A model generated the notes under the pieces. That model saw only the letters and a list, made by a program, of their open reading frames with translations. It was not told the origin of the DNA and made no database searches. From positions 1 to 58,083 of the IMG/VR virus record IMGVR_UViG_3300046355_000105: a DNA stretch of 58,083 nucleotides; one strand, written 5' to 3'. This DNA is from a virus. How positions within the stretch are numbered: position 1 is the stretch's first letter; every line of letters begins with the position of its first letter. Positions 1-58,083 of the stretch are shown here, piece by piece. The position numbers and the translations under genes were made by a program.

Positions 1-191
1 CCTTATCCGTCGCTCTCATAACAAGGTCAATTTTTTATATCCCCACACGTGGACAACATACTCCCAATTTAAAAATTACCATGGTGGTAAACTGGCCCCG
101 CTGGTCAAGCAGTTGACGCTAATCCCATAGGTTAGAAGGTCGCTGTGGGTTGGGGGTTCCCGGCCGCCAGCATCCATGTTACAGTCCGCGC
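1..191. other. Left-end non-coding region
   Basis: No gene is visible before the small terminase. The stretch holds an AT-rich segment (30-40 and 67-78) and a degenerate copy of the genome's palindrome family, TAATCCCATAGGTTA at 120-134, just after a TTGACG at 113-118. No good -10 box lies at the right distance from that TTGACG, so I do not call a promoter. A sequence AGAAGG at 134-139 could act as a ribosome binding site for a TTG start at 150. If the genome is circularly permuted, this joins the repeat-rich right end. Confidence 0.5.
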
Positions 192-788
192 ATGCACAGC
201 TCCATCCATAGCGACCAGCTGCTGCGTGAACTTGCTCTTTCCATAGCCAGAAATCAAGTGGGGGCCATGTTGCCAATCCACTCGGTAGTTGCAGGCGAGG
301 GTCTCACGCAGACTGAGTACGACCAAATAGCAGCAAATCCACAGTTTCAACGCTACGTTGAGATGTACGTCAAGGAACTCAAAGACACTGGGTTCTCGTT
401 TTCGGCCAAAGCGCGAGTTTTGGCTGAGGATTTGTTGCCGACTCTGTACCACATGGCCAAAGACACGGACGTGCCAGCCGCTGTGCGCCGTCAAGCCATC
501 ACAGACATCGTCGAATGGGCTGAATTGAAGCCGAAAACCAACCAAATTGCGCAAACTGGGCCCGGTTTTTCAATCACAATCAACCTCCCGAGCGTCGGAA
601 ATGCACCCCCACAGGCCATAGTTTTGGAGGCAAATGCCACTGAAATTGAGCCAAAAATGGTAGAAAACGACGATTTCGAGGCTTTGACGGGTGATTTCGA
701 GCTGCCAAATGCAGAAAAACTGCAAAAAACGCCTTTATTCTTGGCCGAGCCCGAGAATTACGAATATGCAGGGGATGACTACTCATGA
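192..788 (+). CDS. terS: Terminase small subunit (probable)
   Basis: A 198-residue protein encoded just before the large terminase, the usual place for the DNA-recognition subunit of the packaging motor. The N-terminal half is helical and charged; the C-terminus has the run GFSITINLP followed by an acidic tail, a pattern I associate with phage small terminases next to TerL. The ATG at 192 has no clear Shine-Dalgarno; a TTG at 150 with AGAAGG 10 nt upstream is the alternative and would add 14 residues. The call rests on position and general pattern, not on a catalytic motif. Confidence 0.65.
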   Translation: MHSSIHSDQLLRELALSIARNQVGAMLPIHSVVAGEGLTQTEYDQIAANPQFQRYVEMYVKELKDTGFSFSAKARVLAEDLLPTLYHMAKDTDVPAAVRRQAITDIVEWAELKPKTNQIAQTGPGFSITINLPSVGNAPPQAIVLEANATEIEPKMVENDDFEALTGDFELPNAEKLQKTPLFLAEPENYEYAGDDYS

Positions 789-810
789 GCGCGGCACATG
801 CGCCTATTTT

Positions 811-838
811 TTGTATTACACTACACACACGTTATATT
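811..838 (+). promoter_or_regulatory. Candidate promoter before the HNH gene
   Basis: TTGTAT (811-816), a 16-nt spacer and TATATT (833-838). It lies in the AT-rich gap between small terminase and the HNH gene that starts at 851. A weak sigma-70 match; it could let the inserted nuclease be expressed independently of the packaging operon. Confidence 0.35.
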
Positions 839-850
839 TCGAGGTGTGTT

Positions 851-1339
851 ATGGGCAAAAAAGAAGATGACCGCGCGTACTACGAGCGAAACCGCGAACG
901 AATCAAGGCACGCGCCAACGCGTACTACCACGACAACAAAGAAAAAGTGTCTGTCGCGCAGAGGCAATATTACGAGGCCAACAAAGACAAAGTGCTGGCG
1001 GGCAACAGGGCTTGGGCAGAAGCGAATCCAGACGCGCGGCGTAGGCACCACAGTGAATATGTAAAGCGCAACCGTGCGCTGTGGTCAGCGCAGACTGCTA
1101 CTTATCGTGCGGCTAAGAAAAAGTCCACGCCTAGTTGGGCTTCACCCGAAGCCATTAAGGTTTTCTACGCTGACGCACGTAAACTAAAAGAGCAAACTGG
1201 CAAAGAGTGGCATGTTGACCACATTGTTCCACTGCAGTCTGAGCTTGTGTGTGGGCTTCATGTGGAGCACAACCTGCAACTTCTACCGGGCCGCGCGAAT
1301 CGCGTGAAGAGCAACAAAAACTGGCCGGAGATGCCATGA
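851..1339 (+). CDS. HNH endonuclease
   Basis: A 162-residue protein. The N-terminal half is basic and carries repeats of the form Y-x4-N-x-(E/D)-K/R; the C-terminal half has an HNH core with WHVDHIVPL, then GLHVEHNLQLLP and a terminal KSNKNW. HNH enzymes cut double-stranded DNA using a metal held by the His and Asn residues. Near terminase genes they may be free-standing homing endonucleases or helpers in packaging. The ATG at 851 has GAGGTG upstream; longer in-frame starts from 785 lack this. Its stop overlaps the large terminase start in an ATGA. Confidence 0.85.
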   Translation: MGKKEDDRAYYERNRERIKARANAYYHDNKEKVSVAQRQYYEANKDKVLAGNRAWAEANPDARRRHHSEYVKRNRALWSAQTATYRAAKKKSTPSWASPEAIKVFYADARKLKEQTGKEWHVDHIVPLQSELVCGLHVEHNLQLLPGRANRVKSNKNWPEMP

Positions 1340-2781
1340 GCGTCAATTACACACCTGTTAAGTCCGTCACTCCTTACCTCCTGAGTGACAAATTCCAATC
1401 GTTCATTGTTGGCCCAGTTGGCTCTACTAAGACTACCGCGTCATTGATGAAGATTCCTCTAGAAGCGAAAAAGATTGCGCCGTGCGCCGACGGCATCCGA
1501 CGCTCACGGGTGGCTGTTGTTCGTAACACTCGCCAGATGTTGCTCGACTCAACGATCAAAGACTTCTTAGCATTGTTTCCAGAAGGGCAGGCTGGCACGT
1601 ATTTACGCACCGAACTCCGATATATTTTGAAGTTCGATGATGTCGAAGTAGACGTAATGTTCCGAGGCTTGGATGATGCCAACGACGTGCGTCGCCTGCT
1701 GTCATTGCAGCTCTCGTTTGCCATGGTGGATGAGGTGCGCGAGATTAACTCGGACGTGTTCGACGCGCTGACTGGTCGTCTGGGCCGCTACCCCAACGGG
1801 ATGATGGTGCCGCACCGCAAAGAGTGGGGTGTGGACGACAAGGGCAACCCAGTGCAGGGCTGCGTGGACGACTACGGCCGCCAGATGAAGAAAGTGTGGG
1901 GCGCGACCAACCCGCCCGACATGGACGCACACTGGGAGCAGTACCTCACCAACGCCGACCCAGAGAAAGTCCACGTCACCATCCAGCCTAGCGGTCTCAG
2001 CGAGGAAGCGGACTGGGTGCAGCACTTGCCATCGAACTACTACGAGGACTTGTGCGAGGGCAAGAGCGACGACTGGATTGACGTGTACGTCCACGGCAAG
2101 TGGGGGCGCAGCCTGTCGGGCACTCCGGTGTACCAGCGCACGTTCACCCAAGAGTTCCACGTGGCCCCAGAGAAATTGAAGGCCATCCAGAGCGCGGACT
2201 ACCCCATCACCATCGGCATTGACTTCGGGCGCACGCCCTCGGCGGTGTTCATGCAGCGTGACCCGCGCGGGCGCGTACTGGTGCTTGACGAGATTACGTC
2301 GGAGAACATGGGCATCGAGACGTTCATACAGACCAAGCTCAACCCGTTCATCGGCAACAACTACCAAGGGTTCACGTTCTCATGCGCCCCTGACCCGGCT
2401 GGGTTCATGAAGCAGCAGCTCAATGAGATGACGCTCGTGGACGCGCTCAAGGACGCTGGCTTTAAGTGCATCAAGCCGCCGACCAACGACCCAGAGAAGC
2501 GCATCGCGGCCGTGGAGCGCTTGCTCTCCCAGCAGCTCGAGGGCAAGGCCATGTTCTTGGTGTCACCCAACTGTGGGCACCTCATCAAAGGGTTCCGCTC
2601 GGGCTACAGGTACAAGGTCAAGAAGAACGGCGAGATGGAAGACAAGCCGGACAAGAACGAGTTCTCGCACATCCACGACGCCTTGCAGTACGGCGCGGCG
2701 GTGATCGACATGAATATCCGTGGCTTCGGGCTACAGCAGGGTCGGCGCGACATCCGGAAAGTCAAGTACGCATACACTTGA
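1336..2781 (+). CDS. terL: Terminase large subunit
   Basis: The 481-residue packaging motor: an ATPase domain that pumps DNA into the procapsid and a nuclease domain that cuts the concatemer. A Walker A-like GPVGSTKT lies at residues 26-33 and a Walker B ending VDE at about 131-133. The RNase H-like nuclease shows IGIDFG with Asp near 296 and HIHDALQYG with Asp near 448. The ATG at 1336 overlaps the HNH stop (ATGA). Motif order and length fit the family. Confidence 0.95.
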   Translation: MSVNYTPVKSVTPYLLSDKFQSFIVGPVGSTKTTASLMKIPLEAKKIAPCADGIRRSRVAVVRNTRQMLLDSTIKDFLALFPEGQAGTYLRTELRYILKFDDVEVDVMFRGLDDANDVRRLLSLQLSFAMVDEVREINSDVFDALTGRLGRYPNGMMVPHRKEWGVDDKGNPVQGCVDDYGRQMKKVWGATNPPDMDAHWEQYLTNADPEKVHVTIQPSGLSEEADWVQHLPSNYYEDLCEGKSDDWIDVYVHGKWGRSLSGTPVYQRTFTQEFHVAPEKLKAIQSADYPITIGIDFGRTPSAVFMQRDPRGRVLVLDEITSENMGIETFIQTKLNPFIGNNYQGFTFSCAPDPAGFMKQQLNEMTLVDALKDAGFKCIKPPTNDPEKRIAAVERLLSQQLEGKAMFLVSPNCGHLIKGFRSGYRYKVKKNGEMEDKPDKNEFSHIHDALQYGAAVIDMNIRGFGLQQGRRDIRKVKYAYT

Positions 2782-2805
2782 CCGCAGGATGATGGGGGGT
2801 ACAAT
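2778..2805 (+). promoter_or_regulatory. Candidate late promoter
   Basis: TTGACC (2778-2783), 16-nt spacer, TACAAT (2800-2805), located over the last codons of terL and the following gap. Transcription would start near 2812, ahead of AGAGG (2818-2822) and the ATG at 2830. The TACAAT -10 is the same as in two early promoters on the other strand. Confidence 0.55.
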
Positions 2806-2829
2806 TCGGGCAACTTTAGAGGTGCCCCC

Positions 2830-3384
2830 ATGAGCCACATGACGACCAACTACGTGAATCCACTGACGGATTCATTCGAGCAGGCGCACGGTATGTTTGG
2901 GCGAATTTTTGTGGACGCTGGCGGTGTCAGCCCCACGGAGAATCGCCAGTATTTCATGTTCCACGAGTTTTCTGCTGCATCGGCCGGAACAGAAGTTGTC
3001 AAGGTCGTCATCACTGACGACACCGTGATGAACTCGTTCTCTATCAAAGTGATGGCTGGCACAGCACGCGTTGAGATTGTGGCTGGTGGCACTGAGGGCG
3101 GCACGTTCAACCAGACCATCACAAAGTTCCCTGTCAATGGCATGTCCACAGCGGCACCGCGCAGTTCTACGACCACAATGACATCGGGTGGAACGCTGAC
3201 TGGCGGCACGACCATGGATTTATTTCTGGTGAACACAGGTGATAATGTCAACCAGTCCTCGGGTATTACGAGCGGAGAAGACTTCGCCATTGGATTCCCT
3301 GCAGGAACGTATTACATTCGCATCACGAACACTGATAACTCAACAACAACAGGCTTGGTCAAGGCGCTGTGGACTGAGTTGTGA
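2830..3384 (+). CDS. Putative virion structural protein
   Basis: A 184-residue protein rich in Gly, Thr and Ser, with a beta-rich pattern (alternating hydrophobics, GTYYIRITNTDN near the C-terminus) like small decoration or carbohydrate-binding-type domains. It lies between terL and portal, has its own candidate promoter, and a clear Shine-Dalgarno. No catalytic residues are evident. A head decoration or capsid-surface protein is an inference from position and composition. Confidence 0.55.
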   Translation: MSHMTTNYVNPLTDSFEQAHGMFGRIFVDAGGVSPTENRQYFMFHEFSAASAGTEVVKVVITDDTVMNSFSIKVMAGTARVEIVAGGTEGGTFNQTITKFPVNGMSTAAPRSSTTTMTSGGTLTGGTTMDLFLVNTGDNVNQSSGITSGEDFAIGFPAGTYYIRITNTDNSTTTGLVKALWTEL

Positions 3385-3398
3385 TTTAAGGAAAACAC

Positions 3399-5489
3399 AT
3401 GGCTACTGGCATCGCCCTCATCCCCGTTGCACGCGCATCTGACTTAGAAGCTGAGTCTCGCCGCCGCAACGAAGAAACACAGAACACACCTGTCATTCAG
3501 GGGCTGGCCGCGCATGTGCGCGAGCGCTGGGACAGCGCCCGTGTTGCCAAACGCAAACTCGAAGAGCGCATGCTCCAGTGTCTGCGCCAGCGCAACGGCG
3601 AGTACGACCCAGAGAAAGCCACTGAAATCGCAGAGCAGGGCGGCTCAGACATATTCATCAACTTGACCTCGGTCAAGTGCCGCGCGGCCACTAGCTGGTT
3701 GCGCGATACGCTTTTGGGTTCGGGCGCTGACAAGCCATGGAGCATCCAAGGTACGCCAGAGCCGACAATGCCCCCTGAAATTCTCCAAGAGTTGCAGGCG
3801 ACATTGGCCCAACAGTTGATGACTCACATCGAGCAGGGCGGCATGCCACCTTCGCAAGACGAGTTGCGCCAGATGGCCATGGCCATGAAAGACGAAGCAC
3901 AGCGCTTGCTCAAGGAAGAGTCCGACGAGCGCGTGTCACGCATGGAACGCAAGATGGAAGACCAGTTGGCTGAAGGCGGCTGGCACAAAGCGTTCAACGA
4001 GTTTCTCGACGACATCGTCACGTTCCCCTACGCCGTGTTGAAGGGCCCTATCAAGCGCAAGCGCAAAACACTGCAGTGGCAGAACGGCAAGCTCGTGCCA
4101 GTGGAAACCATCCGCAACGAGTGGGAGCGCGTTGACCCGTTCATGTTGTACTGGGCCGCATGGTCGTGGGACTTAGGTGATGGCTACATCATCGAGCGTC
4201 ACCGCATGACGGCCGACGACTTGCAAGCCCTCATTGGCGTGCCCGGCTACAACGACGATGCCATCCGCACCATCCTCAACGACTTCGGCTCCACAGGCAT
4301 GAAGCAGTGGTTGTGGACAGACGCATCCAAGGCGCAGGCCGAGGGCAAGTACGTGACTGAAGCCATCATCTCTGGTGACTTGGTTGACGCGCTTCAGATG
4401 TGGGACTCGGTCAAAGGCAGCTTGCTAATCGAGTGGGGCCTGACAGAAAAAGAAATTCCTGACCCAGCGTTGAACTACCCATGTGAAGTTTGGTTGATTG
4501 GCAACGTGGTCATCCGCGCTGTGCTCAACTACGACCCACTGGGCCGCAAGCCATACTACTTGACCAGCTACGAAAACCTGCCCGGCTCAGTGGACGGCAA
4601 GGGCGTGACTGACCTGTGCCGCGACGCACAGTCGATGGTGAACGCATCCGCACGCAGCTTGGCCAACAACATGGGCATCAGCTCAGGCCCACAGGTTGGT
4701 GTGAACGTGAGCCGCTTGCCACAAGGCGAGGACATCACGGACATGCACCCATGGAAGATTTGGCAGTTCACTCAGTCTGAAGTGGCTGACAACACAGCGC
4801 CGATCACGTTCTTCCAGCCCCAGAGCAACGCCAACGAGTTGATGGCCGTCTTCGAGAAGTTCAGCGCACGCGCCGATGAAGACACCATGATTCCTCGCTA
4901 CATGTCGGGTGAGAGCAGCGCTGGCGCTGGCCGCACATCGTCTGGCCTGTCCATGCTAATCAGCAACGCTGGCAAGGGCATTAAGCAGGTCATCAGCAAC
5001 ATCGACCACAACGTCATCACTCCGGCCATCGAGCGCCTGTACCAAGACAACTTGCGCTACAGCGACGACCCAGATTTGGTTGGCGACGTGAACATCGTGG
5101 CCACTGGCGCTACCAGCTTGGTCATCAAGGAAGCTGAAGCTGTTCGCCGCAACGAGTTCCTGCAGACTGTGCTCAACAGCCCAGTGGCGCAGCAGATCGT
5201 CGGCATGGACGGCGCGGCCGAGCTGCTCCGCGACCAAGCTCGCAACCTCAGTGGCAACGTGGACCGCATCGTCCCAAGCCGCAAACAGGTGGGCACCATC
5301 CAGCAACAGCAACAGATGATCGCAGAGCTGCAAGGCCAGCTGGCGGGCATCATGGGCACAATGCAGGGCGGCCCACAAGGCCAGCTAGGTATGACCCAAG
5401 GCGCGGCACCTAAAAACATGCTCCCTGACGGCAGCCAAGTCGGCGGCCGCGAGGGCAACATGATGTCACCACGACCAAACGGCGTATGA
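3399..5489 (+). CDS. Portal protein (head-to-tail connector)
   Basis: A 696-residue protein placed after terL and before scaffold and major capsid. Portal rings form the DNA channel at one capsid vertex and dock the terminase. The length and acidic/helical composition, with a Gln-rich coiled C-terminal segment (IQQQQQMIAELQGQL, about 630-645) and a Gly/Gln/Met-rich tail, fit large podovirus-type portals. Start follows AAGGAAA. Assignment rests on size, position and general pattern. Confidence 0.85.
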   Translation: MATGIALIPVARASDLEAESRRRNEETQNTPVIQGLAAHVRERWDSARVAKRKLEERMLQCLRQRNGEYDPEKATEIAEQGGSDIFINLTSVKCRAATSWLRDTLLGSGADKPWSIQGTPEPTMPPEILQELQATLAQQLMTHIEQGGMPPSQDELRQMAMAMKDEAQRLLKEESDERVSRMERKMEDQLAEGGWHKAFNEFLDDIVTFPYAVLKGPIKRKRKTLQWQNGKLVPVETIRNEWERVDPFMLYWAAWSWDLGDGYIIERHRMTADDLQALIGVPGYNDDAIRTILNDFGSTGMKQWLWTDASKAQAEGKYVTEAIISGDLVDALQMWDSVKGSLLIEWGLTEKEIPDPALNYPCEVWLIGNVVIRAVLNYDPLGRKPYYLTSYENLPGSVDGKGVTDLCRDAQSMVNASARSLANNMGISSGPQVGVNVSRLPQGEDITDMHPWKIWQFTQSEVADNTAPITFFQPQSNANELMAVFEKFSARADEDTMIPRYMSGESSAGAGRTSSGLSMLISNAGKGIKQVISNIDHNVITPAIERLYQDNLRYSDDPDLVGDVNIVATGATSLVIKEAEAVRRNEFLQTVLNSPVAQQIVGMDGAAELLRDQARNLSGNVDRIVPSRKQVGTIQQQQQMIAELQGQLAGIMGTMQGGPQGQLGMTQGAAPKNMLPDGSQVGGREGNMMSPRPNGV

Positions 5490-5497
5490 AAAATTTC

Positions 5498-5526
5498 TTG
5501 ACACACGTCGGGTAAGTTGGTATAGA
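5498..5526 (+). promoter_or_regulatory. Strong sigma-70 promoter
   Basis: TTGACA (5498-5503), a 17-nt spacer and TATAGA (5521-5526), starting nine bases after the portal stop codon. The predicted transcription start (about 5533) is only two bases before the ATG at 5535, so the first message would be nearly leaderless. Confidence 0.7.
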
Positions 5527-5534
5527 ATCCGCAC

Positions 5535-5780
5535 ATGAAGATTTTCGTAGGCCAGAAGCCAGACCGGAAGCACATACAAGCGTTGTACCGCTGTAAGCTC
5601 CCAGAGAACGAGGCGCTATTGGACCTTTTTAAGACCAAGCTGGACGAGGTGAAAACCTCGCTCGTGCAGGCAGAAGACCCAGTACGCATCCACCGACTCC
5701 AAGGTCGGGCCGAGGCCCTAACAGATTTCCTCGAAGCGGTTGAGAAATCGCAAGAGGTTCTCGCCCGGCTAGGAAACTAG
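5535..5780 (+). CDS. Small helical protein of unknown function
   Basis: An 81-residue, largely helical protein with a heptad-like pattern between about residues 25 and 75. It sits between portal and scaffold genes. There is no Shine-Dalgarno before the ATG, which lies at the predicted transcription start of the promoter at 5498-5526, so leaderless translation is possible. A hairpin followed by T's overlaps the stop codon. Function is not recognised. Confidence 0.7.
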   Translation: MKIFVGQKPDRKHIQALYRCKLPENEALLDLFKTKLDEVKTSLVQAEDPVRIHRLQGRAEALTDFLEAVEKSQEVLARLGN

Positions 5781-5790
5781 CCGGTTTATT
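5765..5790 (+). terminator. Possible intrinsic terminator
   Basis: CCGGCTA (5765-5771) pairs with TAGCCGG (5778-5784) across a six-base loop, followed by TTTATT. The stop codon of the 81-residue protein is inside the right arm. The short, interrupted T-run suggests partial termination. Confidence 0.4.
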
Positions 5791-5866
5791 GTCCGTAGCA
5801 AACCATTACGCGTAGGCAGACCGAAGTAGGAGCTGAAACGGAGTTGGAGCTTAAAGGAAACCCAAA

Positions 5867-6841
5867 ATGGCATTGCCGAAACAAGTAGAAGCCCAGTTGA
5901 AGGAACTGGAAAAGATTGAGCAGCAGATCGCTGATAGCCAGAAGCCCGCAGACCCTGCGCCTCCTGCCGACCCAGCTCCCGCAGAGCCCACACCTGAACC
6001 AACTCCTGACCCAGCAGAGCCGAAACCTGTTGAGAACAAGCCAGAATCGACAGAACCTGTCGTAGCTGAAGAGACATGGCAGCAGAAGTACAAAACGCTC
6101 AAGGGCATGTACGACGCTGAAGTGCCGCGCTTACACGCAGATTTGCGTGAGCTCAAAGGCCAAGTGGATTCACTCCGCAAAGCCGCTGAAGCCAAGCCCG
6201 CTGAACCTGTCAAGCCAGCCACGCAAGAGAAGTTGGTGACGGATGCCGACGTTGAAGCATTTGGCTCGGACCTCATTGAAGTCCAACGCAAGGTTGCCCG
6301 CGAAGTGGCAGCAGAATTTCGTGGTGAGTTAGACGCCATGAAGGCCGAGAACGAGAAGTTGCGTGAGCAGCTTACCGCTACCGGCACTCAAGTGTCTGAA
6401 GCCTCGTTTGAGCAGCGCCTGCACCGTTTGGTGCCGGATTTTGAAGCAGTCAATGCAGACCCTAAGTGGATTGCTTGGTTGAACGAAGTTGACCCGTTGC
6501 TCCGTGGCCCACGAATGACTGTTGCGCAAGGCGCGTTCAACCGTGGCGACGCTGAAGGTATCGCACACTACGTGAGTTTGTTCAAGGCCACATTGGCCCC
6601 AGCAACTCCCGCAGAGCCAGCACCAAGCAAAGCCGAAGAAATCGCACGTCAAGTCCAGCCGAATCGTTCTGCTAACAGCGCTGCACCTGTATCGCAACAA
6701 GGCAAGGTCTACACAGACTCGGACATCCAGAAGATGTTCCGCCGTTCGATTGAGTTGAGCGCCAAAGGCCAGAATGACGAGGCACGCAAACTTGAAGCTG
6801 AAATTGACTCAGCCTACAAAGAAGGTCGCGTCAAAGCGTAA
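5867..6841 (+). CDS. Capsid scaffolding protein
   Basis: A 324-residue acidic protein immediately before the major capsid gene. Residues about 20-65 are a Pro/Ala/Glu-rich linker; residues about 75-175 are charged and probably coiled coil; the C-terminus is basic and helical, typical of the capsid-binding end of scaffolds. Scaffolds fill the procapsid and leave before or during packaging. Start follows AAAGGAAACCC. Composition and position support the call. Confidence 0.85.
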   Translation: MALPKQVEAQLKELEKIEQQIADSQKPADPAPPADPAPAEPTPEPTPDPAEPKPVENKPESTEPVVAEETWQQKYKTLKGMYDAEVPRLHADLRELKGQVDSLRKAAEAKPAEPVKPATQEKLVTDADVEAFGSDLIEVQRKVAREVAAEFRGELDAMKAENEKLREQLTATGTQVSEASFEQRLHRLVPDFEAVNADPKWIAWLNEVDPLLRGPRMTVAQGAFNRGDAEGIAHYVSLFKATLAPATPAEPAPSKAEEIARQVQPNRSANSAAPVSQQGKVYTDSDIQKMFRRSIELSAKGQNDEARKLEAEIDSAYKEGRVKA

Positions 6842-6852
6842 TTCTCTGAAGG

Positions 6853-6877
6853 CAGGTCGAAACCCAACCTGTTTTTT
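6853..6877 (+). terminator. Weak terminator or attenuator before the capsid gene
   Basis: CAGGT (6853-6857) pairs with ACCTG (6867-6871), followed by six T's. The stem is short, so it may only reduce read-through or tune capsid mRNA. Confidence 0.3.
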
Positions 6878-6893
6878 ATCTTAGGAGGCCCAA

Positions 6894-7901
6894 ATGGCTG
6901 CTGTTTATCCCGTGACTGGCTCTGGTGCATTTGACACCACCCCTTCTTACTCTGGTGCTTTCATCCCTACCTTGTGGTCGGGCAAGCTCTTGGCTAAGTT
7001 CTACCAAAACACAATCTTGTCTGAAGTCACTAACACTGACTACGAAGGCGAGTTGAAGAACCAAGGCGACACCGTTCGCATCCGCTTGGCTCCTTCCATC
7101 AGCATCTCTGACTACACAGTCGGCCAGAGCTTGTCGTACGAAGTCCCCACTCCTATCTTCCAAGATATGCAAGTGAACAAGGGCAAATACTTCGGCGTGC
7201 AAGTGAACGACGTGTTGGCATATCAGTCTGACATCGCTTTGATGAACATGTTCACCGAAGACGCTGCCAAGCAACTGAAGATCGCCATCGAAAACGAAGT
7301 GTTCTTCAACAGCTTCGTTACCGAAGGCCCTGACGCTGCCAACGAAGGCGCTACAGCTGGCAAAATCTCTGCTGCTTACAACTTGGGCACTGATACTGCT
7401 CCAATCGACCAAGCAACTCCAGAGAACGTGCTCAAGGCTATCTTGCGCATGTCTACTGTGTTGGATGAGCAAAACGTGCCAGAAGACGGCCGCTTCCTCA
7501 TCATCAGCCCATACGACCGCCAGTTGTTGATGCAATCTAGCATTGCTCAAGCCTACTTCACCGGCGACCAAGCTAGCACCATCCGCACTGGCAAGATCGG
7601 CATGTTGGACCGCTTCAGCGTCTACGTGTCTAACTTGTTGCCTCGCGGTGCCGCTGGCAAGGCTTTGGTGGCTGGTTTGTCTGCTACCTCTACTGGTGGC
7701 TCTGTGACCGACGCTAAAGCACGTCGCGTGATGATCGCTGGTACTAAGCACGCTACATCGTTCGCGATGACCGTGAACAAGACCGAGCCATTGCGTAACC
7801 AAACAGACTTCGGCGACATCGTTCGTGGTCTGGCTGTGTACGGCCGCAAGGTTGTCAAGCCACAAGCGTTGGTGGTTGCCCAAGTTGGCTCCGCTAGCTA
7901 A
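6894..7901 (+). CDS. Major capsid protein
   Basis: A 335-residue shell protein. It follows the scaffold and precedes a strong terminator, and has a near-ideal Shine-Dalgarno (TAGGAGG) as expected for the most abundant virion protein. Features include an N-terminal arm, a GDTVRIR-type strand followed by an alternating segment, and a C-terminal RGLAVYGRKVV segment, consistent with an HK97-fold phage coat protein. Codon use is strongly biased towards a few codons (for example GCT, TTG, AAC), unlike its neighbours, which fits very high expression. Confidence 0.9.
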   Translation: MAAVYPVTGSGAFDTTPSYSGAFIPTLWSGKLLAKFYQNTILSEVTNTDYEGELKNQGDTVRIRLAPSISISDYTVGQSLSYEVPTPIFQDMQVNKGKYFGVQVNDVLAYQSDIALMNMFTEDAAKQLKIAIENEVFFNSFVTEGPDAANEGATAGKISAAYNLGTDTAPIDQATPENVLKAILRMSTVLDEQNVPEDGRFLIISPYDRQLLMQSSIAQAYFTGDQASTIRTGKIGMLDRFSVYVSNLLPRGAAGKALVAGLSATSTGGSVTDAKARRVMIAGTKHATSFAMTVNKTEPLRNQTDFGDIVRGLAVYGRKVVKPQALVVAQVGSAS

Positions 7902-7914
7902 TCGGTGGTAAAGT

Positions 7915-7939
7915 AAAAGGGCCCTTCGGGGCCCTTTTT
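7915..7939 (+). terminator. Intrinsic terminator after the capsid gene
   Basis: A 10-bp stem, AAAAGGGCCC paired across a TTCG loop with GGGCCCTTTTT. Strong GC stem, UUCG tetraloop and T-run give high confidence. It would raise the capsid-to-downstream transcript ratio. Confidence 0.9.
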
Positions 7940-7956
7940 AATTTCTGGAGAACCAA

Positions 7957-8253
7957 ATGGATATTCTTGAGTTGTTGTCCCGCCTCGGCGGTGAAGTCTT
8001 GGCGAACAAAGCCCGTGCCACCATCGACGGCGAAATCGTTATTCTCGGCCGCTTGGTCGGTGAAGAGTGGGAGCTGACTGAAAAAGGTCAAGAGCTGGCC
8101 AATCTGCACTCGAACTTGGTAGTTGACGAAGCCGCAGCTGCCGCCGCAGGCAAGCCTGCTCGCAAAAAGGCAGCTCCTGCTGTAGAATCCGAAACAGCAC
8201 CAGTTGTGGACACACCCGCAGCTGAAACTGAGCAAGCTCCTGCTGCTGAATAA
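7957..8253 (+). CDS. Small structural-region protein
   Basis: A 98-residue protein with an N-terminal part resembling a small winged domain (residues 1-50) and an Ala/Pro/Glu-rich disordered tail. Start follows CTGGAG. Located just after the capsid terminator and before the connector genes. Function is not recognised. Confidence 0.65.
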   Translation: MDILELLSRLGGEVLANKARATIDGEIVILGRLVGEEWELTEKGQELANLHSNLVVDEAAAAAAGKPARKKAAPAVESETAPVVDTPAAETEQAPAAE

Positions 8254-8262
8254 GGCAAAAAT

Positions 8263-8895
8263 ATGAAACCCCTTAGCGCGTTCTACCCACGAATCCTGCC
8301 ATATCTGCCCGGGTGTCCCGAGCCCATGGTTGACCAAGTGCTGGTGAACTCCGCTATCGAGTTTGCTGAGGCTTCTCTGACTTTGCGTCAGAACCTCGAC
8401 ATGTTTAATACCGTGGTGGGCAAGGTTGAATACGACCTTGACCCCCCTACTAACCAACACGACATCAATCGTGTCATGGGCGTAACGCTCAACGGGCGCG
8501 AGCTACGCCCCGGCTTGTTCGAGGCCATCCGCAACGACCTGCCAACAGCTACAGCAATCCCGCGCGGCTTCTACACTGACCGCACGGACAACACATTCAC
8601 ACTTCGTCTGTCACCTCCACCAGACAAGGTGTACCCCGTCGTTGTGTCGGTTACGCTGCGTCCCGCGCGAAACGCCACACAGCTCGACGATGACCTCTAC
8701 AACATCTGGATTGACCCAATCGTGTCTGGCGCAATCGCACGTGCGATGCAGATTCCAGACCAACAATTCACGAACCCGGGCCGCGCCGAAGAGTTGCTGA
8801 TGTCCGCTGCGAAGCAGACAAACAGCTCGCGCATCGAAGGCAACTACGGCCTCGTCCGTGGCTCAATGCGTGTTCGCCCACGCTCTTTTACTTGA
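8263..8895 (+). CDS. Head-tail connector/adaptor protein (probable)
   Basis: A 210-residue protein beginning with a motif typical of head-completion adaptors: a helix, then PYLPGCPEPMVDQVLVNSAI, then a conserved strand-rich region with LRLSPPPDKVYPVVVSV and a C-terminal helical region ending in basic residues. Such proteins bind beneath the portal. Position after the capsid supports it. No membrane segments or catalytic motifs. Confidence 0.6.
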   Translation: MKPLSAFYPRILPYLPGCPEPMVDQVLVNSAIEFAEASLTLRQNLDMFNTVVGKVEYDLDPPTNQHDINRVMGVTLNGRELRPGLFEAIRNDLPTATAIPRGFYTDRTDNTFTLRLSPPPDKVYPVVVSVTLRPARNATQLDDDLYNIWIDPIVSGAIARAMQIPDQQFTNPGRAEELLMSAAKQTNSSRIEGNYGLVRGSMRVRPRSFT

Positions 8896-8903
8896 GGTAG
8901 CCC

Positions 8904-9563
8904 ATGGCATTTTCCGCCCAAAACGTACTCCAGCGCGTGGTCATCACGCTGCTCGACCCGAACGCCATTCGCTGGCCCACGGCTGAACTTGTGCGCTACC
9001 TCAATGATGGCCAGCGCGACATCGCGCTCGTGCGCCCTGATGCAACCTCGACAACAGCCACCATGGCGCTGGCCGCTGGTGCTCGCCAGTCATTACCTTC
9101 TACTGGCGCAAAACTGCTTGAAGTCATCCGCAACACGAACGGCAACAAACGCGCCATTCGTCTCGTGAGCCGTGTGGTTCTCGACGCGCAGGTGCCCAAC
9201 TGGTACAACCTGACTGGCGTGACTGAGATCAAGCACTACACGTTCGACCCACGCGAGCCTCGTATCTTCTATGTGTACCCTCCAGCAGCTGCAGAGAACG
9301 CGTCTGCGGAGCTGATTTACTCGGCGTACCCTACCGACATCACTGAGCCATCCGCAGGGGCGCTGTACTCTTCTGTGAGTGGCAACATCAGTGTGGCGGA
9401 CATCTACGTCAACGCGTTGGTGAACTACATCCTGTACCGCGCGTATAGCAAGGACTCAGAGAACACCCAGAACGCTTCACTGGCTGCCAGCTTCTACCAG
9501 CTCTACCAAAACCTGTTGGGCGTTGAACTCAGCGGCACAACTGGCGTCGCGCCGAAGGACTAA
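8904..9563 (+). CDS. Second head-tail adaptor protein (probable)
   Basis: A 219-residue protein with VLQRVVITLLDPNAIRWP then ELVRYLNDGQRDI, the pattern of a phage adaptor family (I believe DUF6682) found after connector genes in podoviruses. The middle is strand-rich (YTFDPREPRIFYVYP) and the C-terminus helical (YILYRAYSKDSE). It starts eight bases after the preceding gene with a GAGG site. Likely a tail-completion or adaptor ring. Confidence 0.6.
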   Translation: MAFSAQNVLQRVVITLLDPNAIRWPTAELVRYLNDGQRDIALVRPDATSTTATMALAAGARQSLPSTGAKLLEVIRNTNGNKRAIRLVSRVVLDAQVPNWYNLTGVTEIKHYTFDPREPRIFYVYPPAAAENASAELIYSAYPTDITEPSAGALYSSVSGNISVADIYVNALVNYILYRAYSKDSENTQNASLAASFYQLYQNLLGVELSGTTGVAPKD

Positions 9564-9565
9564 TC

Positions 9566-9895
9566 ATGGCTGAAAAAATCAAACTCGTTCAGAACGATAC
9601 CCGCCCTGCGCTGGTTTGCACAATCACTGATGACATCACTGGCGACCCTGTTGGCTTAACAGGCGCTACGCCTCGTCTGAAGGTTCGTGCAGTTGGTTCT
9701 GACACCCTGCAAGCGACTGTTACTGGCTCTGTGACCGATGGAACAAACGGAGTTGTCGCGTTTTACCCTGCCTCCGCCCCCGAGATGCTTGACACCGCTG
9801 GCGACTTTGAGGGTGAGATCGAGATCACATTCGGCGATGGCCAAATCCAGACGCTGTACGACGTTATCAAGTTCAAAATCCGCGAGGACTTCTAA
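9566..9895 (+). CDS. BppU-like baseplate/fibre-adaptor domain protein
   Basis: A 109-residue, all-beta protein. The sequence runs from KLVQNDTRPAL through LTGATPRLKVR to AGDFEGEIEITF and IKFKIREDF, the pattern of the BppU N-terminal Ig-like domain used by phages to attach receptor-binding parts. It overlaps the next gene by one base. Likely sits at the base of the tail fibres. Confidence 0.65.
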   Translation: MAEKIKLVQNDTRPALVCTITDDITGDPVGLTGATPRLKVRAVGSDTLQATVTGSVTDGTNGVVAFYPASAPEMLDTAGDFEGEIEITFGDGQIQTLYDVIKFKIREDF

Positions 9896-10599
9896 TGGCC
9901 ATCAGCGTATCGCTTGTTGTCGCGAAAGGCACGACGACCTACGAACTGCCCGTTGCGGCGGTGGGGTATGTGCTTCTGACAACAACCACGGTGCTTGACA
10001 CCACGGGGCGATACAAGCTGGTCCAAGACGCCTACGCTGTTGCTGACGACGCGGTTATCGCGTTTGGGAAAGTTCTAGCAAGCCAAGCAACTGTCGGTGA
10101 TAACGACCCATCGTTTGCCATAGGCAAAGTGCTTTCTGAGGCTTCCGTGGTGGATGATAGTTTTGCTCGCACCATCGCCTTTGTGCGCAGCTTCGCGGAC
10201 ACCTACGGCGTTACGGATTCCTCAGTCATTGCGTATATCAAGGGGCTGTACGACACGTTTACCGCCACTGACGCGATCACCACCATCACGTTTGCCAAAT
10301 TCTTGGCTGACGGTGTGGCCATGAACGACGCGTTTGATGCTACGGACGGCGCGGAGTGGGCATTTACCAAGGGTGTCAGCAACATTGTTTTCACCGGCGA
10401 TTCGTTCTCCCGAGCGGTGGACTACAACCGAGGTTTCTCGGACGCAACGACCAGCACCGACGACACAAAATTTTTCGACTTCGTCAAGAGTTTGGCGGAT
10501 AATACGGCCACAAGTGATACTGGCAGCTTGCGCTCCCAAGGGTATTGCGATTTCTCATACTTCGCCGAAGACTACGTAGGCGATTCTCGAACCTTCTAA
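9895..10599 (+). CDS. Repeat-containing structural protein
   Basis: A 234-residue protein. After an N-terminal strand-rich part (1-45) it carries about six or seven degenerate repeats of 25-30 residues with the form F-x-K-x-L-(A/S)-D-x5-D, for example FAKFLADGVAMNDAF and FVKSLADNTATSD. Regular repeats of this kind in phage tails usually build elongated fibres or shafts. Acidic, no cysteines until the end. Likely part of a tail-fibre or tail-shaft assembly. Confidence 0.55.
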   Translation: MAISVSLVVAKGTTTYELPVAAVGYVLLTTTTVLDTTGRYKLVQDAYAVADDAVIAFGKVLASQATVGDNDPSFAIGKVLSEASVVDDSFARTIAFVRSFADTYGVTDSSVIAYIKGLYDTFTATDAITTITFAKFLADGVAMNDAFDATDGAEWAFTKGVSNIVFTGDSFSRAVDYNRGFSDATTSTDDTKFFDFVKSLADNTATSDTGSLRSQGYCDFSYFAEDYVGDSRTF

Positions 10600-10608
10600 G
10601 GAGTTAGC

Positions 10609-11058
10609 ATGATTCACGACCAAATCAAAATGCGCGGCGATGTGTCTATCCAGCTGTTTGACAGCAATGGCAACGTCAAAGACGACCGCAAGATTCACAA
10701 CATGGTTGTGACCGCCGGTAAAGAGTTCATTGCCGCAAGCATGCTCAAGACCACTACAAACTCCCCAGCTGCCATGTCTCACATGGCTATCGGCTCGGAC
10801 AACACTGCTGCGGCGCTTGCCAACACAGCTTTGGGTACTCAGCTGGGCCGCGTGTCGTTGGCTTCTGCTACCGTGTCTGGCGCTGTCGTGACTTACACAG
10901 CCACCTTCCCCGCTGGTACAGGTACTGGAGCTGTTGTTGAAGCTGGTATCTTGAACGCATCTAGCTCTGGCACCCTGTTGTGCCGCACTGTGTTTGACGT
11001 GGTCAACAAGGGCGCTGATGACACCATGAGCATCACTTGGACAATCACTGTCTCCTAA
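10609..11058 (+). CDS. Conserved phage virion protein
   Basis: A 149-residue beta-rich protein. It begins MRGDVSIQLFDSNGNVKDD, followed by NMVVTAGKEFIA and MSHMAIGS, a pattern shared by small structural proteins of many environmental phages. The C-terminal half alternates hydrophobic residues and ends in SITWTITVS. Probably a tail or fibre-associated protein. Start follows AAGGAG. Confidence 0.55.
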   Translation: MIHDQIKMRGDVSIQLFDSNGNVKDDRKIHNMVVTAGKEFIAASMLKTTTNSPAAMSHMAIGSDNTAAALANTALGTQLGRVSLASATVSGAVVTYTATFPAGTGTGAVVEAGILNASSSGTLLCRTVFDVVNKGADDTMSITWTITVS

Positions 11059-11070
11059 TAGGAGGACATC

Positions 11071-11271
11071 ATGTCAACCATCGTAAACCGCGCTACCAAG
11101 GGTACGCCGCTCACTAACACTGAGGTCGATAGCAACTTCTCGAATCTGAACGCAGACAAGATGGAGAAGAGCAACAACCTCAGCGACCTGACCGACGTAC
11201 CTACGGCGCAGACAAACTTGCAGGTAGACCCTGCGGGCACCGCCATTGCGATGGCCATCGCTCTCGGGTAA
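11071..11271 (+). CDS. Short tail-fibre-like protein
   Basis: A 66-residue protein of the form NRATKGTPLTNTEVDSNFSNLN followed by NNLSDLTDV, which is the standard linker seen near the N-terminus of many phage tail fibres. Here it is a stand-alone gene with GGAGG upstream, so it could be a separate adaptor or the remnant of a longer fibre. Confidence 0.6.
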   Translation: MSTIVNRATKGTPLTNTEVDSNFSNLNADKMEKSNNLSDLTDVPTAQTNLQVDPAGTAIAMAIALG

Positions 11272-11280
11272 GGAAATATC

Positions 11281-11607
11281 ATGGCTTTCAAATCAAAAGT
11301 AACCGCAAACATCGGCACCTCGGGTAGCCCCACGACAGTCACCGCTACGGTTGGCTCGGGCACTACAGCGACGCTGATTGGTTTGTCCTTGGCGAACACC
11401 ACAGCAGCAAACATCACAGTGTCTGCGAAGCTGACTAAGGCGGACGCCTCGACTGGCTTTTTGGTGAAGGATGCCACGGTATTGCCCGGCGGCGCACTCG
11501 TTGTTGTAGGCGGCGACCAGAAGGTCGTTCTCGAAGCTGGTGACGCAATCACAGCCTACGCAAGCGCAGGCACCTCAGCCGACGCAATCGTTTCGTACCT
11601 CGCATAA
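11281..11607 (+). CDS. Small beta-rich structural protein
   Basis: A 108-residue protein rich in Thr, Ala and Val with strands through most of its length and no cysteines. It resembles small phage neck/decoration proteins that form jelly-roll or Ig-like folds. Located between fibre genes and likely a virion part; function not proven. Confidence 0.5.
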   Translation: MAFKSKVTANIGTSGSPTTVTATVGSGTTATLIGLSLANTTAANITVSAKLTKADASTGFLVKDATVLPGGALVVVGGDQKVVLEAGDAITAYASAGTSADAIVSYLA

Positions 11608-11617
11608 GGAGTAAACC

Positions 11618-12844
11618 ATGGGAATGATCGGCAATAGCCTAGCCCAAGGTCTCATCAGCGGGGCTAACATCCAAGACGGTACGGTCGATACACCGGACAT
11701 CAAGGACAGCGCCGTCACGGCTGCAAAGATTGCTTCGGGTGTAGTTACACCTGCCAAGATGGATTTCAGCGCTGGCACAGCAAACGGCGTGTTGTACCTC
11801 AACGGCAGCAAGGTCGCATCGAGCGGTTCAGGCTTGGTGTTTGATGGTACGAACTTGGGTATTGGTATTAGTTCTCCTACATACCCGCTTGATGTTGTTG
11901 GCGCTCAGATTCGTGTCGCAAGCGCCTCATCGCTCGGCACTCGTATGACATTCACAAGTACGTCCACAAACGAACGCTCTTACCAAATCGGGTCAAATTT
12001 TTCTATCGGCTCAGGTGAGTTCGCGATTTATGATGTTGCAGCTGCATCTAATCGTTTTGTTATTGATAGCAATGGCAGCGTTGGTATCGGCACAAATTCA
12101 CCGGGGCAAAAGCTTGACATTGCGGGGAACGCGAGGGTTACTAGCAGTCTCAATCCCAACCTTATTTTGAACACGACCGCGTCTGCCAACCACAAGTCAG
12201 AAATTATTTTTACTAAGAGTGGAACTGCAAAATACGCTATTGGTGTAGACATTAACGCAACTGGGGACAACAACTTCTACGTCTACGACGCCCCAAATAA
12301 TGCAGAACGTATGCGTATCGACTCCAGCGGTAATTTGCTTGTTGGCACTCAAACTACTATTAGCGGCAATCGTAACAATTTTGTCGGTAGTAGCCCCGGG
12401 CAACTATTGTTTCGCCATACTGGGCAGTCGTCTGGTCGGCATTGGTACATGGGCGTTGAATCTGGCAATGATGTCTTTATCATTTATCCAGACCTTGCTG
12501 GTGGTGTTTATCTAACTCGTGGTGCTACCGGTTGGACAGGTAATTCTGATGAGCGTATCAAAACAGAGCTGACGCCGTTTGTTGACGCTGCTGCAAAAGT
12601 ATGCTCGCTGCGAGCTGGTACTGGTCGCTTTTTGGTGGATGATGAAAACGTCAGCCGGTCGTTTTTGATTGCGCAAGACGTTCAGGCAGTTTTACCAGAA
12701 GCAGTTGATGTCAAGGATGATGAAATTGGAACCCTTGGTTTGCGCTACACAGATGTTATTCCTCTGCTGACAGCGGCCATCCAAGAACAACAAGCGATAA
12801 TCGACTCCCTGACCACACGCATAACAGCGCTGGAGACCCCATAA
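11618..12844 (+). CDS. Tail fibre with S74 intramolecular chaperone (1)
   Basis: A 408-residue fibre. The N-terminus has DVDTPDIKDSAV-type linker sequence, the middle consists of degenerate beta-helix-like repeats (several copies of IGIG.NSP and MRIDSSGNLLVGT), and the last ~100 residues are a peptidase S74 domain. The SDERIK sequence (about 309-314) corresponds to the self-cleavage site; a terminal coiled coil has the form EQQAIIDSLTTRITALE. The chaperone trimerises the fibre then cuts itself off. The start follows AAGGAG. Confidence 0.85.
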   Translation: MGMIGNSLAQGLISGANIQDGTVDTPDIKDSAVTAAKIASGVVTPAKMDFSAGTANGVLYLNGSKVASSGSGLVFDGTNLGIGISSPTYPLDVVGAQIRVASASSLGTRMTFTSTSTNERSYQIGSNFSIGSGEFAIYDVAAASNRFVIDSNGSVGIGTNSPGQKLDIAGNARVTSSLNPNLILNTTASANHKSEIIFTKSGTAKYAIGVDINATGDNNFYVYDAPNNAERMRIDSSGNLLVGTQTTISGNRNNFVGSSPGQLLFRHTGQSSGRHWYMGVESGNDVFIIYPDLAGGVYLTRGATGWTGNSDERIKTELTPFVDAAAKVCSLRAGTGRFLVDDENVSRSFLIAQDVQAVLPEAVDVKDDEIGTLGLRYTDVIPLLTAAIQEQQAIIDSLTTRITALETP

Positions 12845-14206
12845 ATGGCATACCTAGGAAACTCCCCCGGCGTCGCGTCGCAGCGTGTTGAGAGCGCGTT
12901 TACGGCGACATCAAGCCAAACAGTTTTCACACCATCGAGCGGCTACACGCTCGGGTACTGCGACGTGTATCAGAACGGTGTCAAGCTCGTCAACGGCGAC
13001 GACTACACAGCAGCAGACGGCGCAACAGTCACGCTCACCACAGGCGCAGCTACAGGCGACTCCATCGTCATCGTGGCATCGTTCCCACGCGGCTTGTCCG
13101 ACGGCTACCTCAAGAGCGAAGCTGATGCGAAGTATGCTCCGATTGCTGCGCCCACATTTACTGGTGTTGCCACATTTTCCAAAGGCTCCAGCAGTGGCGT
13201 CACGATTGGTGATGTAACCACAAACAGCAACTCTGTTCTGCGTATGCAGGGCACAAGCGCGGGCAAGAACTGGCAAATCGCTAACAACTTGAACGTGGCA
13301 GGTATTGAGTTCACGCCTTCAACCGCTGACGGCGGGACAACTTACACAACCCCAACAGTGACATTTTTGTCTAGTGGTAGCGTAGGTATCGGTACAAGTT
13401 CGCCTACAGCAAAGTTGCAAGTTTACGCAACCACTGGTGAATACATACGAGCTGGAGGTAAAAGCAGTGCAGCGGTTTCGTCCGACATAACCATTAGCCG
13501 AACAAGTTCTACGACAGGCATTGTGCAGGCTCCAAACTTGTACTTTGATGATGGCACCACAAACAACACACGCGCCATTCAATGCGGGCAAGGCAACCAA
13601 CAGTTCTGGGCTTACCGTAACGGCTGGATTGAAGATATGCGTATCGACTCCAGCGGTAACTTGCTGGTGGGGACTACAAGTTCAACAGCAAAGTTAACTG
13701 TGAGTAGTGCAGCAAATGCAAACGGCGTAGCGTATTTAGCATCATCTTCAGTATCTGATTTATCAAATCCAGCTTTGATACTTTCAAAATACGATAACAA
13801 CTCAACCACAAGTCAAGTTCTTGTCCGATTCATCATTGCTAACGGAAACACTGCCCAAGGTCAAATCAATGCAAACGGTGCTGCTTCAGCCGCTTTTGGC
13901 GCATGGTCTGACCAGCGATTAAAAGAGAACATTATTGATTTACCTCCACAACTTGATAACATCATGGCACTACGCCCTGTTGAGTTTGATTACATTGAAT
14001 CAGAAGGTGGCGGTCATCAAATTGGTTTTATTGCTCAAGAGGTTCAGAACATTTACCCTGACTTGGTTGGTGAGCGTCAAGATGGTATGTTGACATTAAC
14101 AGACTTGAACAAGAACGATGCTCGTCTAATCAAAGCAATCCAAGAACAACAAGCGATAATCGAACAGCTGCAAGCTGACGTAGCAACATTGAAAGGCACA
14201 CCATGA
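12845..14206 (+). CDS. Tail fibre with S74 intramolecular chaperone (2)
   Basis: A 453-residue fibre starting right after the previous stop codon. Residues 1-100 form a globular N-terminal domain (GYCDVYQNGVKLVNGDDY) found in fibre proteins, followed by repeated SSGNLLVGT / VGIGTSSPTAKL beta-repeats. The C-terminal S74 domain has SDQRLKENI (about 356-364), then LRPVEFDY, GFIAQEVQ and an EQQAIIEQL coiled coil. The two fibres share nearly identical DNA in the repeat and coiled-coil parts, suggesting duplication or exchange. Confidence 0.85.
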   Translation: MAYLGNSPGVASQRVESAFTATSSQTVFTPSSGYTLGYCDVYQNGVKLVNGDDYTAADGATVTLTTGAATGDSIVIVASFPRGLSDGYLKSEADAKYAPIAAPTFTGVATFSKGSSSGVTIGDVTTNSNSVLRMQGTSAGKNWQIANNLNVAGIEFTPSTADGGTTYTTPTVTFLSSGSVGIGTSSPTAKLQVYATTGEYIRAGGKSSAAVSSDITISRTSSTTGIVQAPNLYFDDGTTNNTRAIQCGQGNQQFWAYRNGWIEDMRIDSSGNLLVGTTSSTAKLTVSSAANANGVAYLASSSVSDLSNPALILSKYDNNSTTSQVLVRFIIANGNTAQGQINANGAASAAFGAWSDQRLKENIIDLPPQLDNIMALRPVEFDYIESEGGGHQIGFIAQEVQNIYPDLVGERQDGMLTLTDLNKNDARLIKAIQEQQAIIEQLQADVATLKGTP

Positions 14207-15054
14207 GCCGCGCATCAACATTAGTACGACTACCCGTCGGCCTGTCTGGCGACGCATCGGGCAACATTGGTCTTGGTATTACTTCAAACGCTTGGGCGGG
14301 CGGCAACACGGCGCTGCAAATGGCTGGCCCATCAATGTGGGGTGCTTCTGGTGTTTCTCACTGGTCTACCAACACATACTTTGACGGGTCGAACTACAAG
14401 TACATTGCCACTGGCCCTGTAATTGACTACTATCAATACAACGGTGCTCACGTCTTGCGTGCGTCTGACTCTGGCTCGTCTGGTGCTAACGTAACCACTT
14501 TTGCCAACCTGATTAGCGTGGCGAAAGGGCAAACGCTCGCGTTGCAAGGCGCGTCTTCACAATCAGGTACAGGCATCTCGTTTCCAGTGGACCAAAACGC
14601 ATCGGCTGACGCACGCACGCTGGATGATTATGAAGAGGGTACTTGGACGCCGATTATTACTGGTAGCGGCGGCAACCCTACGGTTACATACACAACGCAG
14701 CGTGGTAATTACGTTAAGGTAGGGCGATTAGTTTTTGCTTCATTCTATATTTCAATTTCATCTTTTTCTGGTGGTAGCGGACGGGGTAATGTTGGGGGTC
14801 TTCCATTTGTAGCATCTTCTGTTGGTGCTGGCGCTCCCGATGATAACGGTGGTTCAATTCAAGAGCATAATGCTATGTTGTCTTATCCCGCAGGGCGAAC
14901 ATGGGTAACTATGTATGTTGTAAATGGCGGGACAAATGCACCACTAGCTGCGAATGGTTCAGGTATTGGTGGTGCAGATATGACTATCGGTACAAATCTT
15001 GTTTCCACGTCTGGTGGTTATATTTTGGGCGCTGTCACATACACGTCTGCATAA
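14203..15054 (+). CDS. Tail fibre/spike tip protein
   Basis: A 283-residue protein overlapping the previous gene by four bases. Residues 1-130 repeat fibre-type motifs (NIGLGITSNAW); a short linker DDYEEGTWTP marks the start of a C-terminal domain of the kind seen at the tips of phage tail fibres (YTTQRGNYVKVGRLVFASFYI). No S74 domain is present. It may form a receptor-binding tip, or be a third independent fibre. Confidence 0.7.
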   Translation: MSRASTLVRLPVGLSGDASGNIGLGITSNAWAGGNTALQMAGPSMWGASGVSHWSTNTYFDGSNYKYIATGPVIDYYQYNGAHVLRASDSGSSGANVTTFANLISVAKGQTLALQGASSQSGTGISFPVDQNASADARTLDDYEEGTWTPIITGSGGNPTVTYTTQRGNYVKVGRLVFASFYISISSFSGGSGRGNVGGLPFVASSVGAGAPDDNGGSIQEHNAMLSYPAGRTWVTMYVVNGGTNAPLAANGSGIGGADMTIGTNLVSTSGGYILGAVTYTSA

Positions 15055-15063
15055 AGGAAAAAC

Positions 15064-15321
15064 ATGTCACTCTCAGAAACCAAAGTCATCGACCAAATCA
15101 CCGTCACCGAGAACGGCATCGTGTTGTACCGTGAAGCAACTCGCATCCTCAAAGACGGCGAACAAATTGCTCAGACATACCACCGCACATCGTTGACACC
15201 CGGCCAAGACCTCACAGGCCAGCCAGCAAACGTGGCGGCTATCGCTACTGTTGCTTGGACACCCGAAGTCATCGCTGCATACGAAGCACAAATCGCTGCG
15301 CAGCAAGCGTCCATGGAGTAA
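15064..15321 (+). CDS. Small conserved protein after the fibre genes
   Basis: An 85-residue protein with a conserved pattern (VIDQITVTENGIVLYREAT then SLTPGQDLTGQPANVAAIA and WTPEVIAAYEAQ) seen in many phages directly after tail-fibre genes. Possibly a fibre assembly factor, but not established. Start follows AAAGGAAAAAC. Confidence 0.6.
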   Translation: MSLSETKVIDQITVTENGIVLYREATRILKDGEQIAQTYHRTSLTPGQDLTGQPANVAAIATVAWTPEVIAAYEAQIAAQQASME

Positions 15322-15324
15322 TCA

Positions 15325-15531
15325 ATGACCGACACGATTTCAGTAACAGCAGCTCGTTTGGACACGCATGAGGCTGTGTGCGCACAGCGCTATGAGACCA
15401 TCACTGACCGTCTCGATAAGGGCGCAGAGCGCATGGACAAGATGCAGTACCTAATCTACGCTGTGCTCGCCGCAGTGTTGCTTGGCCCCGGCGCTGCCGC
15501 AGAGTTCTTCAAGAAGTTAATCGGCCTGTGA
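15325..15531 (+). CDS. Small membrane protein, possible holin
   Basis: A 68-residue protein with a predicted soluble N-terminal helix (1-42) and one transmembrane segment (about 43-62: YLIYAVLAAVLLGPG), then a short basic C-terminus. A single membrane span in a small phage protein next to the lysis genes suggests a holin or a lysis regulator, but several other small membrane proteins nearby could play that role. Confidence 0.55.
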   Translation: MTDTISVTAARLDTHEAVCAQRYETITDRLDKGAERMDKMQYLIYAVLAAVLLGPGAAAEFFKKLIGL

Positions 15532-15532
15532 T

Positions 15533-16321
15533 GTGGACCCCATCAGCCTCCTTCTCATGGCCCAAAGTGCGGTCAGCGCTATCAGCGCTGGTTGTCAAAT
15601 GCTGCGAGAAGGTAAGGCTGAAATCGGCAAGTTCAAAAAGCAAATCGAAGGCGGAGTCGCCGACGCCAAAGCCATCTACAAAGAAGTCACCAGCATCTGG
15701 GGATGGATTCAAGGTCTACTCGGAAAGGCTCCGAAACCTGTCGAACGCGCTGTCGTTCAGCCAGCCAAACCCGATGCTACCCTCACTGATGAGGGAACCA
15801 AAAAACAAAAGCGCCGGACAGAACCGGAACCCGAGCTCAGCTACGAAGAGTACCAAGCCCGCTCGGTCCACGAAATTTGCGAAAACCTGAAGGTCTACTT
15901 CGAGGCCATGAGGGCTTTGAAGGCACATTGTCAGGAACTCGAAGAGCAGTCACTGACGACCGACAAGGTTGCTGACAGCGCGATTGACCGCATTGAGATT
16001 CAGTGGCAAATGCACCAGCTCTCCGCGCAACTGAAACAGGCCATGATTTATGGCACGCCGCGTGAACTAGGGCTTGGGGCTATGTACGAGGACTTCCTCG
16101 TCAAGTATGATGAGATTGTTGAGGCGCAGGAGGTTGCTCGTGCAGTCAAGGCTAGGAACGAAAGAGATAAGTCATGGCAACGAGAGCTTCTCAAACATCA
16201 TCGAATCGACCGGGCCCTAACGGGAGTGGCGGTGCTGGTAATGGTGGCATGGATGTGGGGCATAGTGCTATCGCTCGCATGGCTCGTGAGGACACCCGCT
16301 GGTTTATCATCGCTGTTGTGA
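15533..16321 (+). CDS. Membrane-anchored coiled-coil protein of unknown function
   Basis: A 262-residue protein starting at GTG 15533, overlapped by the previous gene's end region. Residues 1-55 resemble an amphipathic or phasin-like helix; 60-110 are Pro/Lys/Glu-rich; 105-205 are helical; a C-terminal transmembrane segment lies at about 230-252 (ALTGVAVLVMVAWMWGIVLSLAWLV). No recognised domain. It overlaps the next gene by 148 bases in another frame, a sign of dense packing in the lysis region. Confidence 0.5.
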   Translation: MDPISLLLMAQSAVSAISAGCQMLREGKAEIGKFKKQIEGGVADAKAIYKEVTSIWGWIQGLLGKAPKPVERAVVQPAKPDATLTDEGTKKQKRRTEPEPELSYEEYQARSVHEICENLKVYFEAMRALKAHCQELEEQSLTTDKVADSAIDRIEIQWQMHQLSAQLKQAMIYGTPRELGLGAMYEDFLVKYDEIVEAQEVARAVKARNERDKSWQRELLKHHRIDRALTGVAVLVMVAWMWGIVLSLAWLVRTPAGLSSLL

Positions 16322-16503
16322 TTCTGAGTCTGGTGCTGTTCTTGGCGCTGCCCATGGCACTGCTGGTACTGGTGGACACGGAACGCATGAAATCTGAGGT
16401 TCGCCAAGAGATTCGGCAGCTGAAGAAATTGAAACAAGAGCTGAAGGAGCAAAATGCGAAAACTACTACTTCTAAGTCTGCTTCTAACCCTGATGGGTTG
16501 TGA
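16174..16503 (+). CDS. Small membrane protein of the lysis region
   Basis: A 109-residue protein: Gly/Asn/Ser-rich N-terminus (1-35), one or two membrane spans at about 42-68 (WFIIAVVILSLVLFLALPMALLVLV), then a Lys/Glu-rich coiled-coil tail. Starts within the preceding gene and overlaps the next by 50 bases. Topology is holin-like, but a structural membrane role is equally possible. Confidence 0.5.
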   Translation: MATRASQTSSNRPGPNGSGGAGNGGMDVGHSAIARMAREDTRWFIIAVVILSLVLFLALPMALLVLVDTERMKSEVRQEIRQLKKLKQELKEQNAKTTTSKSASNPDGL

Positions 16504-16678
16504 AGACAGGTACCGATACGCATGTCAAGACCCCAAGCATTTCACTGAGAAACGCTGCCAACGCCCTGACTGCCTGTTCACACAGGACTGTCCAGATTAC
16601 CTTGTAGCCCCTGTTTTGGAGAAGCAAATTGTTCAACAAGCACAAACACCAGCACCAGCAGCCTCGTCTGACCGCTGA
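16454..16678 (+). CDS. Small lipoprotein
   Basis: A 74-residue protein with a clear signal peptide and lipobox: KLLLLSLLLTLMGC, with Cys at residue 16 expected to be lipidated. The mature part has further cysteines (CQDPKHF, CQRPDC, TQDCPD), so it may be a disulphide-linked periplasmic protein. AAGGAG precedes the ATG. It overlaps both neighbours. Possibly a superinfection-exclusion or lysis-related lipoprotein; unproven. Confidence 0.6.
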   Translation: MRKLLLLSLLLTLMGCEDRYRYACQDPKHFTEKRCQRPDCLFTQDCPDYLVAPVLEKQIVQQAQTPAPAASSDR

Positions 16679-17147
16679 AGAATTTGAGACCCGCATCTGG
16701 GGCTTCGTCGTCATCGTTGTCACGCTGATTCTGGCTGGCATCGTGGCGTTCATGCTCTATAGCTTGGCGTTCGTGGTTCAGCCGCTCAAGTCCATGGCTC
16801 CTATGGACCAAGCCTTTGCCAAGATGCTCAATGACATCGTCCTGCTCGTCGTGGGCGGTATTGGTGGTGTGATGAGCCGCAAGGGCGTCCAAGCTGTCGC
16901 AGAGAAGATGGCAGCCTCACAGGTGACTCCACCCCCACAGCCCCAAGCCGTAGCGCCTAGCGTAGCCCCTGCGCCTGCGGCTTCCACTGGGGGCATGTTC
17001 GACTTCAACTTCGGCGGGTTCAAAAACCCTGAGCTCGACGAAGAGTGGCGTGCGCCACCTCCACCCACAACACCACCCAACTTTGTTGACCCTGCCGTCG
17101 AGGACATCGCCCATGAACGAGCAGCAGCAAAACTGGAGGCAGCATGA
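16629..17147 (+). CDS. Two-span membrane protein, candidate holin
   Basis: A 172-residue protein beginning at TTG 16629 with GGAG seven bases upstream. Two hydrophobic segments (about 25-50 and 70-87) flank a short loop, and the C-terminal half is Pro/Ala-rich and disordered. Position just before the spanin genes makes a holin or pinholin attractive, but a long disordered tail is unusual for one. Confidence 0.5.
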   Translation: MFNKHKHQHQQPRLTAEEFETRIWGFVVIVVTLILAGIVAFMLYSLAFVVQPLKSMAPMDQAFAKMLNDIVLLVVGGIGGVMSRKGVQAVAEKMAASQVTPPPQPQAVAPSVAPAPAASTGGMFDFNFGGFKNPELDEEWRAPPPPTTPPNFVDPAVEDIAHERAAAKLEAA

Positions 17148-17605
17148 TGCCAAGCCCTTGGATGATTCTGGGGGCCCTAAGTGTTTGCATAACTGCATAC
17201 TTCTACGGCCACCATGCAGGTTTTGTGGAGCGAGACCAAGAGATGCAGGCGGAGATTGCCTCCAAGAACGAGCAGATTCGCCAGACCGAACACAAGCTGA
17301 GTGAACAACTCAGCGCCACCTCAACCGAACTGAAGGACGCAAACGATGCCGTCGCTAAAAAACAGTCTGACCTTGATCGCCTTATCAATGCTGGCCGGGT
17401 GCGCCTCCCCTCCGCAGGTTGCGTACAAGCCGCTGCAGGTTCCACCGCTCCCAGCGGGAATCAACAAGCAGGAAGCGAATCTGACATCGAGACTCTCCGA
17501 CTTATTGCTCAAATCGCAGCCGACGGCGACCGCGCCATCAACCAGCTCAACGCCTGCATTACAGCCTACGAACAAGTAAGGGAGGCCGCCAATGGTCAAC
17601 GCTGA
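17144..17605 (+). CDS. Rz: i-spanin (Rz-like)
   Basis: A 153-residue inner-membrane spanin: N-terminal membrane anchor (about 6-25, WMILGALSVCITAYFYG), a long periplasmic coiled coil (35-85: QEMQAEIASKNEQIRQTEHKL), and a C-terminal helical region. With its Rz1 partner it fuses inner and outer membranes in the last step of lysis of a Gram-negative host. GGAGG precedes the ATG. Rz1 is embedded entirely inside this gene in another frame. Confidence 0.85.
   Translation: MMPSPWMILGALSVCITAYFYGHHAGFVERDQEMQAEIASKNEQIRQTEHKLSEQLSATSTELKDANDAVAKKQSDLDRLINAGRVRLPSAGCVQAAAGSTAPSGNQQAGSESDIETLRLIAQIAADGDRAINQLNACITAYEQVREAANGQR
17346..17579 (+). CDS. Rz1: o-spanin lipoprotein (Rz1-like), embedded in Rz
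   Basis: A 77-residue protein in a different frame, wholly within Rz. Residues 1-19 are a signal peptide with lipobox LAGC (Cys19); the mature part is Pro-rich (PPQVAYKPLQVPPLP) as in Rz1 outer-membrane spanins. GAAGGA lies eight bases before the ATG. The nested arrangement is the classical lambda-type architecture. Confidence 0.85.
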   Translation: MPSLKNSLTLIALSMLAGCASPPQVAYKPLQVPPLPAGINKQEANLTSRLSDLLLKSQPTATAPSTSSTPALQPTNK

Positions 17606-18206
17606 ACAACTGCACTCCATGCACATCGACCACAAGTGGGTCGAGCCGCTAAATGAAACCTTTGCTCGTTTCAACATCAACACACCTCGCCAGCAGGCTG
17701 CGTTCATCGCGCAGTGCGGCCATGAGTGCGGCAACTTCCGCATCTTGGAAGAGAACCTGAACTACCGTGCTGAGACTTTGATGAAGCTGTGGCCCAAGCG
17801 CTTCCCCACCATGGAGTTCGCCAAGCAGTTCGAGAAAAACCCGAAGAAAATCGCCAACAGCGTCTACGCTTCCCGCATGGGGAACCGTGATGAAGCGTCG
17901 GGTGACGGCCACCGTTTCCGTGGGCGCGGGTGCATCCAGTTGACTGGGCACAGCTCGTATTACCACGCTGGCCAAGCCCTCGGCGTTGACTTCGTGATGA
18001 ACCCTGACCTCGTGGCCACGCCCAAGTACGCTGTACTGACGGCTGGCTGGTTCTGGAGCATGCACGGCTGCAACGATTTGGCCGAAGCTGGCAACTGGGT
18101 GGGCCTCACCAAACGCATCAACGGTGGCACCATCGGCCTAGATGACCGCGTGAAGCACACAACGCTAGCCCTATCGGTGATTGACACTGGCACAGCACTG
18201 GCCTGA
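17592..18206 (+). CDS. Endolysin, glycoside hydrolase family 19
   Basis: A 204-residue muralytic enzyme. The catalytic Glu45 lies in AQCGHECGNFR, followed by EENLNYRAETL; a second conserved block is GRGCIQLTGHSSYYH, and NGGTIGLDDR lies near the C-terminus. GH19 phage enzymes cut the glycan chain between N-acetyl sugars. No signal peptide, so release depends on a holin. GGGAGG precedes the ATG; it overlaps Rz by 14 bases. Confidence 0.9.
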   Translation: MVNAEQLHSMHIDHKWVEPLNETFARFNINTPRQQAAFIAQCGHECGNFRILEENLNYRAETLMKLWPKRFPTMEFAKQFEKNPKKIANSVYASRMGNRDEASGDGHRFRGRGCIQLTGHSSYYHAGQALGVDFVMNPDLVATPKYAVLTAGWFWSMHGCNDLAEAGNWVGLTKRINGGTIGLDDRVKHTTLALSVIDTGTALA

Positions 18207-18244
18207 AGCTCTACAATTAAGCCAGTAGCTTAAAGGAAGCCCGT

Positions 18245-19864
18245 ATGGCAGTCATTCAACTAAAGTCCTTCGGTGGTATCTCGCCGAAGGTTTCCCCCCG
18301 TCTCTTGGCTGATAATCAGGCGCAGGTGGCGTTGAATTGCGCTGTCTTCTCGGGCACCATCATTCCTCTACCCGGGCTTGGCACGTCTGCTGCCACGCTG
18401 ACCAAAACCGGCACACCCAAGACGATCTATCGGTTCGGCCAAGACATCATCTCAGACGCGAATTACTGGTTCCACTGGACGACCGACGTTGACGTGGCCC
18501 GTAGCCAGATTGCTGGTGACACCTCTGAGTGGACGTTCTACACCGATGGCGTGCTACCCAAGGCCACCTACAACACGCTGGCGCTATCTGGCTCAGATTA
18601 CCCCACGGTGTCACGCCCGCTGGGCTTGCCAGCACCCACTTCTGCTTGCTCGGTGTCCGCCGGTACTGCGCCTGTAGGCTCAACCGCCACGCCTGAGACT
18701 CGCAACTACACCTACACCATGGTGTCTAAAGAATCTGGGTTCGAGTTCGAGTCGGCACCTGCTGCCGCGTCGCTGGATGTCGATGTTGTGCCTGAGCAGC
18801 CTGTGACGGTCGGCTCGTTTGCGTCTGTCCCGTCTGGGTACAACGTCACACACCGCCGCATCTACCGCGCCACCGCAGGCACCTACCTGTTTGTGGCCGA
18901 GATTACTTCTGCGACCTCCAGCTACGTTGACACCAAACTCGCAGAAGACCTAGGCGAAGAACTCCCTAGCCTGACGTGGCTGCAGCCCCCTGCTGAACTC
19001 AAGGGGCTAATCAACTTGCCCGGTGGCATCATGGCTGGCTTTAAGGGTCGTGACGTTTATTTCTGTGACCCGTATCACCCACACGCATGGCCCGCGCAGT
19101 ATCAGCAGTCGCTGGACTACCCTGTCGTTGGCCTTGGCCGCATGGACACAACACTGGCAGTGCTGACTACAGGAAGCCCATACATAATCCAAGGTAGCCA
19201 CCCAGACTCGATGACTGTGGTGAAGTCTGACCTTGAGCAGTCGTGTGTGGCCAAGCGCAGCATCGTCAGCTTCAACGGTGCAGTCATCTACGCCAGCCCA
19301 GACGGCCTCGTGATGTTGTCACCTAGTGGCTCCAAAGTAATCACCGAGCAGTATTTCATCCGCGCACAGTGGCAGGCGCTGTTCAAGCCCGACTCGATTC
19401 ATGCGTATCAGCATGACCTCAAGTACATCGGCTTCTACGACAACGGCGTAACCCAAGGTGGCTTCATCTACGACACAACTTCTGGTGTGTTCACGTTGCA
19501 CGACATCTACGCGACCGCTGGGTACAACGACTTGCAAAACGACAAGCTGTTCGTCACCTCTGCAGACAAGACTGTGAAGCCTTGGCTCGAAGGCACAGCT
19601 AAATCGTTCACGTGGAAGTCGAAGAAATTCACGTTCCCTAAACCACTGAGCATGGCGTGCGCACAGCTGGAGGCCGAGGCGTACCCAGTGACGGTCAAGT
19701 TCTACGTTGACGGCACCCTCGCGTACACGCACACCGCTGCTGACCGCTCACCCTTCCGCCTCGCCGCCGTGACTGGCCGTGACTGGGAAGTGCAGGTCGA
19801 AGGTAACACTGAGGTGTTTGGTTTCGCCATGGCGCAGAACATGATGGAGTTGAGCGATGTCTAA
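18245..19864 (+). CDS. Tail hub/stabilisation protein (P22 gp10-like, inferred)
   Basis: A 539-residue beta-rich protein. The N-terminus GGISPKVSPRLLADNQAQVALNCAV is typical of the family of phage tail proteins that seal the connector (related in pattern to P22 gp10 and T7 gp12). The middle contains repeated blade-like motifs (GRDVYFCDPYHPHAW, TGSPYIIQGSHPD). It overlaps the next gene by eight bases. The family assignment is by pattern only. Confidence 0.6.
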   Translation: MAVIQLKSFGGISPKVSPRLLADNQAQVALNCAVFSGTIIPLPGLGTSAATLTKTGTPKTIYRFGQDIISDANYWFHWTTDVDVARSQIAGDTSEWTFYTDGVLPKATYNTLALSGSDYPTVSRPLGLPAPTSACSVSAGTAPVGSTATPETRNYTYTMVSKESGFEFESAPAAASLDVDVVPEQPVTVGSFASVPSGYNVTHRRIYRATAGTYLFVAEITSATSSYVDTKLAEDLGEELPSLTWLQPPAELKGLINLPGGIMAGFKGRDVYFCDPYHPHAWPAQYQQSLDYPVVGLGRMDTTLAVLTTGSPYIIQGSHPDSMTVVKSDLEQSCVAKRSIVSFNGAVIYASPDGLVMLSPSGSKVITEQYFIRAQWQALFKPDSIHAYQHDLKYIGFYDNGVTQGGFIYDTTSGVFTLHDIYATAGYNDLQNDKLFVTSADKTVKPWLEGTAKSFTWKSKKFTFPKPLSMACAQLEAEAYPVTVKFYVDGTLAYTHTAADRSPFRLAAVTGRDWEVQVEGNTEVFGFAMAQNMMELSDV

Positions 19865-20963
19865 GCGGCTACCCTCGATTACGTCTGACATTCCACGTGA
19901 CTTGCGCACGTTCATCGACCGTCTGCGGGAGATGGTGTCTAGCAACGGCAATGACCGATTGTTGAGTGTCAAAGAGCTAAAAGACGCGAACGTAATCGGA
20001 GTTGACGGCAACGGTAATGTGGTGTCAGTCGCTGCCGAAACGGTGGTGTTTAGCACGCCCCCGCCACCTACAGGTGTCGCTGCTTCACCGGCCATTCGCA
20101 ATGTGATAGTAACGTGGGACTTACCTGAGTACCCAAACCACGCCTACGCTGAAGTGTGGGGCGCGAGCACGAACGACATCGGTGCAGCTGTGTTGCTTGG
20201 CCAAACACCCGGCGCTGTTTACACTGACGCGTTGGGCCCATCGGCTACACGGTACTACTGGGTGCGGTTCGTGAACACGCAGTTCACAACGGGCGCGTAC
20301 AACTCTACGTTTGGTACTTCGGCAACGACTGGCCCAGACCTCGCGTACACGATGGATTTGTTGGCTGCTGCTTATGGCGACACGAGCGAAGCTCCGTTCT
20401 TTCAGCTCAACAGCCCCCTTGTAATCGGTGGCGTCACCATCCCTGCTGGCACCTACATGAAGGCGGGCTTCATCTACGACGGTGTCATCACCAACGCCAA
20501 GATCGCCAACGCTGCCATTGACAACGCCAAGATCGCGAGTCTGAGTGCAGACAAGTTGACTGCTGGCACCATAGCGGCCGACCGACTGACTTCCACAGTC
20601 ATCAATGCCAAGGTGACAAACATCGACACCGCTGTGATTCAGAGCGGTTTCATCAACGCTGCCCGCATCAACTCGGCCTCTATTGCCAACGCAGAAATAG
20701 CAGCTGCGAAGATTACGACAGGAACGATTGATAGCGCTCGTATTGGCGACTTAGACGCTTCCAAGATTACGACGGGCACTATGAGTGCAGACCGCATCGA
20801 CGCAGCTACTTTGTCAGCAATCACCGCTGACCTAGGGACAATCACCGCTGGCACGATGACATTTTCGGTTGATGCAAACAACTACCTAAAGATCGACGGC
20901 CCTAACCAGCGCATCGACGTGTATAGCGGCGGTGTCTTACGTGTCCGACTAGGAAAACTGTAA
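19857..20963 (+). CDS. Tail-tip protein with fibronectin-like domain and coiled repeats
   Basis: A 368-residue protein. An N-terminal helix is followed by a fibronectin type III-like domain (about 60-155: PPPTGVAASPAIRNVIVTW), then a region resembling the C-terminal part of host-specificity proteins (PLVIGGVTIPAGTYMKAGFI), and repeats of NAKIANAAIDNAKI / ITTGTIDSARI / ITAGTMTF type that form a trimeric beta-helix or coil. Probably at the distal tail tip. Confidence 0.65.
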   Translation: MSKRLPSITSDIPRDLRTFIDRLREMVSSNGNDRLLSVKELKDANVIGVDGNGNVVSVAAETVVFSTPPPPTGVAASPAIRNVIVTWDLPEYPNHAYAEVWGASTNDIGAAVLLGQTPGAVYTDALGPSATRYYWVRFVNTQFTTGAYNSTFGTSATTGPDLAYTMDLLAAAYGDTSEAPFFQLNSPLVIGGVTIPAGTYMKAGFIYDGVITNAKIANAAIDNAKIASLSADKLTAGTIAADRLTSTVINAKVTNIDTAVIQSGFINAARINSASIANAEIAAAKITTGTIDSARIGDLDASKITTGTMSADRIDAATLSAITADLGTITAGTMTFSVDANNYLKIDGPNQRIDVYSGGVLRVRLGKL

Positions 20964-21262
20964 TGGCTTTAGGTCTACAGATTTACAACGCTAGCAATGA
21001 GAGAATCCTCTCAATTACGGACTCACTAACCAAGTTCGTCGGTGTTATATCGTTCGGGGAAAATTCCAACAACGGCTCTCAGGTGTTTGCTGCCCTTGCA
21101 GGTGGGCGGCCGTTTGCTACCGTGTTCAGAACTTCGACAAGCGCTGCTACTTGGATTACCCCGCTCGTAACTTTTTCGGGCACGACCGTTTCTTGGACTT
21201 TTCCTACATACTTCAATGCTTCTAACCGAGCGGCTTGTCAAATTGTTGTGGGGACTTACTAA
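20963..21262 (+). CDS. Small tail-tip protein (paralogue A)
   Basis: A 99-residue protein starting MALGLQIYNASNERIL, in the same pattern as its neighbour's MAFGFEVKNATGDVIV. It may belong to the phage tail family DUF6453. The start overlaps the stop of the preceding gene. Likely a small receptor-binding or tail-tip component. Confidence 0.6.
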   Translation: MALGLQIYNASNERILSITDSLTKFVGVISFGENSNNGSQVFAALAGGRPFATVFRTSTSAATWITPLVTFSGTTVSWTFPTYFNASNRAACQIVVGTY

Positions 21263-21961
21263 ATGGCTTTTGGATTTGAAGTAAAGAACGCTACTGGCGA
21301 TGTCATCGTTAATGAGTCATACCAGAACTTGTCCCTGCAGCTAAAACAGGACTTCAACGTCGCTGCTGGCGGGACGTTTTCAGTGTCTAAGTCTGGCTGC
21401 GTGTCTCCTATGATGTGCGTCAACTCGACGAACTATGTTGGTTTTTATGGTGCGTCCGTGTCTGGGTCTTCCTACACATGGAACTTAAAAGCTACTAATG
21501 CTGCTTCTGGTTCGGTTTACATCTTTGACAAGCCCCACCCAACGCACACTTCCACCTTTGGGATGAAGCTGATGTCGGTTGACGGGACTACTGAGATTTT
21601 TAACTCCGACAACAAATACTTGCGAGTCGCTGGTATTCTCGACGTACCATGGACAGGCTCTTCTGATTTGGGCAATACGGGCACATATAACGTCTCTGGC
21701 GCTGACGCGTCTAACACAAGTTTGGATTCAGCCAAGTACGCAGTCTGCATGTCAATGCCGAGATGCAAAACGACCCGTGTGAACAATAACGAGTTCGACC
21801 GCGTGTTTGACGGCGTAAAGACTACTGCTACAGGTGTGTATGTTTCTCAAGCCATAGCTATTAGGTTCTTGGCTGGCGGCGGTGGGGCACACCCCGGTAT
21901 TTTCGCTGGCTCGGGTAGTGGCACAGTTCCTGCGCTGATCGTAAACGTCGAGGGTTTCTGA
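21263..21961 (+). CDS. Tail-tip protein (paralogue B)
   Basis: A 232-residue beta-rich protein. Its first 20 residues match the pattern of paralogue A upstream (MA-x-G-x2-x-NA), pointing to a duplication, but it continues much longer. Composition is Ser/Thr/Gly-rich with cysteines at about 49 and 57 and a Gly-rich C-terminus. Probably binds at the tail tip. Confidence 0.6.
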   Translation: MAFGFEVKNATGDVIVNESYQNLSLQLKQDFNVAAGGTFSVSKSGCVSPMMCVNSTNYVGFYGASVSGSSYTWNLKATNAASGSVYIFDKPHPTHTSTFGMKLMSVDGTTEIFNSDNKYLRVAGILDVPWTGSSDLGNTGTYNVSGADASNTSLDSAKYAVCMSMPRCKTTRVNNNEFDRVFDGVKTTATGVYVSQAIAIRFLAGGGGAHPGIFAGSGSGTVPALIVNVEGF

Positions 21962-21975
21962 CCCATAATCACCAC

Positions 21976-22392
21976 ATGGACACACTCGTACTTGACCAAA
22001 AAGAAGCTATCGGCGCGTGGGTCGCCGATCAAGTAGGCCAGACCTGTGATTGGGGCAGCTTCTACGCCCTTGGCATCATGCGCGACGGAGAGATCATTGC
22101 CGGTGTGGTGTTCAACAACTACAACAGGGCCAACGCCACAGCCCACATTGCCATAGCCCGCCAGACTCGGATGGTTCACAAGATGATTGAGGCGTCGTTT
22201 GACTACGCGTTTAACTTCTGCAAACTCAAAAGATTAACTGGCATGGTTCCATCAAATGAGCCTAAAATACTGGCATTTGACAAACATATCGGCTTTGAAG
22301 AAGAGTTCGTTATGAAAGACGGCGCACCCGGCGCTGACATGCACGTTTTGGTTATGTGGCCCGACAAGTGTCGATGGCTACGCAAGGAGTAA
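21976..22392 (+). CDS. GNAT-family acetyltransferase
   Basis: A 138-residue protein with the GNAT layout: ALGIMRDGEIIAGVVFNNY (strands 2-4), then AHIAIARQTRMVHKMIEASFDYAF with an acetyl-CoA-binding helix, and RLTGMVPSNEPKILAFDKHIGFEEEFVMKD (final strands and helix). It is set in the virion gene cluster. GNAT genes of this type recur in phage tail regions, perhaps modifying a virion or host protein. No strong Shine-Dalgarno is seen. Confidence 0.8.
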   Translation: MDTLVLDQKEAIGAWVADQVGQTCDWGSFYALGIMRDGEIIAGVVFNNYNRANATAHIAIARQTRMVHKMIEASFDYAFNFCKLKRLTGMVPSNEPKILAFDKHIGFEEEFVMKDGAPGADMHVLVMWPDKCRWLRKE

Positions 22393-22395
22393 TTC

Positions 22396-23184
22396 ATGGG
22401 CGGAAAATCAGCACCAGCACCAGACTATAGCCAGATGGCCGCTGCCAACCAATATGCTGCTCAGGTGTCTGAGCGCCTAGGCAATCGACAAATGGATATG
22501 GCGCAGCAGCAGTACAACGAGATGAAGCCCCTAGCGGAGCGTATCGCTGCCCAACAGATGGCTGCGCAAGAGCAGCAGATGGCGCAAGCGCAAGACTACT
22601 ACGACTACCAGAAGGGCACGTTCCGCCCTGTGGAGCAAGGTCTAGTGCGTGACGCTGAAAATTTCAGCACCGCTGGGTATCGTGAACAACTTGCCCGTGA
22701 CGCTGCTGCTGCCTCTGCGCAAGCGTTTGGCCAAACACAAGCCATGGCTTCCCGCGCAGCCGCCGCACGCGGCATCAACATGAACTCTGGTGCTGGCCTC
22801 GCCATGCAGAATCAGAACATGCTCGGCTTGTCCGCACAACGCGCTCAAGCAATGACAGGCGCACGCACTCAGGCTGAACAAACTGGCTGGGCCCGCCGCA
22901 TGGACGTTACCGGCCTCGGCCGCAACCTTGCTGGCGCTTCTACTGCTGCTTACCAAGGTGCTACTGGCGCTGGCACATCTGGCTTGAACACATCTATGGC
23001 ACCGGGCAACGCTCTCGCGCAGCAGTATGGCCAAGGTGTTGGAACCATGATGACTGGTGCTCAACTCGGCGTACAGGGTGCTGGTACTGCGCTCAACGCG
23101 CAAGTCAGCCAGTCCAACGCTGCTATGAACGCACAGGGCCAGATGTACGGCGCAGTTCTCGGCGCAGGCGCTGTCGCTGTATGA
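22396..23184 (+). CDS. Internal virion protein (A), helical
   Basis: A 262-residue protein rich in Ala, Gln, Gly and Met. An extended helical region (about 10-170: QYAAQVSERLGNRQMDMAQQ, AAASAQAFGQTQAMA) is followed by a Gly/Ala-rich C-terminus. This composition is common to proteins ejected with DNA in short-tailed phages. AAGGAG precedes the ATG and its stop overlaps the PAPS reductase start (ATGA). Confidence 0.65.
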   Translation: MGGKSAPAPDYSQMAAANQYAAQVSERLGNRQMDMAQQQYNEMKPLAERIAAQQMAAQEQQMAQAQDYYDYQKGTFRPVEQGLVRDAENFSTAGYREQLARDAAAASAQAFGQTQAMASRAAAARGINMNSGAGLAMQNQNMLGLSAQRAQAMTGARTQAEQTGWARRMDVTGLGRNLAGASTAAYQGATGAGTSGLNTSMAPGNALAQQYGQGVGTMMTGAQLGVQGAGTALNAQVSQSNAAMNAQGQMYGAVLGAGAVAV

Positions 23185-23900
23185 CGCAGCTAGACGACTT
23201 CAAAAAAGTCGCTCTTCAGTTCTCCGGCGGTAAAGATTCACTCGCGTGCCTTTACCTGCTGCGTGACCGCCTGCCTGAGATTACCGTCTACTGGCTCAAC
23301 ACTGGTGACGGATGCCCTGAGACCGTAGCCCTCGTGCAGCAGGTGCGCACTATGGTGCCCAACTTTGTTGAGATTACGACCGACGTGAAAGCGTGGCGCG
23401 AAAAGCACGGCCACCCGTCAGACCTAGTCCCAGCAAACTCGCACTACATCGGCAGCTACTACGGCCTCGATGGCCCAAGGCTGACCAATCGCTTTGACTG
23501 TTGCGCTGAGAACCTCATGCGCCCACTGCACGAGAAGATGATTGCTGACGGTGTGGACTGCGTGATTCGCGGCACGAAGAAATGTGACACAGGCACTGTG
23601 CCCGCCGAAGGCGACACTGGGCCATACCATGTGATTCTGCCCATCAAGGACTGGTCACACCAAGACGTATTTGATTTCCTCGCATCCGTAGACGCGCCAT
23701 ATAACCCGCTGTATGATTTCTACAAAGGCATCAGCGCTCCCGAGTGTTTTGGGTGTACCGCGTGGTGGGAAGACGGCAAGAGCGCGTATTTCAAGGCGTT
23801 GCACCCCGAGAAGCTGGGTGAATACCGTGCGAGTTTGGAAGAAATTAAGGCCGCGCTGCAGACGCATCTCGCGGACTTGGAATATGAATTAAGGAGCTGA
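23181..23900 (+). CDS. PAPS reductase-like adenine nucleotide alpha hydrolase
   Basis: A 239-residue protein. SGGKDS (residues 15-20) is the PP-loop that binds ATP or PAPS phosphates; the rest follows the PAPS-reductase fold with VYWLNTGDGCPETVA and RFDCCAENL. Cysteine pairs at CC and ECFGC could carry a redox or metal site. Family members reduce PAPS to sulphite, or handle sulphur in tRNA or DNA modification. Placed between two internal virion genes, unlike a normal metabolic location. Confidence 0.85.
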   Translation: MTQLDDFKKVALQFSGGKDSLACLYLLRDRLPEITVYWLNTGDGCPETVALVQQVRTMVPNFVEITTDVKAWREKHGHPSDLVPANSHYIGSYYGLDGPRLTNRFDCCAENLMRPLHEKMIADGVDCVIRGTKKCDTGTVPAEGDTGPYHVILPIKDWSHQDVFDFLASVDAPYNPLYDFYKGISAPECFGCTAWWEDGKSAYFKALHPEKLGEYRASLEEIKAALQTHLADLEYELRS

Positions 23901-23902
23901 TT

Positions 23903-25426
23903 ATGGGCTGGGCAGAAGGTTTAAACGCAGGTATCAACCTCGGCAATGTCATCAAGCAAGGCATGCTGCAGCAGGACTTGGCTGACGAAGCCAAAAAGTA
24001 TCGTGTGACTGAAGGTGCCTATGGCCCTGAGTTGCAACAGAACATCGAGCAGGTGCGTGCTTTGCAGGCTCAAAACCCTGAGCAAGCCGCGCAGTACGAG
24101 CCAGCAATCGCTGAACTCACACGCCGCCAAGGCTTGACTGCCCCTGACTACTCTTCAAGCAGCGGTGCTCAGAACTTTGGCACCATGCAAGAAGCCCAAC
24201 GCGCAGTAAACACGCAGCGCACAGCTGGCCTAGCCGATGTGTATCGTGGCTATGGCATGGAAGACAAGGCTAGCGAACTGCAATCGCGTGCTATGCAACA
24301 AGAGCTCACTGGTCTGCAGCTGCGCAAAGCTAACCGTGAAGACGACGCTGAGACCCGCTACGCTGGCTTCGGCGAGTTCGCCGCACAGAACCCAGACATG
24401 ACAGCTGCGCAGCTCAAAGAGGCAGCGCAAAAGCAGTTCAAGTTCACGCCTGAGCAGTGGGAAAAGGCTGTTACCACACGCCTTAATATTGACAAGGCCG
24501 ACCTCGACATGTTCAAGACTGGCATTGCTAAGAAGATGCAGGGCAAGAACTTGGCGCAGCTCGGCTCGCTCTACAACACAGACCCAGACTTTGACGACAA
24601 AACCGACTTGGCCATCGTGCCCGGCAAGGGCGGCGCAGTCACGCTCAACTTCGTTGACAAAGCCTCTAAACGCGTTACTGGCTCTCAGACCTTCAACAAC
24701 GAAGCCCTAGCTGTGGAGTATTTGCACACGCAAGCTAAACAACCTGAAGTCATGGGCACTTGGTTGCTCGGCATGCAGACCAAAGAACAGCAAATCGCTG
24801 CCTCGAAAGCCTCCGTCGGCGCAAGCGGCGCTGCGGCTGCTTTGTCCAATGAGCGCCTCGCAGGGCTTAAAGGCGAACGCGAGAACCGTAGTAAGGCTGG
24901 CGACATCGCTGCTGAATACGAAGGCTTGAGTGACATTGAGAAAGCTGGCCCCAAAGGGCTTGGCTTGGTTCGTCAGTTCAACATGGCAAACGCCAAAGCT
25001 GGTGGTCAAATCGCCCTCGGCGCTCAACCACGTGCTGGCCAGACCATGACTGACGTTGAGAAAGAAAACCTCCGCGCGTACCGTGACTGGGAGAAAGACG
25101 ACCGCAATGCACGTCTGCCACAGGCTGAGAAGGACAAGAAGGCCACCAGCATGGGTGTGTATAACTTCGTGAACCCATCGGCGAACGCGGTGCAGTCTGG
25201 TCTAGGTAGTAACCCGTACGCCAACACAGGTGGCAAAGCAGACCAAGGTAGCGGTAAGCAGCAAGGCATCCAAACGGCTGCACCTAAGCTAACTTCTATG
25301 AATACTCGCCTGTTGGGACGCGCTGGAAACATGGGCTATAACGTAGAATTGCCTGATGGCACAACTCGCGTTATGGAAAAGGACGAGCTTGAGGATTTAG
25401 GCTACCGATTCCCCGCCCCACGCTAA
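23903..25426 (+). CDS. Internal virion protein (B)
   Basis: A 507-residue protein, mostly helical and Ala/Gln/Lys-rich, with long coiled stretches (ELQQNIEQVRALQAQNPEQAA; ELQSRAMQQELTGLQLRKA) and a glycine-rich region near 430-460. No enzymatic motif is seen. Placed between internal virion protein A and the giant protein; likely in the ejection machinery that spans the cell envelope. Confidence 0.65.
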   Translation: MGWAEGLNAGINLGNVIKQGMLQQDLADEAKKYRVTEGAYGPELQQNIEQVRALQAQNPEQAAQYEPAIAELTRRQGLTAPDYSSSSGAQNFGTMQEAQRAVNTQRTAGLADVYRGYGMEDKASELQSRAMQQELTGLQLRKANREDDAETRYAGFGEFAAQNPDMTAAQLKEAAQKQFKFTPEQWEKAVTTRLNIDKADLDMFKTGIAKKMQGKNLAQLGSLYNTDPDFDDKTDLAIVPGKGGAVTLNFVDKASKRVTGSQTFNNEALAVEYLHTQAKQPEVMGTWLLGMQTKEQQIAASKASVGASGAAAALSNERLAGLKGERENRSKAGDIAAEYEGLSDIEKAGPKGLGLVRQFNMANAKAGGQIALGAQPRAGQTMTDVEKENLRAYRDWEKDDRNARLPQAEKDKKATSMGVYNFVNPSANAVQSGLGSNPYANTGGKADQGSGKQQGIQTAAPKLTSMNTRLLGRAGNMGYNVELPDGTTRVMEKDELEDLGYRFPAPR

Positions 25427-25438
25427 TACGGAGCAGCA

Positions 25439-28400
25439 ATGGCTATTTTCTCTTTGAACGAACTCCGCGCGGCAGCGCCCGCTGAGTTACAGGGCTTGTC
25501 CGACGACGCCCTTTTGCGTGACTACAGCCAGCGAGTCGGCAAGAGTTTTGAAGAGACAGCTGATTACTTCGGTTTCAAGCCACGCGGCACACTGGCCGAG
25601 ATGGGCCGCCAAGCAGTTGGTGGTGCTGTTGTTGACCTGCCCAAGATGGTTGGCCAAGGTCTGCAGTACACAGGCGCGGCTCCCGAGCTAGGTAAAGAGA
25701 TGGTTCAGGGCGCTGAACAGCGCTCAGTGGATTACGTGCCTGACATGCGTGGCCGTGGCCTCGTTGGCCAAGCTGGTGTTCTCGGTGCCCGTGGCCTTGC
25801 CCCTGTGGTAGCTACTGGCGCTGCTGCGCTCATCCCCGGTGTTGGTGAAGTGGCTGCACCGCTCGCCGCTGCTACGCTGTTCGGCACATCGTCTGCCCAA
25901 GAAACTTATGAGAAGCTGAAAGAGCAAGGCGCGTCTGAGCAAGATGCCATTGCCGCCGCTCGCCGTGTTGGCTTAATCCAAGGCCCACTAGAAGGTGCTG
26001 CTACTGCAGTTGGCCTTCGCGCAGCTAAGGGTCTCGCTCCGCTGGTTGGCCTAGGCGCTAAGACAACCGCTGGCGTTGCTGGCGAGTTGACTGAAACAGC
26101 AGTTACTAAGCCGTTCCTCAAGGGCATGGCTGTGAACGCGGCTGTCCAGCCCGGCACCGAGGTTGCTCAAGATTTAGGCACCTACGCTGTCGAGCAAGCC
26201 TACGGCGCAAAAGCTGAAGACCCATACGAAATCGCCAAGCAGTCCGCTTTGGGTGGTGCTGGCCTGACTATGCTTCTAGGCCCACTCTCACTGGGTGGCC
26301 ACATCTCACGTGCTCGCAAGGCTGAAGTCCTGCAAGCTGCGTTGAGCGAAGACGCTCCCGCTGACGTGCGTGCCCAAGCTACTAAAGCTGTAATGGCCGA
26401 AGCCCGTCGCCAAGGTGTTCCTGAGTCCGACGTGGGCACATGGTTCAACCAGCAGCTGGCGGTGGAAAAAGAATTCAACGACCGCGTCAAACAAGACGCG
26501 CTCAACCGCACTGTTGACCTCATGGGCAGCCAAGCCCAAGAGCTGCCATTCATGCAGCAGCAGACTTTCTCGTCGCTTGACCAGCAGCGCAACTTTGAGC
26601 AGGGCGTGGCGGATGTAAACCTGCAAACCCCTTTCTCGTCAGTTGACCAGCAACGTGGTATCGAGCAAGACCTCATGGGCATCCGTGACCGCAAAGTCGC
26701 AGAAGTCGGCCAGCAGTATCAAGATTTGGTTGGCCAAAAAGCGTCTGGCCTAATGGCTGCGCAGGACGTTGGCCAAGAGTGGCAACAGCTCCAGTCGAAG
26801 AAAGAAAGCGGCCTAGCCGCTGCTACGCAAGCTGGCGACCAATGGCAAGAGCAACGCGTTGCCCGTATCAAGCAGCAATTCGGCATCGACGACATTGGCC
26901 AAGAGTGGCAAAAACTTGCCGCTGAGTTACCTAAGCCAGTCAGTGCTGGTCTCACCAAGGGTCAACGAACAGCTTTGCTGGGCCCCAATGGTAAGCGTCT
27001 CAAGCAGACATCATCGCCATTCCAAGTCACAGAGCAGCAAGCGCCATCTTCGTCGCTGCTGCCACAAGCACCTGCCTACTCGTCGTCAATCCTCCCGCAA
27101 GAGGCTGCACCGTCGAGCTTGCTGGTAGCACCAACGACCACGCAACAAGTACAAGGAGCCCAAGGTGGCACTCAAACCGCTAAAGCCGTCCAAGCAAAAG
27201 CGCAAGGACAAGAACTCACCCCAGCAGAATCCGCTCAACTGAGCAAGTTGCTCGCTGACGCAGAAGGCGAAACCATTGGTGACGTGCTGCCCGCATCGGT
27301 GAAGTCCGGTGCCAAGGCTGTGCCCGGCCGCACACGCATCGACCAGTCTGGCCTCAAGCGAATCCGTGATGCACTGGTGCTTGGCAAAGAAGTCGCTGAC
27401 GAGAAGACTGGCCAAATCGTTGACTCTCTGCGCAACTTCGCCAACGCATACAAGGTCTACTCTGACCAAGGTGGCCAAGCCCTGTCGCGCCGCAACAAGA
27501 TCGCCAAGGGCAGCAACGCTGCGCAGTTCGCAGACGAGCAGTCGTCCGCCATCGAGATGCAGGCAGCCAACGTGCAAAACGCACTGGCCGAGCTGGGCAC
27601 CGCCGTCGGCGGCAACGCCAAGGACATCGAAGCCGTTGTGCGCCTCGTCAAAGACATGGTGCAGGGCAAGCTGGCCGCCCCCGGCAGCAACAAGAAAGAA
27701 GTCCGCGACGAGTTGAAAAAGCTCGACACCATGCTGTCACAGGCATGGGACGCTGCCAAGCGTGAAGTATTCATGGGCAAAGAGACAGACACTGCCGACA
27801 TTCGCACTAAAGCTATCCGTGGCTCCATTGAGGTCAAGGGCAAAGGCAAGATGCCTACGCTCGTAAAAATTGCCAAAGAGGGCATCTACGCAGGTAAAGA
27901 CCTCGGCATGCTTTACGAACTACCAGCAATCCTGCACTACATGCGCACCAACGGCACCCCCATGGAGCGTGCATTGGCATTGGCTCTGCGGGAGTCAATC
28001 GTTGGCAGCGAAAGCGACATCAAGCTGGAGTTCTCGAAAGACGGCAAACCCCGTTTCGACCCAGCCACCAACACGGTGTACCTGAGCGAAGAGGAATCGC
28101 CAGAAGTCATCTTGCACGAGGCGTTCCACGCCGCGCTGCAATCGTTCGTCTACAAGAACCCCAACCACCCTGCCGTTGTGCAGCTCAAGAAGTCACTCAA
28201 GTCAGTGGTTACTTACAAGGGCGAGCTAACTGGTAAAGCGTTGGAAGTTCAGAACCTGCTCAAAGACCTGATGGCCAAGGGCAACGAACTGGACGCTGTG
28301 CTCGAACTGGTCTCCTACGGCAACACGCTTGCTGAGTTCCGCAAGGCACTCCAAGGCATGAAGTCGGACAAGAACATCCCCAAGACTTTCTTGGAGTCCA

Positions 28401-31303
28401 TCAACAGCGCTTGGGCAGCCATCAAGCAAATCGCATCTCGACTGTTGGGCGGCAAACGCACACTGGCAAACGACGTGCTTGAGTCGTCGCTTGAGCTGCT
28501 TGAAAAAGCCCAGAAGCAAACTGCAGTCACTGGCCAAGGCCAAGTGCTCGAAGCCGCAGTGACAACCACCAAGCCAATCAGCGATGCCAAAGCCGCTGAG
28601 GCACTGGGCGTGAGTGAGCAGGACTTCTCCCGCTGGAACAAGTCCAACGCTGTGCAACTGCAGGCTACCCAACGTGCATTTGAGCTGGTAGGCTGGAGCG
28701 AAGCCAACGCCAAGAAGTTTGTGGGCGCTGCTGGCGAAAAAACTCGTGCGTTCATCAGCAAGAACTTCCCCGGCGCTGAAATCGTCTTGGGGTGGATTAA
28801 CTCACGTTACAACGTGAGCGAGAGCGTGTCCAAGATCATGGACAACTTCAAGCTCAACAAAGGCATTGGCTACCAGTACGCTGAAGACTTGGCCAACGTC
28901 ATCTCTCGCCGCCCAGCAGAAGATGTCAACGCCCTGTTCGCGTACCTTGACGGTGACAAGAAGGCGCTGGACAAGTTGCCTGACGGCATGAAGCTCAAGG
29001 CTGTGGCCGACAAGCTCAAGGGCTGGTTCGACATGTACGTGGCTGAGTTGACCCCAGTTGAGCAGCGCTACTTCAACAGCCGCAAGTTCACTGAGACTTT
29101 GCTATTCCCCGAGCGCACCGAGCAAGTTGCTGGTGCTACGTTCGGCCTCGGCAAAATCAATGAGGTGCTGGGCTTGAAGCGCGAAGGCGAGACTGAGCTC
29201 GACCAGAACTGGTTCCAGAAAGACGACAACGGCGACCTCGTGGTTGACGGCGACGCATACCGTGTGTTCGAGACCAACCGCCTGACTGCTAAGGGCGGCA
29301 TGATGCCTGCTGGCTTTATGTCTGCTGCACGCTTTGCAGAACTCGGTGGCGTGAACCCCATGGGCTTTACAGTGGACACATCACGCAAGTGGTTGTTCGA
29401 GGGTATGAAGGACAACAAATACACCTTCGTGACCAACACCACCGCCAAGGACAAGATCGCCAACGAGAAGGCTGATGACGTAGCCAACGCCCTGCGCAAC
29501 ACCATTGCTGCACTGGCCAACAACTACTCCAGCAAGCACTTCATCAAGTCTATCAACGACATGGGCCGTGGCGACAACTCGCACGCTCAGGTGGCTTTCG
29601 ACAGCCTCGAAGACGTGAACAAGATGCTCAACGACGGCATCACAGACCCCAAGGACAAGGTTGTCATCACCGACAGCATGGTTCTCAAGGCATCGCACGA
29701 GATTTCTCGTTCACCGCAGACCAAGGCCCTGTACCGCCAATCTGGCACATGGGTGCAGCTGCCTGACTCCAACGTGTACGGCGACCTCGCTGGCAAGTTC
29801 ATCCCCGGCCCCGTGTGGAACGCCATGGGTGACATGGCCGACCGTCAGCCAATCGTGAACTGGCGTGCTGCCAACAACACCATGCGTTGGTTTAAGAAGT
29901 CCAAGACCGTGTGGAACTTCGGCACCCACGTGACCAACACTGCATCCAACGTGACCATGGCGATGACCCATGACATCTCGTTTGGCACCATGCGTGACGC
30001 TGCCCAGATTCTGGCCAAGTACGAAGCCAACCCCAAGTCGCTGACCAAGGCAGAGCTTGAGCTGATGATGGCCTTCCGTGACTCCGGTGCCATGCTGGCC
30101 GACTACTCCAGCGCTGAGGTGAAGGAAGCCCTTTACAAAGCCCACGAGGCAAACCTGCGCGGTGGTGAAGACATCTCCGTCATGCGTCGTGTCGCTGGCT
30201 GGCTCGGTGTCGAGAAGGCCAAGGCAGAGTGGTTGCAAGCCCAAGCCAAGAAACTCGGCAAGGGTGTTGACCGCATCGACGACTTGTCGTCACAGATGTA
30301 CGCCGCTGAAGACAACATCTTCCGTATGGCTGCCTTCCTGAAGACGGCCGGTGCCCTGCAACAGCGTGCTGGTCTGCGCACCCCCACGGCTGACATGATG
30401 CGCGAAGCTGGTCTGTTCGCCCGCAAGGCGTTCGGTGACTACGACATCGACTCCAAGGCTGTGAAGGTTGCTCGCCAAACCGTGATGCCGTTCATCTCTT
30501 GGTTCTACGCCATGGCACCTGTGCTCGGTCGTATCGCCGTGTATGAGCCATGGAAGCTGGCCAACGTGATGATGGCCTATATGATTCTGGAAGCTGCCAT
30601 GGGCGGCGCAGCGGGCGGTGACGACGAGGAACTGCGCAAGCAGGGGCCTGAGTCAATCCGTGAGCGCATGTTCGGCTCAGTGGGTCCATACATGAACATC
30701 CGCATCCCGTTCATGGGTGACGAAGAGAATCCCGTGTACTACAAACTCGGTGATTACTTTCCTATGGCATCGTTCACGCGCGGCCTGCCCAACGGCATGA
30801 TGGGCCAGTCGTGGATTCCTGCATCTCTGACACCTAGCGGCCCGTTCGTAAGCGGCATCTTGGGGCTGGTGGGCGGCGTTGACCCATACACCGGCAAGTC
30901 GTTGCACAAGCCCACTGATACCGAGTTGCAGAAGCTGTGGACAAGCACCAAGTTTGCCTACGATACAGCGACAATCCCGCTCATCAACAGCCGCAACATC
31001 AGCAAGGTGGACGACATCATCGAAGGCAAGACTGGCATCACCGGCAAAGAGCCATCCAGCCTGCCGATTGCCCGCGCGTTCGGCATGAAGTTCTACGACT
31101 TCAACGTCACTGAGCAGGCAGCCGTCAACGAAATCGTGGTCAAGCGCATCGGCAAGGACTTCAAGTCAGCAATGACCTCGGCCAAGCGTGACGAGTACCG
31201 CAAAGCATATCCAGACTATGATGCGCTGGACGAGAAGCTCGAAGAGTTGCGCACTCGCATGGAAGCAGAAATCATCAAAGCCCGTGGCGGCGCGGAGGAA
31301 TAA
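25439..31303 (+). CDS. Giant internal virion protein with HEXXH zincin motif
   Basis: A 1954-residue protein, the largest in the window. Residues ~118-250 are Ala/Gly-rich and hydrophobic (PVVATGAAALIPGVGEVAAP), which may insert in membranes. Residues ~360-500 contain Gln-rich repeats (FSSLDQQRNFEQ / FSSVDQQRGIEQ; QDVGQEWQQLQ / DDIGQEWQKLA). A metallopeptidase-like HEAFHA with HEXXH (His893, Glu894, His897) follows ESPEVIL. The C-terminal half is helical and resembles large polyvalent or ejected proteins. It may enter the cell with DNA and cut a host protein; this is inference. Confidence 0.75.
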   Translation: MAIFSLNELRAAAPAELQGLSDDALLRDYSQRVGKSFEETADYFGFKPRGTLAEMGRQAVGGAVVDLPKMVGQGLQYTGAAPELGKEMVQGAEQRSVDYVPDMRGRGLVGQAGVLGARGLAPVVATGAAALIPGVGEVAAPLAAATLFGTSSAQETYEKLKEQGASEQDAIAAARRVGLIQGPLEGAATAVGLRAAKGLAPLVGLGAKTTAGVAGELTETAVTKPFLKGMAVNAAVQPGTEVAQDLGTYAVEQAYGAKAEDPYEIAKQSALGGAGLTMLLGPLSLGGHISRARKAEVLQAALSEDAPADVRAQATKAVMAEARRQGVPESDVGTWFNQQLAVEKEFNDRVKQDALNRTVDLMGSQAQELPFMQQQTFSSLDQQRNFEQGVADVNLQTPFSSVDQQRGIEQDLMGIRDRKVAEVGQQYQDLVGQKASGLMAAQDVGQEWQQLQSKKESGLAAATQAGDQWQEQRVARIKQQFGIDDIGQEWQKLAAELPKPVSAGLTKGQRTALLGPNGKRLKQTSSPFQVTEQQAPSSSLLPQAPAYSSSILPQEAAPSSLLVAPTTTQQVQGAQGGTQTAKAVQAKAQGQELTPAESAQLSKLLADAEGETIGDVLPASVKSGAKAVPGRTRIDQSGLKRIRDALVLGKEVADEKTGQIVDSLRNFANAYKVYSDQGGQALSRRNKIAKGSNAAQFADEQSSAIEMQAANVQNALAELGTAVGGNAKDIEAVVRLVKDMVQGKLAAPGSNKKEVRDELKKLDTMLSQAWDAAKREVFMGKETDTADIRTKAIRGSIEVKGKGKMPTLVKIAKEGIYAGKDLGMLYELPAILHYMRTNGTPMERALALALRESIVGSESDIKLEFSKDGKPRFDPATNTVYLSEEESPEVILHEAFHAALQSFVYKNPNHPAVVQLKKSLKSVVTYKGELTGKALEVQNLLKDLMAKGNELDAVLELVSYGNTLAEFRKALQGMKSDKNIPKTFLESINSAWAAIKQIASRLLGGKRTLANDVLESSLELLEKAQKQTAVTGQGQVLEAAVTTTKPISDAKAAEALGVSEQDFSRWNKSNAVQLQATQRAFELVGWSEANAKKFVGAAGEKTRAFISKNFPGAEIVLGWINSRYNVSESVSKIMDNFKLNKGIGYQYAEDLANVISRRPAEDVNALFAYLDGDKKALDKLPDGMKLKAVADKLKGWFDMYVAELTPVEQRYFNSRKFTETLLFPERTEQVAGATFGLGKINEVLGLKREGETELDQNWFQKDDNGDLVVDGDAYRVFETNRLTAKGGMMPAGFMSAARFAELGGVNPMGFTVDTSRKWLFEGMKDNKYTFVTNTTAKDKIANEKADDVANALRNTIAALANNYSSKHFIKSINDMGRGDNSHAQVAFDSLEDVNKMLNDGITDPKDKVVITDSMVLKASHEISRSPQTKALYRQSGTWVQLPDSNVYGDLAGKFIPGPVWNAMGDMADRQPIVNWRAANNTMRWFKKSKTVWNFGTHVTNTASNVTMAMTHDISFGTMRDAAQILAKYEANPKSLTKAELELMMAFRDSGAMLADYSSAEVKEALYKAHEANLRGGEDISVMRRVAGWLGVEKAKAEWLQAQAKKLGKGVDRIDDLSSQMYAAEDNIFRMAAFLKTAGALQQRAGLRTPTADMMREAGLFARKAFGDYDIDSKAVKVARQTVMPFISWFYAMAPVLGRIAVYEPWKLANVMMAYMILEAAMGGAAGGDDEELRKQGPESIRERMFGSVGPYMNIRIPFMGDEENPVYYKLGDYFPMASFTRGLPNGMMGQSWIPASLTPSGPFVSGILGLVGGVDPYTGKSLHKPTDTELQKLWTSTKFAYDTATIPLINSRNISKVDDIIEGKTGITGKEPSSLPIARAFGMKFYDFNVTEQAAVNEIVVKRIGKDFKSAMTSAKRDEYRKAYPDYDALDEKLEELRTRMEAEIIKARGGAEE

Positions 31304-31305
31304 GT

Positions 31306-31569
31306 ATGGCAACCAAAGATTCACGACTGGCACGTGCGGGTGTGGCGGGCTTCAACAAGCCCAAGGCCACCCCCAGCCATCCCACCAAGAGCCACGTCGT
31401 CGTGGCCAAGGTAGGCGAACAGGTCAAGACAATTCGTTTTGGCCAGCAAGGTGTTAAGGGCAGCCCTGACGGGTCTGCACGCAACGAGGCGTTTAAAGCT
31501 CGCCATGCGGGCAACATCGCTAAAGGCAAAATGTCAGCCGCCTACTGGGCCGACCGCGTTAAGTGGTGA
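31306..31569 (+). CDS. Small conserved basic phage protein
   Basis: An 87-residue protein following the giant virion gene after two bases. It contains KTIRFGQQGVKGSPDGSA and EAFKARHAGNIAKGKMSAAYWADRVKW, a pattern I recognise in small proteins of many podoviruses, with a basic N-terminal half. Function unknown; a virion or DNA-binding role is possible. Confidence 0.65.
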   Translation: MATKDSRLARAGVAGFNKPKATPSHPTKSHVVVAKVGEQVKTIRFGQQGVKGSPDGSARNEAFKARHAGNIAKGKMSAAYWADRVKW

Positions 31570-31583
31570 ACAATACCAAGTGG

Positions 31584-31606
31584 TACAATCTACTCTTTTG
31601 GAGTAG
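31584..31606 (+). promoter_or_regulatory. -10 element and hairpin carrying the Shine-Dalgarno
   Basis: A TACAAT (31584-31589) identical to other promoters in the genome sits 15 bases after the preceding stop; no clear -35 is present. CTACTC (31590-31595) pairs with GAGTAG (31601-31606) over a five-base loop and the right arm holds the GGAG before the ATG at 31610. The stem could hide the ribosome site. Confidence 0.45.
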
Positions 31607-31609
31607 TCT

Positions 31610-32059
31610 ATGGCTAATGGTAATTTACGGTACGAAGTGACGTGCCCTGTATGCGGTGAAAAAAGGCTGGCACGTTCTGACGTGATAGCTAAACTAAACG
31701 GCAAACCGCCGATTTGTAAAGGGTGTAATAACCGTGCGCGGTTCGCTGATCGTGACCACCCTAGAAAGGGTACTGGAGTTAAGCATGACCAGAGTATGTT
31801 GTATACACGCAGTAGCTACTACAAAGCCAAGCAACGCTGTAAGCTAGGCGCTGAGCATCATCTATGTTACGAGAAAGTGCAGTTTAACTTTAAATCTCTG
31901 CAACAGTTAGTGTCTTGCATAGGTACTAGACCGCAAGGTACTTCCCTCGATAGAATAGACCCGCTGGGTAACTATGAACCCGGTAACGTCCGTTGGGCGA
32001 CCCCACAACAGCAAGCATCCAATAGGTTGCCGCGTGGGTTTTGGAAAACTGTTACTTAG
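31610..32059 (+). CDS. Zinc-containing HNH-type homing endonuclease
   Basis: A 149-residue protein. A zinc-binding N-terminus has CPVCGEKRLARS and CKGCNNRARF; the C-terminus has GTSLDRIDPLGNYEPGNVRWATPQQQASNR, typical of a mobile HNH family near phage genes. It lies between small genes late in the + operon and has its own -10 element, as expected for a selfish insert. The catalytic metal site is not fully visible, so activity is uncertain. Confidence 0.75.
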   Translation: MANGNLRYEVTCPVCGEKRLARSDVIAKLNGKPPICKGCNNRARFADRDHPRKGTGVKHDQSMLYTRSSYYKAKQRCKLGAEHHLCYEKVQFNFKSLQQLVSCIGTRPQGTSLDRIDPLGNYEPGNVRWATPQQQASNRLPRGFWKTVT

Positions 32060-32068
32060 GAGCTCCTC

Positions 32069-32215
32069 ATGGCAACAAAGAAAATGAACCCGTTCGGCAA
32101 AGGCGAATCCAAGAAGATGGAAGCTGCTGAGAAGAAAATGGCTCCAACCAAAAAAGGTTACGCCGCCATGGAAAAGAAGATGGAACCCGGCATGCACAAG
32201 GGTAAAAAGAAATGA
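32069..32215 (+). CDS. Lys/Met-rich basic small protein (1 of 3)
   Basis: A 48-residue protein (residues include MATKKMNPFGKGESKKME and a terminal KGKKK). About a third of residues are Lys. AGGAG precedes the ATG and the stop overlaps the next start (ATGA). It could condense DNA or be packaged, but no homologue is recognised. Confidence 0.6.
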   Translation: MATKKMNPFGKGESKKMEAAEKKMAPTKKGYAAMEKKMEPGMHKGKKK

Positions 32216-32370
32216 AGCCCGGCCTGTACGCGAACATCAACGCGAAGCAGGCCCGTATCAAGGCTGGCTCTGGGGAGAAGATGCGGCCTGTAGGTAGCAA
32301 AGGTGCGCCTACAGCCAAAGACTTCAAAGAGTCGGCGAAGACAGCTAAGCCTGCAAAGAAGGGTAAATGA
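32212..32370 (+). CDS. Lys-rich small protein (2 of 3)
   Basis: A 52-residue protein (MKPGLYANINAKQARIKAGS at the start; Lys-rich C-terminus with AKKGK). Coupled to its neighbours by ATGA and start overlaps. Highly basic; possible nucleic-acid-binding or internal virion role. Confidence 0.6.
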   Translation: MKPGLYANINAKQARIKAGSGEKMRPVGSKGAPTAKDFKESAKTAKPAKKGK

Positions 32371-32528
32371 TGCCGTTCAAATCAGCTAAGCAAGCCAACT
32401 TGATGCGTGCTGCGATGCACGACCCAACATTCGCAAAGAAGGTTGGTGTCTCCAAGAAGGTCGCTACGAAGTTCGTTCGTGAAGACCAAAAAGCCAAGGG
32501 CGTGAAGCCCAAGGCCAAAAAGAAGTAA
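32367..32528 (+). CDS. Lys-rich small protein (3 of 3)
   Basis: A 53-residue protein (MMPFKSAKQANLMRAAMHDP then KKVGVSKKVATKFVRED, Lys-rich end). The form FKS-x2-Q-x3-M recurs in small proteins of many phages at this place. It is the last gene of the + operon and its TAA abuts the stop of the opposing operon at 32529. Function unknown. Confidence 0.65.
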   Translation: MMPFKSAKQANLMRAAMHDPTFAKKVGVSKKVATKFVREDQKAKGVKPKAKKK

Positions 32529-32535
32529 TTACTTC
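32522..32535. repeat. 14-bp palindrome at the convergent operon junction
   Basis: GAAGTAATTACTTC is a perfect palindrome containing both the + strand stop TAA (32526-32528) and the - strand stop (32529-32531). The two operons meet here with no intergenic bases and no obvious GC-rich terminator. Confidence 0.7.
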
Positions 32536-32780
32536 ATCCCCGCGCCACGTGTGCGGGCAAAGGAGCGGTTGACGGACTTGGGTACTGCACGCAGATTGCC
32601 CGCTCCGTTACCGCCGCCTTTGGCGATGGGCGTCTTGTGGTCAACGTCCTTGCCGTCACCCTTTGACACCACACCCTTCTTCTCCAGCGTCGCACGTGCA
32701 GCATTGCGCTTTGCACGGTTCGCGATTTGCTCTGGCTTGCCTTGGTAGTTGGCGTATTCTTTTTTGTAGTCACGTGGCAT
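32529..32780 (-). CDS. Small HNH endonuclease
   Basis: An 83-residue protein with a basic N-terminus and the HNH core DVDHKTPIAKGGGNGAGNLRAVPKSVNRSFAR. It is the last gene of the - strand operon and abuts the end of the + operon. Small HNH enzymes of this type are common in phages and may nick DNA during packaging or recombination. Confidence 0.8.
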   Translation of the reverse strand: MPRDYKKEYANYQGKPEQIANRAKRNAARATLEKKGVVSKGDGKDVDHKTPIAKGGGNGAGNLRAVPKSVNRSFARTRGAGMK

Positions 32781-32789
32781 AGTTAATCC

Positions 32790-33215
32790 TCAGTAGAGGC
32801 CCTCAAGGTTAGGGGCCTTGTAGTTGGGGCCCTTTGCGATTTTACCGTTGTCGTTGAAGATAGGGTTGCCGTTCTCGTCAAACTTGCTCCAGTTGGAGCG
32901 ATTCACCTCGGCGATACCTTCCGCTGTGCGCATGCCCGCGCAGTGCCCCGCACCCACAGCTGTGACCGTCTGGTCAGCCACGGCGTCGAGGAACTCTTTG
33001 CGGTCAATGATAGTAACGACCTCTTCGCCCGTCTTCAGGCGAGATGCCAGCAGCTTCATCTCGTAGCGCAGGTTGGCGTAGCCACCCTCAAACTTGAGTG
33101 CGTCCAGCATCTCGTTAATTTCCTCGAAGTGGCAGCCCAGCTGCACGGCGAAGTTTTCCCTCGTTGGCTCAGGGCGAGCGCGGCGGTGCCACAGCTCGAT
33201 TGAATCAATACTCAT
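32790..33215 (-). CDS. MazG-like nucleotide pyrophosphohydrolase
   Basis: A 141-residue, helical protein. The EEINEML core and the C-terminal motif EVNRSNWSKFDENGNPIF, ending in GPNYKAPNL, are typical of the phosphoribosyl-ATP/MazG-type hydrolases in phages. Such enzymes remove pyrophosphate from nucleotides and can lower ppGpp or clean the pool. The catalytic acidic residues align approximately. It overlaps its neighbour in an ATGA. Confidence 0.7.
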   Translation of the reverse strand: MSIDSIELWHRRARPEPTRENFAVQLGCHFEEINEMLDALKFEGGYANLRYEMKLLASRLKTGEEVVTIIDRKEFLDAVADQTVTAVGAGHCAGMRTAEGIAEVNRSNWSKFDENGNPIFNDNGKIAKGPNYKAPNLEGLY

Positions 33216-33412
33216 GCAGTTGCTCCTTCTCGCTTCAAATCGCGGACTAAATTCAGGGCCGCCCGCTTATCGCTGGGGGTGATGGCGGCGAAGACCTTGC
33301 GGCCGTTCGCCAAGATGATGTGAATGTGGCGCTTGTGCTGTTCCACCCTTGAAATCTGCACTGCGGCCTTGGCCGCGCATTGTTGAATCTCACGTAGCCT
33401 AGATGATTGCAT
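33212..33412 (-). CDS. Small conserved protein, unknown function
   Basis: A 66-residue basic protein with HIHIILANGRKVFAAITPSD followed by KRAALNLVRDLKRE, which I recognise as a recurring pattern in phage replication operons. Coupled with the MazG-like gene by a four-base overlap. Function unknown. Confidence 0.6.
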   Translation of the reverse strand: MQSSRLREIQQCAAKAAVQISRVEQHKRHIHIILANGRKVFAAITPSDKRAALNLVRDLKREGATA

Positions 33413-33421
33413 GGTGCCTCC

Positions 33422-36385
33422 TTACGCTGCTGCGCCTAGAACTGCCAATGTCACTTTGCTCTGTGGGCGTGAGTTGGTGCCCGTTAGGCTCTCAACAAAC
33501 CGTGGGTGGTTCAGGTTCAGCACAACGCACTGCATCTGGCCGGGCGCATGCTTTGGGCAGCCCTTGAACAGTGTGATGCGCTCGCGGCGCTTGAGCAACG
33601 CACCCTCGACATCCAGTGCCCGCTCAATGCGGTCAAGGCCATCGTTCTTGTGCTTGAGCCATGAACGCAGACGCTCTGCACTGATTGACACGCAACTGCC
33701 GGGCATGATGGGTGTTGTCGCGTCGTACACGATTTTTACCCGTGCCACTGCACGCTCTGGTGCTGGCAGGACAACCTGCTCCACACCGCTGCCGTACTTC
33801 TCTTTGCACTCAACTAGCTGGTCGTTGTGCTCTGCCAAGAACTGGCCGATGGTGTCGAACACGTCAACTTTGTTGTCTTCGGCGAGCTGGCGGGTGGCCT
33901 TCACGCGCTCAATCAGGTACTGGATGGTGGCCTTGATGTCGAACGGGAACAGACCCAAGGCTTGGCCAATGCGGCCCATGCCCCATGCAGAGATGATGGC
34001 TGTACGATAGAAGCGCTCTTGCGGCTCGAACAGGAACCCGAAGGTCTTGACGAACGAAGCCTCGGCCAGCTTCCACACATCTTCAGCGCCACCACGTGCA
34101 ATCACCACCTCAACCAACTCAGGGAAAGCCCAGCCGTTGTTCTTGGCCATGATGTCAAAGAAGTCGTAGCCATCGCTCTTGCCGTCTGCACGGGTCTCAA
34201 CGAATGTGCGGTCATGCTGTGGCAGCTCCAAGCAGCGGGCCTTCAGCGGGTCATTGCCAGCCTGTGCGCCCTCGAACTTCTGGTGCAGTGAGATGTTGGT
34301 GGTCACGAGTGTTGGGCCAGCCCATGTCGCGGGCTTACGCAGCTCACGCTCTTTGGTCATGGCGTTCTTCTCACGGCCTTGGCTCAGGATGTAGGCCATG
34401 TCAGCGATGTTGGAGTCGTCTGCAGTGGTCAGCTCGTCAATCGTGCAAGGCAGGTGGTTCAGCACGCCACGAATCTTATACATGGCGTTGGACGTGTCGG
34501 TCTGGCTGAGGAACAGCTCTTTGGGGTTGCCAATCAAACTGTTCGCAGCGATGAGCGCCAGCGTCTTGCCTGTCGTTGTCTCGGGCGAGTAGATAGACAC
34601 CACGCATGTGGCGTTGCCCGCAGCGTTGCCGATGATGCCAGCCGTAGCCAGCAATACCGCAGAGCGCAGCGTGTCAGTGCCGGGACGGTCTAGCATGGCC
34701 ATGCCACGCACCCACTCATCACGGTCGCCATGTGGGGCAATCTTGTCCTTGAAGTCTGCCGCTGGGCCACGCAAGCGCAAGTCAGATACGCCGTGCTCAT
34801 GGCCAAGCACTGAGGCTCCGCACATGAACGAGCCATCTTCTTGCCAGCCGAACGCCACGTAGTCGAGACCCGTGGGGGCTTGCTGTTGCACCATCGTCAA
34901 GTAATCCATCAAGAAGCTCCTAACCTTTTCGTACTGCCCTGTGTGCTTCATGTAAATCTGGCGGTTGAGCAGGAACGTCGTAAATTCCTTGCCCACTGTG
35001 GCCAGCACTGCCATCTCGTGCTCTTCCTCTTTCCAGCCCGTCATCGGGTATTTCACAATCAACTTGAACGCTGACTTGCGGCTCTCTGGGTCGTTATACA
35101 TCCCAGTGATGTGCATCTCGTATGGGCTGACCAAATCGAACTCAGTGACCTCTTGCGCCACGTCGTTGCCGTTGGCATCGGTGGTGGTCACTTCGGTCTT
35201 GATTTCGCGGAACACTTGGTTGTTGTTCACCACGTAGCCCTTGGGCAGCTTGAACTCTTTGGTCTCGCCCGCTGGGGTCTCGACCTTGGTTTCAGTCACC
35301 ACAGACAGCTGTGCTGGGCTGGTAATCTTGCCCTTGTGTGGGCAGCCTTCGCAACCCGATGCACAGAACTGCTCGAAGCGTGCGCATGTTGTTGGGCCTG
35401 TACCGCGCCAGCCGTCAATCTTGGCCAAGTTCGCGTCGAGGTCGAAGTCAGGGTGCCCACCAGCGATCTTGATGACAGCATCTGCCACATCTGTCGCGTG
35501 CTTGGCCAAGCCAAGGGATGCACGCCACAACGGTTCTTCAACTTGGCGGCCAGCTGCGTCGAGCAGACCACCGGATTCGATCAACGCATGCACTTGGTTG
35601 CAGCGCATGGCCACAGCGTCAATGAGCACGTCGTTGGAGTTCATCACTGCGTCCATGATGGACGACTTCTTGCCTGAGCGGGCGAGGTGAGCTGGGCGAG
35701 CCACCTGTGACACTTTGCCAATCCACTGAGACAGGACGGGCACTAGGTCGCGCGGGTTGTAGTCTGGGCAGTCACGCTTGCACTCAACCATCTTCCACGG
35801 CTGTTGCTTCTTGTGGTGTGTGCCCACTGGGCGTAGCACCATGGATGGGTCGTGAATCTTGCTGGTGTCGATCTGCACACCGTGCTCTTCAAGCGCCAGT
35901 CGAAGGGCTGTTGAGAGCTTCACCCAGTCAGCACTCTTGATGGCTGCGGTGAGGGGCCAGTAGCAGTGGATGCCGTTGCCTGATGACACCACCATGGGGG
36001 CTGGCATACCGATTGTCTTGAGCGCAGCTGCCATCACAGTCCAACCCTCTTTCTGGGTTGCGTAGGGCTTGTCTGCACCGATGTCTAGGTCGAGAGCTAG
36101 AGCCTTGAACCATGTGGCCTGCTCTTGCTTTCTAGACCACTTCTGTCGGCCATTGGAATCAGTGAAGGCGTGGCCAGCGAAAGCGCCAACGCCGTAGTAA
36201 ACGGTTGTTGTGGGTTCAGCATCCCACTTTGAGATTGCATTGACAGCGTCGTCGATGTTGGCGAATGAGCCGCGATTCCAGAAAATGCCACGAGGGTTTT
36301 GCCCTGATGTATCTGGCTTGTGCGTGCAGATGACCAATTCGTCGGTCTGGGCAAATATGCGAGTAAGAAAGTTTTTTGTGTCCAA
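33422..36385 (-). CDS. PrimPol-helicase fusion (AEP primase plus DUF927-type helicase)
   Basis: A 987-residue replication protein starting at TTG 36385 with AGGGG seven bases upstream. The N-terminal domain has ALDLDIG with Asp99/Asp101 and SSGNGIHCYW with His140, followed by PSMVLRPVGTHHKK, the motifs of archaeo-eukaryotic type primases. A Cys-containing segment (CEGCPHKG, about 335-345) separates it from a C-terminal DUF927/SF3-like helicase with Walker A SPETTTGKT (about 600) and Walker B TIDEL (about 650). It would prime and unwind DNA at the fork. Confidence 0.85.
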   Translation of the reverse strand: MDTKNFLTRIFAQTDELVICTHKPDTSGQNPRGIFWNRGSFANIDDAVNAISKWDAEPTTTVYYGVGAFAGHAFTDSNGRQKWSRKQEQATWFKALALDLDIGADKPYATQKEGWTVMAAALKTIGMPAPMVVSSGNGIHCYWPLTAAIKSADWVKLSTALRLALEEHGVQIDTSKIHDPSMVLRPVGTHHKKQQPWKMVECKRDCPDYNPRDLVPVLSQWIGKVSQVARPAHLARSGKKSSIMDAVMNSNDVLIDAVAMRCNQVHALIESGGLLDAAGRQVEEPLWRASLGLAKHATDVADAVIKIAGGHPDFDLDANLAKIDGWRGTGPTTCARFEQFCASGCEGCPHKGKITSPAQLSVVTETKVETPAGETKEFKLPKGYVVNNNQVFREIKTEVTTTDANGNDVAQEVTEFDLVSPYEMHITGMYNDPESRKSAFKLIVKYPMTGWKEEEHEMAVLATVGKEFTTFLLNRQIYMKHTGQYEKVRSFLMDYLTMVQQQAPTGLDYVAFGWQEDGSFMCGASVLGHEHGVSDLRLRGPAADFKDKIAPHGDRDEWVRGMAMLDRPGTDTLRSAVLLATAGIIGNAAGNATCVVSIYSPETTTGKTLALIAANSLIGNPKELFLSQTDTSNAMYKIRGVLNHLPCTIDELTTADDSNIADMAYILSQGREKNAMTKERELRKPATWAGPTLVTTNISLHQKFEGAQAGNDPLKARCLELPQHDRTFVETRADGKSDGYDFFDIMAKNNGWAFPELVEVVIARGGAEDVWKLAEASFVKTFGFLFEPQERFYRTAIISAWGMGRIGQALGLFPFDIKATIQYLIERVKATRQLAEDNKVDVFDTIGQFLAEHNDQLVECKEKYGSGVEQVVLPAPERAVARVKIVYDATTPIMPGSCVSISAERLRSWLKHKNDGLDRIERALDVEGALLKRRERITLFKGCPKHAPGQMQCVVLNLNHPRFVESLTGTNSRPQSKVTLAVLGAAA

Positions 36386-36401
36386 GTCCGTGCCCCTAGA
36401 T

Positions 36402-36427
36402 GAAAAACCCCCGACCGAAGTCGGGGG
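36402..36427 (-). terminator. Intrinsic terminator between replication genes
   Basis: On the - strand, CCCCCGAC pairs with GTCGGGGG across a short TTCG loop, followed by five T's. It ends the transcript of the upstream ssDNA-binding gene and precedes the PrimPol start, so the primase likely depends on read-through or a nearby promoter. Confidence 0.85.
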
Positions 36428-36445
36428 AGCCGTTCCGAGATTCTA

Positions 36446-37363
36446 TTACTCGTCGAACAGTGAGTCGAGCTTCGCGGCCAATTCATCCGATGCTTTTACA
36501 GGGGCAACGGTTGGCTTGGCAGCCACAGCCTTGGGCTGAATCACTTCAGCTTCAGCTGTGGAGTTACCTGCTGTTTCTTCCTCATAGGCATCGTCCACGG
36601 CGGGCTTGGCTGGTGCTGCGATTGCGGCCTTTGCAGCGGGGGCTGCGAGGGCTGGGCCAGCAGACGTAGGTGCGATTTGGCGGGTAGCCACTTTCACTGG
36701 GTCGCTGTCAATCAGAGCGTCAACGCGGGCAATGGCCTTCTCGGGCACATAGCCTTTTTGCTTGAACGTGATCTTAGGGAAGCTGGCTTGGTCGTCGAAA
36801 CCCAACTCAGTCACTGCCTCTTCTGGGCCAATGCCGTAGTTGCCGAGCTCTTTGAAGTATTCACGCAGGGCTTTCATGCCACTGACAGGAACGGTCAAGC
36901 TGTAGACCTTGGTGGGGTCAGCAGCTGCCACAACAGCGAGGTGACGCTGGTCAGCACACATCTTCGACTTTGCGCCGGAGGGCAGAATCTTGGAGCCGAG
37001 CACGTTGTTCGGGCAGTCGGCGCAGCCAGAGTGAACTGGTGCAGTCACAGATGCGTCAGGCTTCAGGCCATCATTCGACCAGCAATCAGGGCGGATGTTT
37101 TCAGCAGATGCGTCGAACGCCTTGGCGTAGAACACCTTGGACACGCGGGGGTTGGCACCAACGATGATGGTGTCGAGGGTGACGCCAACTGTGGTTTCAA
37201 CGCCGTCTTCGTTCAAGCGATAGCGACCAGCACGGATGCTGATGCGCGGGATGCTTGGGCCGTCAGAGACGATGGCCGAGGCGACTGCAGACTTAGTGCC
37301 TGCTTGTTGACGTGCAGCGATACGTGCTGCGATGTGTGCTGGGACGGTTGCGATATTGCTCAT
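36446..37363 (-). CDS. Probable ssDNA-binding protein
   Basis: A 305-residue protein with a strand-rich N-terminal domain (SIRAGRYRLNEDGVETTVGVTLDT), a Cys cluster (CWSNDGLKPD... CADCPNN... CADQRH), a linker rich in Ala/Pro, and an acidic tail ending KLDSLFDE. An acidic C-terminal tip is typical of single-strand binding proteins that recruit partners. Placed upstream of the primase in the replication module. The assignment is by context and overall pattern. Confidence 0.55.
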   Translation of the reverse strand: MSNIATVPAHIAARIAARQQAGTKSAVASAIVSDGPSIPRISIRAGRYRLNEDGVETTVGVTLDTIIVGANPRVSKVFYAKAFDASAENIRPDCWSNDGLKPDASVTAPVHSGCADCPNNVLGSKILPSGAKSKMCADQRHLAVVAAADPTKVYSLTVPVSGMKALREYFKELGNYGIGPEEAVTELGFDDQASFPKITFKQKGYVPEKAIARVDALIDSDPVKVATRQIAPTSAGPALAAPAAKAAIAAPAKPAVDDAYEEETAGNSTAEAEVIQPKAVAAKPTVAPVKASDELAAKLDSLFDE

Positions 37364-37366
37364 AGG

Positions 37367-37753
37367 TTACTCCTGTGGTTGAGCTTTGGGGGGACGCATG
37401 GCGTGAACCACTGCGCGGAAAATAAAGTCTTTGGCTTGCTGTTCTTTAGGCAGCAACTCGAACGGGGTGATGCACGGGTGGGTCTTCAGCGCGGGAGATT
37501 TAATCTCGCCATACACCCAGCCTTCAGCGAGCTTTTGCGCCATCCAGTTTTCATGGCTGCGCTCTGGGCCCACGTCGTTAAACAAGTGCAGGTCAACACC
37601 CATGAGGGCACTGCGCTTTTGCCAGTCTTCGGCATCGTCCCATGCAGGTTGGCTGTGGTCGCCTAGGGCTTCACAGTACGCACGGTTCACTTCATGGCAT
37701 ACGCTGGCGATGTGCTCTTTGTACGCCTGAATGAAAGTTTCGTCATCAGTCAT
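37367..37753 (-). CDS. RyR-domain protein
   Basis: A 128-residue protein with the ryanodine-receptor repeat pattern: VNRAYCEALGDHSQPAWDDA, then HENWMAQKLAEGWVYGEIKS and KTHPCITPFELLPKEQQAKD. RyR domains in microbes are thought to bind nucleotide-like ligands. It is inserted between the helicase and ssDNA-binding genes. The ATG at 37753 follows AAGGA; a longer reading to 37795 has no such site. Confidence 0.75.
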   Translation of the reverse strand: MTDDETFIQAYKEHIASVCHEVNRAYCEALGDHSQPAWDDAEDWQKRSALMGVDLHLFNDVGPERSHENWMAQKLAEGWVYGEIKSPALKTHPCITPFELLPKEQQAKDFIFRAVVHAMRPPKAQPQE

Positions 37754-37757
37754 TAAG

Positions 37758-38150
37758 TTAGTCCTTTGCTTGCGCTTTACGCATATTGAATACACGGTTC
37801 GATGAGAAGTTCACCCCGGGTGGAGGTGCGCCGTTTGCCTCGATGTAACTCTTGACGCCGGTCTTAGATGCGCGGGACTCGACCATATCCCAAGCATTGT
37901 GTTCTGCACAGAAGCGGAAGAACTCTTCACGAGAACCCACTGTGGCTGTGTGGTGCGTTGACCAGTAGCCTGTGCCGTATGGTGTCTTGATGGTTTCTAG
38001 GCCATCCTCTTGTGCTTTCGCAGTAATCCAGTTTTCCAGCGCCACCAACTTCTCAGTCAACTTTGCTTTCGATGCCTTGTGCTCGCGCTCCATCTCGTCG
38101 ATTTCTTTGCGCACGTTGAGGTATCGCTCAACTGCAATTTCGTAGTTCAT
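37758..38150 (-). CDS. Coiled-coil protein of unknown function
   Basis: A 130-residue protein: N-terminal coiled coil (ERYLNVRKEIDEMEREHKAS), then a globular part with GTGYWSTHHTATVGSREEFF and ending VNFSSNRVFNMRKA. The conserved-looking C-terminal half is a recurring pattern in phage replication clusters, but I cannot name its function. Confidence 0.6.
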   Translation of the reverse strand: MNYEIAVERYLNVRKEIDEMEREHKASKAKLTEKLVALENWITAKAQEDGLETIKTPYGTGYWSTHHTATVGSREEFFRFCAEHNAWDMVESRASKTGVKSYIEANGAPPPGVNFSSNRVFNMRKAQAKD

Positions 38151-38161
38151 GCCTAACTCCT

Positions 38162-39715
38162 TTACTCTTCGTCACTGTTGATGCCTTGCACCAAATTCAA
38201 AAACTCCGCAAGTGTGTTTTTCTTCGCGCGGAGCCTGCGGTATAGCTCTGCCTCGAAGCCTGTGGCCCAGATGTGCCAAACAGATGTTTTGCCAGTTGTG
38301 GTCAACCGGCGAATCCTTGCATTGGCTTGCTCGTACATCTCAAGTGAATAAATAGGTGCAAACCAAATGATGTCCTTAGCCCGTGTCAGCGTCAAACCGT
38401 GCGCAGCAACCTTGGGGTGAGCCAACAAAATCTGTGGCCTGTCCGTGTGCTGGAAGTCGTTGAATATCTGATCGCGGTCTTTCTTGCTCGTGTCTCCGTT
38501 CACCATGGCAACGTCGAAACCATCTGCGGTCAGCTTCTGTTGAAGCCAAACTTGCACACCCTTGAGCGGCACGAAGATGATTGCTTTATCACCAATCTCT
38601 GTGAGTAATTCCGTGAGGGTATTGTACCGCTCTGAGGCATCTATGACAAGCGTAGCGTCCTCGCCGTACACGACACCACACGAAATCTGCAGCAGCTTAC
38701 TCAGCATCACGGCAGTGTTCGCAGCAGTGACTTCACCACCAGAGAACACAGTGACCGCTTGGTCTTTCATCTCCTTGAACGCTTTCTCTTGCTGCTTGGT
38801 CAACGTGGTTTTGCGACCAACGAAGTTGGTGTCAGGCAAATCCTTGCACTCATCAAGCGAGAAGCGAATCGAGGGCTGCAGCACACGGCGACATGTCTCC
38901 AACGCATCAGGGCGTGACATCCACTTGAACGTCGTCACCTTCTGCATCACCAAGTCTTTGAATGTGGTGAAACTCTTTGGGCATGTTGGCGAGTCAACGA
39001 GACGTGCCAGTGTCCATGCGTCAGCAGGTGTCTGCGAAATCGGTGTGCCCGTCAACAACCACAGCCATGGCTGATGCTTCTGCATCCACTTGGCGAATAT
39101 CTTGTAGCGTTGAGAGCTCGGTGATTTCAGCGCTGTAGCCTCGTCATAAATCACAACGTCGAAACCATTGAGCTCTGCAGCCATGTTCGAGAAGCCGTCG
39201 TGGTTGATGATGACGTACTGCACGCCCGGTGTCGCCAACAGGTCGATGCGCTTTTGCTTCGTACCAGTGCAGACGACAAACGAACGATGTGGCAAGTGAT
39301 GCTTGAGCTCGCGGCCCCACACCACCTTCACGGTAGATAGCGGAGCGACGATGAGCACCTTGCGTGCAACGCCTTCATCCAGCAAGAAGTCAGCAGCCCA
39401 CAATGAACTGATGGACTTGCCCGTGCCCGGCGCGTTCAAACACAACGCACGTTTGTGCATGGTGAGGAAAGCAGCAGTGCCCTTCTGGTGCTCCATAGGC
39501 GCAAAGCGTCCTGGCCAGCTGTAGTATTCGTTGATGGGTGCTGGCACATTGAACCCGAGGTTCTTCAGCACCATGGCCTCATCCACGCCGTAAGGCATGG
39601 CCAGCATCTCTTCACCGTTGTGGGTGAACTTCTTCGCGTGTGGAATCACTAGAGCAACAGCATCGTTCTCATTGCTGTTGATGATGATCTTGCGCTTATC
39701 AGGAATTACCAGCAT
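38162..39715 (-). CDS. SNF2/DEAD-type superfamily 2 helicase
   Basis: A 517-residue helicase: Walker A NAPGTGKS (94-101), motif II YDEATALK (about 190-197), TGTPI (motif III, about 219-223), and a C-terminal motif VI-like region QANARIRRL. SNF2-type enzymes move on double-stranded DNA and remodel protein-DNA complexes; in phages they sit in replication modules. It overlaps the VRR-NUC gene slightly. Confidence 0.9.
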   Translation of the reverse strand: MLVIPDKRKIIINSNENDAVALVIPHAKKFTHNGEEMLAMPYGVDEAMVLKNLGFNVPAPINEYYSWPGRFAPMEHQKGTAAFLTMHKRALCLNAPGTGKSISSLWAADFLLDEGVARKVLIVAPLSTVKVVWGRELKHHLPHRSFVVCTGTKQKRIDLLATPGVQYVIINHDGFSNMAAELNGFDVVIYDEATALKSPSSQRYKIFAKWMQKHQPWLWLLTGTPISQTPADAWTLARLVDSPTCPKSFTTFKDLVMQKVTTFKWMSRPDALETCRRVLQPSIRFSLDECKDLPDTNFVGRKTTLTKQQEKAFKEMKDQAVTVFSGGEVTAANTAVMLSKLLQISCGVVYGEDATLVIDASERYNTLTELLTEIGDKAIIFVPLKGVQVWLQQKLTADGFDVAMVNGDTSKKDRDQIFNDFQHTDRPQILLAHPKVAAHGLTLTRAKDIIWFAPIYSLEMYEQANARIRRLTTTGKTSVWHIWATGFEAELYRRLRAKKNTLAEFLNLVQGINSDEE

Positions 39716-40010
39716 TTAAGGCCACCCATGCTTTGAACGTCAGAACCCAGTCGTCCACGTTAGTCTCTCGAACAATCCACACTTCACCGCCTGCATGTGA
39801 TGCAGCGTTGATTTCGCGGTTCTGATTAGCAGTAGTCACACCCTTGCCGAACTTGGTCTCGACAGCGAACGGGCAGCCGTTGACCCAGCCCACGAAGTCA
39901 GGAATACCAGCGCGGCCAAAGCCATTGGCTGGCGGCATAAACCACCAGCACTTGTCAGTGTCTTTGAGGACAGCTTTGACAATCTTTTTTACATCGCCTT
40001 CATTCTTCAT
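39699..40010 (-). CDS. VRR-NUC domain nuclease
   Basis: A 103-residue protein with the VRR-NUC core: FMPPANGFGRAGIPDFVGWVNGC followed by FAVETKFGKG, the acidic/Lys residues of the PD-(D/E)XK fold. Such phage enzymes are often Holliday-junction or structure-specific nucleases. It overlaps the SNF2 gene and the next gene by a few bases, so they are probably co-translated. Confidence 0.85.
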   Translation of the reverse strand: MKNEGDVKKIVKAVLKDTDKCWWFMPPANGFGRAGIPDFVGWVNGCPFAVETKFGKGVTTANQNREINAASHAGGEVWIVRETNVDDWVLTFKAWVALNAGNS

Positions 40011-40210
40011 TGCAGTTTCCTTTTGCCTGATTCGTACAACTCACGTTGGTCATGTGCGTTATGCACAAGCACCCTGTCGTCATCTTCGTCTACCTCTGGC
40101 TGACACCAGCATGTGATGTCCAGCTCATGTTCGTAGGTGTCTTCGACTGGCACAACGTGCGCTACACGCTGGCCAGCTTTGTTCTTACCGAAGATGTTCA
40201 ACCAGCTCAT
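40007..40210 (-). CDS. Small conserved phage protein
   Basis: A 67-residue protein with the recurring pattern EHELDITCWCQPEVDEDDD and LVHNAHDQRELYE. It is found next to nuclease genes in many phage replication clusters. The CWC and His residues might bind a metal. Function unknown. Confidence 0.6.
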   Translation of the reverse strand: MSWLNIFGKNKAGQRVAHVVPVEDTYEHELDITCWCQPEVDEDDDRVLVHNAHDQRELYESGKRKLQ

Positions 40211-40926
40211 CGCTTGCCCTTCAACCGCGCGTCAGGGCAGAAGCCTTTCGCTGGGCACCATGGGCACAAGCCGCTTGGCTTGGTCTTGAACACGCCGAGG
40301 TCAATCGTCTCTTGTACGTTATCGAAGCGTGGCTCCAATGCACGCCACAGCGCGTCAAGGTAGCGGCGCTCATACTTGGCGTTTGTCACGTCGTCGAACT
40401 TCAACCAAATGAACGATGTCTTCACAGTGTTGACTTGTGGGTAATGCCACATCACCATGGCTGCAAACAACTGCAGCTGTGTTGGGTTCTCTTTCACTTT
40501 GCCTGTCTTGTAGTCAAGGCAGTACGCAGTGTCACCGTCAATGACCAGCACGTCGGCGATGGAGCGAATCCACACGTCTTTGGCAAACCAGTCAACAGGC
40601 TGCAGCTGGCGGTTTACGGCCATCTGATGCTCGAACAGCTTCTCGCCGTTGCGTGACGTAATCTTCTGAACCAATGGGCCCCAGCGCTCAAGCGACTGCT
40701 TGGCTTCGAGTGTGTCTTCGAGCGCGACAGCTGCGACCACAGCCTCACTGCCAGCAACGATGGCATTGCCATACGCTTCGAGCACTTTGTGGACACGGTC
40801 GCCATACTCTGACGCTTCGTTCATCGTGCTCTGCACGCGCTTGGAAACATAGAGGTAGTCGAACTGCGCAGGGCATTGCTCGAATGTAGATAGTCGGCTG
40901 AACGACAGGGGCATCGGTGTTGTCAT
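40207..40926 (-). CDS. Cas4/RecB-like PD-(D/E)XK exonuclease
   Basis: A 239-residue nuclease. Catalytic residues appear in YCLDYKTGKV (D and K of motifs II/III); the N-terminus has CPAQFDYLY and the C-terminus GLCPWCPAKGFCPDARL, a four-cysteine pattern of an iron-sulphur cluster as in Cas4 and AddB. Such enzymes process DNA ends during recombination-dependent replication. Confidence 0.85.
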   Translation of the reverse strand: MTTPMPLSFSRLSTFEQCPAQFDYLYVSKRVQSTMNEASEYGDRVHKVLEAYGNAIVAGSEAVVAAVALEDTLEAKQSLERWGPLVQKITSRNGEKLFEHQMAVNRQLQPVDWFAKDVWIRSIADVLVIDGDTAYCLDYKTGKVKENPTQLQLFAAMVMWHYPQVNTVKTSFIWLKFDDVTNAKYERRYLDALWRALEPRFDNVQETIDLGVFKTKPSGLCPWCPAKGFCPDARLKGKR

Positions 40927-41162
40927 GTTTCTTCCAAAGTTAGTTCTGCAAGTTGTATCGTGATGTTGTGGTGGATGTTCTCAAGTATCTGTCGTCGTGA
41001 TGGTGGTGAGTCTGAGACCCAACCATCGTTGGCTATGTCCAATACCTTTATCCATCCATCACTAGAGCGCACCGCGATACGCATCTTGATGTCGAATGTG
41101 TGATGGTCTCGGCTAGCTTCGACGTGAACCCATTTTTCTTCTGGGTTATTTAGCATCGCCAT
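40923..41162 (-). CDS. Small protein of unknown function
   Basis: A 79-residue protein ending in VVSDSPPSRRQIL-like sequence (actually WVSDSPPSRRQILENIHHN). GGAGG lies before the ATG at 41162; an alternative start is 41156. It overlaps the DNA polymerase gene's end and the nuclease start. No recognised motif. Confidence 0.5.
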   Translation of the reverse strand: MAMLNNPEEKWVHVEASRDHHTFDIKMRIAVRSSDGWIKVLDIANDGWVSDSPPSRRQILENIHHNITIQLAELTLEET

Positions 41163-42984
41163 AGCTTCCTCCAACTCCAGTCTCACACGCAACAGGGATG
41201 CTGCGACACCACTTAGGTGTCATCGCAAGGCACTCTTCCATATACGCACGGGCTTCAACAAGTTCATCATCTCGCACTACACAGACAGCCTCGTCATGGA
41301 CGGACAGCTTCACTGGGTAGCGCTGGTTGATACGCGCAGTTTGCCACATAACGATCTGCATTGCGGCATGTTGCGATAAATTTTCTACAACTTTTGCACC
41401 GTGCAGATTTACCCGCATCTTGCCCATGGTGTACGTCCAGTTCTTGCCGTCATGCTCCAGCTCGTTATACATAACGCCCGGCTCGCCGGGGCGGCCAAAG
41501 CCATCCCACTGTGTCACGAACCAACCATTGACATCCACGTTTAGCATGGAGCAGCCGTTGGCGATATCTGGCAGGATTACTTTGTCGCAGCGCTTCCACA
41601 ACTCGACGACCTTGTAATGCACAGAGCGGTATAGGTCAACGATGGCGTATGCACGGTCGAGGTCAATCAGCTCCACGCCGGGGTCAGTGCGCTTGGCGAG
41701 ACGAACCATCTCTTGGAACCGTGCAGCGCCAGCGCCGTACTGCAAACCCAGCATCGCTGTCTTGCCCAAGAAACGCTCGGCCTTGTCTTTCTTCGTAATC
41801 TCACGGCCAAAGAGCTTAGACGCAAAGTCACAGTACAGGTCAACGCCGTTCTTCAACTTCTCGGTCACGTCGTCTTGGCCAGCCAGTGCCATCACTGTGC
41901 GGAGTTCAATGTTGGATGAGTCACCCACGAGAACGGTGTGGCCAGCAGGAGCCAGCAACGCATCGCGCAAGCCCGCTGAGGGGCCACGCGCAGGGATGTT
42001 TTGCCAGTTGATGGAGTTACCCCCAGAGTAGCGGCCAGTGGTCTTAGCGCCCCAGAAATTGAGGTACACGGGCAACGGGCCACGCTGTGCAGTTTCGAGG
42101 AACTTCAGTGCGCGGGTTTCTGCAATGGTCGTCTTGACGCCCAAGCGAGCCGCAACCAACGCCTGTACGTCTGCATCGTCGGACTCCAAGAGGTCGGTGA
42201 AGGCTTTGTCTGATTTGGCAAAAGCATAGGTTTCTTTATCTGGTCGTGCTTTGCTCGTCTTCATGGGCGGTGTGACACCAAGCTCCAGTAAACGGGCAGC
42301 GAATTTGTCGTTGGACATGATGATTTCGCGGGTGACTGTCGCGTCTTGCAACAGCTTCTCTTTGCGCACCAGCTCATCGTCATAGAGTTGTTTCATCTTG
42401 GCTTGGTCGCCCACCAGCATCGGCTCAGTGAACATGCGAATCGTCATGTCGATGAGACGCATAGCCAGTGGCGGTGTGAACGGGTCGAACTTCTTGCCCA
42501 GCTCTTTGCACAGCCATGTGTCGTGCTTGCAGTAGTCAGCGTACTCGGCTAATTCCATGGGATTAAAGTCCTCACGGCGTTTGCCAATCGCCTTTACAAC
42601 AGCAGTGCCCTTGTCGGGGAAAGCGTATTGCTTGGCCAAGTTGGCCAGTGAGTGATACTGCAAGAACGGCAACAGCATGCGGCCTTGGCCGAGGGTGTCC
42701 ATCCACAGCTTGGGCTTGATGCCACAGCGTTGCGTCAGGATGTAGCCGTCGAACAAAGTGTTGTGGCAGCGCACGGCTGAGTTCGCCCAGTCGTATGTGC
42801 CATGCAGCCAGCCAATCGTCTCAAGCTCTGAGCCACTGAACCACACAGCGTCTTCGTCATTCTTGATGACGGACACACCAATGATTTCAAAGCGGTCATC
42901 GTTGATGTACGCATCAGTCTGCATCTTCGACAGGGAGTAGTCCTTGTCGTAGTACGTCTCAAAGTCAACTGTTAGGATGTCCAT
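41146..42984 (-). CDS. DNA polymerase, family A
   Basis: A 612-residue replicative polymerase. The N-terminal 3'-5' exonuclease has VDFETYY (Asp7/Glu9) and DYCKHDTWL. The polymerase domain contains motif A GDSSNIELR (about 352-360), motif B FLGKTAMLGLQYG (about 400-412) and motif C VHDEA (about 560-564). Length is short but complete for phage family A enzymes. One copy of the repeat family (TAATTCCATGGGATTA on the + strand, 42550-42565) is inside the coding sequence, encoding NPMEL. Confidence 0.95.
   Translation of the reverse strand: MDILTVDFETYYDKDYSLSKMQTDAYINDDRFEIIGVSVIKNDEDAVWFSGSELETIGWLHGTYDWANSAVRCHNTLFDGYILTQRCGIKPKLWMDTLGQGRMLLPFLQYHSLANLAKQYAFPDKGTAVVKAIGKRREDFNPMELAEYADYCKHDTWLCKELGKKFDPFTPPLAMRLIDMTIRMFTEPMLVGDQAKMKQLYDDELVRKEKLLQDATVTREIIMSNDKFAARLLELGVTPPMKTSKARPDKETYAFAKSDKAFTDLLESDDADVQALVAARLGVKTTIAETRALKFLETAQRGPLPVYLNFWGAKTTGRYSGGNSINWQNIPARGPSAGLRDALLAPAGHTVLVGDSSNIELRTVMALAGQDDVTEKLKNGVDLYCDFASKLFGREITKKDKAERFLGKTAMLGLQYGAGAARFQEMVRLAKRTDPGVELIDLDRAYAIVDLYRSVHYKVVELWKRCDKVILPDIANGCSMLNVDVNGWFVTQWDGFGRPGEPGVMYNELEHDGKNWTYTMGKMRVNLHGAKVVENLSQHAAMQIVMWQTARINQRYPVKLSVHDEAVCVVRDDELVEARAYMEECLAMTPKWCRSIPVACETGVGGSYGDAK
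42550..42565. repeat. Palindrome family copy inside the polymerase gene
   Basis: TAATTCCATGGGATTA; the flanking 22 bases are identical to a copy at 46782-46797, which may mean transfer between the two sites rather than independent coding. Confidence 0.6.
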
Positions 42985-43189
42985 CTTTAACTTTCCGTGT
43001 TTGCATTATTTGTTGCTGCCCGCACTTCGAGCACTTGCGCCCTTGGCAGTACGCGTCCTCTGTCTGCCACACAATCCACTTGTCCCACTTGTGCCAGCAC
43101 TCGCTGATGATTTCAATTCCTTTACCGAATAGGTAAATTAAAAATACCAAAGCTGGCACCAGCAGGAATAGAAAAATATCGTTCATCAT
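42965..43189 (-). CDS. Membrane protein with zinc-binding tail
   Basis: A 74-residue protein with one membrane span (about 5-22: FLFLLVPALVFLIYLFG) and a C-terminal CQGRKCSKCG cluster. Overlaps the polymerase start and is linked to the previous gene by ATGA. Function unknown. Confidence 0.55.
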   Translation of the reverse strand: MMNDIFLFLLVPALVFLIYLFGKGIEIISECWHKWDKWIVWQTEDAYCQGRKCSKCGQQQIMQTRKVKDGHPNS

Positions 43190-43599
43190 TCAGTCCTGTC
43201 TAGCATGCGTGATGCCAACTGCGAGGTGATGATGGTGCATACATCTTCAATCGTCATGGCCACGTGCGGCGTGCGACCTGTGTACTGCTCTTCGCCTATG
43301 TTGACTATGAAGCCGTTATCAGCCTGAATGATGCTCAACTCCATACTCACTCGCGGCTTGTTTTCTTTATATGGGTACGATGACTTTGCTTGCGCCAGCT
43401 GCGCTGCGTTCCACGATGCCTGTTGAGCGTTTGAGATTGCACCATTCGCTATGCTGCCGCCCATCAGTGAGTTCTGCGCGTTGCTAATCATCCCTTGGCC
43501 CATGATTGAGTTAAGTCCCATGACCTGCTCCTGTTTTATCTGGTTGTAGAGCTCTGCGGCGTACACCGCAGAGTCCAGAGCATCACTGCTCTCTTCCAT
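43186..43599 (-). CDS. Protein of unknown function with Ala/Gln-rich middle
   Basis: A 137-residue protein starting MEESSDALDSAVYAAELYNQ, with an Asn/Ala/Gly-rich central section (QNSLMGGSIANGAISNAQ) and a globular C-terminus ending in ITSQLASRML. The ATG at 43599 overlaps the exonuclease stop (TAATG), suggesting translation coupling. Function not recognised. Confidence 0.55.
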   Translation of the reverse strand: MEESSDALDSAVYAAELYNQIKQEQVMGLNSIMGQGMISNAQNSLMGGSIANGAISNAQQASWNAAQLAQAKSSYPYKENKPRVSMELSIIQADNGFIVNIGEEQYTGRTPHVAMTIEDVCTIITSQLASRMLDRTE

Positions 43600-44117
43600 T
43601 ACTTTGCACCAACGGCACGCAACAACTTGCATGCGTGAAGGGCTTGGTACTTGGCATCGTCAAGCGCGTTGTGCGCCACGCCGACCTTGTCCTGCTTGAT
43701 GTCAGGGCGCAGGTTCTTGAGCGTGCGGTAGCAGCGGTCTTTGGTGAAGTGCCATGGGCGATTGATGCCACTGGCTTTGAACGCGTTGTCCAGAATCACG
43801 TTGTCGAACGTAGCGCCATTGCCCCACAGTGCAGCACCTTGTGGGTACCACGCCTTGAACATGTCGAGCGCCAGCTCAAGCGGCACGCTTGGCTTGTTGA
43901 ACGCAGCACGCGCTTCATCGGACTGCTTCATCCACCACATCACTGTGCTCACGTCCATCTTCAGGCCAGCATCCACGCAGCTCTGTGGTTCCACGTTGAC
44001 GTAGAACTCGCTGGTGATTTGCCCACTCGCAGGGTCGAACGCACATGCACCGATAGAGATGATGGCAGCGTTGCTGCCGTTGCCCAAGGTCTCCAAGTCA
44101 ACCATTACTTCGCTCAT
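43599..44117 (-). CDS. DEDDh-type 3'-5' exonuclease
   Basis: A 172-residue exonuclease: VDLETLGNGSNAAIISIGACAF carries the first DExD pair, WGNGATFDNVIL the second motif, and AHNALDDAKYQ the third. The pattern resembles the Rv2179c-like/DUF5051 family. It may degrade RNA primers, host DNA or end-process DNA. Four-base overlap with its neighbours. Confidence 0.85.
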   Translation of the reverse strand: MSEVMVDLETLGNGSNAAIISIGACAFDPASGQITSEFYVNVEPQSCVDAGLKMDVSTVMWWMKQSDEARAAFNKPSVPLELALDMFKAWYPQGAALWGNGATFDNVILDNAFKASGINRPWHFTKDRCYRTLKNLRPDIKQDKVGVAHNALDDAKYQALHACKLLRAVGAK

Positions 44118-44473
44118 GCTTCACCTCGCTCTTTGAGAATTGCCATGCCCAAGTAAACCATCGCGCCGAACACTTCGGTCTCGAACGCTTCACCTGTGCG
44201 CGTCGCTGCAGCCTCTTCCAATTTCTTCGCAGCTTGGCCAGTCAGGAAACCACGACCGTGCATCTTGGCGTAGTGAACCCAAGGCTGGTCGTTGAATGGC
44301 GTGATGTTGCCACCATGGCGTTGACCCTTGCCGAACATTGCTTGCTCAATGGCTGCAATAAATACTGCGTACAGCGGATGGTCTTCAGCCACTGCTTCAT
44401 CTGGCACGTGTGTTGTCGCCTTAAACATCACTGGCGCTTTTTTGCGTACCACGATTTTCTTTTTCGTAACCAT
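44114..44473 (-). CDS. Conserved phage protein of unknown function
   Basis: A 119-residue protein with a basic N-terminus (KKKIVVRKKAPVMFKATTH) and a helical body with FGKGQRHGGNITPFNDQPWV and GRGFLTGQAAKKLEEA. The middle pattern is found in phage operons near DNA metabolism genes. Function unknown. Confidence 0.6.
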   Translation of the reverse strand: MVTKKKIVVRKKAPVMFKATTHVPDEAVAEDHPLYAVFIAAIEQAMFGKGQRHGGNITPFNDQPWVHYAKMHGRGFLTGQAAKKLEEAAATRTGEAFETEVFGAMVYLGMAILKERGEA

Positions 44474-44482
44474 GTCTAACTC

Positions 44483-44659
44483 CTATTTGAATTTTTCAAT
44501 AATGAATTTGCACTTGTGTGCAGTCTCGCCTTTGCCACGCTCTTCAGCGAGGCGCATTGCCTTTTGCTTCATGCTGGACATCACGTATGCGCCGTGTTCG
44601 TCCCTCACGAAATTACCTTTGAACATCAGCACCCACATCTCGGTGAATACTCGCTTCAT
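44483..44659 (-). CDS. Small protein, unknown function
   Basis: A 58-residue protein (MKRVFTEMWVLMFKGNFVRD at the start, ending CKFIIEKFK). Too short for most automated length cut-offs but lies in the correct strand and gap. Start overlaps the next gene's stop. Confidence 0.45.
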   Translation of the reverse strand: MKRVFTEMWVLMFKGNFVRDEHGAYVMSSMKQKAMRLAEERGKGETAHKCKFIIEKFK

Positions 44660-44823
44660 AAATTCTTCTCCGCCCAGAGTTTGAATCGTTCGTTGGTTCG
44701 TTTAATCTTGCTCGGGTCGCGCGGCGGTGGCGGTGCCTTCGGCGCTGGCTGCACCTTCGGTGCTACCACTGCTGTTGGTGGCTTGTGCGGCCACGGCGCG
44801 TTTGGAGCTAACACTGTTTTCAT
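44656..44823 (-). CDS. Pro-rich small protein, overlapping its upstream neighbour
   Basis: A 55-residue Pro/Ala-rich protein ending KRTNERFKLWAEKNL. Its ATG (44823) has AAGG six bases upstream. It overlaps the C-terminal 122 bases of the 44702-45295 gene in another frame, a genuine dual-coded stretch if both are made. Function unknown. Confidence 0.45.
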   Translation of the reverse strand: MKTVLAPNAPWPHKPPTAVVAPKVQPAPKAPPPPRDPSKIKRTNERFKLWAEKNL

Positions 44824-45295
44824 TGAGTACCTTCTGCACAGAACGCATCTTGTGATGCTTGTATTCCTTGTCGATGATTTCCATGGCCAACTCCATCTCA
44901 CGCACATTGGTCTGGTCTAGTTGTGCATCGTGCAGCTCCATCACCAAGTTCATGGCGACTAGCTCTTGCGCCTTCAGCACAAACCTACCGGACTCAATGC
45001 CACGCGCTGCCACCATCAGCAGTGCGTCTTGGCCAGCCCTAATTTCTTTCACCCAGTCAGCCCCGAGGTCAGGACGCAAAATTGTGTACGCCTCGGTCAT
45101 GTTGAACGCGCCAATCAGCACGTCCATGTCTTCTCTTGTTGCTTCACCACGTCGCAGCGCATCCATCGCTGCATGATTCTTGATGCGTATGTTAATGCTA
45201 GTTGGCACCTCTTTGAAAGGTTTTATTCCAGCTAGCACCCACGTCACTGCATCCAACCGTACACCCTTGGGTTTGTACTTACTTCGTTTCCTCAT
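44702..45295 (-). CDS. Basic protein of unknown function
   Basis: A 197-residue protein with a Lys/Arg-rich start (MRKRSKYKPKG), a helical body (LVAMNLVMELHDAQLDQTN) and a Ser/Ala/Thr-rich low-complexity tail. The ATG at 45295 has no strong Shine-Dalgarno but a longer reading to 45367 looks less natural. The tail overlaps another gene in a different frame. Confidence 0.55.
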   Translation of the reverse strand: MRKRSKYKPKGVRLDAVTWVLAGIKPFKEVPTSINIRIKNHAAMDALRRGEATREDMDVLIGAFNMTEAYTILRPDLGADWVKEIRAGQDALLMVAARGIESGRFVLKAQELVAMNLVMELHDAQLDQTNVREMELAMEIIDKEYKHHKMRSVQKVLNENSVSSKRAVAAQATNSSGSTEGAASAEGTATAARPEQD

Positions 45296-45455
45296 GGCTG
45301 TGTTCTTTCGCTTTTGTCTTGTCAGTAAATAAGTCACCACAGTGCTTGCAACGGTAGAGGTAGCCAATCGTCACATACGTCTTGGTCTCAGGAATACCAC
45401 GCCACCCATTTTGGAAGCGCGGAACCCCGCTGTAAGTCTTGATGATTTCAATCAT
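45279..45455 (-). CDS. Small zinc-finger-like protein
   Basis: A 58-residue protein with YRCKHCGDLFTDKTKAKEHSH: two cysteines and two histidines spaced as in C2H2-type fingers. May bind DNA or a protein. It overlaps the downstream gene's start by 17 bases. Missed by length cut-offs. Confidence 0.5.
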   Translation of the reverse strand: MIEIIKTYSGVPRFQNGWRGIPETKTYVTIGYLYRCKHCGDLFTDKTKAKEHSHEETK

Positions 45456-45457
45456 CA

Positions 45458-45787
45458 CTATGCTTTCTTTTTGGTATTCGTGGTGTTTGCTGTGCCAGCT
45501 TTGCTGTACGTGAAGAACTCTGTCGGCGCAAGAATCCTGCGCTTCAATTCTTCCATGTCAGTGCGTGATTTTGCCTTCTCAAGAGTACGCTGAACTGACT
45601 GCGTTTTGGGGAACACGTTGATTGTGTTCACTGTCTTGCCGTGTTTGTTCTCACGTGTCGCTTTGGACTTACCACCTGCAATCACACCGTTGGCGTGCTG
45701 TGTTGATTCGAGCTTGATTGATGTGAGAAGTTCTGGGTGATACGTCTTGATGTAGTCGGGGTGGAACGCGTTGATGATCGCAGTCAT
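45458..45787 (-). CDS. Basic protein of unknown function
   Basis: A 109-residue Lys/Thr-rich protein (ATRENKHGKTVNTINVFPKT in the middle, TNTKKKA at the end). Overlaps the next gene's stop in ATGA. Function unknown. Confidence 0.55.
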   Translation of the reverse strand: MTAIINAFHPDYIKTYHPELLTSIKLESTQHANGVIAGGKSKATRENKHGKTVNTINVFPKTQSVQRTLEKAKSRTDMEELKRRILAPTEFFTYSKAGTANTTNTKKKA

Positions 45788-45891
45788 AGTGGGCTTTCAG
45801 GAATTTGTTTTCGTTGGAGTTCGTCATACTGTTTCTGCTGCTTAGGCGTCCACGGTACAGGTGGAAATTGGTCAGGGAACGGCCACGTCAT
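45784..45891 (-). CDS. Pro/Gln-rich small protein
   Basis: A 35-residue protein (MTWPFPDQFPPVPWTPKQQK). Start and stop overlap both neighbours by ATGA, which is good evidence of translation coupling. Function unknown. Confidence 0.5.
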   Translation of the reverse strand: MTWPFPDQFPPVPWTPKQQKQYDELQRKQIPESPL

Positions 45892-45956
45892 TTAGTCAAA
45901 CACCACAGAGTGAAACAAATCCCAATGGTCAGGCAAATCGTTTGTATGTCAGTCAT
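45888..45956 (-). CDS. Tiny membrane peptide
   Basis: A 22-residue peptide (MTDIQTICLTIGICFTLWCL, one hydrophobic segment). AGGGGG lies just upstream, and both ends overlap neighbouring genes by ATGA. A real micro-protein is plausible. Confidence 0.45.
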   Translation of the reverse strand: MTDIQTICLTIGICFTLWCLTK

Positions 45957-46150
45957 GCTTCCCCCTTTGGTAGTTTTGGTAGTGGTGCCCAGTGCGTGTA
46001 GAAAGTCCCCTTGCCGTTGTGCGTGCCGTACATAGCGACACCGCCTTGACCAAGCAGTTGAACCTTCACACCGTTGGGACATGTCTTGATGGGTTGCCAG
46101 AAGTAGTTGTGGTCTACTGCCGCTGCCCCTGTGCTGTCGATGTGTGTCAT
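45953..46150 (-). CDS. DUF551-like small protein
   Basis: A 65-residue protein with NYFWQPIKTCPNGVKVQLLG, AMYGTHNGKG and HWAPLPKLPK, which I recognise as the pattern of a common short phage domain (DUF551-type). Function unknown. Overlaps both neighbours by ATGA. Confidence 0.65.
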   Translation of the reverse strand: MTHIDSTGAAAVDHNYFWQPIKTCPNGVKVQLLGQGGVAMYGTHNGKGTFYTHWAPLPKLPKGEA

Positions 46151-46350
46151 GCTTTATCCTTTAGTTGAATCGCGTTTATCACACGAGCTGCTGTTGACTC
46201 AAGCGTGCCAAGAAGCGCAACACGAGCCCTACGTACACACGCCTCACGTTCGTACTCAACGCCCATGTCAAAGGCATTGCACATTGCAGTCACGGTGTTC
46301 TCGTTCACGCCTACGCTGCGTAACACTTGCGCCATATCTTCTTTAGTCAC
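46147..46350 (-). CDS. Small helical protein of unknown function
   Basis: A 67-residue protein starting at GTG 46350 with GGAG seven bases upstream (MTKEDMAQVLRSVGVNEN). An ATG at 46335 is the alternative. Contains a helical region with YEREACVRRARVALLG. Function unknown. Confidence 0.5.
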   Translation of the reverse strand: MTKEDMAQVLRSVGVNENTVTAMCNAFDMGVEYEREACVRRARVALLGTLESTAARVINAIQLKDKA

Positions 46351-46450
46351 TTTGAATCTCCATCCAGTAAACAAATCCGGCCAGCAACGCTGCCGTGATA
46401 CCAACACCAAGCGCCATGAGCGCTGCCATGAGCAGTACGTTCTCTACCAC
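46343..46450 (-). CDS. Small membrane protein
   Basis: A 35-residue peptide starting at GTG 46450, with GGAGG six bases upstream, and one hydrophobic segment (VLLMAALMALGVGITAALLAGF). The start codon overlaps the preceding gene's stop region, an arrangement repeated across this cluster. Confidence 0.5.
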   Translation of the reverse strand: MVENVLLMAALMALGVGITAALLAGFVYWMEIQSD

Positions 46451-46632
46451 AGCATGCCTCCGTGAGCTACGCGGCGTTGAAGCGCAAAGCCCCAGACCAA
46501 GCCCCACGTAACCCAGATACAGCGGTGTGCATACGCCCACGTTGCAGGGTCTTTGTCCCAGTTCAATAAACCAATCAGCACGTACACCACGAAAAGCATG
46601 ATTGGGTAAGTAATCAAGTCAATGTATTTCAT
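46444..46632 (-). CDS. Small membrane protein
   Basis: A 62-residue protein with two hydrophobic segments (about 4-24 and 35-51). It lies in a row of tiny membrane proteins. Function unknown. Confidence 0.55.
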   Translation of the reverse strand: MKYIDLITYPIMLFVVYVLIGLLNWDKDPATWAYAHRCIWVTWGLVWGFALQRRVAHGGMLW

Positions 46633-46634
46633 TT

Positions 46635-46808
46635 TCAGTCCTCATCATCTTCTGCCATAGCCATGTGGTCACGTATCAAGTCGAACTTGATGACATCCAA
46701 GATACCCAGCACAGTGGGCAACAACACAGCGTGTTCGTACTTGGCAATCACGTCCATGAGATCCTCGGTCATGCCAGCGGCTAATTCCATGGGATTAAGG
46801 TTTTTCAT
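46635..46808 (-). CDS. Small acidic protein
   Basis: A 57-residue protein (MKNLNPMELAAGMTEDLMDV and an acidic end AEDDED). GGAAG lies eight bases before ATG 46808. A palindrome copy overlaps codons 5-9. An alternative ATG at 46790 lies inside the palindrome, as in two other genes of this arm. The protein shares the NPMEL peptide with the polymerase because of a 22-base identical stretch. Confidence 0.45.
   Translation of the reverse strand: MKNLNPMELAAGMTEDLMDVIAKYEHAVLLPTVLGILDVIKFDLIRDHMAMAEDDED
46782..46797. repeat. Palindrome family copy (TAATTCCATGGGATTA)
   Basis: Inside or at the start of the small acidic gene; shares 22 identical bases with the polymerase copy. Confidence 0.6.
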
Positions 46809-46809
46809 A

Positions 46810-47004
46810 TCAGCACTTCCACAAGTAAACAGCCACTATGACCCACATGCACACAGCTACCCAGAAGAACAGTTTGTCCTGCCAGCGTTGCTCTGGTGGG
46901 AACCACCACTGCGCGTTCTCGATGTCGTCTTTGAAGGCGTCACGAGTTGTGCGTGGGAAGCAGCGTGTCGTGGGCCAGCCATAATTTTTATGATAGTTCG
47001 TCAT
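46810..47004 (-). CDS. Small membrane protein
   Basis: A 64-residue protein with a soluble N-terminus and one C-terminal span (KLFFWVAVCMWVIVAVYLW). Its stop is next to the following gene's start. Function unknown. Confidence 0.55.
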   Translation of the reverse strand: MTNYHKNYGWPTTRCFPRTTRDAFKDDIENAQWWFPPEQRWQDKLFFWVAVCMWVIVAVYLWKC

Positions 47005-47282
47005 GTGATTTTCCTGAACGTGATGGTGCCAATGATGTCACCACGGTGAACGATGTCGTATTCCTTGCCTTCCTTGGTCGCACCTGCACGTGCCATGTCA
47101 CTAAGCAACACAGTCATAGAGCGGCCAAGCGTTGACACGTACACCACAGCGGATTCTTCGTCGAGTGTCAACCACTCGTTGTCCTTGTCGATGTTTACGC
47201 CGAGCTCTTCAAAGCCGCGCACGAGCTTCGACTCGATACGCACAAGGCGGTTCAACAATTCTTTTTCGAGTTTATAAAGCAT
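47001..47282 (-). CDS. Protein of unknown function
   Basis: A 93-residue protein starting MLYKLEKELLNRLVRIESKL, followed by a strand-rich part (WLTLDEESAVVYVSTLG, DIIGTITFRKI). The ATG at 47282 is preferred because longer readings would overlap the upstream gene. About 97 bases separate it from the upstream metallopeptidase gene. Function unknown. Confidence 0.55.
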   Translation of the reverse strand: MLYKLEKELLNRLVRIESKLVRGFEELGVNIDKDNEWLTLDEESAVVYVSTLGRSMTVLLSDMARAGATKEGKEYDIVHRGDIIGTITFRKIT

Positions 47283-47379
47283 GGTTCTCTTTCGATGGTG
47301 GGGTACTCGCTTCACTGCGCCGACCTTCTGGACAAAGACATCCAGTGTCATCACGCAGCATCTGCTTTCCCCCAGAAAC

Positions 47380-48525
47380 TTATAGTGGAACCTCGACACG
47401 TGTGCCGAATGGTTCGCGTGGATGGCTGTAGCCGATGTCAGCCCAGATCATAGGGAATGGTGGCTCTTCACATTCAGAGAGGTTGCCCTCCATGTCGGTG
47501 AAGAAAATCATTCCGCAGTAACGCTCGTCTTGTTTGGCGAAGTGCTCGAACACAGGTTGGAACCGTGTGCCACCGCCACCCTTGGGGCGCAGCTGCAATG
47601 GCTCGTCACGCTCGAAGCGCTCGGTGTGCGTCACAGACCAGTCGCAGTACACCACCTCGACGAACGCAGGGTTGAGGTCGTCAACGATGGCTTGCAGCTC
47701 GGCAGCAATCTGGTTGCACTCGTCGGGCCCCATGGAGCCCGATGTGTCGAAGCCGATGGCCAAGCCACCCAGTGCGTCAGAGCGCAGCGATGGCATGTAG
47801 AGACCAGAGCCAATGAATCGGCGTGATGGGCGCAGGTAGCTGTAGTCAGCGGCAGCGCTCTCAGTCATCATCGAGCGGGTCACGTCTTGCCAACGCACCT
47901 TGGATTCGCCGACATGCTCAAGCACGCGGTCGATGAGCGTGGAACCTTGGCCGCAGTCCTTGGCCATCTTGGCAGCGGCCACGATGGATGCTTCCATGTC
48001 AACACGTGTTGCATCGTCCTGTGCGTCCTCAAGGTCGCCCTTGCCGTCGAAGCCACCACCGTTGGCGTTGTCATCTTCGTCGCCGTCACCAGAGCCACCG
48101 CCACCATTCTGTTGCTGTTGCTGCTGTTGTTCTTTGAGTTTGTTGTAGACCTCTTCGGATGACATCTCTTCACGCACCCAGCTGAGATGCACGCCACCCT
48201 TGGGCAGCTGCCAGCCACGGCTCTTGATGTACGCGTTGATGAGCGCATCGTTGGCCACGTTCCAAATCTTGGGGTCGCGTCCCTCACGACGCCACATGTG
48301 CATCAGCACTACGTGACATGACTCGTGCAGCACGAGGCCGAACAGTTCTTCGTCTGTCAGCTTCTCGCAGAACGCTTCGTTGTATCGCACCCAGTTGCCG
48401 TTGGTGCCAGCAGTAGATACCCTGTCAGAGACCTCGCGCTTGACGCGGGTCATGACTGCGGCGATGAACGCTTCACGCAGTCCGAGCTTGCTGTATGCGA
48501 GGTCTAGCCTATCCATAAGTGCCAT
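47380..48525 (-). CDS. VWA/metallopeptidase-like protein (MoxR partner)
   Basis: A 381-residue protein. An N-terminal HEXXH-type metallopeptidase motif (VLHESCHVVLMH, His67/Glu68/His71) is followed by a Gln/Gly/Asp-rich linker with a poly-Gln run (133-140), and a VWA-like domain with DTSGSM (about 259-264) as in DUF2201-type proteins. It works with the MoxR AAA ATPase encoded just upstream. The ATG follows a CACTTATTTACT leader motif and GGAG. Confidence 0.85.
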   Translation of the reverse strand: MALMDRLDLAYSKLGLREAFIAAVMTRVKREVSDRVSTAGTNGNWVRYNEAFCEKLTDEELFGLVLHESCHVVLMHMWRREGRDPKIWNVANDALINAYIKSRGWQLPKGGVHLSWVREEMSSEEVYNKLKEQQQQQQQNGGGGSGDGDEDDNANGGGFDGKGDLEDAQDDATRVDMEASIVAAAKMAKDCGQGSTLIDRVLEHVGESKVRWQDVTRSMMTESAAADYSYLRPSRRFIGSGLYMPSLRSDALGGLAIGFDTSGSMGPDECNQIAAELQAIVDDLNPAFVEVVYCDWSVTHTERFERDEPLQLRPKGGGGTRFQPVFEHFAKQDERYCGMIFFTDMEGNLSECEEPPFPMIWADIGYSHPREPFGTRVEVPL

Positions 48526-48535
48526 GATTTTCTCC

Positions 48536-48547
48536 AGTAAATAAGTG
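48536..48547 (-). promoter_or_regulatory. Leader motif (CACTTATTTACT on the - strand)
   Basis: Located immediately upstream of the Shine-Dalgarno for the VWA gene. One of eight copies of a CACTTRTTYACT-like sequence in - strand leaders. Confidence 0.5.
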
Positions 48548-48549
48548 AA

Positions 48550-48825
48550 TCATTGTTCGAGAGCGTATATCGCCTCGACCCATAGTTTAGCATCGTCAAT
48601 GCTGTCGAGCCAGTGTTTCGTTGCAACAGGATGCCAGCTTATCTCTGCGTAAATTTTGCCGACCTGTCGCGTTAAATACCATGGCTCGATGTTGACGTGA
48701 GCGAAGCGGTAAGTCCGCATCTTCCCACGTGGAGCTGCTGCGTTGGGGTCAGGTAACTCTGCACGAGCTACCCACCCACCATCGCCATGCTCGTGCCACA
48801 CCAGTTGGTAGCCTGCTAATCCCAT
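48550..48825 (-). CDS. Small protein (paralogue of the next gene), start inside a palindrome
   Basis: A 91-residue protein (MGLAGYQLVWHEHGDGGWVA ... IDDAKLWVEAIYALE). The ATG lies inside TAATCCCATGGGATTA. Its C-terminal pattern (ID-x-AKL-[WY]-V-x3-[FY]-ALE) matches the neighbouring gene, so they arose by duplication. Function unknown. Confidence 0.6.
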   Translation of the reverse strand: MGLAGYQLVWHEHGDGGWVARAELPDPNAAAPRGKMRTYRFAHVNIEPWYLTRQVGKIYAEISWHPVATKHWLDSIDDAKLWVEAIYALEQ

Positions 48826-48832
48826 GGGATTA
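48817..48832. repeat. Perfect palindrome TAATCCCATGGGATTA at a stop/start junction
   Basis: The only fully symmetrical copy. On the - strand its first three bases are the TAA stop of the upstream gene (48830-48832) and its centre is the ATG of the downstream gene (48825-48823). Confidence 0.85.
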
Positions 48833-49126
48833 CTCCGCGCCGTGCTCAAGAGCAAACAGCGATGTTACGTACAGCTTGGCCATGTCGATGTCGGGGAACT
48901 CACGAATCTCGTCGAACGAGTTGCGAGTCACCACCCAACCACCATGCTCGTCAAGAAGACCGAGCGCGTTGTAAGCAGGGCGTATGTGTGCAAAGACTGT
49001 GGCCACATCGTAGGCGTGACCCTTGCGATATTTAGCAGTCTTCAGCACACTCGCCACAACCACACCGTTGCCATCGCGCTGCCAGTCGAGACGGGCTTTG
49101 CCTGTGTAGGGGTGTGTGATGGCCAT
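48830..49126 (-). CDS. Small protein (paralogue of the previous gene)
   Basis: A 98-residue protein (ending IDMAKLYVTSLFALEHGAE). Shares its C-terminal pattern with the 48550-48825 gene. Its TAA stop is the first part of the palindrome. Close to the MoxR gene. Function unknown. Confidence 0.6.
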   Translation of the reverse strand: MAITHPYTGKARLDWQRDGNGVVVASVLKTAKYRKGHAYDVATVFAHIRPAYNALGLLDEHGGWVVTRNSFDEIREFPDIDMAKLYVTSLFALEHGAE

Positions 49127-49129
49127 AGG

Positions 49130-50137
49130 TTACTTCATCGAGAACGCAGCTTGGTTGGCGATTGCCCACTTGCTGAACGCTGGCGACTTAGTGATTGACT
49201 TGTCACGCTTGTGTGCGAGCTTGATGGTCAGGGTCTGCACTTCGCCGGGCATCTTCTCCAAGAACTTCCATGCCTTGTCGAAGTTGGTAGCGTCGAGGCG
49301 TGTGGCCAAGCCCATCGCAACGCAGTAACGCACGTTCATCTCTTTGGGCACGGCTACGTCCTTGCCTTGCAGGATGTCTTCGATGCGTGGCATCGACTCC
49401 CACACACGCAGGTGCGTCTCGAAAATCATGGCAGCTTCTTCACCCACGTCACCCTTGATGAGCTCGACACGGTCTTGCACAGGCAGGTCGATGTCAACCA
49501 CGTGAGACACAGCGAACCATGAACGTGGTGAGGGGAATGGCTTGATGTCACCAGTGGGCTCGAACTTGTGCAACAAGTCAGGGCGGTCTTGCAACAGCGA
49601 CAGAATCTCTGGGCGGATGCCCTTGGTGATGGCGTGCGAAGTGAAGTCGTCAATGGTGGTGCTCACGTCAATGTCACACATGCGGTTCTGCAGTGGGGCA
49701 GCGAGGTTAAACGTCACGCCACGGTCAGTCTTGCGGTTGCCAGCGGCGATCACCATCCATGTGTCAGGGATGCCGAAGTCTTCTGGTGTCAGGCACAGCT
49801 GGTACGCAGCGGCCTGCACTGAGGGTGGTGCTGAGGTAATCTCGTCGAGGAACAAGATGCCAGCGCCATCGGCGGGTAAGAAGTCAGGGCGTGCCCAGTG
49901 TGTGCGGCCTTCGATGACGTGTGGAATACCGCGCAGGTCGGTGGGCTCCATCTGTGCGAGGCGAAGGTCAATGACACCTTTCCAGTTTGCGACGTGCTCC
50001 GACAAGAGCTTTGACGTTTGGAAGACAACCTCGGACTTGCCGATGCCCGATGGGCCACGCAGTAATGTGGTGCGACGACGAGTGTTGTCGTTGAGGTAAC
50101 GCTTGACGAGGATAGGGGTGATGTGTGCGATACGCAT
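49130..50137 (-). CDS. MoxR-type AAA+ ATPase
   Basis: A 335-residue ATPase: Walker A GPSGIGKS (28-35), Walker B ILFLDEI (about 92-98), AAGNRKTDRG and LAAPLQNR (sensor/arginine finger region). MoxR proteins with VWA partners act as chaperones or modify other complexes. Start preceded by CACTTATTCACT and AAAGGA. The pair with the VWA gene suggests a two-part machine. Confidence 0.9.
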   Translation of the reverse strand: MRIAHITPILVKRYLNDNTRRRTTLLRGPSGIGKSEVVFQTSKLLSEHVANWKGVIDLRLAQMEPTDLRGIPHVIEGRTHWARPDFLPADGAGILFLDEITSAPPSVQAAAYQLCLTPEDFGIPDTWMVIAAGNRKTDRGVTFNLAAPLQNRMCDIDVSTTIDDFTSHAITKGIRPEILSLLQDRPDLLHKFEPTGDIKPFPSPRSWFAVSHVVDIDLPVQDRVELIKGDVGEEAAMIFETHLRVWESMPRIEDILQGKDVAVPKEMNVRYCVAMGLATRLDATNFDKAWKFLEKMPGEVQTLTIKLAHKRDKSITKSPAFSKWAIANQAAFSMK

Positions 50138-50152
50138 GATGATTTCCTTTGG

Positions 50153-50164
50153 AGTGAATAAGTG
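50153..50164 (-). promoter_or_regulatory. Leader motif (CACTTATTCACT)
   Basis: Upstream of the Shine-Dalgarno for the MoxR ATPase. Confidence 0.5.
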
Positions 50165-50195
50165 AGGTGCCAGTGAGCCGCACTGGCAACGGTGT

Positions 50196-50211
50196 TAATC
50201 CCGTGGGATTA
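50196..50211. repeat. Palindrome copy TAATCCCGTGGGATTA
   Basis: Supplies the TAA stop (50209-50211) of the 72-residue upstream gene. Confidence 0.8.
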
Positions 50212-50427
50212 GGGGAGTGGTGTTGGGTCTTTAGGCTCGACTTCTTTATTAGAGAGGTCTTCAGCTGCGGCAGCAGCTTGTGCAGCTTTCTCTTGCTCTT
50301 GTGCTTGCAACACGATGTCGTCGATGATGGGACGAACCAAGCCGTGAGGGCCAGTGTTTAGCAGATTGAGCAAAGCGTTGACACCATTGAGGTCAAGTTT
50401 GAGGTCAAGTTTGATGTTGAATTCCAT
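50209..50427 (-). CDS. Small protein of unknown function
   Basis: A 72-residue protein (MEFNIKLDLKLDLNGVNALL, a strongly patterned N-terminus, and an Ala-rich C-terminal half). The TAA is provided by the palindrome. Start preceded by AGGA and a weak leader motif at 50438-50449. Confidence 0.6.
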   Translation of the reverse strand: MEFNIKLDLKLDLNGVNALLNLLNTGPHGLVRPIIDDIVLQAQEQEKAAQAAAAAEDLSNKEVEPKDPTPLP

Positions 50428-50437
50428 CGTGGTTCCT

Positions 50438-50449
50438 AGTAGTTAAGTG
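50438..50449 (-). promoter_or_regulatory. Leader motif, degenerate (CACTTAACTACT)
   Basis: Immediately upstream of the Shine-Dalgarno of the 50209-50427 gene. Confidence 0.4.
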
Positions 50450-50459
50450 AAGGGTTATT

Positions 50460-50702
50460 TTACTCGTCAACCGAGTTGAGGGCAAGCGAAGCATAGTCTG
50501 TGACAGAGAAGGTACGCAGTGACACACCACCGTCTCGCGACTGTGGCTTCATACGCTTGTACCCTGACGCTGCCCAGTCGTACTGCACTGGTTCACCGCA
50601 GCGCAACAACTTAAATGCTTCGACGGCTTTGTCTGTGGGCAATATGATTGTTGTGCTGCCGAACTCAAGCAAAGCACGGGGTTCGTACTTTTCTTCGGCC
50701 AT
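50460..50702 (-). CDS. Small protein of unknown function
   Basis: An 80-residue protein (MAEEKYEPRALLEFGSTTII, then a DYASLALNSV end). ATG 50702 lies beside the upstream gene's TGA. Function unknown. Confidence 0.55.
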   Translation of the reverse strand: MAEEKYEPRALLEFGSTTIILPTDKAVEAFKLLRCGEPVQYDWAASGYKRMKPQSRDGGVSLRTFSVTDYASLALNSVDE

Positions 50703-50703
50703 G

Positions 50704-51585
50704 TCAGCTCTCCAGCATTGCGTTGATAGATGCCAGCAATGCAGCGGACTGCACGTTGACTTCGCGGCGCTTCTCTGGGTCGTCACGCAACTGTTGAGGG
50801 TGCGGTGTTGTGTCTGCTACGGACTTGGCCATGGCCAGCACGTTGTCGGGAAGAATCTCGGCGAACGCATGAAGCAAACTGATTTCCTCCATGATGTTGT
50901 CCACCACTGAATCGCGGAAGATGGGTGGCTTGACTTCGCTGTTGCCAGTCTTCTTGTTGACGACTTCGCGGTCGGTCTTGCCAGTCACTTCGTTGAGCTT
51001 CTGCACGACATCCTTGAGGCGCTCCAGTGGGGCACGCAGCATGTTGTTCATCGACTCTTTGGTGGCAGCCTCGACTTCGGCACGCAGTGCGTCCATCTCT
51101 TCTGATTGCAACTGCACACGGAAGTCACCAGAGTCAGTGACTGGGCGGTAGTTGACACGGAAGCGGAAGTCGCTCTTGAGGTCAGTCAGGTCAGGGTACG
51201 CGTTGGCATCGAACAGCTCGCCTTGTGAGGCAGCGGCCTGTGTCATCACGTTGCTCCAGTTGTTGAGGAACGCAGTGACGCACTGGTCGAACTCGACTTG
51301 GTATTTGCCGATGCGCTCGGTGAACTCCATGAACTTCGATGTTGGCAGCAGATACTCGCCACGTGTCCACATGTATGTGGTGCTCTCAATGTAGGCACGG
51401 GCACTTGACTCGACTGTGAGGATTGGTTGCACCAGTGACTTGGGGTACAGGTCTTTGCGGAACTGCCCTGCGCCGTGTGCATTGTTTGCGTCCTCGGCGT
51501 CACGTGTGGCCTTGTCGTCTTTCTTGGTCATCTGTGGCTTATTCACGCTAAGTGAAACCAACAGCGCGTGGTTTTTGATACTCAT
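50704..51585 (-). CDS. Protein of unknown function near the MoxR operon
   Basis: A 293-residue helical protein (SLVQPILTVESSARAYIE; FTERIGKYQVEFDQCVTAFL; QLQSEEMDALRAEVEAAT). Its size and position resemble DUF3150-like proteins that occur with MoxR/VWA genes, but I cannot confirm this. The palindrome lies directly before its Shine-Dalgarno. Confidence 0.5.
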   Translation of the reverse strand: MSIKNHALLVSLSVNKPQMTKKDDKATRDAEDANNAHGAGQFRKDLYPKSLVQPILTVESSARAYIESTTYMWTRGEYLLPTSKFMEFTERIGKYQVEFDQCVTAFLNNWSNVMTQAAASQGELFDANAYPDLTDLKSDFRFRVNYRPVTDSGDFRVQLQSEEMDALRAEVEAATKESMNNMLRAPLERLKDVVQKLNEVTGKTDREVVNKKTGNSEVKPPIFRDSVVDNIMEEISLLHAFAEILPDNVLAMAKSVADTTPHPQQLRDDPEKRREVNVQSAALLASINAMLES

Positions 51586-51595
51586 AATTTGCTCC

Positions 51596-51611
51596 TAATC
51601 CCGTGGGATTA
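51596..51611. repeat. Palindrome copy TAATCCCGTGGGATTA
   Basis: Supplies the TAA stop (51609-51611) of the upstream gene; GGAG of the next gene follows directly. Confidence 0.85.
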
Positions 51612-52106
51612 CTTGGTTGATGATGTGGTTGTTGTGCCCTTTGGCCAGCCCAGTTTGCTCAGGTCAGCGACCACGTTGGCCAGTGCTGGCAGGTTTGCGG
51701 CCTTGGCATCTGGCTTGGGGTAATACTTCTCGAACTCTGGCAAGCGTGTCATCAGCTGCTTGTATGTGCTGCACGATTCGATGGCACCCTTGAGTGAACG
51801 GCGTGCGGCCACGACTGCCTCGTCCTCGGCTTTGTACTTCTTGGTCAGCTCGTCAATGACTACCTCTTTCACGTCACCCACGATGATGTTGCGTGAATCC
51901 CAGTTGCCGTCATAGATGACATCACCAAGGTGGTAAGTACGCAGGGCGCTTGGGCAAGACTTGTAGAGCTTGCGTGCTTCGGGTGACATCGCCTTGACGA
52001 CAGCCGCCTGCAATTCCTCCTTGCGTTTCTTTTTGTCTGGGGTGGGCAAATCGTGCATGATGGCTCGGACGATGGCTTCTTTGTCGTATTTGTTGATTCG
52101 TGACAT
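51609..52106 (-). CDS. Conserved protein of unknown function
   Basis: A 165-residue protein with YDKEAIVRAIMHDLPTPDKK near the N-terminus. The pattern recalls phage proteins of the Nmad5 class (putative nucleotide modification-associated), but I am not sure. Start preceded by AGGAGA and the leader motif. Confidence 0.5.
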   Translation of the reverse strand: MSRINKYDKEAIVRAIMHDLPTPDKKKRKEELQAAVVKAMSPEARKLYKSCPSALRTYHLGDVIYDGNWDSRNIIVGDVKEVVIDELTKKYKAEDEAVVAARRSLKGAIESCSTYKQLMTRLPEFEKYYPKPDAKAANLPALANVVADLSKLGWPKGTTTTSSTK

Positions 52107-52119
52107 GGTGGTTCTCCTG

Positions 52120-52131
52120 AGTGAATAAGTG
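52120..52131 (-). promoter_or_regulatory. Leader motif (CACTTATTCACT)
   Basis: Upstream of the 51609-52106 gene's Shine-Dalgarno. Confidence 0.5.
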
Positions 52132-52132
52132 G

Positions 52133-52531
52133 TTAGATTGATTTGCGCAGCACAGAAATAACTGCGTCTGCAAACTCGTGGTTGTCGGCATCGACTTTGT
52201 TGTCATCGGCGTTGGTCTCTATCTCGTCAATCTTGGTGTCAAGGTCAGACACTTCTGACTCAACTTTGTCCAGCCTGCGAACGATGTCATTGAGCGTGTC
52301 GTCATAGTGGGCTTCGAGGATGCCCTGCACAGCTTCCTGTGTGTTTTTGTCTTCTGTGAGCAGCGAGTGCAGCGGCAGAGACAAGTTGTTGGGGTCTAGG
52401 GCAATCATCCCCATGCCTTCGGCTTGAGTCTGGTGCTTGAGTTCCGCAACAATGAGCGGTACGAGTTGCTTGGCCAAGTCGTGCATGAAAGCGTTGAACA
52501 ATGGCGCGGTCGGTACAGGTGTCTGTTCCAT
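52133..52531 (-). CDS. Coiled-coil protein of unknown function
   Basis: A 132-residue protein with a coiled-coil C-terminal half (IVRRLDKVESEVSDLDTKID). First gene after a strong early promoter. Start preceded by GGAG and the leader motif CACTTGTTTACT. Function unknown. Confidence 0.55.
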   Translation of the reverse strand: MEQTPVPTAPLFNAFMHDLAKQLVPLIVAELKHQTQAEGMGMIALDPNNLSLPLHSLLTEDKNTQEAVQGILEAHYDDTLNDIVRRLDKVESEVSDLDTKIDEIETNADDNKVDADNHEFADAVISVLRKSI

Positions 52532-52544
52532 GATTTCTCCAATA

Positions 52545-52556
52545 AGTAAACAAGTG
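52545..52556 (-). promoter_or_regulatory. Leader motif (CACTTGTTTACT)
   Basis: Upstream of the 52133-52531 gene's Shine-Dalgarno, just after a palindrome copy. Confidence 0.5.
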
Positions 52557-52561
52557 GTGGT

Positions 52562-52577
52562 TAATCCCGTGGGATTA
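52562..52577. repeat. Palindrome copy TAATCCCGTGGGATTA, in the leader
   Basis: Lies about +33 to +48 relative to the predicted start of the 52617-52645 promoter, in the 5' untranslated region. Confidence 0.85.
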
Positions 52578-52616
52578 GGGTCATGCGCTGAGTGGTTTTC
52601 TCAGTTCATGGTTAGT

Positions 52617-52645
52617 ATTGTAGCAGATTACTTGCTACGTGTCAA
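52617..52645 (-). promoter_or_regulatory. Strong early promoter (- strand)
   Basis: TTGACA (52645-52640), 17-nt spacer, TACAAT (52622-52617) on the - strand, overlapping the end of the upstream gene. Predicted start about 52610. A palindrome copy lies about 35-50 bases downstream. Same architecture as the promoter at 55703-55731. Confidence 0.8.
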
Positions 52646-52948
52646 GCCAAGCACTTCATCGACGATGGACTGGTCAAGTTGCTGGCGCAGTTGTTCTGCA
52701 GCAGCGTCGATTTGGGCTTGGTACGAAGGCGAAACGTATTGTGTTGTACGAATCGGCGTTGGCTGTGTCATGTTGTCATACCATCGTTTATTGCGCACCA
52801 GCGCACGCGTTGTTAGGCGGTCAACCTCAAGGTAGTGGTCAGGCATGGGAGCGCCGTCATAGAGCAGAATGAGCTCCGCTCTTAATGATAGTAACTCTTG
52901 CGCTTGACGGGCGCGTCGCGCCCTGATTCGGTTCTGTTTCTTACTCAT
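52628..52948 (-). CDS. Basic protein of unknown function
   Basis: A 106-residue protein with Arg-rich N-terminus (KKQNRIRARRARQAQELLS) and a helical rest. Its C-terminal end overlaps the early promoter. Coupled to its upstream neighbour by ATGA. Function unknown. Confidence 0.55.
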   Translation of the reverse strand: MSKKQNRIRARRARQAQELLSLRAELILLYDGAPMPDHYLEVDRLTTRALVRNKRWYDNMTQPTPIRTTQYVSPSYQAQIDAAAEQLRQQLDQSIVDEVLGLTRSK

Positions 52949-53547
52949 AGCTCCAGCTCCAGTTGGTTCTTGTGCAGCTCGCGGCGGATGTCGTGCTCAA
53001 CCTGCACAATCTGGTTGTTGATGACTTCATCGCGCCACTTGGTGTTGTCCTCGTCGCTGTCGAGTATCGTGCTCTCATACCCGCCACAGTACGAGCGGAA
53101 GTCCTCGTCGATTTCGTCATCTTCATTCAGCGGGGCCACGCCCACGGTCAGCCAGCACCAGTCGTCGTGGTACCAGCCCGTGATGTAGGCGAAGTCCTTC
53201 TCGACAACCTCCATGCAGCGGTCAGGCTCGACGCCCCACTCAGTACGCGCCTTGTGCAGCGAACCCAGCACGTCGTAGTACAGACCGCTGTCGTAGCGGT
53301 TTGATGGTGGCTGAATCTGGCGCATCATGCGCAGACGTGTCTCTTCTTCGAGCTCAGGCTCGTTGTCCAGCAGGTGTTGCTCCAGCTGTTCCTCGTCGGT
53401 GGGGTTCCAGTCGAGGCGCTCGGTGACACCGTAGCAGTCTGTCTCTTCTAGCGGGCTGCCCATGTCGTGGTCGTAGTACCAGCGCACGTTGTACTTCTTG
53501 CCAGACTTGTGCGTGTAGGTCTCTTCGTGGTGGATGTCGTGACTCAT
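52945..53547 (-). CDS. Acidic protein of unknown function
   Basis: A 200-residue protein rich in Asp and Glu (EEEQLEQHLLDNEPELEEET; NEDDEIDEDFRSYC), with His-rich N-terminus. Coupled to its neighbours by ATGA overlaps. An acidic DNA-mimic-type role is conceivable but untested. Confidence 0.5.
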   Translation of the reverse strand: MSHDIHHEETYTHKSGKKYNVRWYYDHDMGSPLEETDCYGVTERLDWNPTDEEQLEQHLLDNEPELEEETRLRMMRQIQPPSNRYDSGLYYDVLGSLHKARTEWGVEPDRCMEVVEKDFAYITGWYHDDWCWLTVGVAPLNEDDEIDEDFRSYCGGYESTILDSDEDNTKWRDEVINNQIVQVEHDIRRELHKNQLELEL

Positions 53548-53732
53548 ATCGTTCTCCCTTGCAATGAACTTACTCGTGCTTTGATGATGACGGCCTGTGT
53601 GTATAGCTTGGTCGCCTGCTTGAACTGTTCCTCGTCGATGTCGCCACGCTCGAACACTGGGTCGAGCAACTCCATCAGGTCAGTCGCTTGCTTGAGCGCC
53701 TTCTGGCGCTGGGCTTCGGTCATTGTTTTCAT
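53544..53732 (-). CDS. Small helical protein
   Basis: A 62-residue helical protein (MKTMTEAQRQKALKQATDLM). Start is preceded by AGGA that abuts a palindrome copy. Function unknown. Confidence 0.5.
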   Translation of the reverse strand: MKTMTEAQRQKALKQATDLMELLDPVFERGDIDEEQFKQATKLYTQAVIIKARVSSLQGRTI

Positions 53733-53742
53733 GGTGGTTCCT

Positions 53743-53758
53743 TAATCCCGTGGGATTA
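53743..53758. repeat. Palindrome copy TAATCCCGTGGGATTA
   Basis: Supplies the TAA stop (53756-53758) of the upstream gene; the next gene's AGGA begins right after it. Confidence 0.85.
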
Positions 53759-54052
53759 GCTGTGTTGGTCGAGTAGCCAAGCGATGTGCTTGATCTTGTT
53801 GGCAGGTGTTGCCCGCACGTAGATGGCCTTGTCGCAGTCGGGTATGTCCTCGCAGTTGACGTTGGCGTACCCGAACGGGTTGTGCTGCCCCACGCATCCG
53901 ATGCAGTCTTGCGACACCACTGGCGCGATTGGCACCGCGCGGAATGGCTGCTTACCAGTGTTAGGTATGACAACGCACGGCTGTGCTTTTCCTGTCGAGT
54001 GGACACCAGCGGGCAGGTATTTCAGTCGTAGGCTTTTAGTAATCTTTGGCAT
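53756..54052 (-). CDS. Protein with a cysteine cluster
   Basis: A 98-residue protein with QDCIGCVGQHNPF, NCEDIPDCD cysteines that could bind zinc or iron. C-terminal region helical. TAA stop is in a palindrome. Function unknown. Confidence 0.55.
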   Translation of the reverse strand: MPKITKSLRLKYLPAGVHSTGKAQPCVVIPNTGKQPFRAVPIAPVVSQDCIGCVGQHNPFGYANVNCEDIPDCDKAIYVRATPANKIKHIAWLLDQHS

Positions 54053-54266
54053 GGTTGATTCCTTCCAATGTCATTTTCGCAAGAGTCGCTGTGTCTACCC
54101 ATAGGTTGCCAGTTCCACATGTGGCGTTGCATCGTGGGTTGAGCGGGTCGTACTCGTGGCAATAGGCGCATATCGGTATGGTTGTGTCCTCGCCTGATTG
54201 CCTACGCCACACACGCACCGCACTAATGCGAACCTTGTGCTGGTCGTGGTGAGTAACTTCCCTCAT
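54036..54266 (-). CDS. Small zinc-binding protein
   Basis: A 76-residue protein with CAYCHEYDPLNPRCNATCG (four Cys and a His) that probably binds zinc. It overlaps the previous and next genes. Function unknown. Confidence 0.55.
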   Translation of the reverse strand: MREVTHHDQHKVRISAVRVWRRQSGEDTTIPICAYCHEYDPLNPRCNATCGTGNLWVDTATLAKMTLEGINHAKDY

Positions 54267-54514
54267 CTCTCCATCCTCTCAAGTTGTCGGGCTGCCCACC
54301 ACGCGATGCCGTCATTCTGTGCCTCGGCGAACGTGTCGCGGATGCGGCTGTGGTATTCCTTGAGCCCGTTTTCTGAAAGAGCCACGGCGAATCTCCACTG
54401 AGACCCGCTGGCCGTGTGTCGTTGAATCCAGCAGCTGGCGTACTCACCATCGACGAACATATCGTGGAACTCGCCCTGTCTGTTCATGTTGGCGTTGAAT
54501 TTCCACTCAATCAC
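54263..54514 (-). CDS. Small protein of unknown function
   Basis: An 83-residue protein starting at GTG 54514 with GGAGG six bases upstream. It contains WIQRHTASGSQWRFAVALS and a C-terminal helix with AQNDGIAWWAARQLER. Overlaps both neighbours by a few bases. Confidence 0.5.
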   Translation of the reverse strand: MIEWKFNANMNRQGEFHDMFVDGEYASCWIQRHTASGSQWRFAVALSENGLKEYHSRIRDTFAEAQNDGIAWWAARQLERMER

Positions 54515-54716
54515 GGTGTGCCTCCAGCTTCTCACGGAACTTGATGAAGCGGTTGTGCGCCTCCACTACCTGAGTGCGTGCGTCTTCGTTGGTGATGAAA
54601 GTCATCAGCATCATCTTGGCCACACGTGCCTCGTCTTTGAATTTAAAGGCTGCACCAGTGGCAATGGCTGCCCAGATGAACAGGATGAACTCGGTGGTTG
54701 TGATATTTAATTCCAT
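54507..54716 (-). CDS. Small membrane protein, start inside a palindrome
   Basis: A 69-residue protein with one membrane span (about 9-25: EFILFIWAAIATGAAF) and a helical tail. Its ATG lies inside a palindrome copy (54708-54723). Function unknown. Confidence 0.55.
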   Translation of the reverse strand: MELNITTTEFILFIWAAIATGAAFKFKDEARVAKMMLMTFITNEDARTQVVEAHNRFIKFREKLEAHRD

Positions 54717-54723
54717 GGGATTA
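54708..54723. repeat. Palindrome copy TAATTCCATGGGATTA at a start codon
   Basis: Contains the ATG of the downstream membrane protein gene (54714-54716). Confidence 0.8.
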
Positions 54724-54728
54724 GTCTT

Positions 54729-54959
54729 TCAGTATGTGTTGTCAAGGTATGAATAGTCGTTGGGCTTACGCACCACTGCGACCCATCGTTTCGGCTCGGC
54801 GGTCGGCTGCACCGTCGGCGTTTTGTTGGCCTCATCGACAAGCAGGGTGAACACGAACAGGTCTTCGCGGGATAGCGTGAACAGGTTCTCGGTGGCGGAT
54901 GTCCAGTGCCATAGGCACCAAGCGAAGCGAGGTTTGGCAGGGCCAAGGCGGAATCTCAT
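54729..54959 (-). CDS. Protein of unknown function
   Basis: A 76-residue protein with Trp-rich start (RFAWCLWHWTS) and a C-terminal half of the type RWVAVVRKPNDYSYLD. Overlaps the upstream gene by ATGA. Function unknown. Confidence 0.5.
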   Translation of the reverse strand: MRFRLGPAKPRFAWCLWHWTSATENLFTLSREDLFVFTLLVDEANKTPTVQPTAEPKRWVAVVRKPNDYSYLDNTY

Positions 54960-55606
54960 ACTGCCACCTCCATCAAAGCCAAGTGGCCGCGCACTGCTGC
55001 ACGCACCTCGTCGATGTCTGGGTTGGCCAGCGTTGTGGTCAGGAAACCGATGGTGGTCTGCAACTCGTACAGGGCGGGTGCATCTACCGCGTCGAGCGGG
55101 ATGTTGTGGGTGAAGTTGCGCATGGCCACGTTGGCACGGTGCAGGCAGGATGTCAGGGTACCTCGTCGTGTGGCTTCGCGCAGTCTGGGCAAGTTCACGT
55201 CCTTCAAGGTGTGATTGATGAGGCCGATGGTGTTGAGCACGTGGTCGGTGTTGTGGCGGTCGAGGTTGTTGTCAATGCACGGCGTGATGAAGATGTCGTC
55301 GCTGTTGTAGCCGTAGACCTTGCGGAAACCTGACAAGAAATAGCCCTTGTGGCGCTCTGTGCTGTTGGAGTATCGGGCTGGTGTGAGCCACAGCTCGTTG
55401 CGCTTGGTGTGGACATTGCGCATGATGCGAGCAACCACGGTGCGATAGCTGATGCCAGTCTGCACTAGGTAGAAGGATTTGCCTTGGCCAGCATGGTGTG
55501 CATCGTTGTCTGGGTTTTGGACTCTGAGCGTGCTCATACGTGAGCCAGTTGCATTGGTTGCTAGGTTGCCGAAAGCGACGCCAACGTCGTGATGTGATTT
55601 AGCCAT
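54956..55606 (-). CDS. First gene of a strong early operon, unknown function
   Basis: A 216-residue basic protein (MAKSHHDVGVAFGNLATNAT; FITPCIDNNLDRHNTDHVLN; RREATRRGTLTSCLHRANV-type helices). GGAG lies six bases before ATG 55606, and the leader motif is above it. Because it is read first from a strong promoter, it may help in host takeover; this is inference. Confidence 0.55.
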   Translation of the reverse strand: MAKSHHDVGVAFGNLATNATGSRMSTLRVQNPDNDAHHAGQGKSFYLVQTGISYRTVVARIMRNVHTKRNELWLTPARYSNSTERHKGYFLSGFRKVYGYNSDDIFITPCIDNNLDRHNTDHVLNTIGLINHTLKDVNLPRLREATRRGTLTSCLHRANVAMRNFTHNIPLDAVDAPALYELQTTIGFLTTTLANPDIDEVRAAVRGHLALMEVAV

Positions 55607-55620
55607 GGTGAACTCCAAGA

Positions 55621-55632
55621 AGTAAATAAGTG
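55621..55632 (-). promoter_or_regulatory. Leader motif (CACTTATTTACT)
   Basis: Just upstream of the Shine-Dalgarno of the 54956-55606 gene. Confidence 0.5.
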
Positions 55633-55644
55633 AGGGAGAGTGCC

Positions 55645-55660
55645 TAATCCCGTGGGATTA
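55645..55660. repeat. Palindrome copy TAATCCCGTGGGATTA, in the leader
   Basis: Lies about +36 to +51 downstream of the predicted start at about 55696, matching the position of the copy at 52562-52577 relative to its promoter. Confidence 0.85.
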
Positions 55661-55702
55661 GGGCTTGGGTCAAAACAAACGGTTCTCTGTCTTGATGGAT
55701 GT

Positions 55703-55731
55703 ATTGTAACGTATTACTCGTAGCTTGTCAA
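55703..55731 (-). promoter_or_regulatory. Strong early promoter (- strand)
   Basis: TTGACA (55731-55726), 17-nt spacer, TACAAT (55708-55703). Predicted start about 55696. Its spacer shares AGTAAT with the 52617-52645 promoter. It drives the long early operon. Confidence 0.85.
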
Positions 55732-55748
55732 GCGTAGAGGTCTGACTG

Positions 55749-56249
55749 TTATACGTTGAAACCCAGCTTTTCGAGCTGTGCCCGTGCGCGGTCTGCGTTG
55801 ATTTTCTGCTCAGCCAGCGTTGGATTGTCTGGGTCTGCTGGGTTGTACTCAGGCAACTCGTCCAGATTGAGTGACGCGCCCTCAAGTTCAGCGGTCTTTG
55901 CATCATGCAACTTGCTACGCACTACAGCCAACGGCATCCCATACGAATCAGCAATGCTGGTTAGCAACTCGCCACCCTTGTGCCTGTGTAGTATCTCTTC
56001 GCGCCATGCGTTTGGCTCTGTAGGAATAGGTACACGGATTACTTGTGGTTTGTTTGGTTGGGCTTGTGGTGTTTCTTTCTGCACACTTACTCGCAGCTCT
56101 GCTAGTGGGTCAACTGTGATGCCAAGCTCGACTGCTTTGGTCTTGAAATGTGCTCGGATGTACGACGACATAGTGTGACCTGCCGACTCGCAAATGGCCT
56201 GTATTAGTTTGTGTTCGGTCTCATCGACGCGGAAGTTGACTATTTTCAT
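55749..56249 (-). CDS. Putative RHH/HTH DNA-binding regulator
   Basis: A 166-residue protein. The N-terminal region NFRVDETEHKLIQAICESAG then MSSYIRAHF matches the ribbon-helix-helix fold used by small repressors; residues ~95-118 (LLTSIADSYGMPLAVVRSKL) resemble a helix-turn-helix. The gene has its own promoter overlapped by inverted repeats that may be its operator. It is the best candidate to bind the genome's repeats. The regulator role is inferred. Confidence 0.6.
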   Translation of the reverse strand: MKIVNFRVDETEHKLIQAICESAGHTMSSYIRAHFKTKAVELGITVDPLAELRVSVQKETPQAQPNKPQVIRVPIPTEPNAWREEILHRHKGGELLTSIADSYGMPLAVVRSKLHDAKTAELEGASLNLDELPEYNPADPDNPTLAEQKINADRARAQLEKLGFNV

Positions 56250-56267
56250 GATTTTTCCCTCGAAAAG

Positions 56268-56279
56268 TGTAAAGCCTAA
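56268..56279. promoter_or_regulatory. Operator candidate, left arm (TGTAAAGCCTAA)
   Basis: Forms a 12-bp inverted repeat with TTAGGCTTTACA at 56320-56331; overlaps the predicted start of the RHH/HTH gene. A degenerate copy GTAACGCCTAAA occurs at 56291-56302. Confidence 0.55.
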
Positions 56280-56307
56280 TTATATACCACGTAACGCCTA
56301 AATAAAG
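56279..56307 (-). promoter_or_regulatory. Promoter of the RHH/HTH regulator
   Basis: TATAAT on the - strand at 56284-56279 in the sequence TGGTATATAAT, the same 11-bp string as in the promoter at 57722-57751. The -35 region (CTTTAT at 56307-56302) is poor. Expected start about 56272 lies inside the operator. Confidence 0.5.
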
Positions 56308-56319
56308 TAAATATCTTCT

Positions 56320-56331
56320 TTAGGCTTTACA
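56320..56331. promoter_or_regulatory. Operator candidate, right arm (TTAGGCTTTACA)
   Basis: Partner of 56268-56279; a partial copy TTTGCTTTACA follows at 56332-56342. Confidence 0.55.
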
Positions 56332-56385
56332 TTTGCTTTACAAATTTTTTGGTAATTTGCTTAATTTTTGGGCACACCTTGCCGT

Positions 56386-56777
56386 TTTAGCAGCTAAATC
56401 CCACGGGATTAGTTGGGCTGGCGCTATCTTTAGCAGGGCCGAACCTCTGGGAACCCGCATGGATACTGGGTTTAGCAGATTAGCAGCAAATTTAGGCGAG
56501 AGAGAGGTTTTTATGGGGGAAGGTTTGGCTCGGCCAAACGATAATGAAAGGCTGTGTGTCTCAACTATTTCCTCTCTTATTTTTATCTGCTAAAGCTATT
56601 AATACTATAACCCTTGTTTTTGCTGTGCTGGCCCCCGTAAGTCGTTGATTTTAAAGGCTTTATTATCTCACTACATTACTCGCCATTAAAAGTTATAGCA
56701 GCAAAAAGTGGCCCTAGGTTTTATGCGGAAATCCTTATCTAAAGTCGCGCAAACCCGCATGAATAGGACTTTAGCAG
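56386..56777. repeat. Cluster of TTTAGCAG repeats
   Basis: TTTAGCAG at 56386, 56429, 56471, 56770 (ATTAGCAG at 56479, TATAGCAG at 56694) and its reverse complement CTGCTAAA at 56587. The first copy is within the odd palindrome TTTAGCAGCTAAA (56386-56398). Confidence 0.65.
56396..56411. repeat. Palindrome copy AAATCCCACGGGATTA
   Basis: Opposite central orientation (AC) and one mismatch; directly after a TTTAGCAG repeat. Confidence 0.75.
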
Positions 56778-56829
56778 CTCTACTTGGCTCTACAGCTGGG
56801 CTCGCGGGGTGGTTGCATTTTCGTCGCCC

Positions 56830-56895
56830 TTACGTCTTTCTTACGTCGCTAATCCCGTGGGATTACGTTGCTTTTACATCGGTCACGATTACGTC
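56830..56895. repeat. TTACGTC iterons
   Basis: TTACGTC at 56830, 56841 and 56889 and TTACGTT at 56863, at 11-, 22- and 26-base spacings, close to whole helical turns. A palindrome copy (56850-56865) overlaps them. Confidence 0.55.
56850..56865. repeat. Palindrome copy TAATCCCGTGGGATTA
   Basis: Exact copy in non-coding DNA, between TTACGTC repeats. Confidence 0.85.
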
Positions 56896-56900
56896 GCGGG

Positions 56901-56912
56901 CATGATAGTAGT
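56901..56912. repeat. CATGATAGTAGT repeat 1
   Basis: One of four exact 12-bp copies, plus one with a single mismatch, all in the last 1.2 kb of the window. Confidence 0.75.
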
Positions 56913-56950
56913 GTGTTCTCATGGCGCGGCCATTCGCGCACTGCGCAGCG

Positions 56951-56962
56951 CATGATAGTAGT
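56951..56962. repeat. CATGATAGTAGT repeat 2
   Basis: Exactly 50 bases from repeat 1, both preceded by GCG-rich sequence. Confidence 0.75.
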
Positions 56963-56978
56963 CAGGTATTGCGGACGC

Positions 56979-57003
56979 AAAAAAGCCCGCTTGCGCGGGC
57001 TTT
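56979..57003 (-). terminator. Intrinsic terminator after the 57017-57643 gene
   Basis: On the - strand AGCCCGC pairs with GCGGGCT around GCAA and is followed by six T's. Confidence 0.85.
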
Positions 57004-57016
57004 GGATGGCTTGGGT

Positions 57017-57643
57017 TTAGGCTGCTGCCTTGCCATGGATGCGTACACCCTTGGCCGCTTTGGTGAGAATGTACCCTTTTTCAATTAGGCGGGCTTCGAT
57101 TTTGGGGCGGTAAACTGCATCCCCCAAGTATTCCGGCAAGTTATCAAGCCACGCCGTGAACGCGTCAATTTCTTGCATGTCTGGCGCGGGTGTCGCTGCT
57201 GGGGCTTTGGCCTTTGGTGTCACTGTCTTAGGTGACACTTTACGCGCCACGCCGTTTGCTTCGCGCACCTGCTTTGCAGCGTCCCGCATTGCGTGCTTTG
57301 GCATTTTCACTGCGTCCGCTGCTTTAATGTGCTTTTCGGTTTTCTTGCCGTCCTTGCCTACTGCATCCACTGTGACGGGCGTTTGTGCTGCTGCGTGCAG
57401 TGTCAGTGCATCCACAAAAAGACTTTTTACATTGTGGCCCGCTGCCTTGAAATCGTCCGCATACAGTGAAACAACTGCAGCGATACGGCCAGAAAATGGG
57501 GTTTCAGGGTTTAATTGTTTTGCAGCTTTGGCCGCTGCGTCCTTGCAGCTTTGCAGCATTGTGCCCGCTGCTTCGCCCGCTTTGCCGATGAGTGCGCCCA
57601 CGGCTGCGTCACGTGAACCGATGATTGTGGATGATTTTGTCAT
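57017..57643 (-). CDS. Early Ala/Lys-rich protein of unknown function
   Basis: A 208-residue protein, helical and basic in its middle, with an Ala/Pro/Lys-rich linker (KVSPKTVTPKAKAPAATPAP) and a C-terminal domain (FTAWLDNLPEYLGDAVYRPK). It has its own promoter, a leader motif and a terminator, so it is a single-gene early unit. Possible DNA- or host-protein-binding factor; no family recognised. Confidence 0.6.
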   Translation of the reverse strand: MTKSSTIIGSRDAAVGALIGKAGEAAGTMLQSCKDAAAKAAKQLNPETPFSGRIAAVVSLYADDFKAAGHNVKSLFVDALTLHAAAQTPVTVDAVGKDGKKTEKHIKAADAVKMPKHAMRDAAKQVREANGVARKVSPKTVTPKAKAPAATPAPDMQEIDAFTAWLDNLPEYLGDAVYRPKIEARLIEKGYILTKAAKGVRIHGKAAA

Positions 57644-57657
57644 TTTGAGAATTCCTA

Positions 57658-57669
57658 AGTAAACAAGTA
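57658..57669 (-). promoter_or_regulatory. Leader motif, variant (TACTTGTTTACT)
   Basis: Upstream of AGGA for the 57017-57643 gene. Confidence 0.4.
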
Positions 57670-57711
57670 ACTGATGAACCGATCAGCGCGGATGACTGCG
57701 TTTTCTTGCTG

Positions 57712-57725
57712 CCATGGGATTATTA
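57712..57725. repeat. Palindrome half-site (CCATGGGATTATTA)
   Basis: Overlaps the -10 and start of the promoter at 57722-57751; could allow control at initiation. Confidence 0.5.
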
Positions 57726-57751
57726 TATACCATATCTGGCGGGTATGTCCA
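57722..57751 (-). promoter_or_regulatory. Early promoter for the 57017-57643 gene
   Basis: TGGACA (57751-57746), 18-nt spacer, TATAAT (57727-57722) within TGGTATATAAT. Expected start about 57715. A palindrome copy (57760-57775) lies just upstream and a half-site covers the -10. Confidence 0.75.
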
Positions 57752-57759
57752 CAATTTAT

Positions 57760-57775
57760 TAATCCCACGGGATTT
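57760..57775. repeat. Palindrome copy TAATCCCACGGGATTT
   Basis: Upstream of the -35 of the 57722-57751 promoter; opposite central orientation. Confidence 0.7.
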
Positions 57776-57778
57776 TCG

Positions 57779-57790
57779 CATGATAGTAGT
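57779..57790. repeat. CATGATAGTAGT repeat 3
   Basis: 57 bases from repeat 4. Confidence 0.75.
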
Positions 57791-57835
57791 TGAGGCTTGG
57801 CGCAGGCACTCGCGCACTGGGGCCAACCAAGCAGC

Positions 57836-57847
57836 CATGATAGTAGT
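57836..57847. repeat. CATGATAGTAGT repeat 4
   Basis: Just before the terminator of the 30-residue gene. Confidence 0.75.
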
Positions 57848-57860
57848 GAGGCATGGCCAT

Positions 57861-57881
57861 TAAAAAAGCCCCGAAGGGCTT
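57861..57881 (-). terminator. Intrinsic terminator for the 30-residue gene
   Basis: On the - strand AAGCCC pairs with GGGCTT across TTCG, followed by T's. Confidence 0.85.
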
Positions 57882-57885
57882 GGTG

Positions 57886-57978
57886 TCATGGAACGAGGCA
57901 GTCGAAGTACATGAGCATGAGCGCCAGCATTGGAACCATGAAAACCAACGAGCCGATGAAAGTCTTGAGCTTGTCCAT
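57886..57978 (-). CDS. 30-residue membrane peptide
   Basis: A short protein (MDKLKTFIGSLVFMVPMLAL then a second hydrophobic stretch) with AGGAG before the ATG, its own promoter and terminator. The whole monocistronic unit is strong evidence it is real. Possibly inhibits a host function or excludes other phages; unproven. Confidence 0.65.
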   Translation of the reverse strand: MDKLKTFIGSLVFMVPMLALMLMYFDCLVP

Positions 57979-57988
57979 AAAATCTCCT

Positions 57989-58000
57989 AGTGAGTAAGTC
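57989..58000 (-). promoter_or_regulatory. Leader motif, variant (GACTTACTCACT)
   Basis: Before the Shine-Dalgarno of the 30-residue peptide. Confidence 0.4.
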
Positions 58001-58009
58001 AGTGAGATG

Positions 58010-58038
58010 ATTATACACCCGATGGTCTGGATGGTCAG
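58010..58038 (-). promoter_or_regulatory. Early promoter for the 30-residue peptide
   Basis: CTGACC (58038-58033), 17-nt spacer, TATAAT (58015-58010) on the - strand. Confidence 0.7.
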
Positions 58039-58045
58039 GCCGCAG

Positions 58046-58057
58046 GATGATAGTAGT
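58046..58057. repeat. GATGATAGTAGT repeat 5 (one mismatch)
   Basis: Eight bases upstream of the -35 box of the right-end promoter. Confidence 0.65.
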
Positions 58058-58083
58058 GAAGGGGCACCCACCCCCCACAGGCC

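Follow-up and report, generated by a model that had tools for sequence, protein, structure and literature searches.

A nearly invariant palindrome of 16 letters, TAATCCC[RY]GGGATTA, was found to recur through the early arm of an uncultured podovirus-like phage contig of 58,083 bases (the window), and the sequence evidence indicates that it is probably a DNA operator whose copies are spread over the early transcription unit, with a dimeric DNA-binding protein encoded by the phage as the most likely ligand. The late arm of the window reads rightward and encodes terminase, portal, capsid and internal virion proteins, while the early arm reads leftward and encodes DNA polymerase A, SNF2 helicase, AAA ATPase and a DUF2201 metallopeptidase/VWA protein. 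A total of 12 copies of the palindrome with zero or one mismatch were present in the window, all in the leftward early arm between 42,550 and 57,775, and the first 33 kb did not have any copy even with three mismatches allowed. The sites are genuine; at up to three mismatches 13 were counted in the window compared to 0.27 in dinucleotide shuffles. The phage family to which the contig belongs is uncultured and aquatic and carries approximately 10 nearly invariant copies per genome.

All five palindromes that the initial annotation described were confirmed (48817-48832, 50196-50211, 51596-51611, 53743-53758 and 54708-54723, the last with one mismatch). The palindrome at 52562 lay inside the annotated span but had been left out, and further palindromes were found beyond it at 42550, 46782, 55645, 56396, 56850 and 57760, together with a half-like copy at 57707. 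The first large early gene (57017-57643, 208 aa), which was present wherever the family's coverage reaches the region, has a predicted early promoter TGGACA-18-TATAAT (57722-57751, minus strand) that was conserved in relatives. The palindrome just upstream of the -35 of this promoter, TAATCCCACGGGATTT (57760-57775, one mismatch), adjoins a TGATAGTAGT repeat and relatives were arranged alike, while the half-conserved copy TGCTGCCATGGGATTA (57707-57722) overlaps the -10. An exact copy at 56850-56865 is non-coding and a copy with one mismatch at 56396-56411 lies upstream of gene 55749-56249. Exact copies were also found in the 5' leaders of gene 54956-55618 (55645-55660, at approximately +36 of a predicted consensus promoter TTGACA-17-TACAAT at 55703-55731, minus strand) and of gene 52133-52531 (52562-52577, at approximately +33 of a predicted promoter with the same elements at 52617-52645, minus strand), the latter layout being kept in 15/15 genomes. 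Two copies with one mismatch are read as NPMEL; one is near the start of the small gene 46635-46808 (46782-46797) and the other is within the DNA polymerase A gene 41146-42984 (42550-42565), a placement that recurs in several relatives. In-gene copies are not accounted for by a purely junctional role, a point against the operator model.

The remaining copies supply codons at gene junctions. The TAA of the palindrome is the exact stop of the minus-strand genes 48830-49126, 50209-50427, 51609-52106 and 53756-54052, at the exact copies 48817-48832, 50196-50211, 51596-51611 and 53743-53758, respectively, and the ATG is the start of genes 48550-48825 (copy 48817-48832) and 54507-54716 (copy 54708-54723). 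The copy at 48817-48832 is a perfect dyad which provides both codons, with a gap between them of four bases (TAA TCCC ATG) instead of the three previously claimed, and its ATG is used in the same way in relatives L005 and L041; L005 also uses the ATG of 54708-54723 likewise. The copy at 50196-50211 lies upstream of the AAA ATPase gene 49130-50137, with a leader hairpin GCCAGTG-CGGCT-CACTGGC (50169-50187, minus strand) between them. Right after the repeat follows the Shine-Dalgarno of gene 50704-51585 at 51596-51611 (AGGAG) and of gene 53544-53732 at 53743-53758 (AAGGA), as had been noted earlier. The proposed codon overlap exceeded chance for stops and not for starts. Exact TAA stops were observed four times over 10 sites compared to 0.09 expected in 20,000 random placements restricted to junction or non-coding positions (p < 5e-5), while the two ATG starts in the window compared to 0.37 at random (p = 0.05) and to 1.28 given a junction (p = 0.37). 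The start overlap is real, yet not above chance. All start-supplying clusters (5/5) had an AT centre.

Family-wide, 410 sites were condensed to 149 context clusters, 144 of them with full context, using genes from a home-made simple codon-score caller for which some starts will be wrong. The stop offset was exactly 0 in 48/144 clusters; in the others the stop was 1-30 bases upstream (14), further upstream (34) or downstream (2), 18 clusters were within a gene and 28 did not have a gene end nearby. Genes reaching the palindrome were in phase 0, the stop phase, in 50/68 cases against one third expected (p = 1.6e-11), although the p-values for overlap are optimistic because clusters have common ancestry. 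A stronger argument for the stop overlap than the p-values is that the palindrome TAA serves as the stop in at least 27 of 51 upstream gene families, up to five of them before one core gene; five different upstream families terminate at the position of 51596-51611 alone.

A protein search produced 80 loci, of which L005-L053 were close (74-94% ATPase identity) and all carried the palindrome, while in the other loci (36-40% ATPase identity) it was almost always absent. When 2.9 million viral contigs were scanned, nearly all loci among the matches listed encoded genes of the same phage family, which among these matches reaches down to approximately 60% ATPase and 47% terminase identity. The consensus was unchanged even where the ATPase was only about 60% identical. 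In 13 long records the sites were within one early-arm stretch, among the matches listed. Copies with three mismatches or fewer were exact in 346/438 cases, and the central pair on the coding strand was oriented as AC in 58 and as GT in 29. The flanks were unalignable in approximately 50 close relatives and in more distant ones with the palindrome almost unchanged. No prophage copies were found by a terminase search of 85k genomes, and no report of the palindrome sequence was found in the literature searched.

Promoters were predicted with a simple sigma-70 consensus score and are not mapped transcripts. On the early strand of 24 genomes, 42 promoters scored at least 18.7 and 39 of these were near a palindrome compared to 4.0 expected, while on the opposite strand 0/6 were near a palindrome at a threshold of 17. 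This strong association supports the earlier suggestion that the element may be an operator. Palindromes usually started at about +33 to +55 of predicted early promoters. In front of gene family f10, 15/15 genomes had a TTGACA-17-TATAAT-like promoter with the palindrome starting at approximately +32 to +46; similar spacing was found for f12 (5/5), f39 (3/3) and f3 (11/11, with a single outlier at +72), so that in these four families the starts grouped at about +32 to +57, and for single promoters of further families, mostly +32 to +60. The first early gene 57017-57643 differs in that its palindrome precedes the -35 by a few bases. A promoter was predicted upstream of only 1/76 stop-overlapping palindromes, while 71% of palindromes with the stop at least 40 bases upstream had one, which divides the sites into a promoter-linked and a promoter-less class; the stop-overlapping copies with no promoter appear to resemble stoperators. 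Overall, palindromes recur about every 1 kb, and their spacing was more regular than a random choice of junctions (mean CV 0.48 vs 0.76, p below 0.05 in 14/19 genomes).

The initial annotation also proposed that the element may be a gene-shuffling or recombination boundary and that relatives be compared for swaps at its borders. Such borders, serving as short homologies for cassette exchange between phages, could be expected from the position of the sites at junctions in a region of fast gene turnover and from the unrelated genes that end exactly on them. However, comparison of 24 genomes with genes grouped into families showed no excess of synteny breaks, with 0.705 breakpoints per palindrome junction vs 0.733 per plain junction in the palindrome-bearing region (pooled rates 0.64 vs 0.56). 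In addition, homology neither began nor ended at the palindrome on either side. When one neighbour differed, identity was 0.94 in the palindrome vs 0.27-0.28 in the flanks, which is background on both sides. Retention of the palindrome with background flanks is predicted for a maintained site and not for a recombination joint, and the part of the earlier claim that the element is maintained at gene borders thus stood. The palindrome behaves as a site anchored upstream of core genes while the upstream neighbours change; it was present in front of f3 in 17/17, f10 in 15/15, f12 in 20/24, f15 in 19/23 and f17 in 16/23, with upstream neighbours from 5 to 12 families. Where the upstream neighbour had changed, the palindrome was retained in 73% of comparisons (baseline 19%), and where the 3' neighbour had changed, in 57% (baseline 28%). 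Shuffling borders would not account for the association with promoters, the regular spacing or the copies inside genes either, and this explanation is very improbable. A function as RNA hairpin, namely an antitermination (nut/put-like), processing or translation-coupling element, is consistent with most copies being transcribed, at approximately +35 of promoters or immediately ahead of a ribosome-binding site, and with weak folding of the 16-mer (-3.9 to -4.9 kcal/mol). The leader hairpin approximately 10 bases downstream in the ATPase leaders covaried in 5/7 pairs and was used as a control for RNA structure for this reason. Against this control, the arms of the palindrome were invariant and did not covary; pairs never varied in the aligned leaders, and only one compensatory pair change was found among all copies, so the compensatory changes of a nut/put- or terminator-like element were not found. 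One-sided variants, e.g. TAATCCCATGGAATTA, were tolerated and recurrent despite destroying the hairpin (-0.6 kcal/mol), and at the first early promoter the conserved copy precedes the -35. Invariant arms, no covariation and hairpin-breaking variants indicate that the conserved thing is the DNA sequence, and an RNA-hairpin function is unlikely.

Two other explanations accept a DNA site and differ in what would read it. The palindromes could be architectural, partition or replication sites (parS- or KorB-like) where a protein loads at roughly kilobase intervals and organises or silences the genome. The near-invariance of a 16-bp palindrome, its quasi-regular spacing, the occurrence of copies near and far from promoters as in KorB O_B (PMC11790492) and an analogous palindrome spaced at 0.9 kb in the nearest cultured phages are in line with such sites. 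This account nevertheless appears doubtful; ParB_N (PF02195) was not found in 13 family records with a profile that matched 11/14 control genomes, the sites were confined to the early arm among the matches listed, and the tight +33 to +55 promoter spacing is left unexplained. Capture by the phage of sites for a host transcription factor is improbable. The promoters are of host-type sigma-70 and the phage showed no conserved HTH protein, but among 85k bacterial and archaeal species only 98 matching stretches were found, scattered and with one match each, and no multi-copy regulon, although the true hosts may be unsampled. The restriction of the palindrome to the phage family and the lack of a multi-copy host regulon favour a phage-encoded reader.

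Under the operator model, copies of the site would act downstream of strong sigma-70 early promoters, upstream of the first -35 and at promoter-less junctions. Bound protein may block early promoters by acting as a roadblock immediately beyond the initiation complex; at other sites it may stop elongating RNA polymerase in a stoperator-like manner, and early expression would be turned down as the outcome. The strictly conserved TAA at a junction would be a permanent stop on which the drifting 3' ends of upstream genes settle; the TAA overlap would then exist because the operator keeps the TAA fixed, with stop use as a by-product (a stop sink). A weak candidate for the protein that binds the palindrome is the product of gene 57017-57643, which opens the early arm, is conserved alongside the sites and contains invariant basic residues; its AlphaFold model (pLDDT 80) showed helices and a beta hairpin. 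This layout was reminiscent of a winged helix, but Foldseek gave no PDB match and hits in BFVD to its own family only, and no homologues were found in cultured phages. The RHH gene 55749-56249 was rejected as reader since it was found in one relative locus of the first set and one more (L085), so that its distribution does not follow that of the sites. The conserved gene 47001-47282 (93 aa) was also rejected, with a model that did not have an HTH-like layout and no PDB match. No integrase (PF00589) was found in 13 family records, serine integrases being outside the search, and no conserved CI-like HTH_3 gene was found in the family, so there was no sign of lysogeny that would account for a repressor, which also counts against the operator model. 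The sites point to a stoperator-like distributed control in phages which show no sign of lysogeny, and the site is so invariant that its reader should be easily fished out. They would also show that, in a compact genome, a fixed operator can come to serve many unrelated genes as their common stop codon, and they provide a clear test case of DNA-site constraint vs RNA structure.

Comparison with known systems showed partial likeness to several of them. Cluster A mycobacteriophage stoperators (L5 Rep) are many short sites, most of them off promoters, at which bound repressor blocks elongation (PMC6550527, PMC9283540). The palindrome is like them in its many copies per genome at junctions, most with no promoter. 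However, stoperators are asymmetric sites of 13 bp in one orientation with a consensus that drifts with the repressor, in temperate phages with integrase or parABS, whereas here the site is a palindrome of 16 bp in which only the central pair has an orientation, invariant across the family, with no PF00589 or PF02195 match in 13 records. The palindrome would thus work like stoperators yet fails three tested features, namely asymmetry, drifting consensus and integration genes. Compared with cluster A stoperators, the consensus varies far less, which is an observation against the operator model. SPBRE of SPbeta is a repeated 15-bp intergenic and promoter element whose master repressor MrpR was identified long afterwards (PMC10516654), and the palindrome is similarly a repeated phage element, both intergenic and at promoters. 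MrpR has a tyrosine-recombinase fold and SPbeta is a prophage, unlike the family here with no PF00589 in 13 records, although a very diverged fold could escape the model. KorB O_B of plasmid RK2 are repeated short operators, promoter-proximal and promoter-distal, which silence transcription (PMC11790492), and the palindromes are likewise found at both positions; KorB is a ParB-family CTPase, whereas ParB_N had no match in 13 records and the sequence differs. SAS/ESAS of cluster K mycobacteriophages is an asymmetric element, GGGATAGGAGCCC, that includes the Shine-Dalgarno and for which a role in translation was proposed (PMC3203893). It is also repeated just upstream of starts and kept with certain gene families, but the element here is palindromic, with start offsets mostly +25 and beyond and a separate GGAG outside the palindrome. 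By the tested features, the palindrome is not a cluster A stoperator, SPBRE, KorB or SAS. No repeated palindrome was found in Pseudomonas phage Rollin. The nearest cultured relatives, Rhizobium phages RHph_TM3_14A and sisters (capsid 43%, polymerase 33-34%), carry another repeated palindrome, GTTACC-N5-6-GGTAAC, for which no description was found in a limited literature search; 48 copies were present in 46 kb, 34 of them within genes, with even spacing (mean 0.92 kb, CV 0.51 vs 0.97). Speculatively, phages with no detectable lysogeny genes may use a private, invariant palindromic address, quasi-regular at approximately 1 kb and after nearly every strong early promoter, through which a putative reader would silence and organise early DNA, with related phages such as RHph_TM3_14A having the same layout and another address.

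The palindrome was also found inside genes, at positions 42550-42565 and 46782-46797 of the window and at other sites in relatives. These in-gene copies were nearly always read in one phase, AAT CCC RYG GGA TTA (NPxGL), with 17 copies in this phase versus 1 in the other open phase. Codon usage preferred the other open phase by approximately 4:1, which is opposite to the 17:1 bias observed. Several of the in-gene copies may be start-codon miscalls. The genes on either side of the 48817 palindrome (48550-48825 and 48830-49126) both belonged to the same gene family (f16), and in the window and two close relatives (L005 and L041), though not in the majority of relatives, the pair looked like a duplication with the palindrome dividing its two copies.

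An AAA ATPase, a DUF2201 metallopeptidase/VWA protein and a weak DUF3150 match (window 47380-51585) ranked among the best-conserved products of the early region. Between the palindrome and the ribosome-binding site of the ATPase gene, an RNA hairpin was identified (50169-50187) which had a conserved CGGYT loop and compensatory changes in the ATPase-gene leaders of relatives. Many early genes of the window and relatives shared the leader ACTTRTTYACT directly before GGAG and the start codon (48536-48550, 50153-50167, 52120-52134 and 55621-55635 in the window), perhaps a translation enhancer.

The repeat CATGATAGTAGT (early strand: ACTACTATCATG) was found at 56896-56913, 56951-56972, 57779-57800 and 57836-57857. 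These repeats adjoined palindromes and were preceded by terminator-like hairpins, and are possibly rightward promoters or a site for another protein. Most relatives also had ACTACTATCA upstream of the first early promoter. The stretch 56250-56850 was non-coding with repeated TTTAGCAG / CTGCTAAA, spotted by eye, and is a possible replication origin.

In Rhizobium phage RHph_TM3_14A, among the nearest cultured phages by capsid, a different palindrome, GTTACC-N5-6-GGTAAC, was present in 48 copies (≤1 mismatch; record 15000-60889) compared to 0-1 in shuffles. It was evenly spaced at approximately 0.92 kb in both arms and lay mostly inside coding sequence (34 copies).

Follow-up and report, generated by a model that had tools for sequence, protein, structure and literature searches.

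The window analysed here is a complete IMG/VR virus record of 58,083 bases. Family scans place the late genes (for terminase-, portal/adaptor- and internal-virion-like proteins) on the plus strand up to about 32 kb, and the early and replication genes on the minus strand from 32.5 kb to the record end. The replication and early gene set encodes a PrimPol/DUF927 protein, an SNF2 helicase, an exonuclease, a family A polymerase, and VWA and AAA proteins, and no integrase appears among the listed Pfam and PHROGs matches (one PHROGs table giving the best 25 of 88 families). There is no close DNA match among 50,697 phage records; the nearest named phages show neither a DNA-level match nor a homologue of the protein that we call P2, and the 50704-51585 protein is found in named phages in only three records, at 27% identity. 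The source is apparently a virulent tailed phage from an uncultivated family.

The stretch studied is the early control region of this phage family. It centres on a 767-base block (56250-57016) between the P2 gene and a gene for a ribbon-helix-helix-like protein. The features of the block and of the early genes around it are given below, with the strand where one is assigned; the palindromic sites are named as candidate operators.

42551-42564: candidate operator with one mismatch, within the DNA polymerase gene (codons NPMEL)
46783-46796: candidate operator, one mismatch, close to the start of a small gene
48818-48831: candidate operator at a gene junction
50197-50210: candidate operator at a gene junction
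51597-51610: candidate operator at a gene junction
52563-52576: candidate operator in the leader behind a TACAAT promoter
53744-53757: candidate operator at a gene junction, sharing bases with the stop codon of the gene before it
54709-54722: candidate operator, one mismatch, overlapping a start codon
55646-55659: candidate operator in the leader following the promoter at 55731-55703
55703-55731, minus: sigma-70-like promoter, TTGACA-17-TACAAT (promoter scan)
55749-56249, minus: gene for a 166-aa ribbon-helix-helix-like protein with a NikA-like N-terminus (P0001)
56265-56347: inverted TTTAGGC/CTTTAC repeats around the promoter of 55749-56249 (from the sequence)
56386-56777: repeat cluster TTTAGCAG/CTGCTAAA, putative origin iterons (56386, 56429, 56471, 56479, 56587, 56694, 56770)
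56397-56410: candidate operator AATCCCACGGGATT, upstream of gene 55749-56249
56830-56895, minus: GACGTAA repeats (56830, 56841, 56863, 56889; sequence count)
56851-56864: candidate operator AATCCCGTGGGATT, within the non-coding block
56902-56912, minus: CTACTATCAY element (ATGATAGTAGT on the plus strand)
56952-56962, minus: CTACTATCAY element
56980-57006, minus: terminator-like hairpin with a T run directly behind P2 (read in the sequence; unflagged by the scan)
57017-57643, minus: gene for P2 (208 aa), a candidate operator binder; conserved as the first gene of the early region
57722-57751, minus: P2 promoter, sigma-70-like, TGGACA-18-TATAAT (promoter scan)
57761-57774: candidate operator upstream of the P2 promoter
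57780-57790, minus: CTACTATCAY element upstream of the P2 promoter
57837-57847, minus: CTACTATCAY element upstream of the P2 promoter
58047-58057, minus: CTACTATCAY element upstream of a small gene

Some further sequence features were observed in the early region. A leader motif, ACTTRTTYACT, stands 11-16 bases before start codons of minus-strand genes in the window; six of its seven window copies are no more than 60 bases away from a called start, and it is missing in several relatives. The product of 51609-52106 (minus) has a C-terminal match to Nmad5, a nucleotide-modification-associated domain, and 57886-57978 (minus) is a small, membrane-like ORF of 30 aa with its own promoter (58038-58010) and a terminator-like hairpin (57881-57866).

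The palindrome TAATCCCRYGGGATTA occurs 12 times in the record, allowing at most one mismatch in the core, and every copy lies within 42.5-57.8 kb, that is, in the early half. Twenty whole-record shuffles gave one hit in total, and 59 palindromes with scrambled arms gave four, with a maximum of one each. When viral contigs were scanned for one exact form of the palindrome, at least 119 stretches were returned. A collection of 551 copies from 125 sequences, in which overlapping loci are counted more than once, showed arms that hardly vary and, with few exceptions, an R-Y centre. The site inside the polymerase gene has a counterpart at the same codons in G002, G004, G007, G010, G011 and G012. Text searches found no paper containing the motif letters, and wider literature searches likewise returned nothing on this system.

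The same palindrome was found in 98 stretches of prokaryote genomes (257 Gb), with one site each, below a chance estimate of about 240 that assumes even base composition; no multi-site stretch, and no prophage with several sites, was present. This sub-chance level of single sites identifies the palindrome as a phage motif and not a host regulon. Binding by a host regulator might still be considered, the phage binder being so far a candidate only, but with no clustered host regulon behind these 98 single sites we regard it as highly improbable.

To describe where the sites lie, we used genes called in the relatives by a simple caller of our own, unchecked against annotation. The window and 15 relatives (16 records, some partial) contain 152 sites. 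A wider, non-redundant set of 292 sites was obtained by thinning on flank similarity only; it leaves out 16 loci shorter than 4 kb, as well as sites that stand close to a locus end or in mixed-strand surroundings. In this set, 105 sites overlap a preceding gene's stop codon, 22 fall within called genes and 165 lie elsewhere. At the stop-overlapping sites, the TAA of the upstream gene is provided by the first three bases of the palindrome. Among the 165 other sites, 53 are preceded at 41-70 bases by a -10 hexamer (TATAAT, TACAAT or TATACT), whereas no 10-base bin elsewhere holds more than six, and 50 of these 53 also have a TTGACA-like -35 box. The median distance from the -10 box to the start of the site is 50 bases, which corresponds roughly to position +43.

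Another 12 sites, including the one at the P2 promoter, precede a -10 box, as would be expected of activator elements of middle promoters. However, promoter-linked sites are mostly found downstream of the -10 box (53 versus 12), where activators rarely work, and an activator role is accordingly unlikely. The positions also bear on the idea that the palindromes are boundary sequences for recombinational exchange of modules between early genes. Such a role would agree with sites placed exactly at junctions in a region of changing small genes, but it would not predict the fixed promoter distance, or copies within the polymerase gene and ahead of the P2 promoter; moreover, 16 bp is short for homologous exchange. 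We consider this explanation very unlikely.

On the sense strand, the centre of the palindrome is AC in 117 sites and GT in 52 (p = 6e-7, a value that overstates independence, since the sites share ancestry). This bias, together with the location of most sites in a transcribed leader or between genes, would be compatible with a palindrome that works at the RNA level by forming a short hairpin, the target of a translational repressor or nuclease, and the RNA does fold, albeit weakly, into a 6-bp hairpin. Single-arm deviations on the sense strand, however, comprise 12 cases of G11>A and none of C4>T, the reverse of what the keeping of G-U pairs would produce; this argues against an RNA hairpin and for an effect of orientation on DNA. 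The 12 sites that precede their promoter, and the arm sequence being fixed within each type (see below), also speak against action in RNA, which seems improbable to us.

Relatives were collected by alignment of the AAA protein, which yielded 80 loci, 71 of them at 53% identity or more; these loci overlap, so that raw counts repeat some DNA. At least one perfect site of the window's type (type A) is present in 67 of the 71. In its place, L300, L301 and L302 carry ATTCCC-RY-GGGAAT and L319 carries ATTTTC-GC-GAAAAT, and a further relative, L394, has TTCTAAC-GC-GTTAGAA, so that the half-sites across types A to D are AATCCC, ATTCCC, ATTTTC and TCTAAC; types C and D are represented by one contig each. 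Nine loci at 36-40% AAA identity have no type A site and no obvious dispersed palindrome (the palindrome scan covering all of them save L326). Sites of the other types occupy the same kinds of position, in layouts that match those of type A, although the -10 search in types B, C and D found few boxes. The occurrence of a different palindrome on the same layout amounts to a switch of operator specificity.

The CTACTATCAY elements behave differently. All five window copies are on the minus strand, at 56.9-58.1 kb, and in relatives the element is nearly confined to the control region. It is kept in L300-L302, L319 and L394 despite their differing operators; in one group of relatives it is replaced by CTACTGTCAY. 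Most of the 13 upstream regions inspected show the order CTACTATCAY, CTACTATCAY, operator, promoter, P2. Located upstream in this way, the elements may mark the master early promoters.

P2 is present in 22 of 29 clustered sequences, the other seven being partial contigs or ones covered incompletely here (G007, G011 and G016), and in both the window and L394 it is flanked by operators on both sides. The protein has no Pfam or PHROG match, and comparison of its fold with the PDB (Foldseek, VIA-align) gave nothing convincing (best Z 4.5); a search of BFVD returned a single match, an uncultured phage protein with 59% identity. In the AlphaFold model (pLDDT 79 overall) the N-terminal two thirds are confident, and we judge a pair of strands with two helices behind it to resemble a helix-turn-helix. 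In types A and B, the second predicted helix of the primary copies starts with K/R-[HN]-x-[ML]; in type C it starts with KTVA and in type D with KQKA. The differences in C and D would fit covariation with the operator; P2 of these two types has diverged throughout, the type D homologue being a weak HMM match (E 0.0012), and from type A (L297) to type B the helix hardly changes. Two sequences with many operators contain paired P2 paralogues (G015, 26448-27044 and 27325-27873; G028, 7140-7685 and 8501-9175).

We view P2 as a putative DNA-binding protein by the look of its sequence and its position, and its assignment as the operator binder is tentative, falling somewhat below an even chance. Universal early proteins encoded at 47001-47399, 36446-37363 and 50704-51585 may bind the sites instead, and the first of these families was modelled as an alternative binder. 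The ribbon-helix-helix-like P0001 was also considered as a universal regulator and was ruled out, being present in few relatives.

The non-coding block was initially singled out as a candidate origin or master control region with several families of iterons. The repeats themselves are real: each of the families listed in the original prediction is present, above chance. For TTTAGCAG, described as seven copies in both orientations, we count eight positions when one mismatch is allowed; since one of these (56391) is the second half of the palindrome TTTAGCAGCTAAA, the figure of seven stands. Five copies are exact (56386, 56429, 56471 and 56770 on the plus strand, 56587 on the minus strand), a number reached by none of 500 dinucleotide shuffles, and the rest of the 58-kb record holds two. 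The four TTACGTC repeats with spacings of 11, 22 and 26 bases comprise three exact copies (56830, 56841 and 56889; again 0 of 500 shuffles) and TTACGTT at 56863, and GACG-rich stretches are found in relatives too. The two palindromes, whose cores of 14 bases occupy 56397-56410 and 56851-56864, are two of the 12 in the record, and the two short repeats are ATGATAGTAGT (56902 and 56952) and AACCCGCATGRATA (56452 and 56752). The block is indeed AT-rich (45% G+C, and 30% in its first 110 bases, versus 55% for the record), and our simple caller, too, found no gene in it.

What the original prediction missed is the extent of two of these families. The palindromes span 15 kb and ATGATAGTAGT, with three further copies beyond the block (57780, 57837 and 58047), extends over the P2 promoter, which rules out a single iteron array for all repeats. 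Both belong not to iteron families but to a genome-wide regulatory system, and are consequently uninformative on an origin. The idea of a master control region stood up, since the order of elements is kept beside the same gene: in the relatives examined, the block is non-coding and shows a CTACTATCAY pair, an operator, a repeat cluster, a promoter and an operator. An origin is possible for the TTTAGCAG cluster only.

The block yielded little at the RNA level. Single-strand folds were unremarkable (z -1.7 and +0.5), an Rfam search gave nothing near the cut-offs, and RNAalifold on 14 blocks predicted no pairs, the gappy alignment making this weak evidence. The inverted TTTAGGC/CTTTAC repeats are possibly a local operator of gene 55749-56249. 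TTTAGCAGCTAAA itself (56386-56398) is a single copy with A at its centre. It resembles the operator of KorB from IncP plasmids (consensus TTTAGCSGCTAAA), a 13-bp palindrome with G or C at the centre, from which it differs in the centre base.

To compare the block behind P2 among lineages, we used 36 of 50 P2 loci plus the window (37 blocks, several limited to 900 bases), and counted 7-mers after masking, by our own choice, the operators, CTACTATCAY and the GACG repeats. In 21 blocks, no more than one of 200 shuffles matched the count of the most frequent masked 7-mer; the other 16 did not pass. The repeat unit differs between lineages, being CTGCTAA in the window and L342, AATTAGT/AACTAAT in the L333 group, CAATCTA in L368 and L371, and GAGTAGA in L354, and the place of the cluster is constant. 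The TTTAGCAG cluster thus plausibly behaves like lineage-specific iterons.

If the block is a replication origin, a phage initiator would bind the TTTAGCAG-type iterons and open the AT-rich DNA. A unit that changes between lineages at a fixed place, the 21 blocks above shuffles and the AT-rich composition favour such a role. The likeness to iteron-type origins lies in a short-repeat cluster in AT-rich DNA, here above chance. On the other hand, the repeats occur here in both orientations, 16 of the 37 blocks exceed the 1-of-200 line, and no initiator candidate emerged among the proteins, 55749-56249 being ribbon-helix-helix-like. GC skew, proposed at the outset as a check, went against an origin as well: the cumulative minimum of the record falls at 49.1 kb and not at the block, and the skew of 10 genomes, also when corrected for gene strand, has no consistent extremum there. 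Overall, we see an origin as a serious possibility that stops short of being probable. It can coexist with operators in the same block, the two involving different sets of repeats.

The nearest known concept is that of the stoperators of L5 and other cluster A mycobacteriophages. As described (PMC9283540), these are more than 20 dispersed asymmetric 13-mers, located in promoters, short intergenic gaps and transcribed regions, which are bound in an orientation-dependent manner by the monomeric immunity repressor of temperate phages; they are proposed to stop both initiation and elongation, with a specificity that varies between relatives. In common with them, the sites here occur in many dispersed copies, at promoters as well as in short gaps between genes, and differ in specificity between relatives; stoperators are asymmetric with a fixed orientation, whereas our site is a 16-bp palindrome with only a mild centre bias (117:52). 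L5 is temperate, and here no integrase is among the listed families; nor does any listed PHROGs or Pfam match of the window proteins correspond to an L5-type repressor (HTH plus stoperator domain). With a palindromic site and no lysogeny genes seen, the system is not a member of the L5 class, but by analogy it may work like a stoperator regulon.

Lytic phages offer other parallels. The T1-like phages TLS and Stevie carry dispersed repeats of 20-22 bases, mainly intergenic and upstream of starts (PMC11447400, PMC4319613). Those of TLS are placed about 76 bases ahead of starts and have the consensus aaATAGCACnnnTTGnTAAAA, and the TLS paper names their role as an open question (PMC11447400). The T1-like repeats are asymmetric, belong to Drexlerviridae and differ in consensus (aaATAGCACnnnTTGnTAAAA versus TAATCCCRYGGGATTA here). 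Among three named distant relatives, Rhizobium phage RHph_TM3_14A, which has a gene annotated as a putative integrase, carries dispersed GTTACC-N6-GGTAAC near early gene starts, with copies often abutting the start codon or sitting inside genes. Planktothrix phage Pag-Yong1 carries GGTTCAG-N-CTGAACC, mostly 17-28 and often 21-22 bases before the next start, and Pseudomonas phage Rollin showed no dispersed palindrome by the same scan. RHph_TM3_14A and Pag-Yong1 thus share with our phage a related gene set and dispersed early palindromes, but the sequences and spacers differ from TAATCCCRYGGGATTA.

On balance, we lean towards interpreting the palindromes as dispersed operators of a stoperator-like regulon, through which a phage-encoded dimeric regulator, most likely P2, would turn the early genes down. 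Strong early sigma-70 promoters would fire upon infection, allowing a dimeric DNA-binding protein to accumulate, again most likely P2, whose promoter itself carries an operator. The regulator would then occupy its own promoter region, the leaders near +43 and the early-gene junctions, and the bound sites would block initiation or elongation, so that early transcription falls; P2 would limit its own expression through the operator at its promoter. The TTTAGCAG cluster would be a separate element in the same block, possibly an origin. What speaks against such a regulon is that it is not obvious why a phage that does not lysogenise would need a dispersed repressor.

For years, lytic phages have been known to carry dispersed intergenic repeats to which no function was assigned. 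A single palindrome on the early genes, at a set distance from promoters and changing as a set between relatives, turns them into a testable question, and leads one to expect a dimeric regulator, encoded by the phage, with a specificity that follows the palindrome; next to the operators, the lineage-specific repeat cluster provides a concrete candidate origin. More speculatively, and we hold this to be rather doubtful, an obligately lytic lineage may have placed its whole early programme under a dispersed roadblock regulon whose specificity switched at least three times on a constant layout, much like immunity groups without lysogeny. The regulator would silence co-infecting relatives of the same type, which would drive the switching, and this could be a general device of virulent phages. 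If the regulators do affect relatives that share the cell, an immunity-like barrier without lysogeny would exist among virulent phages.
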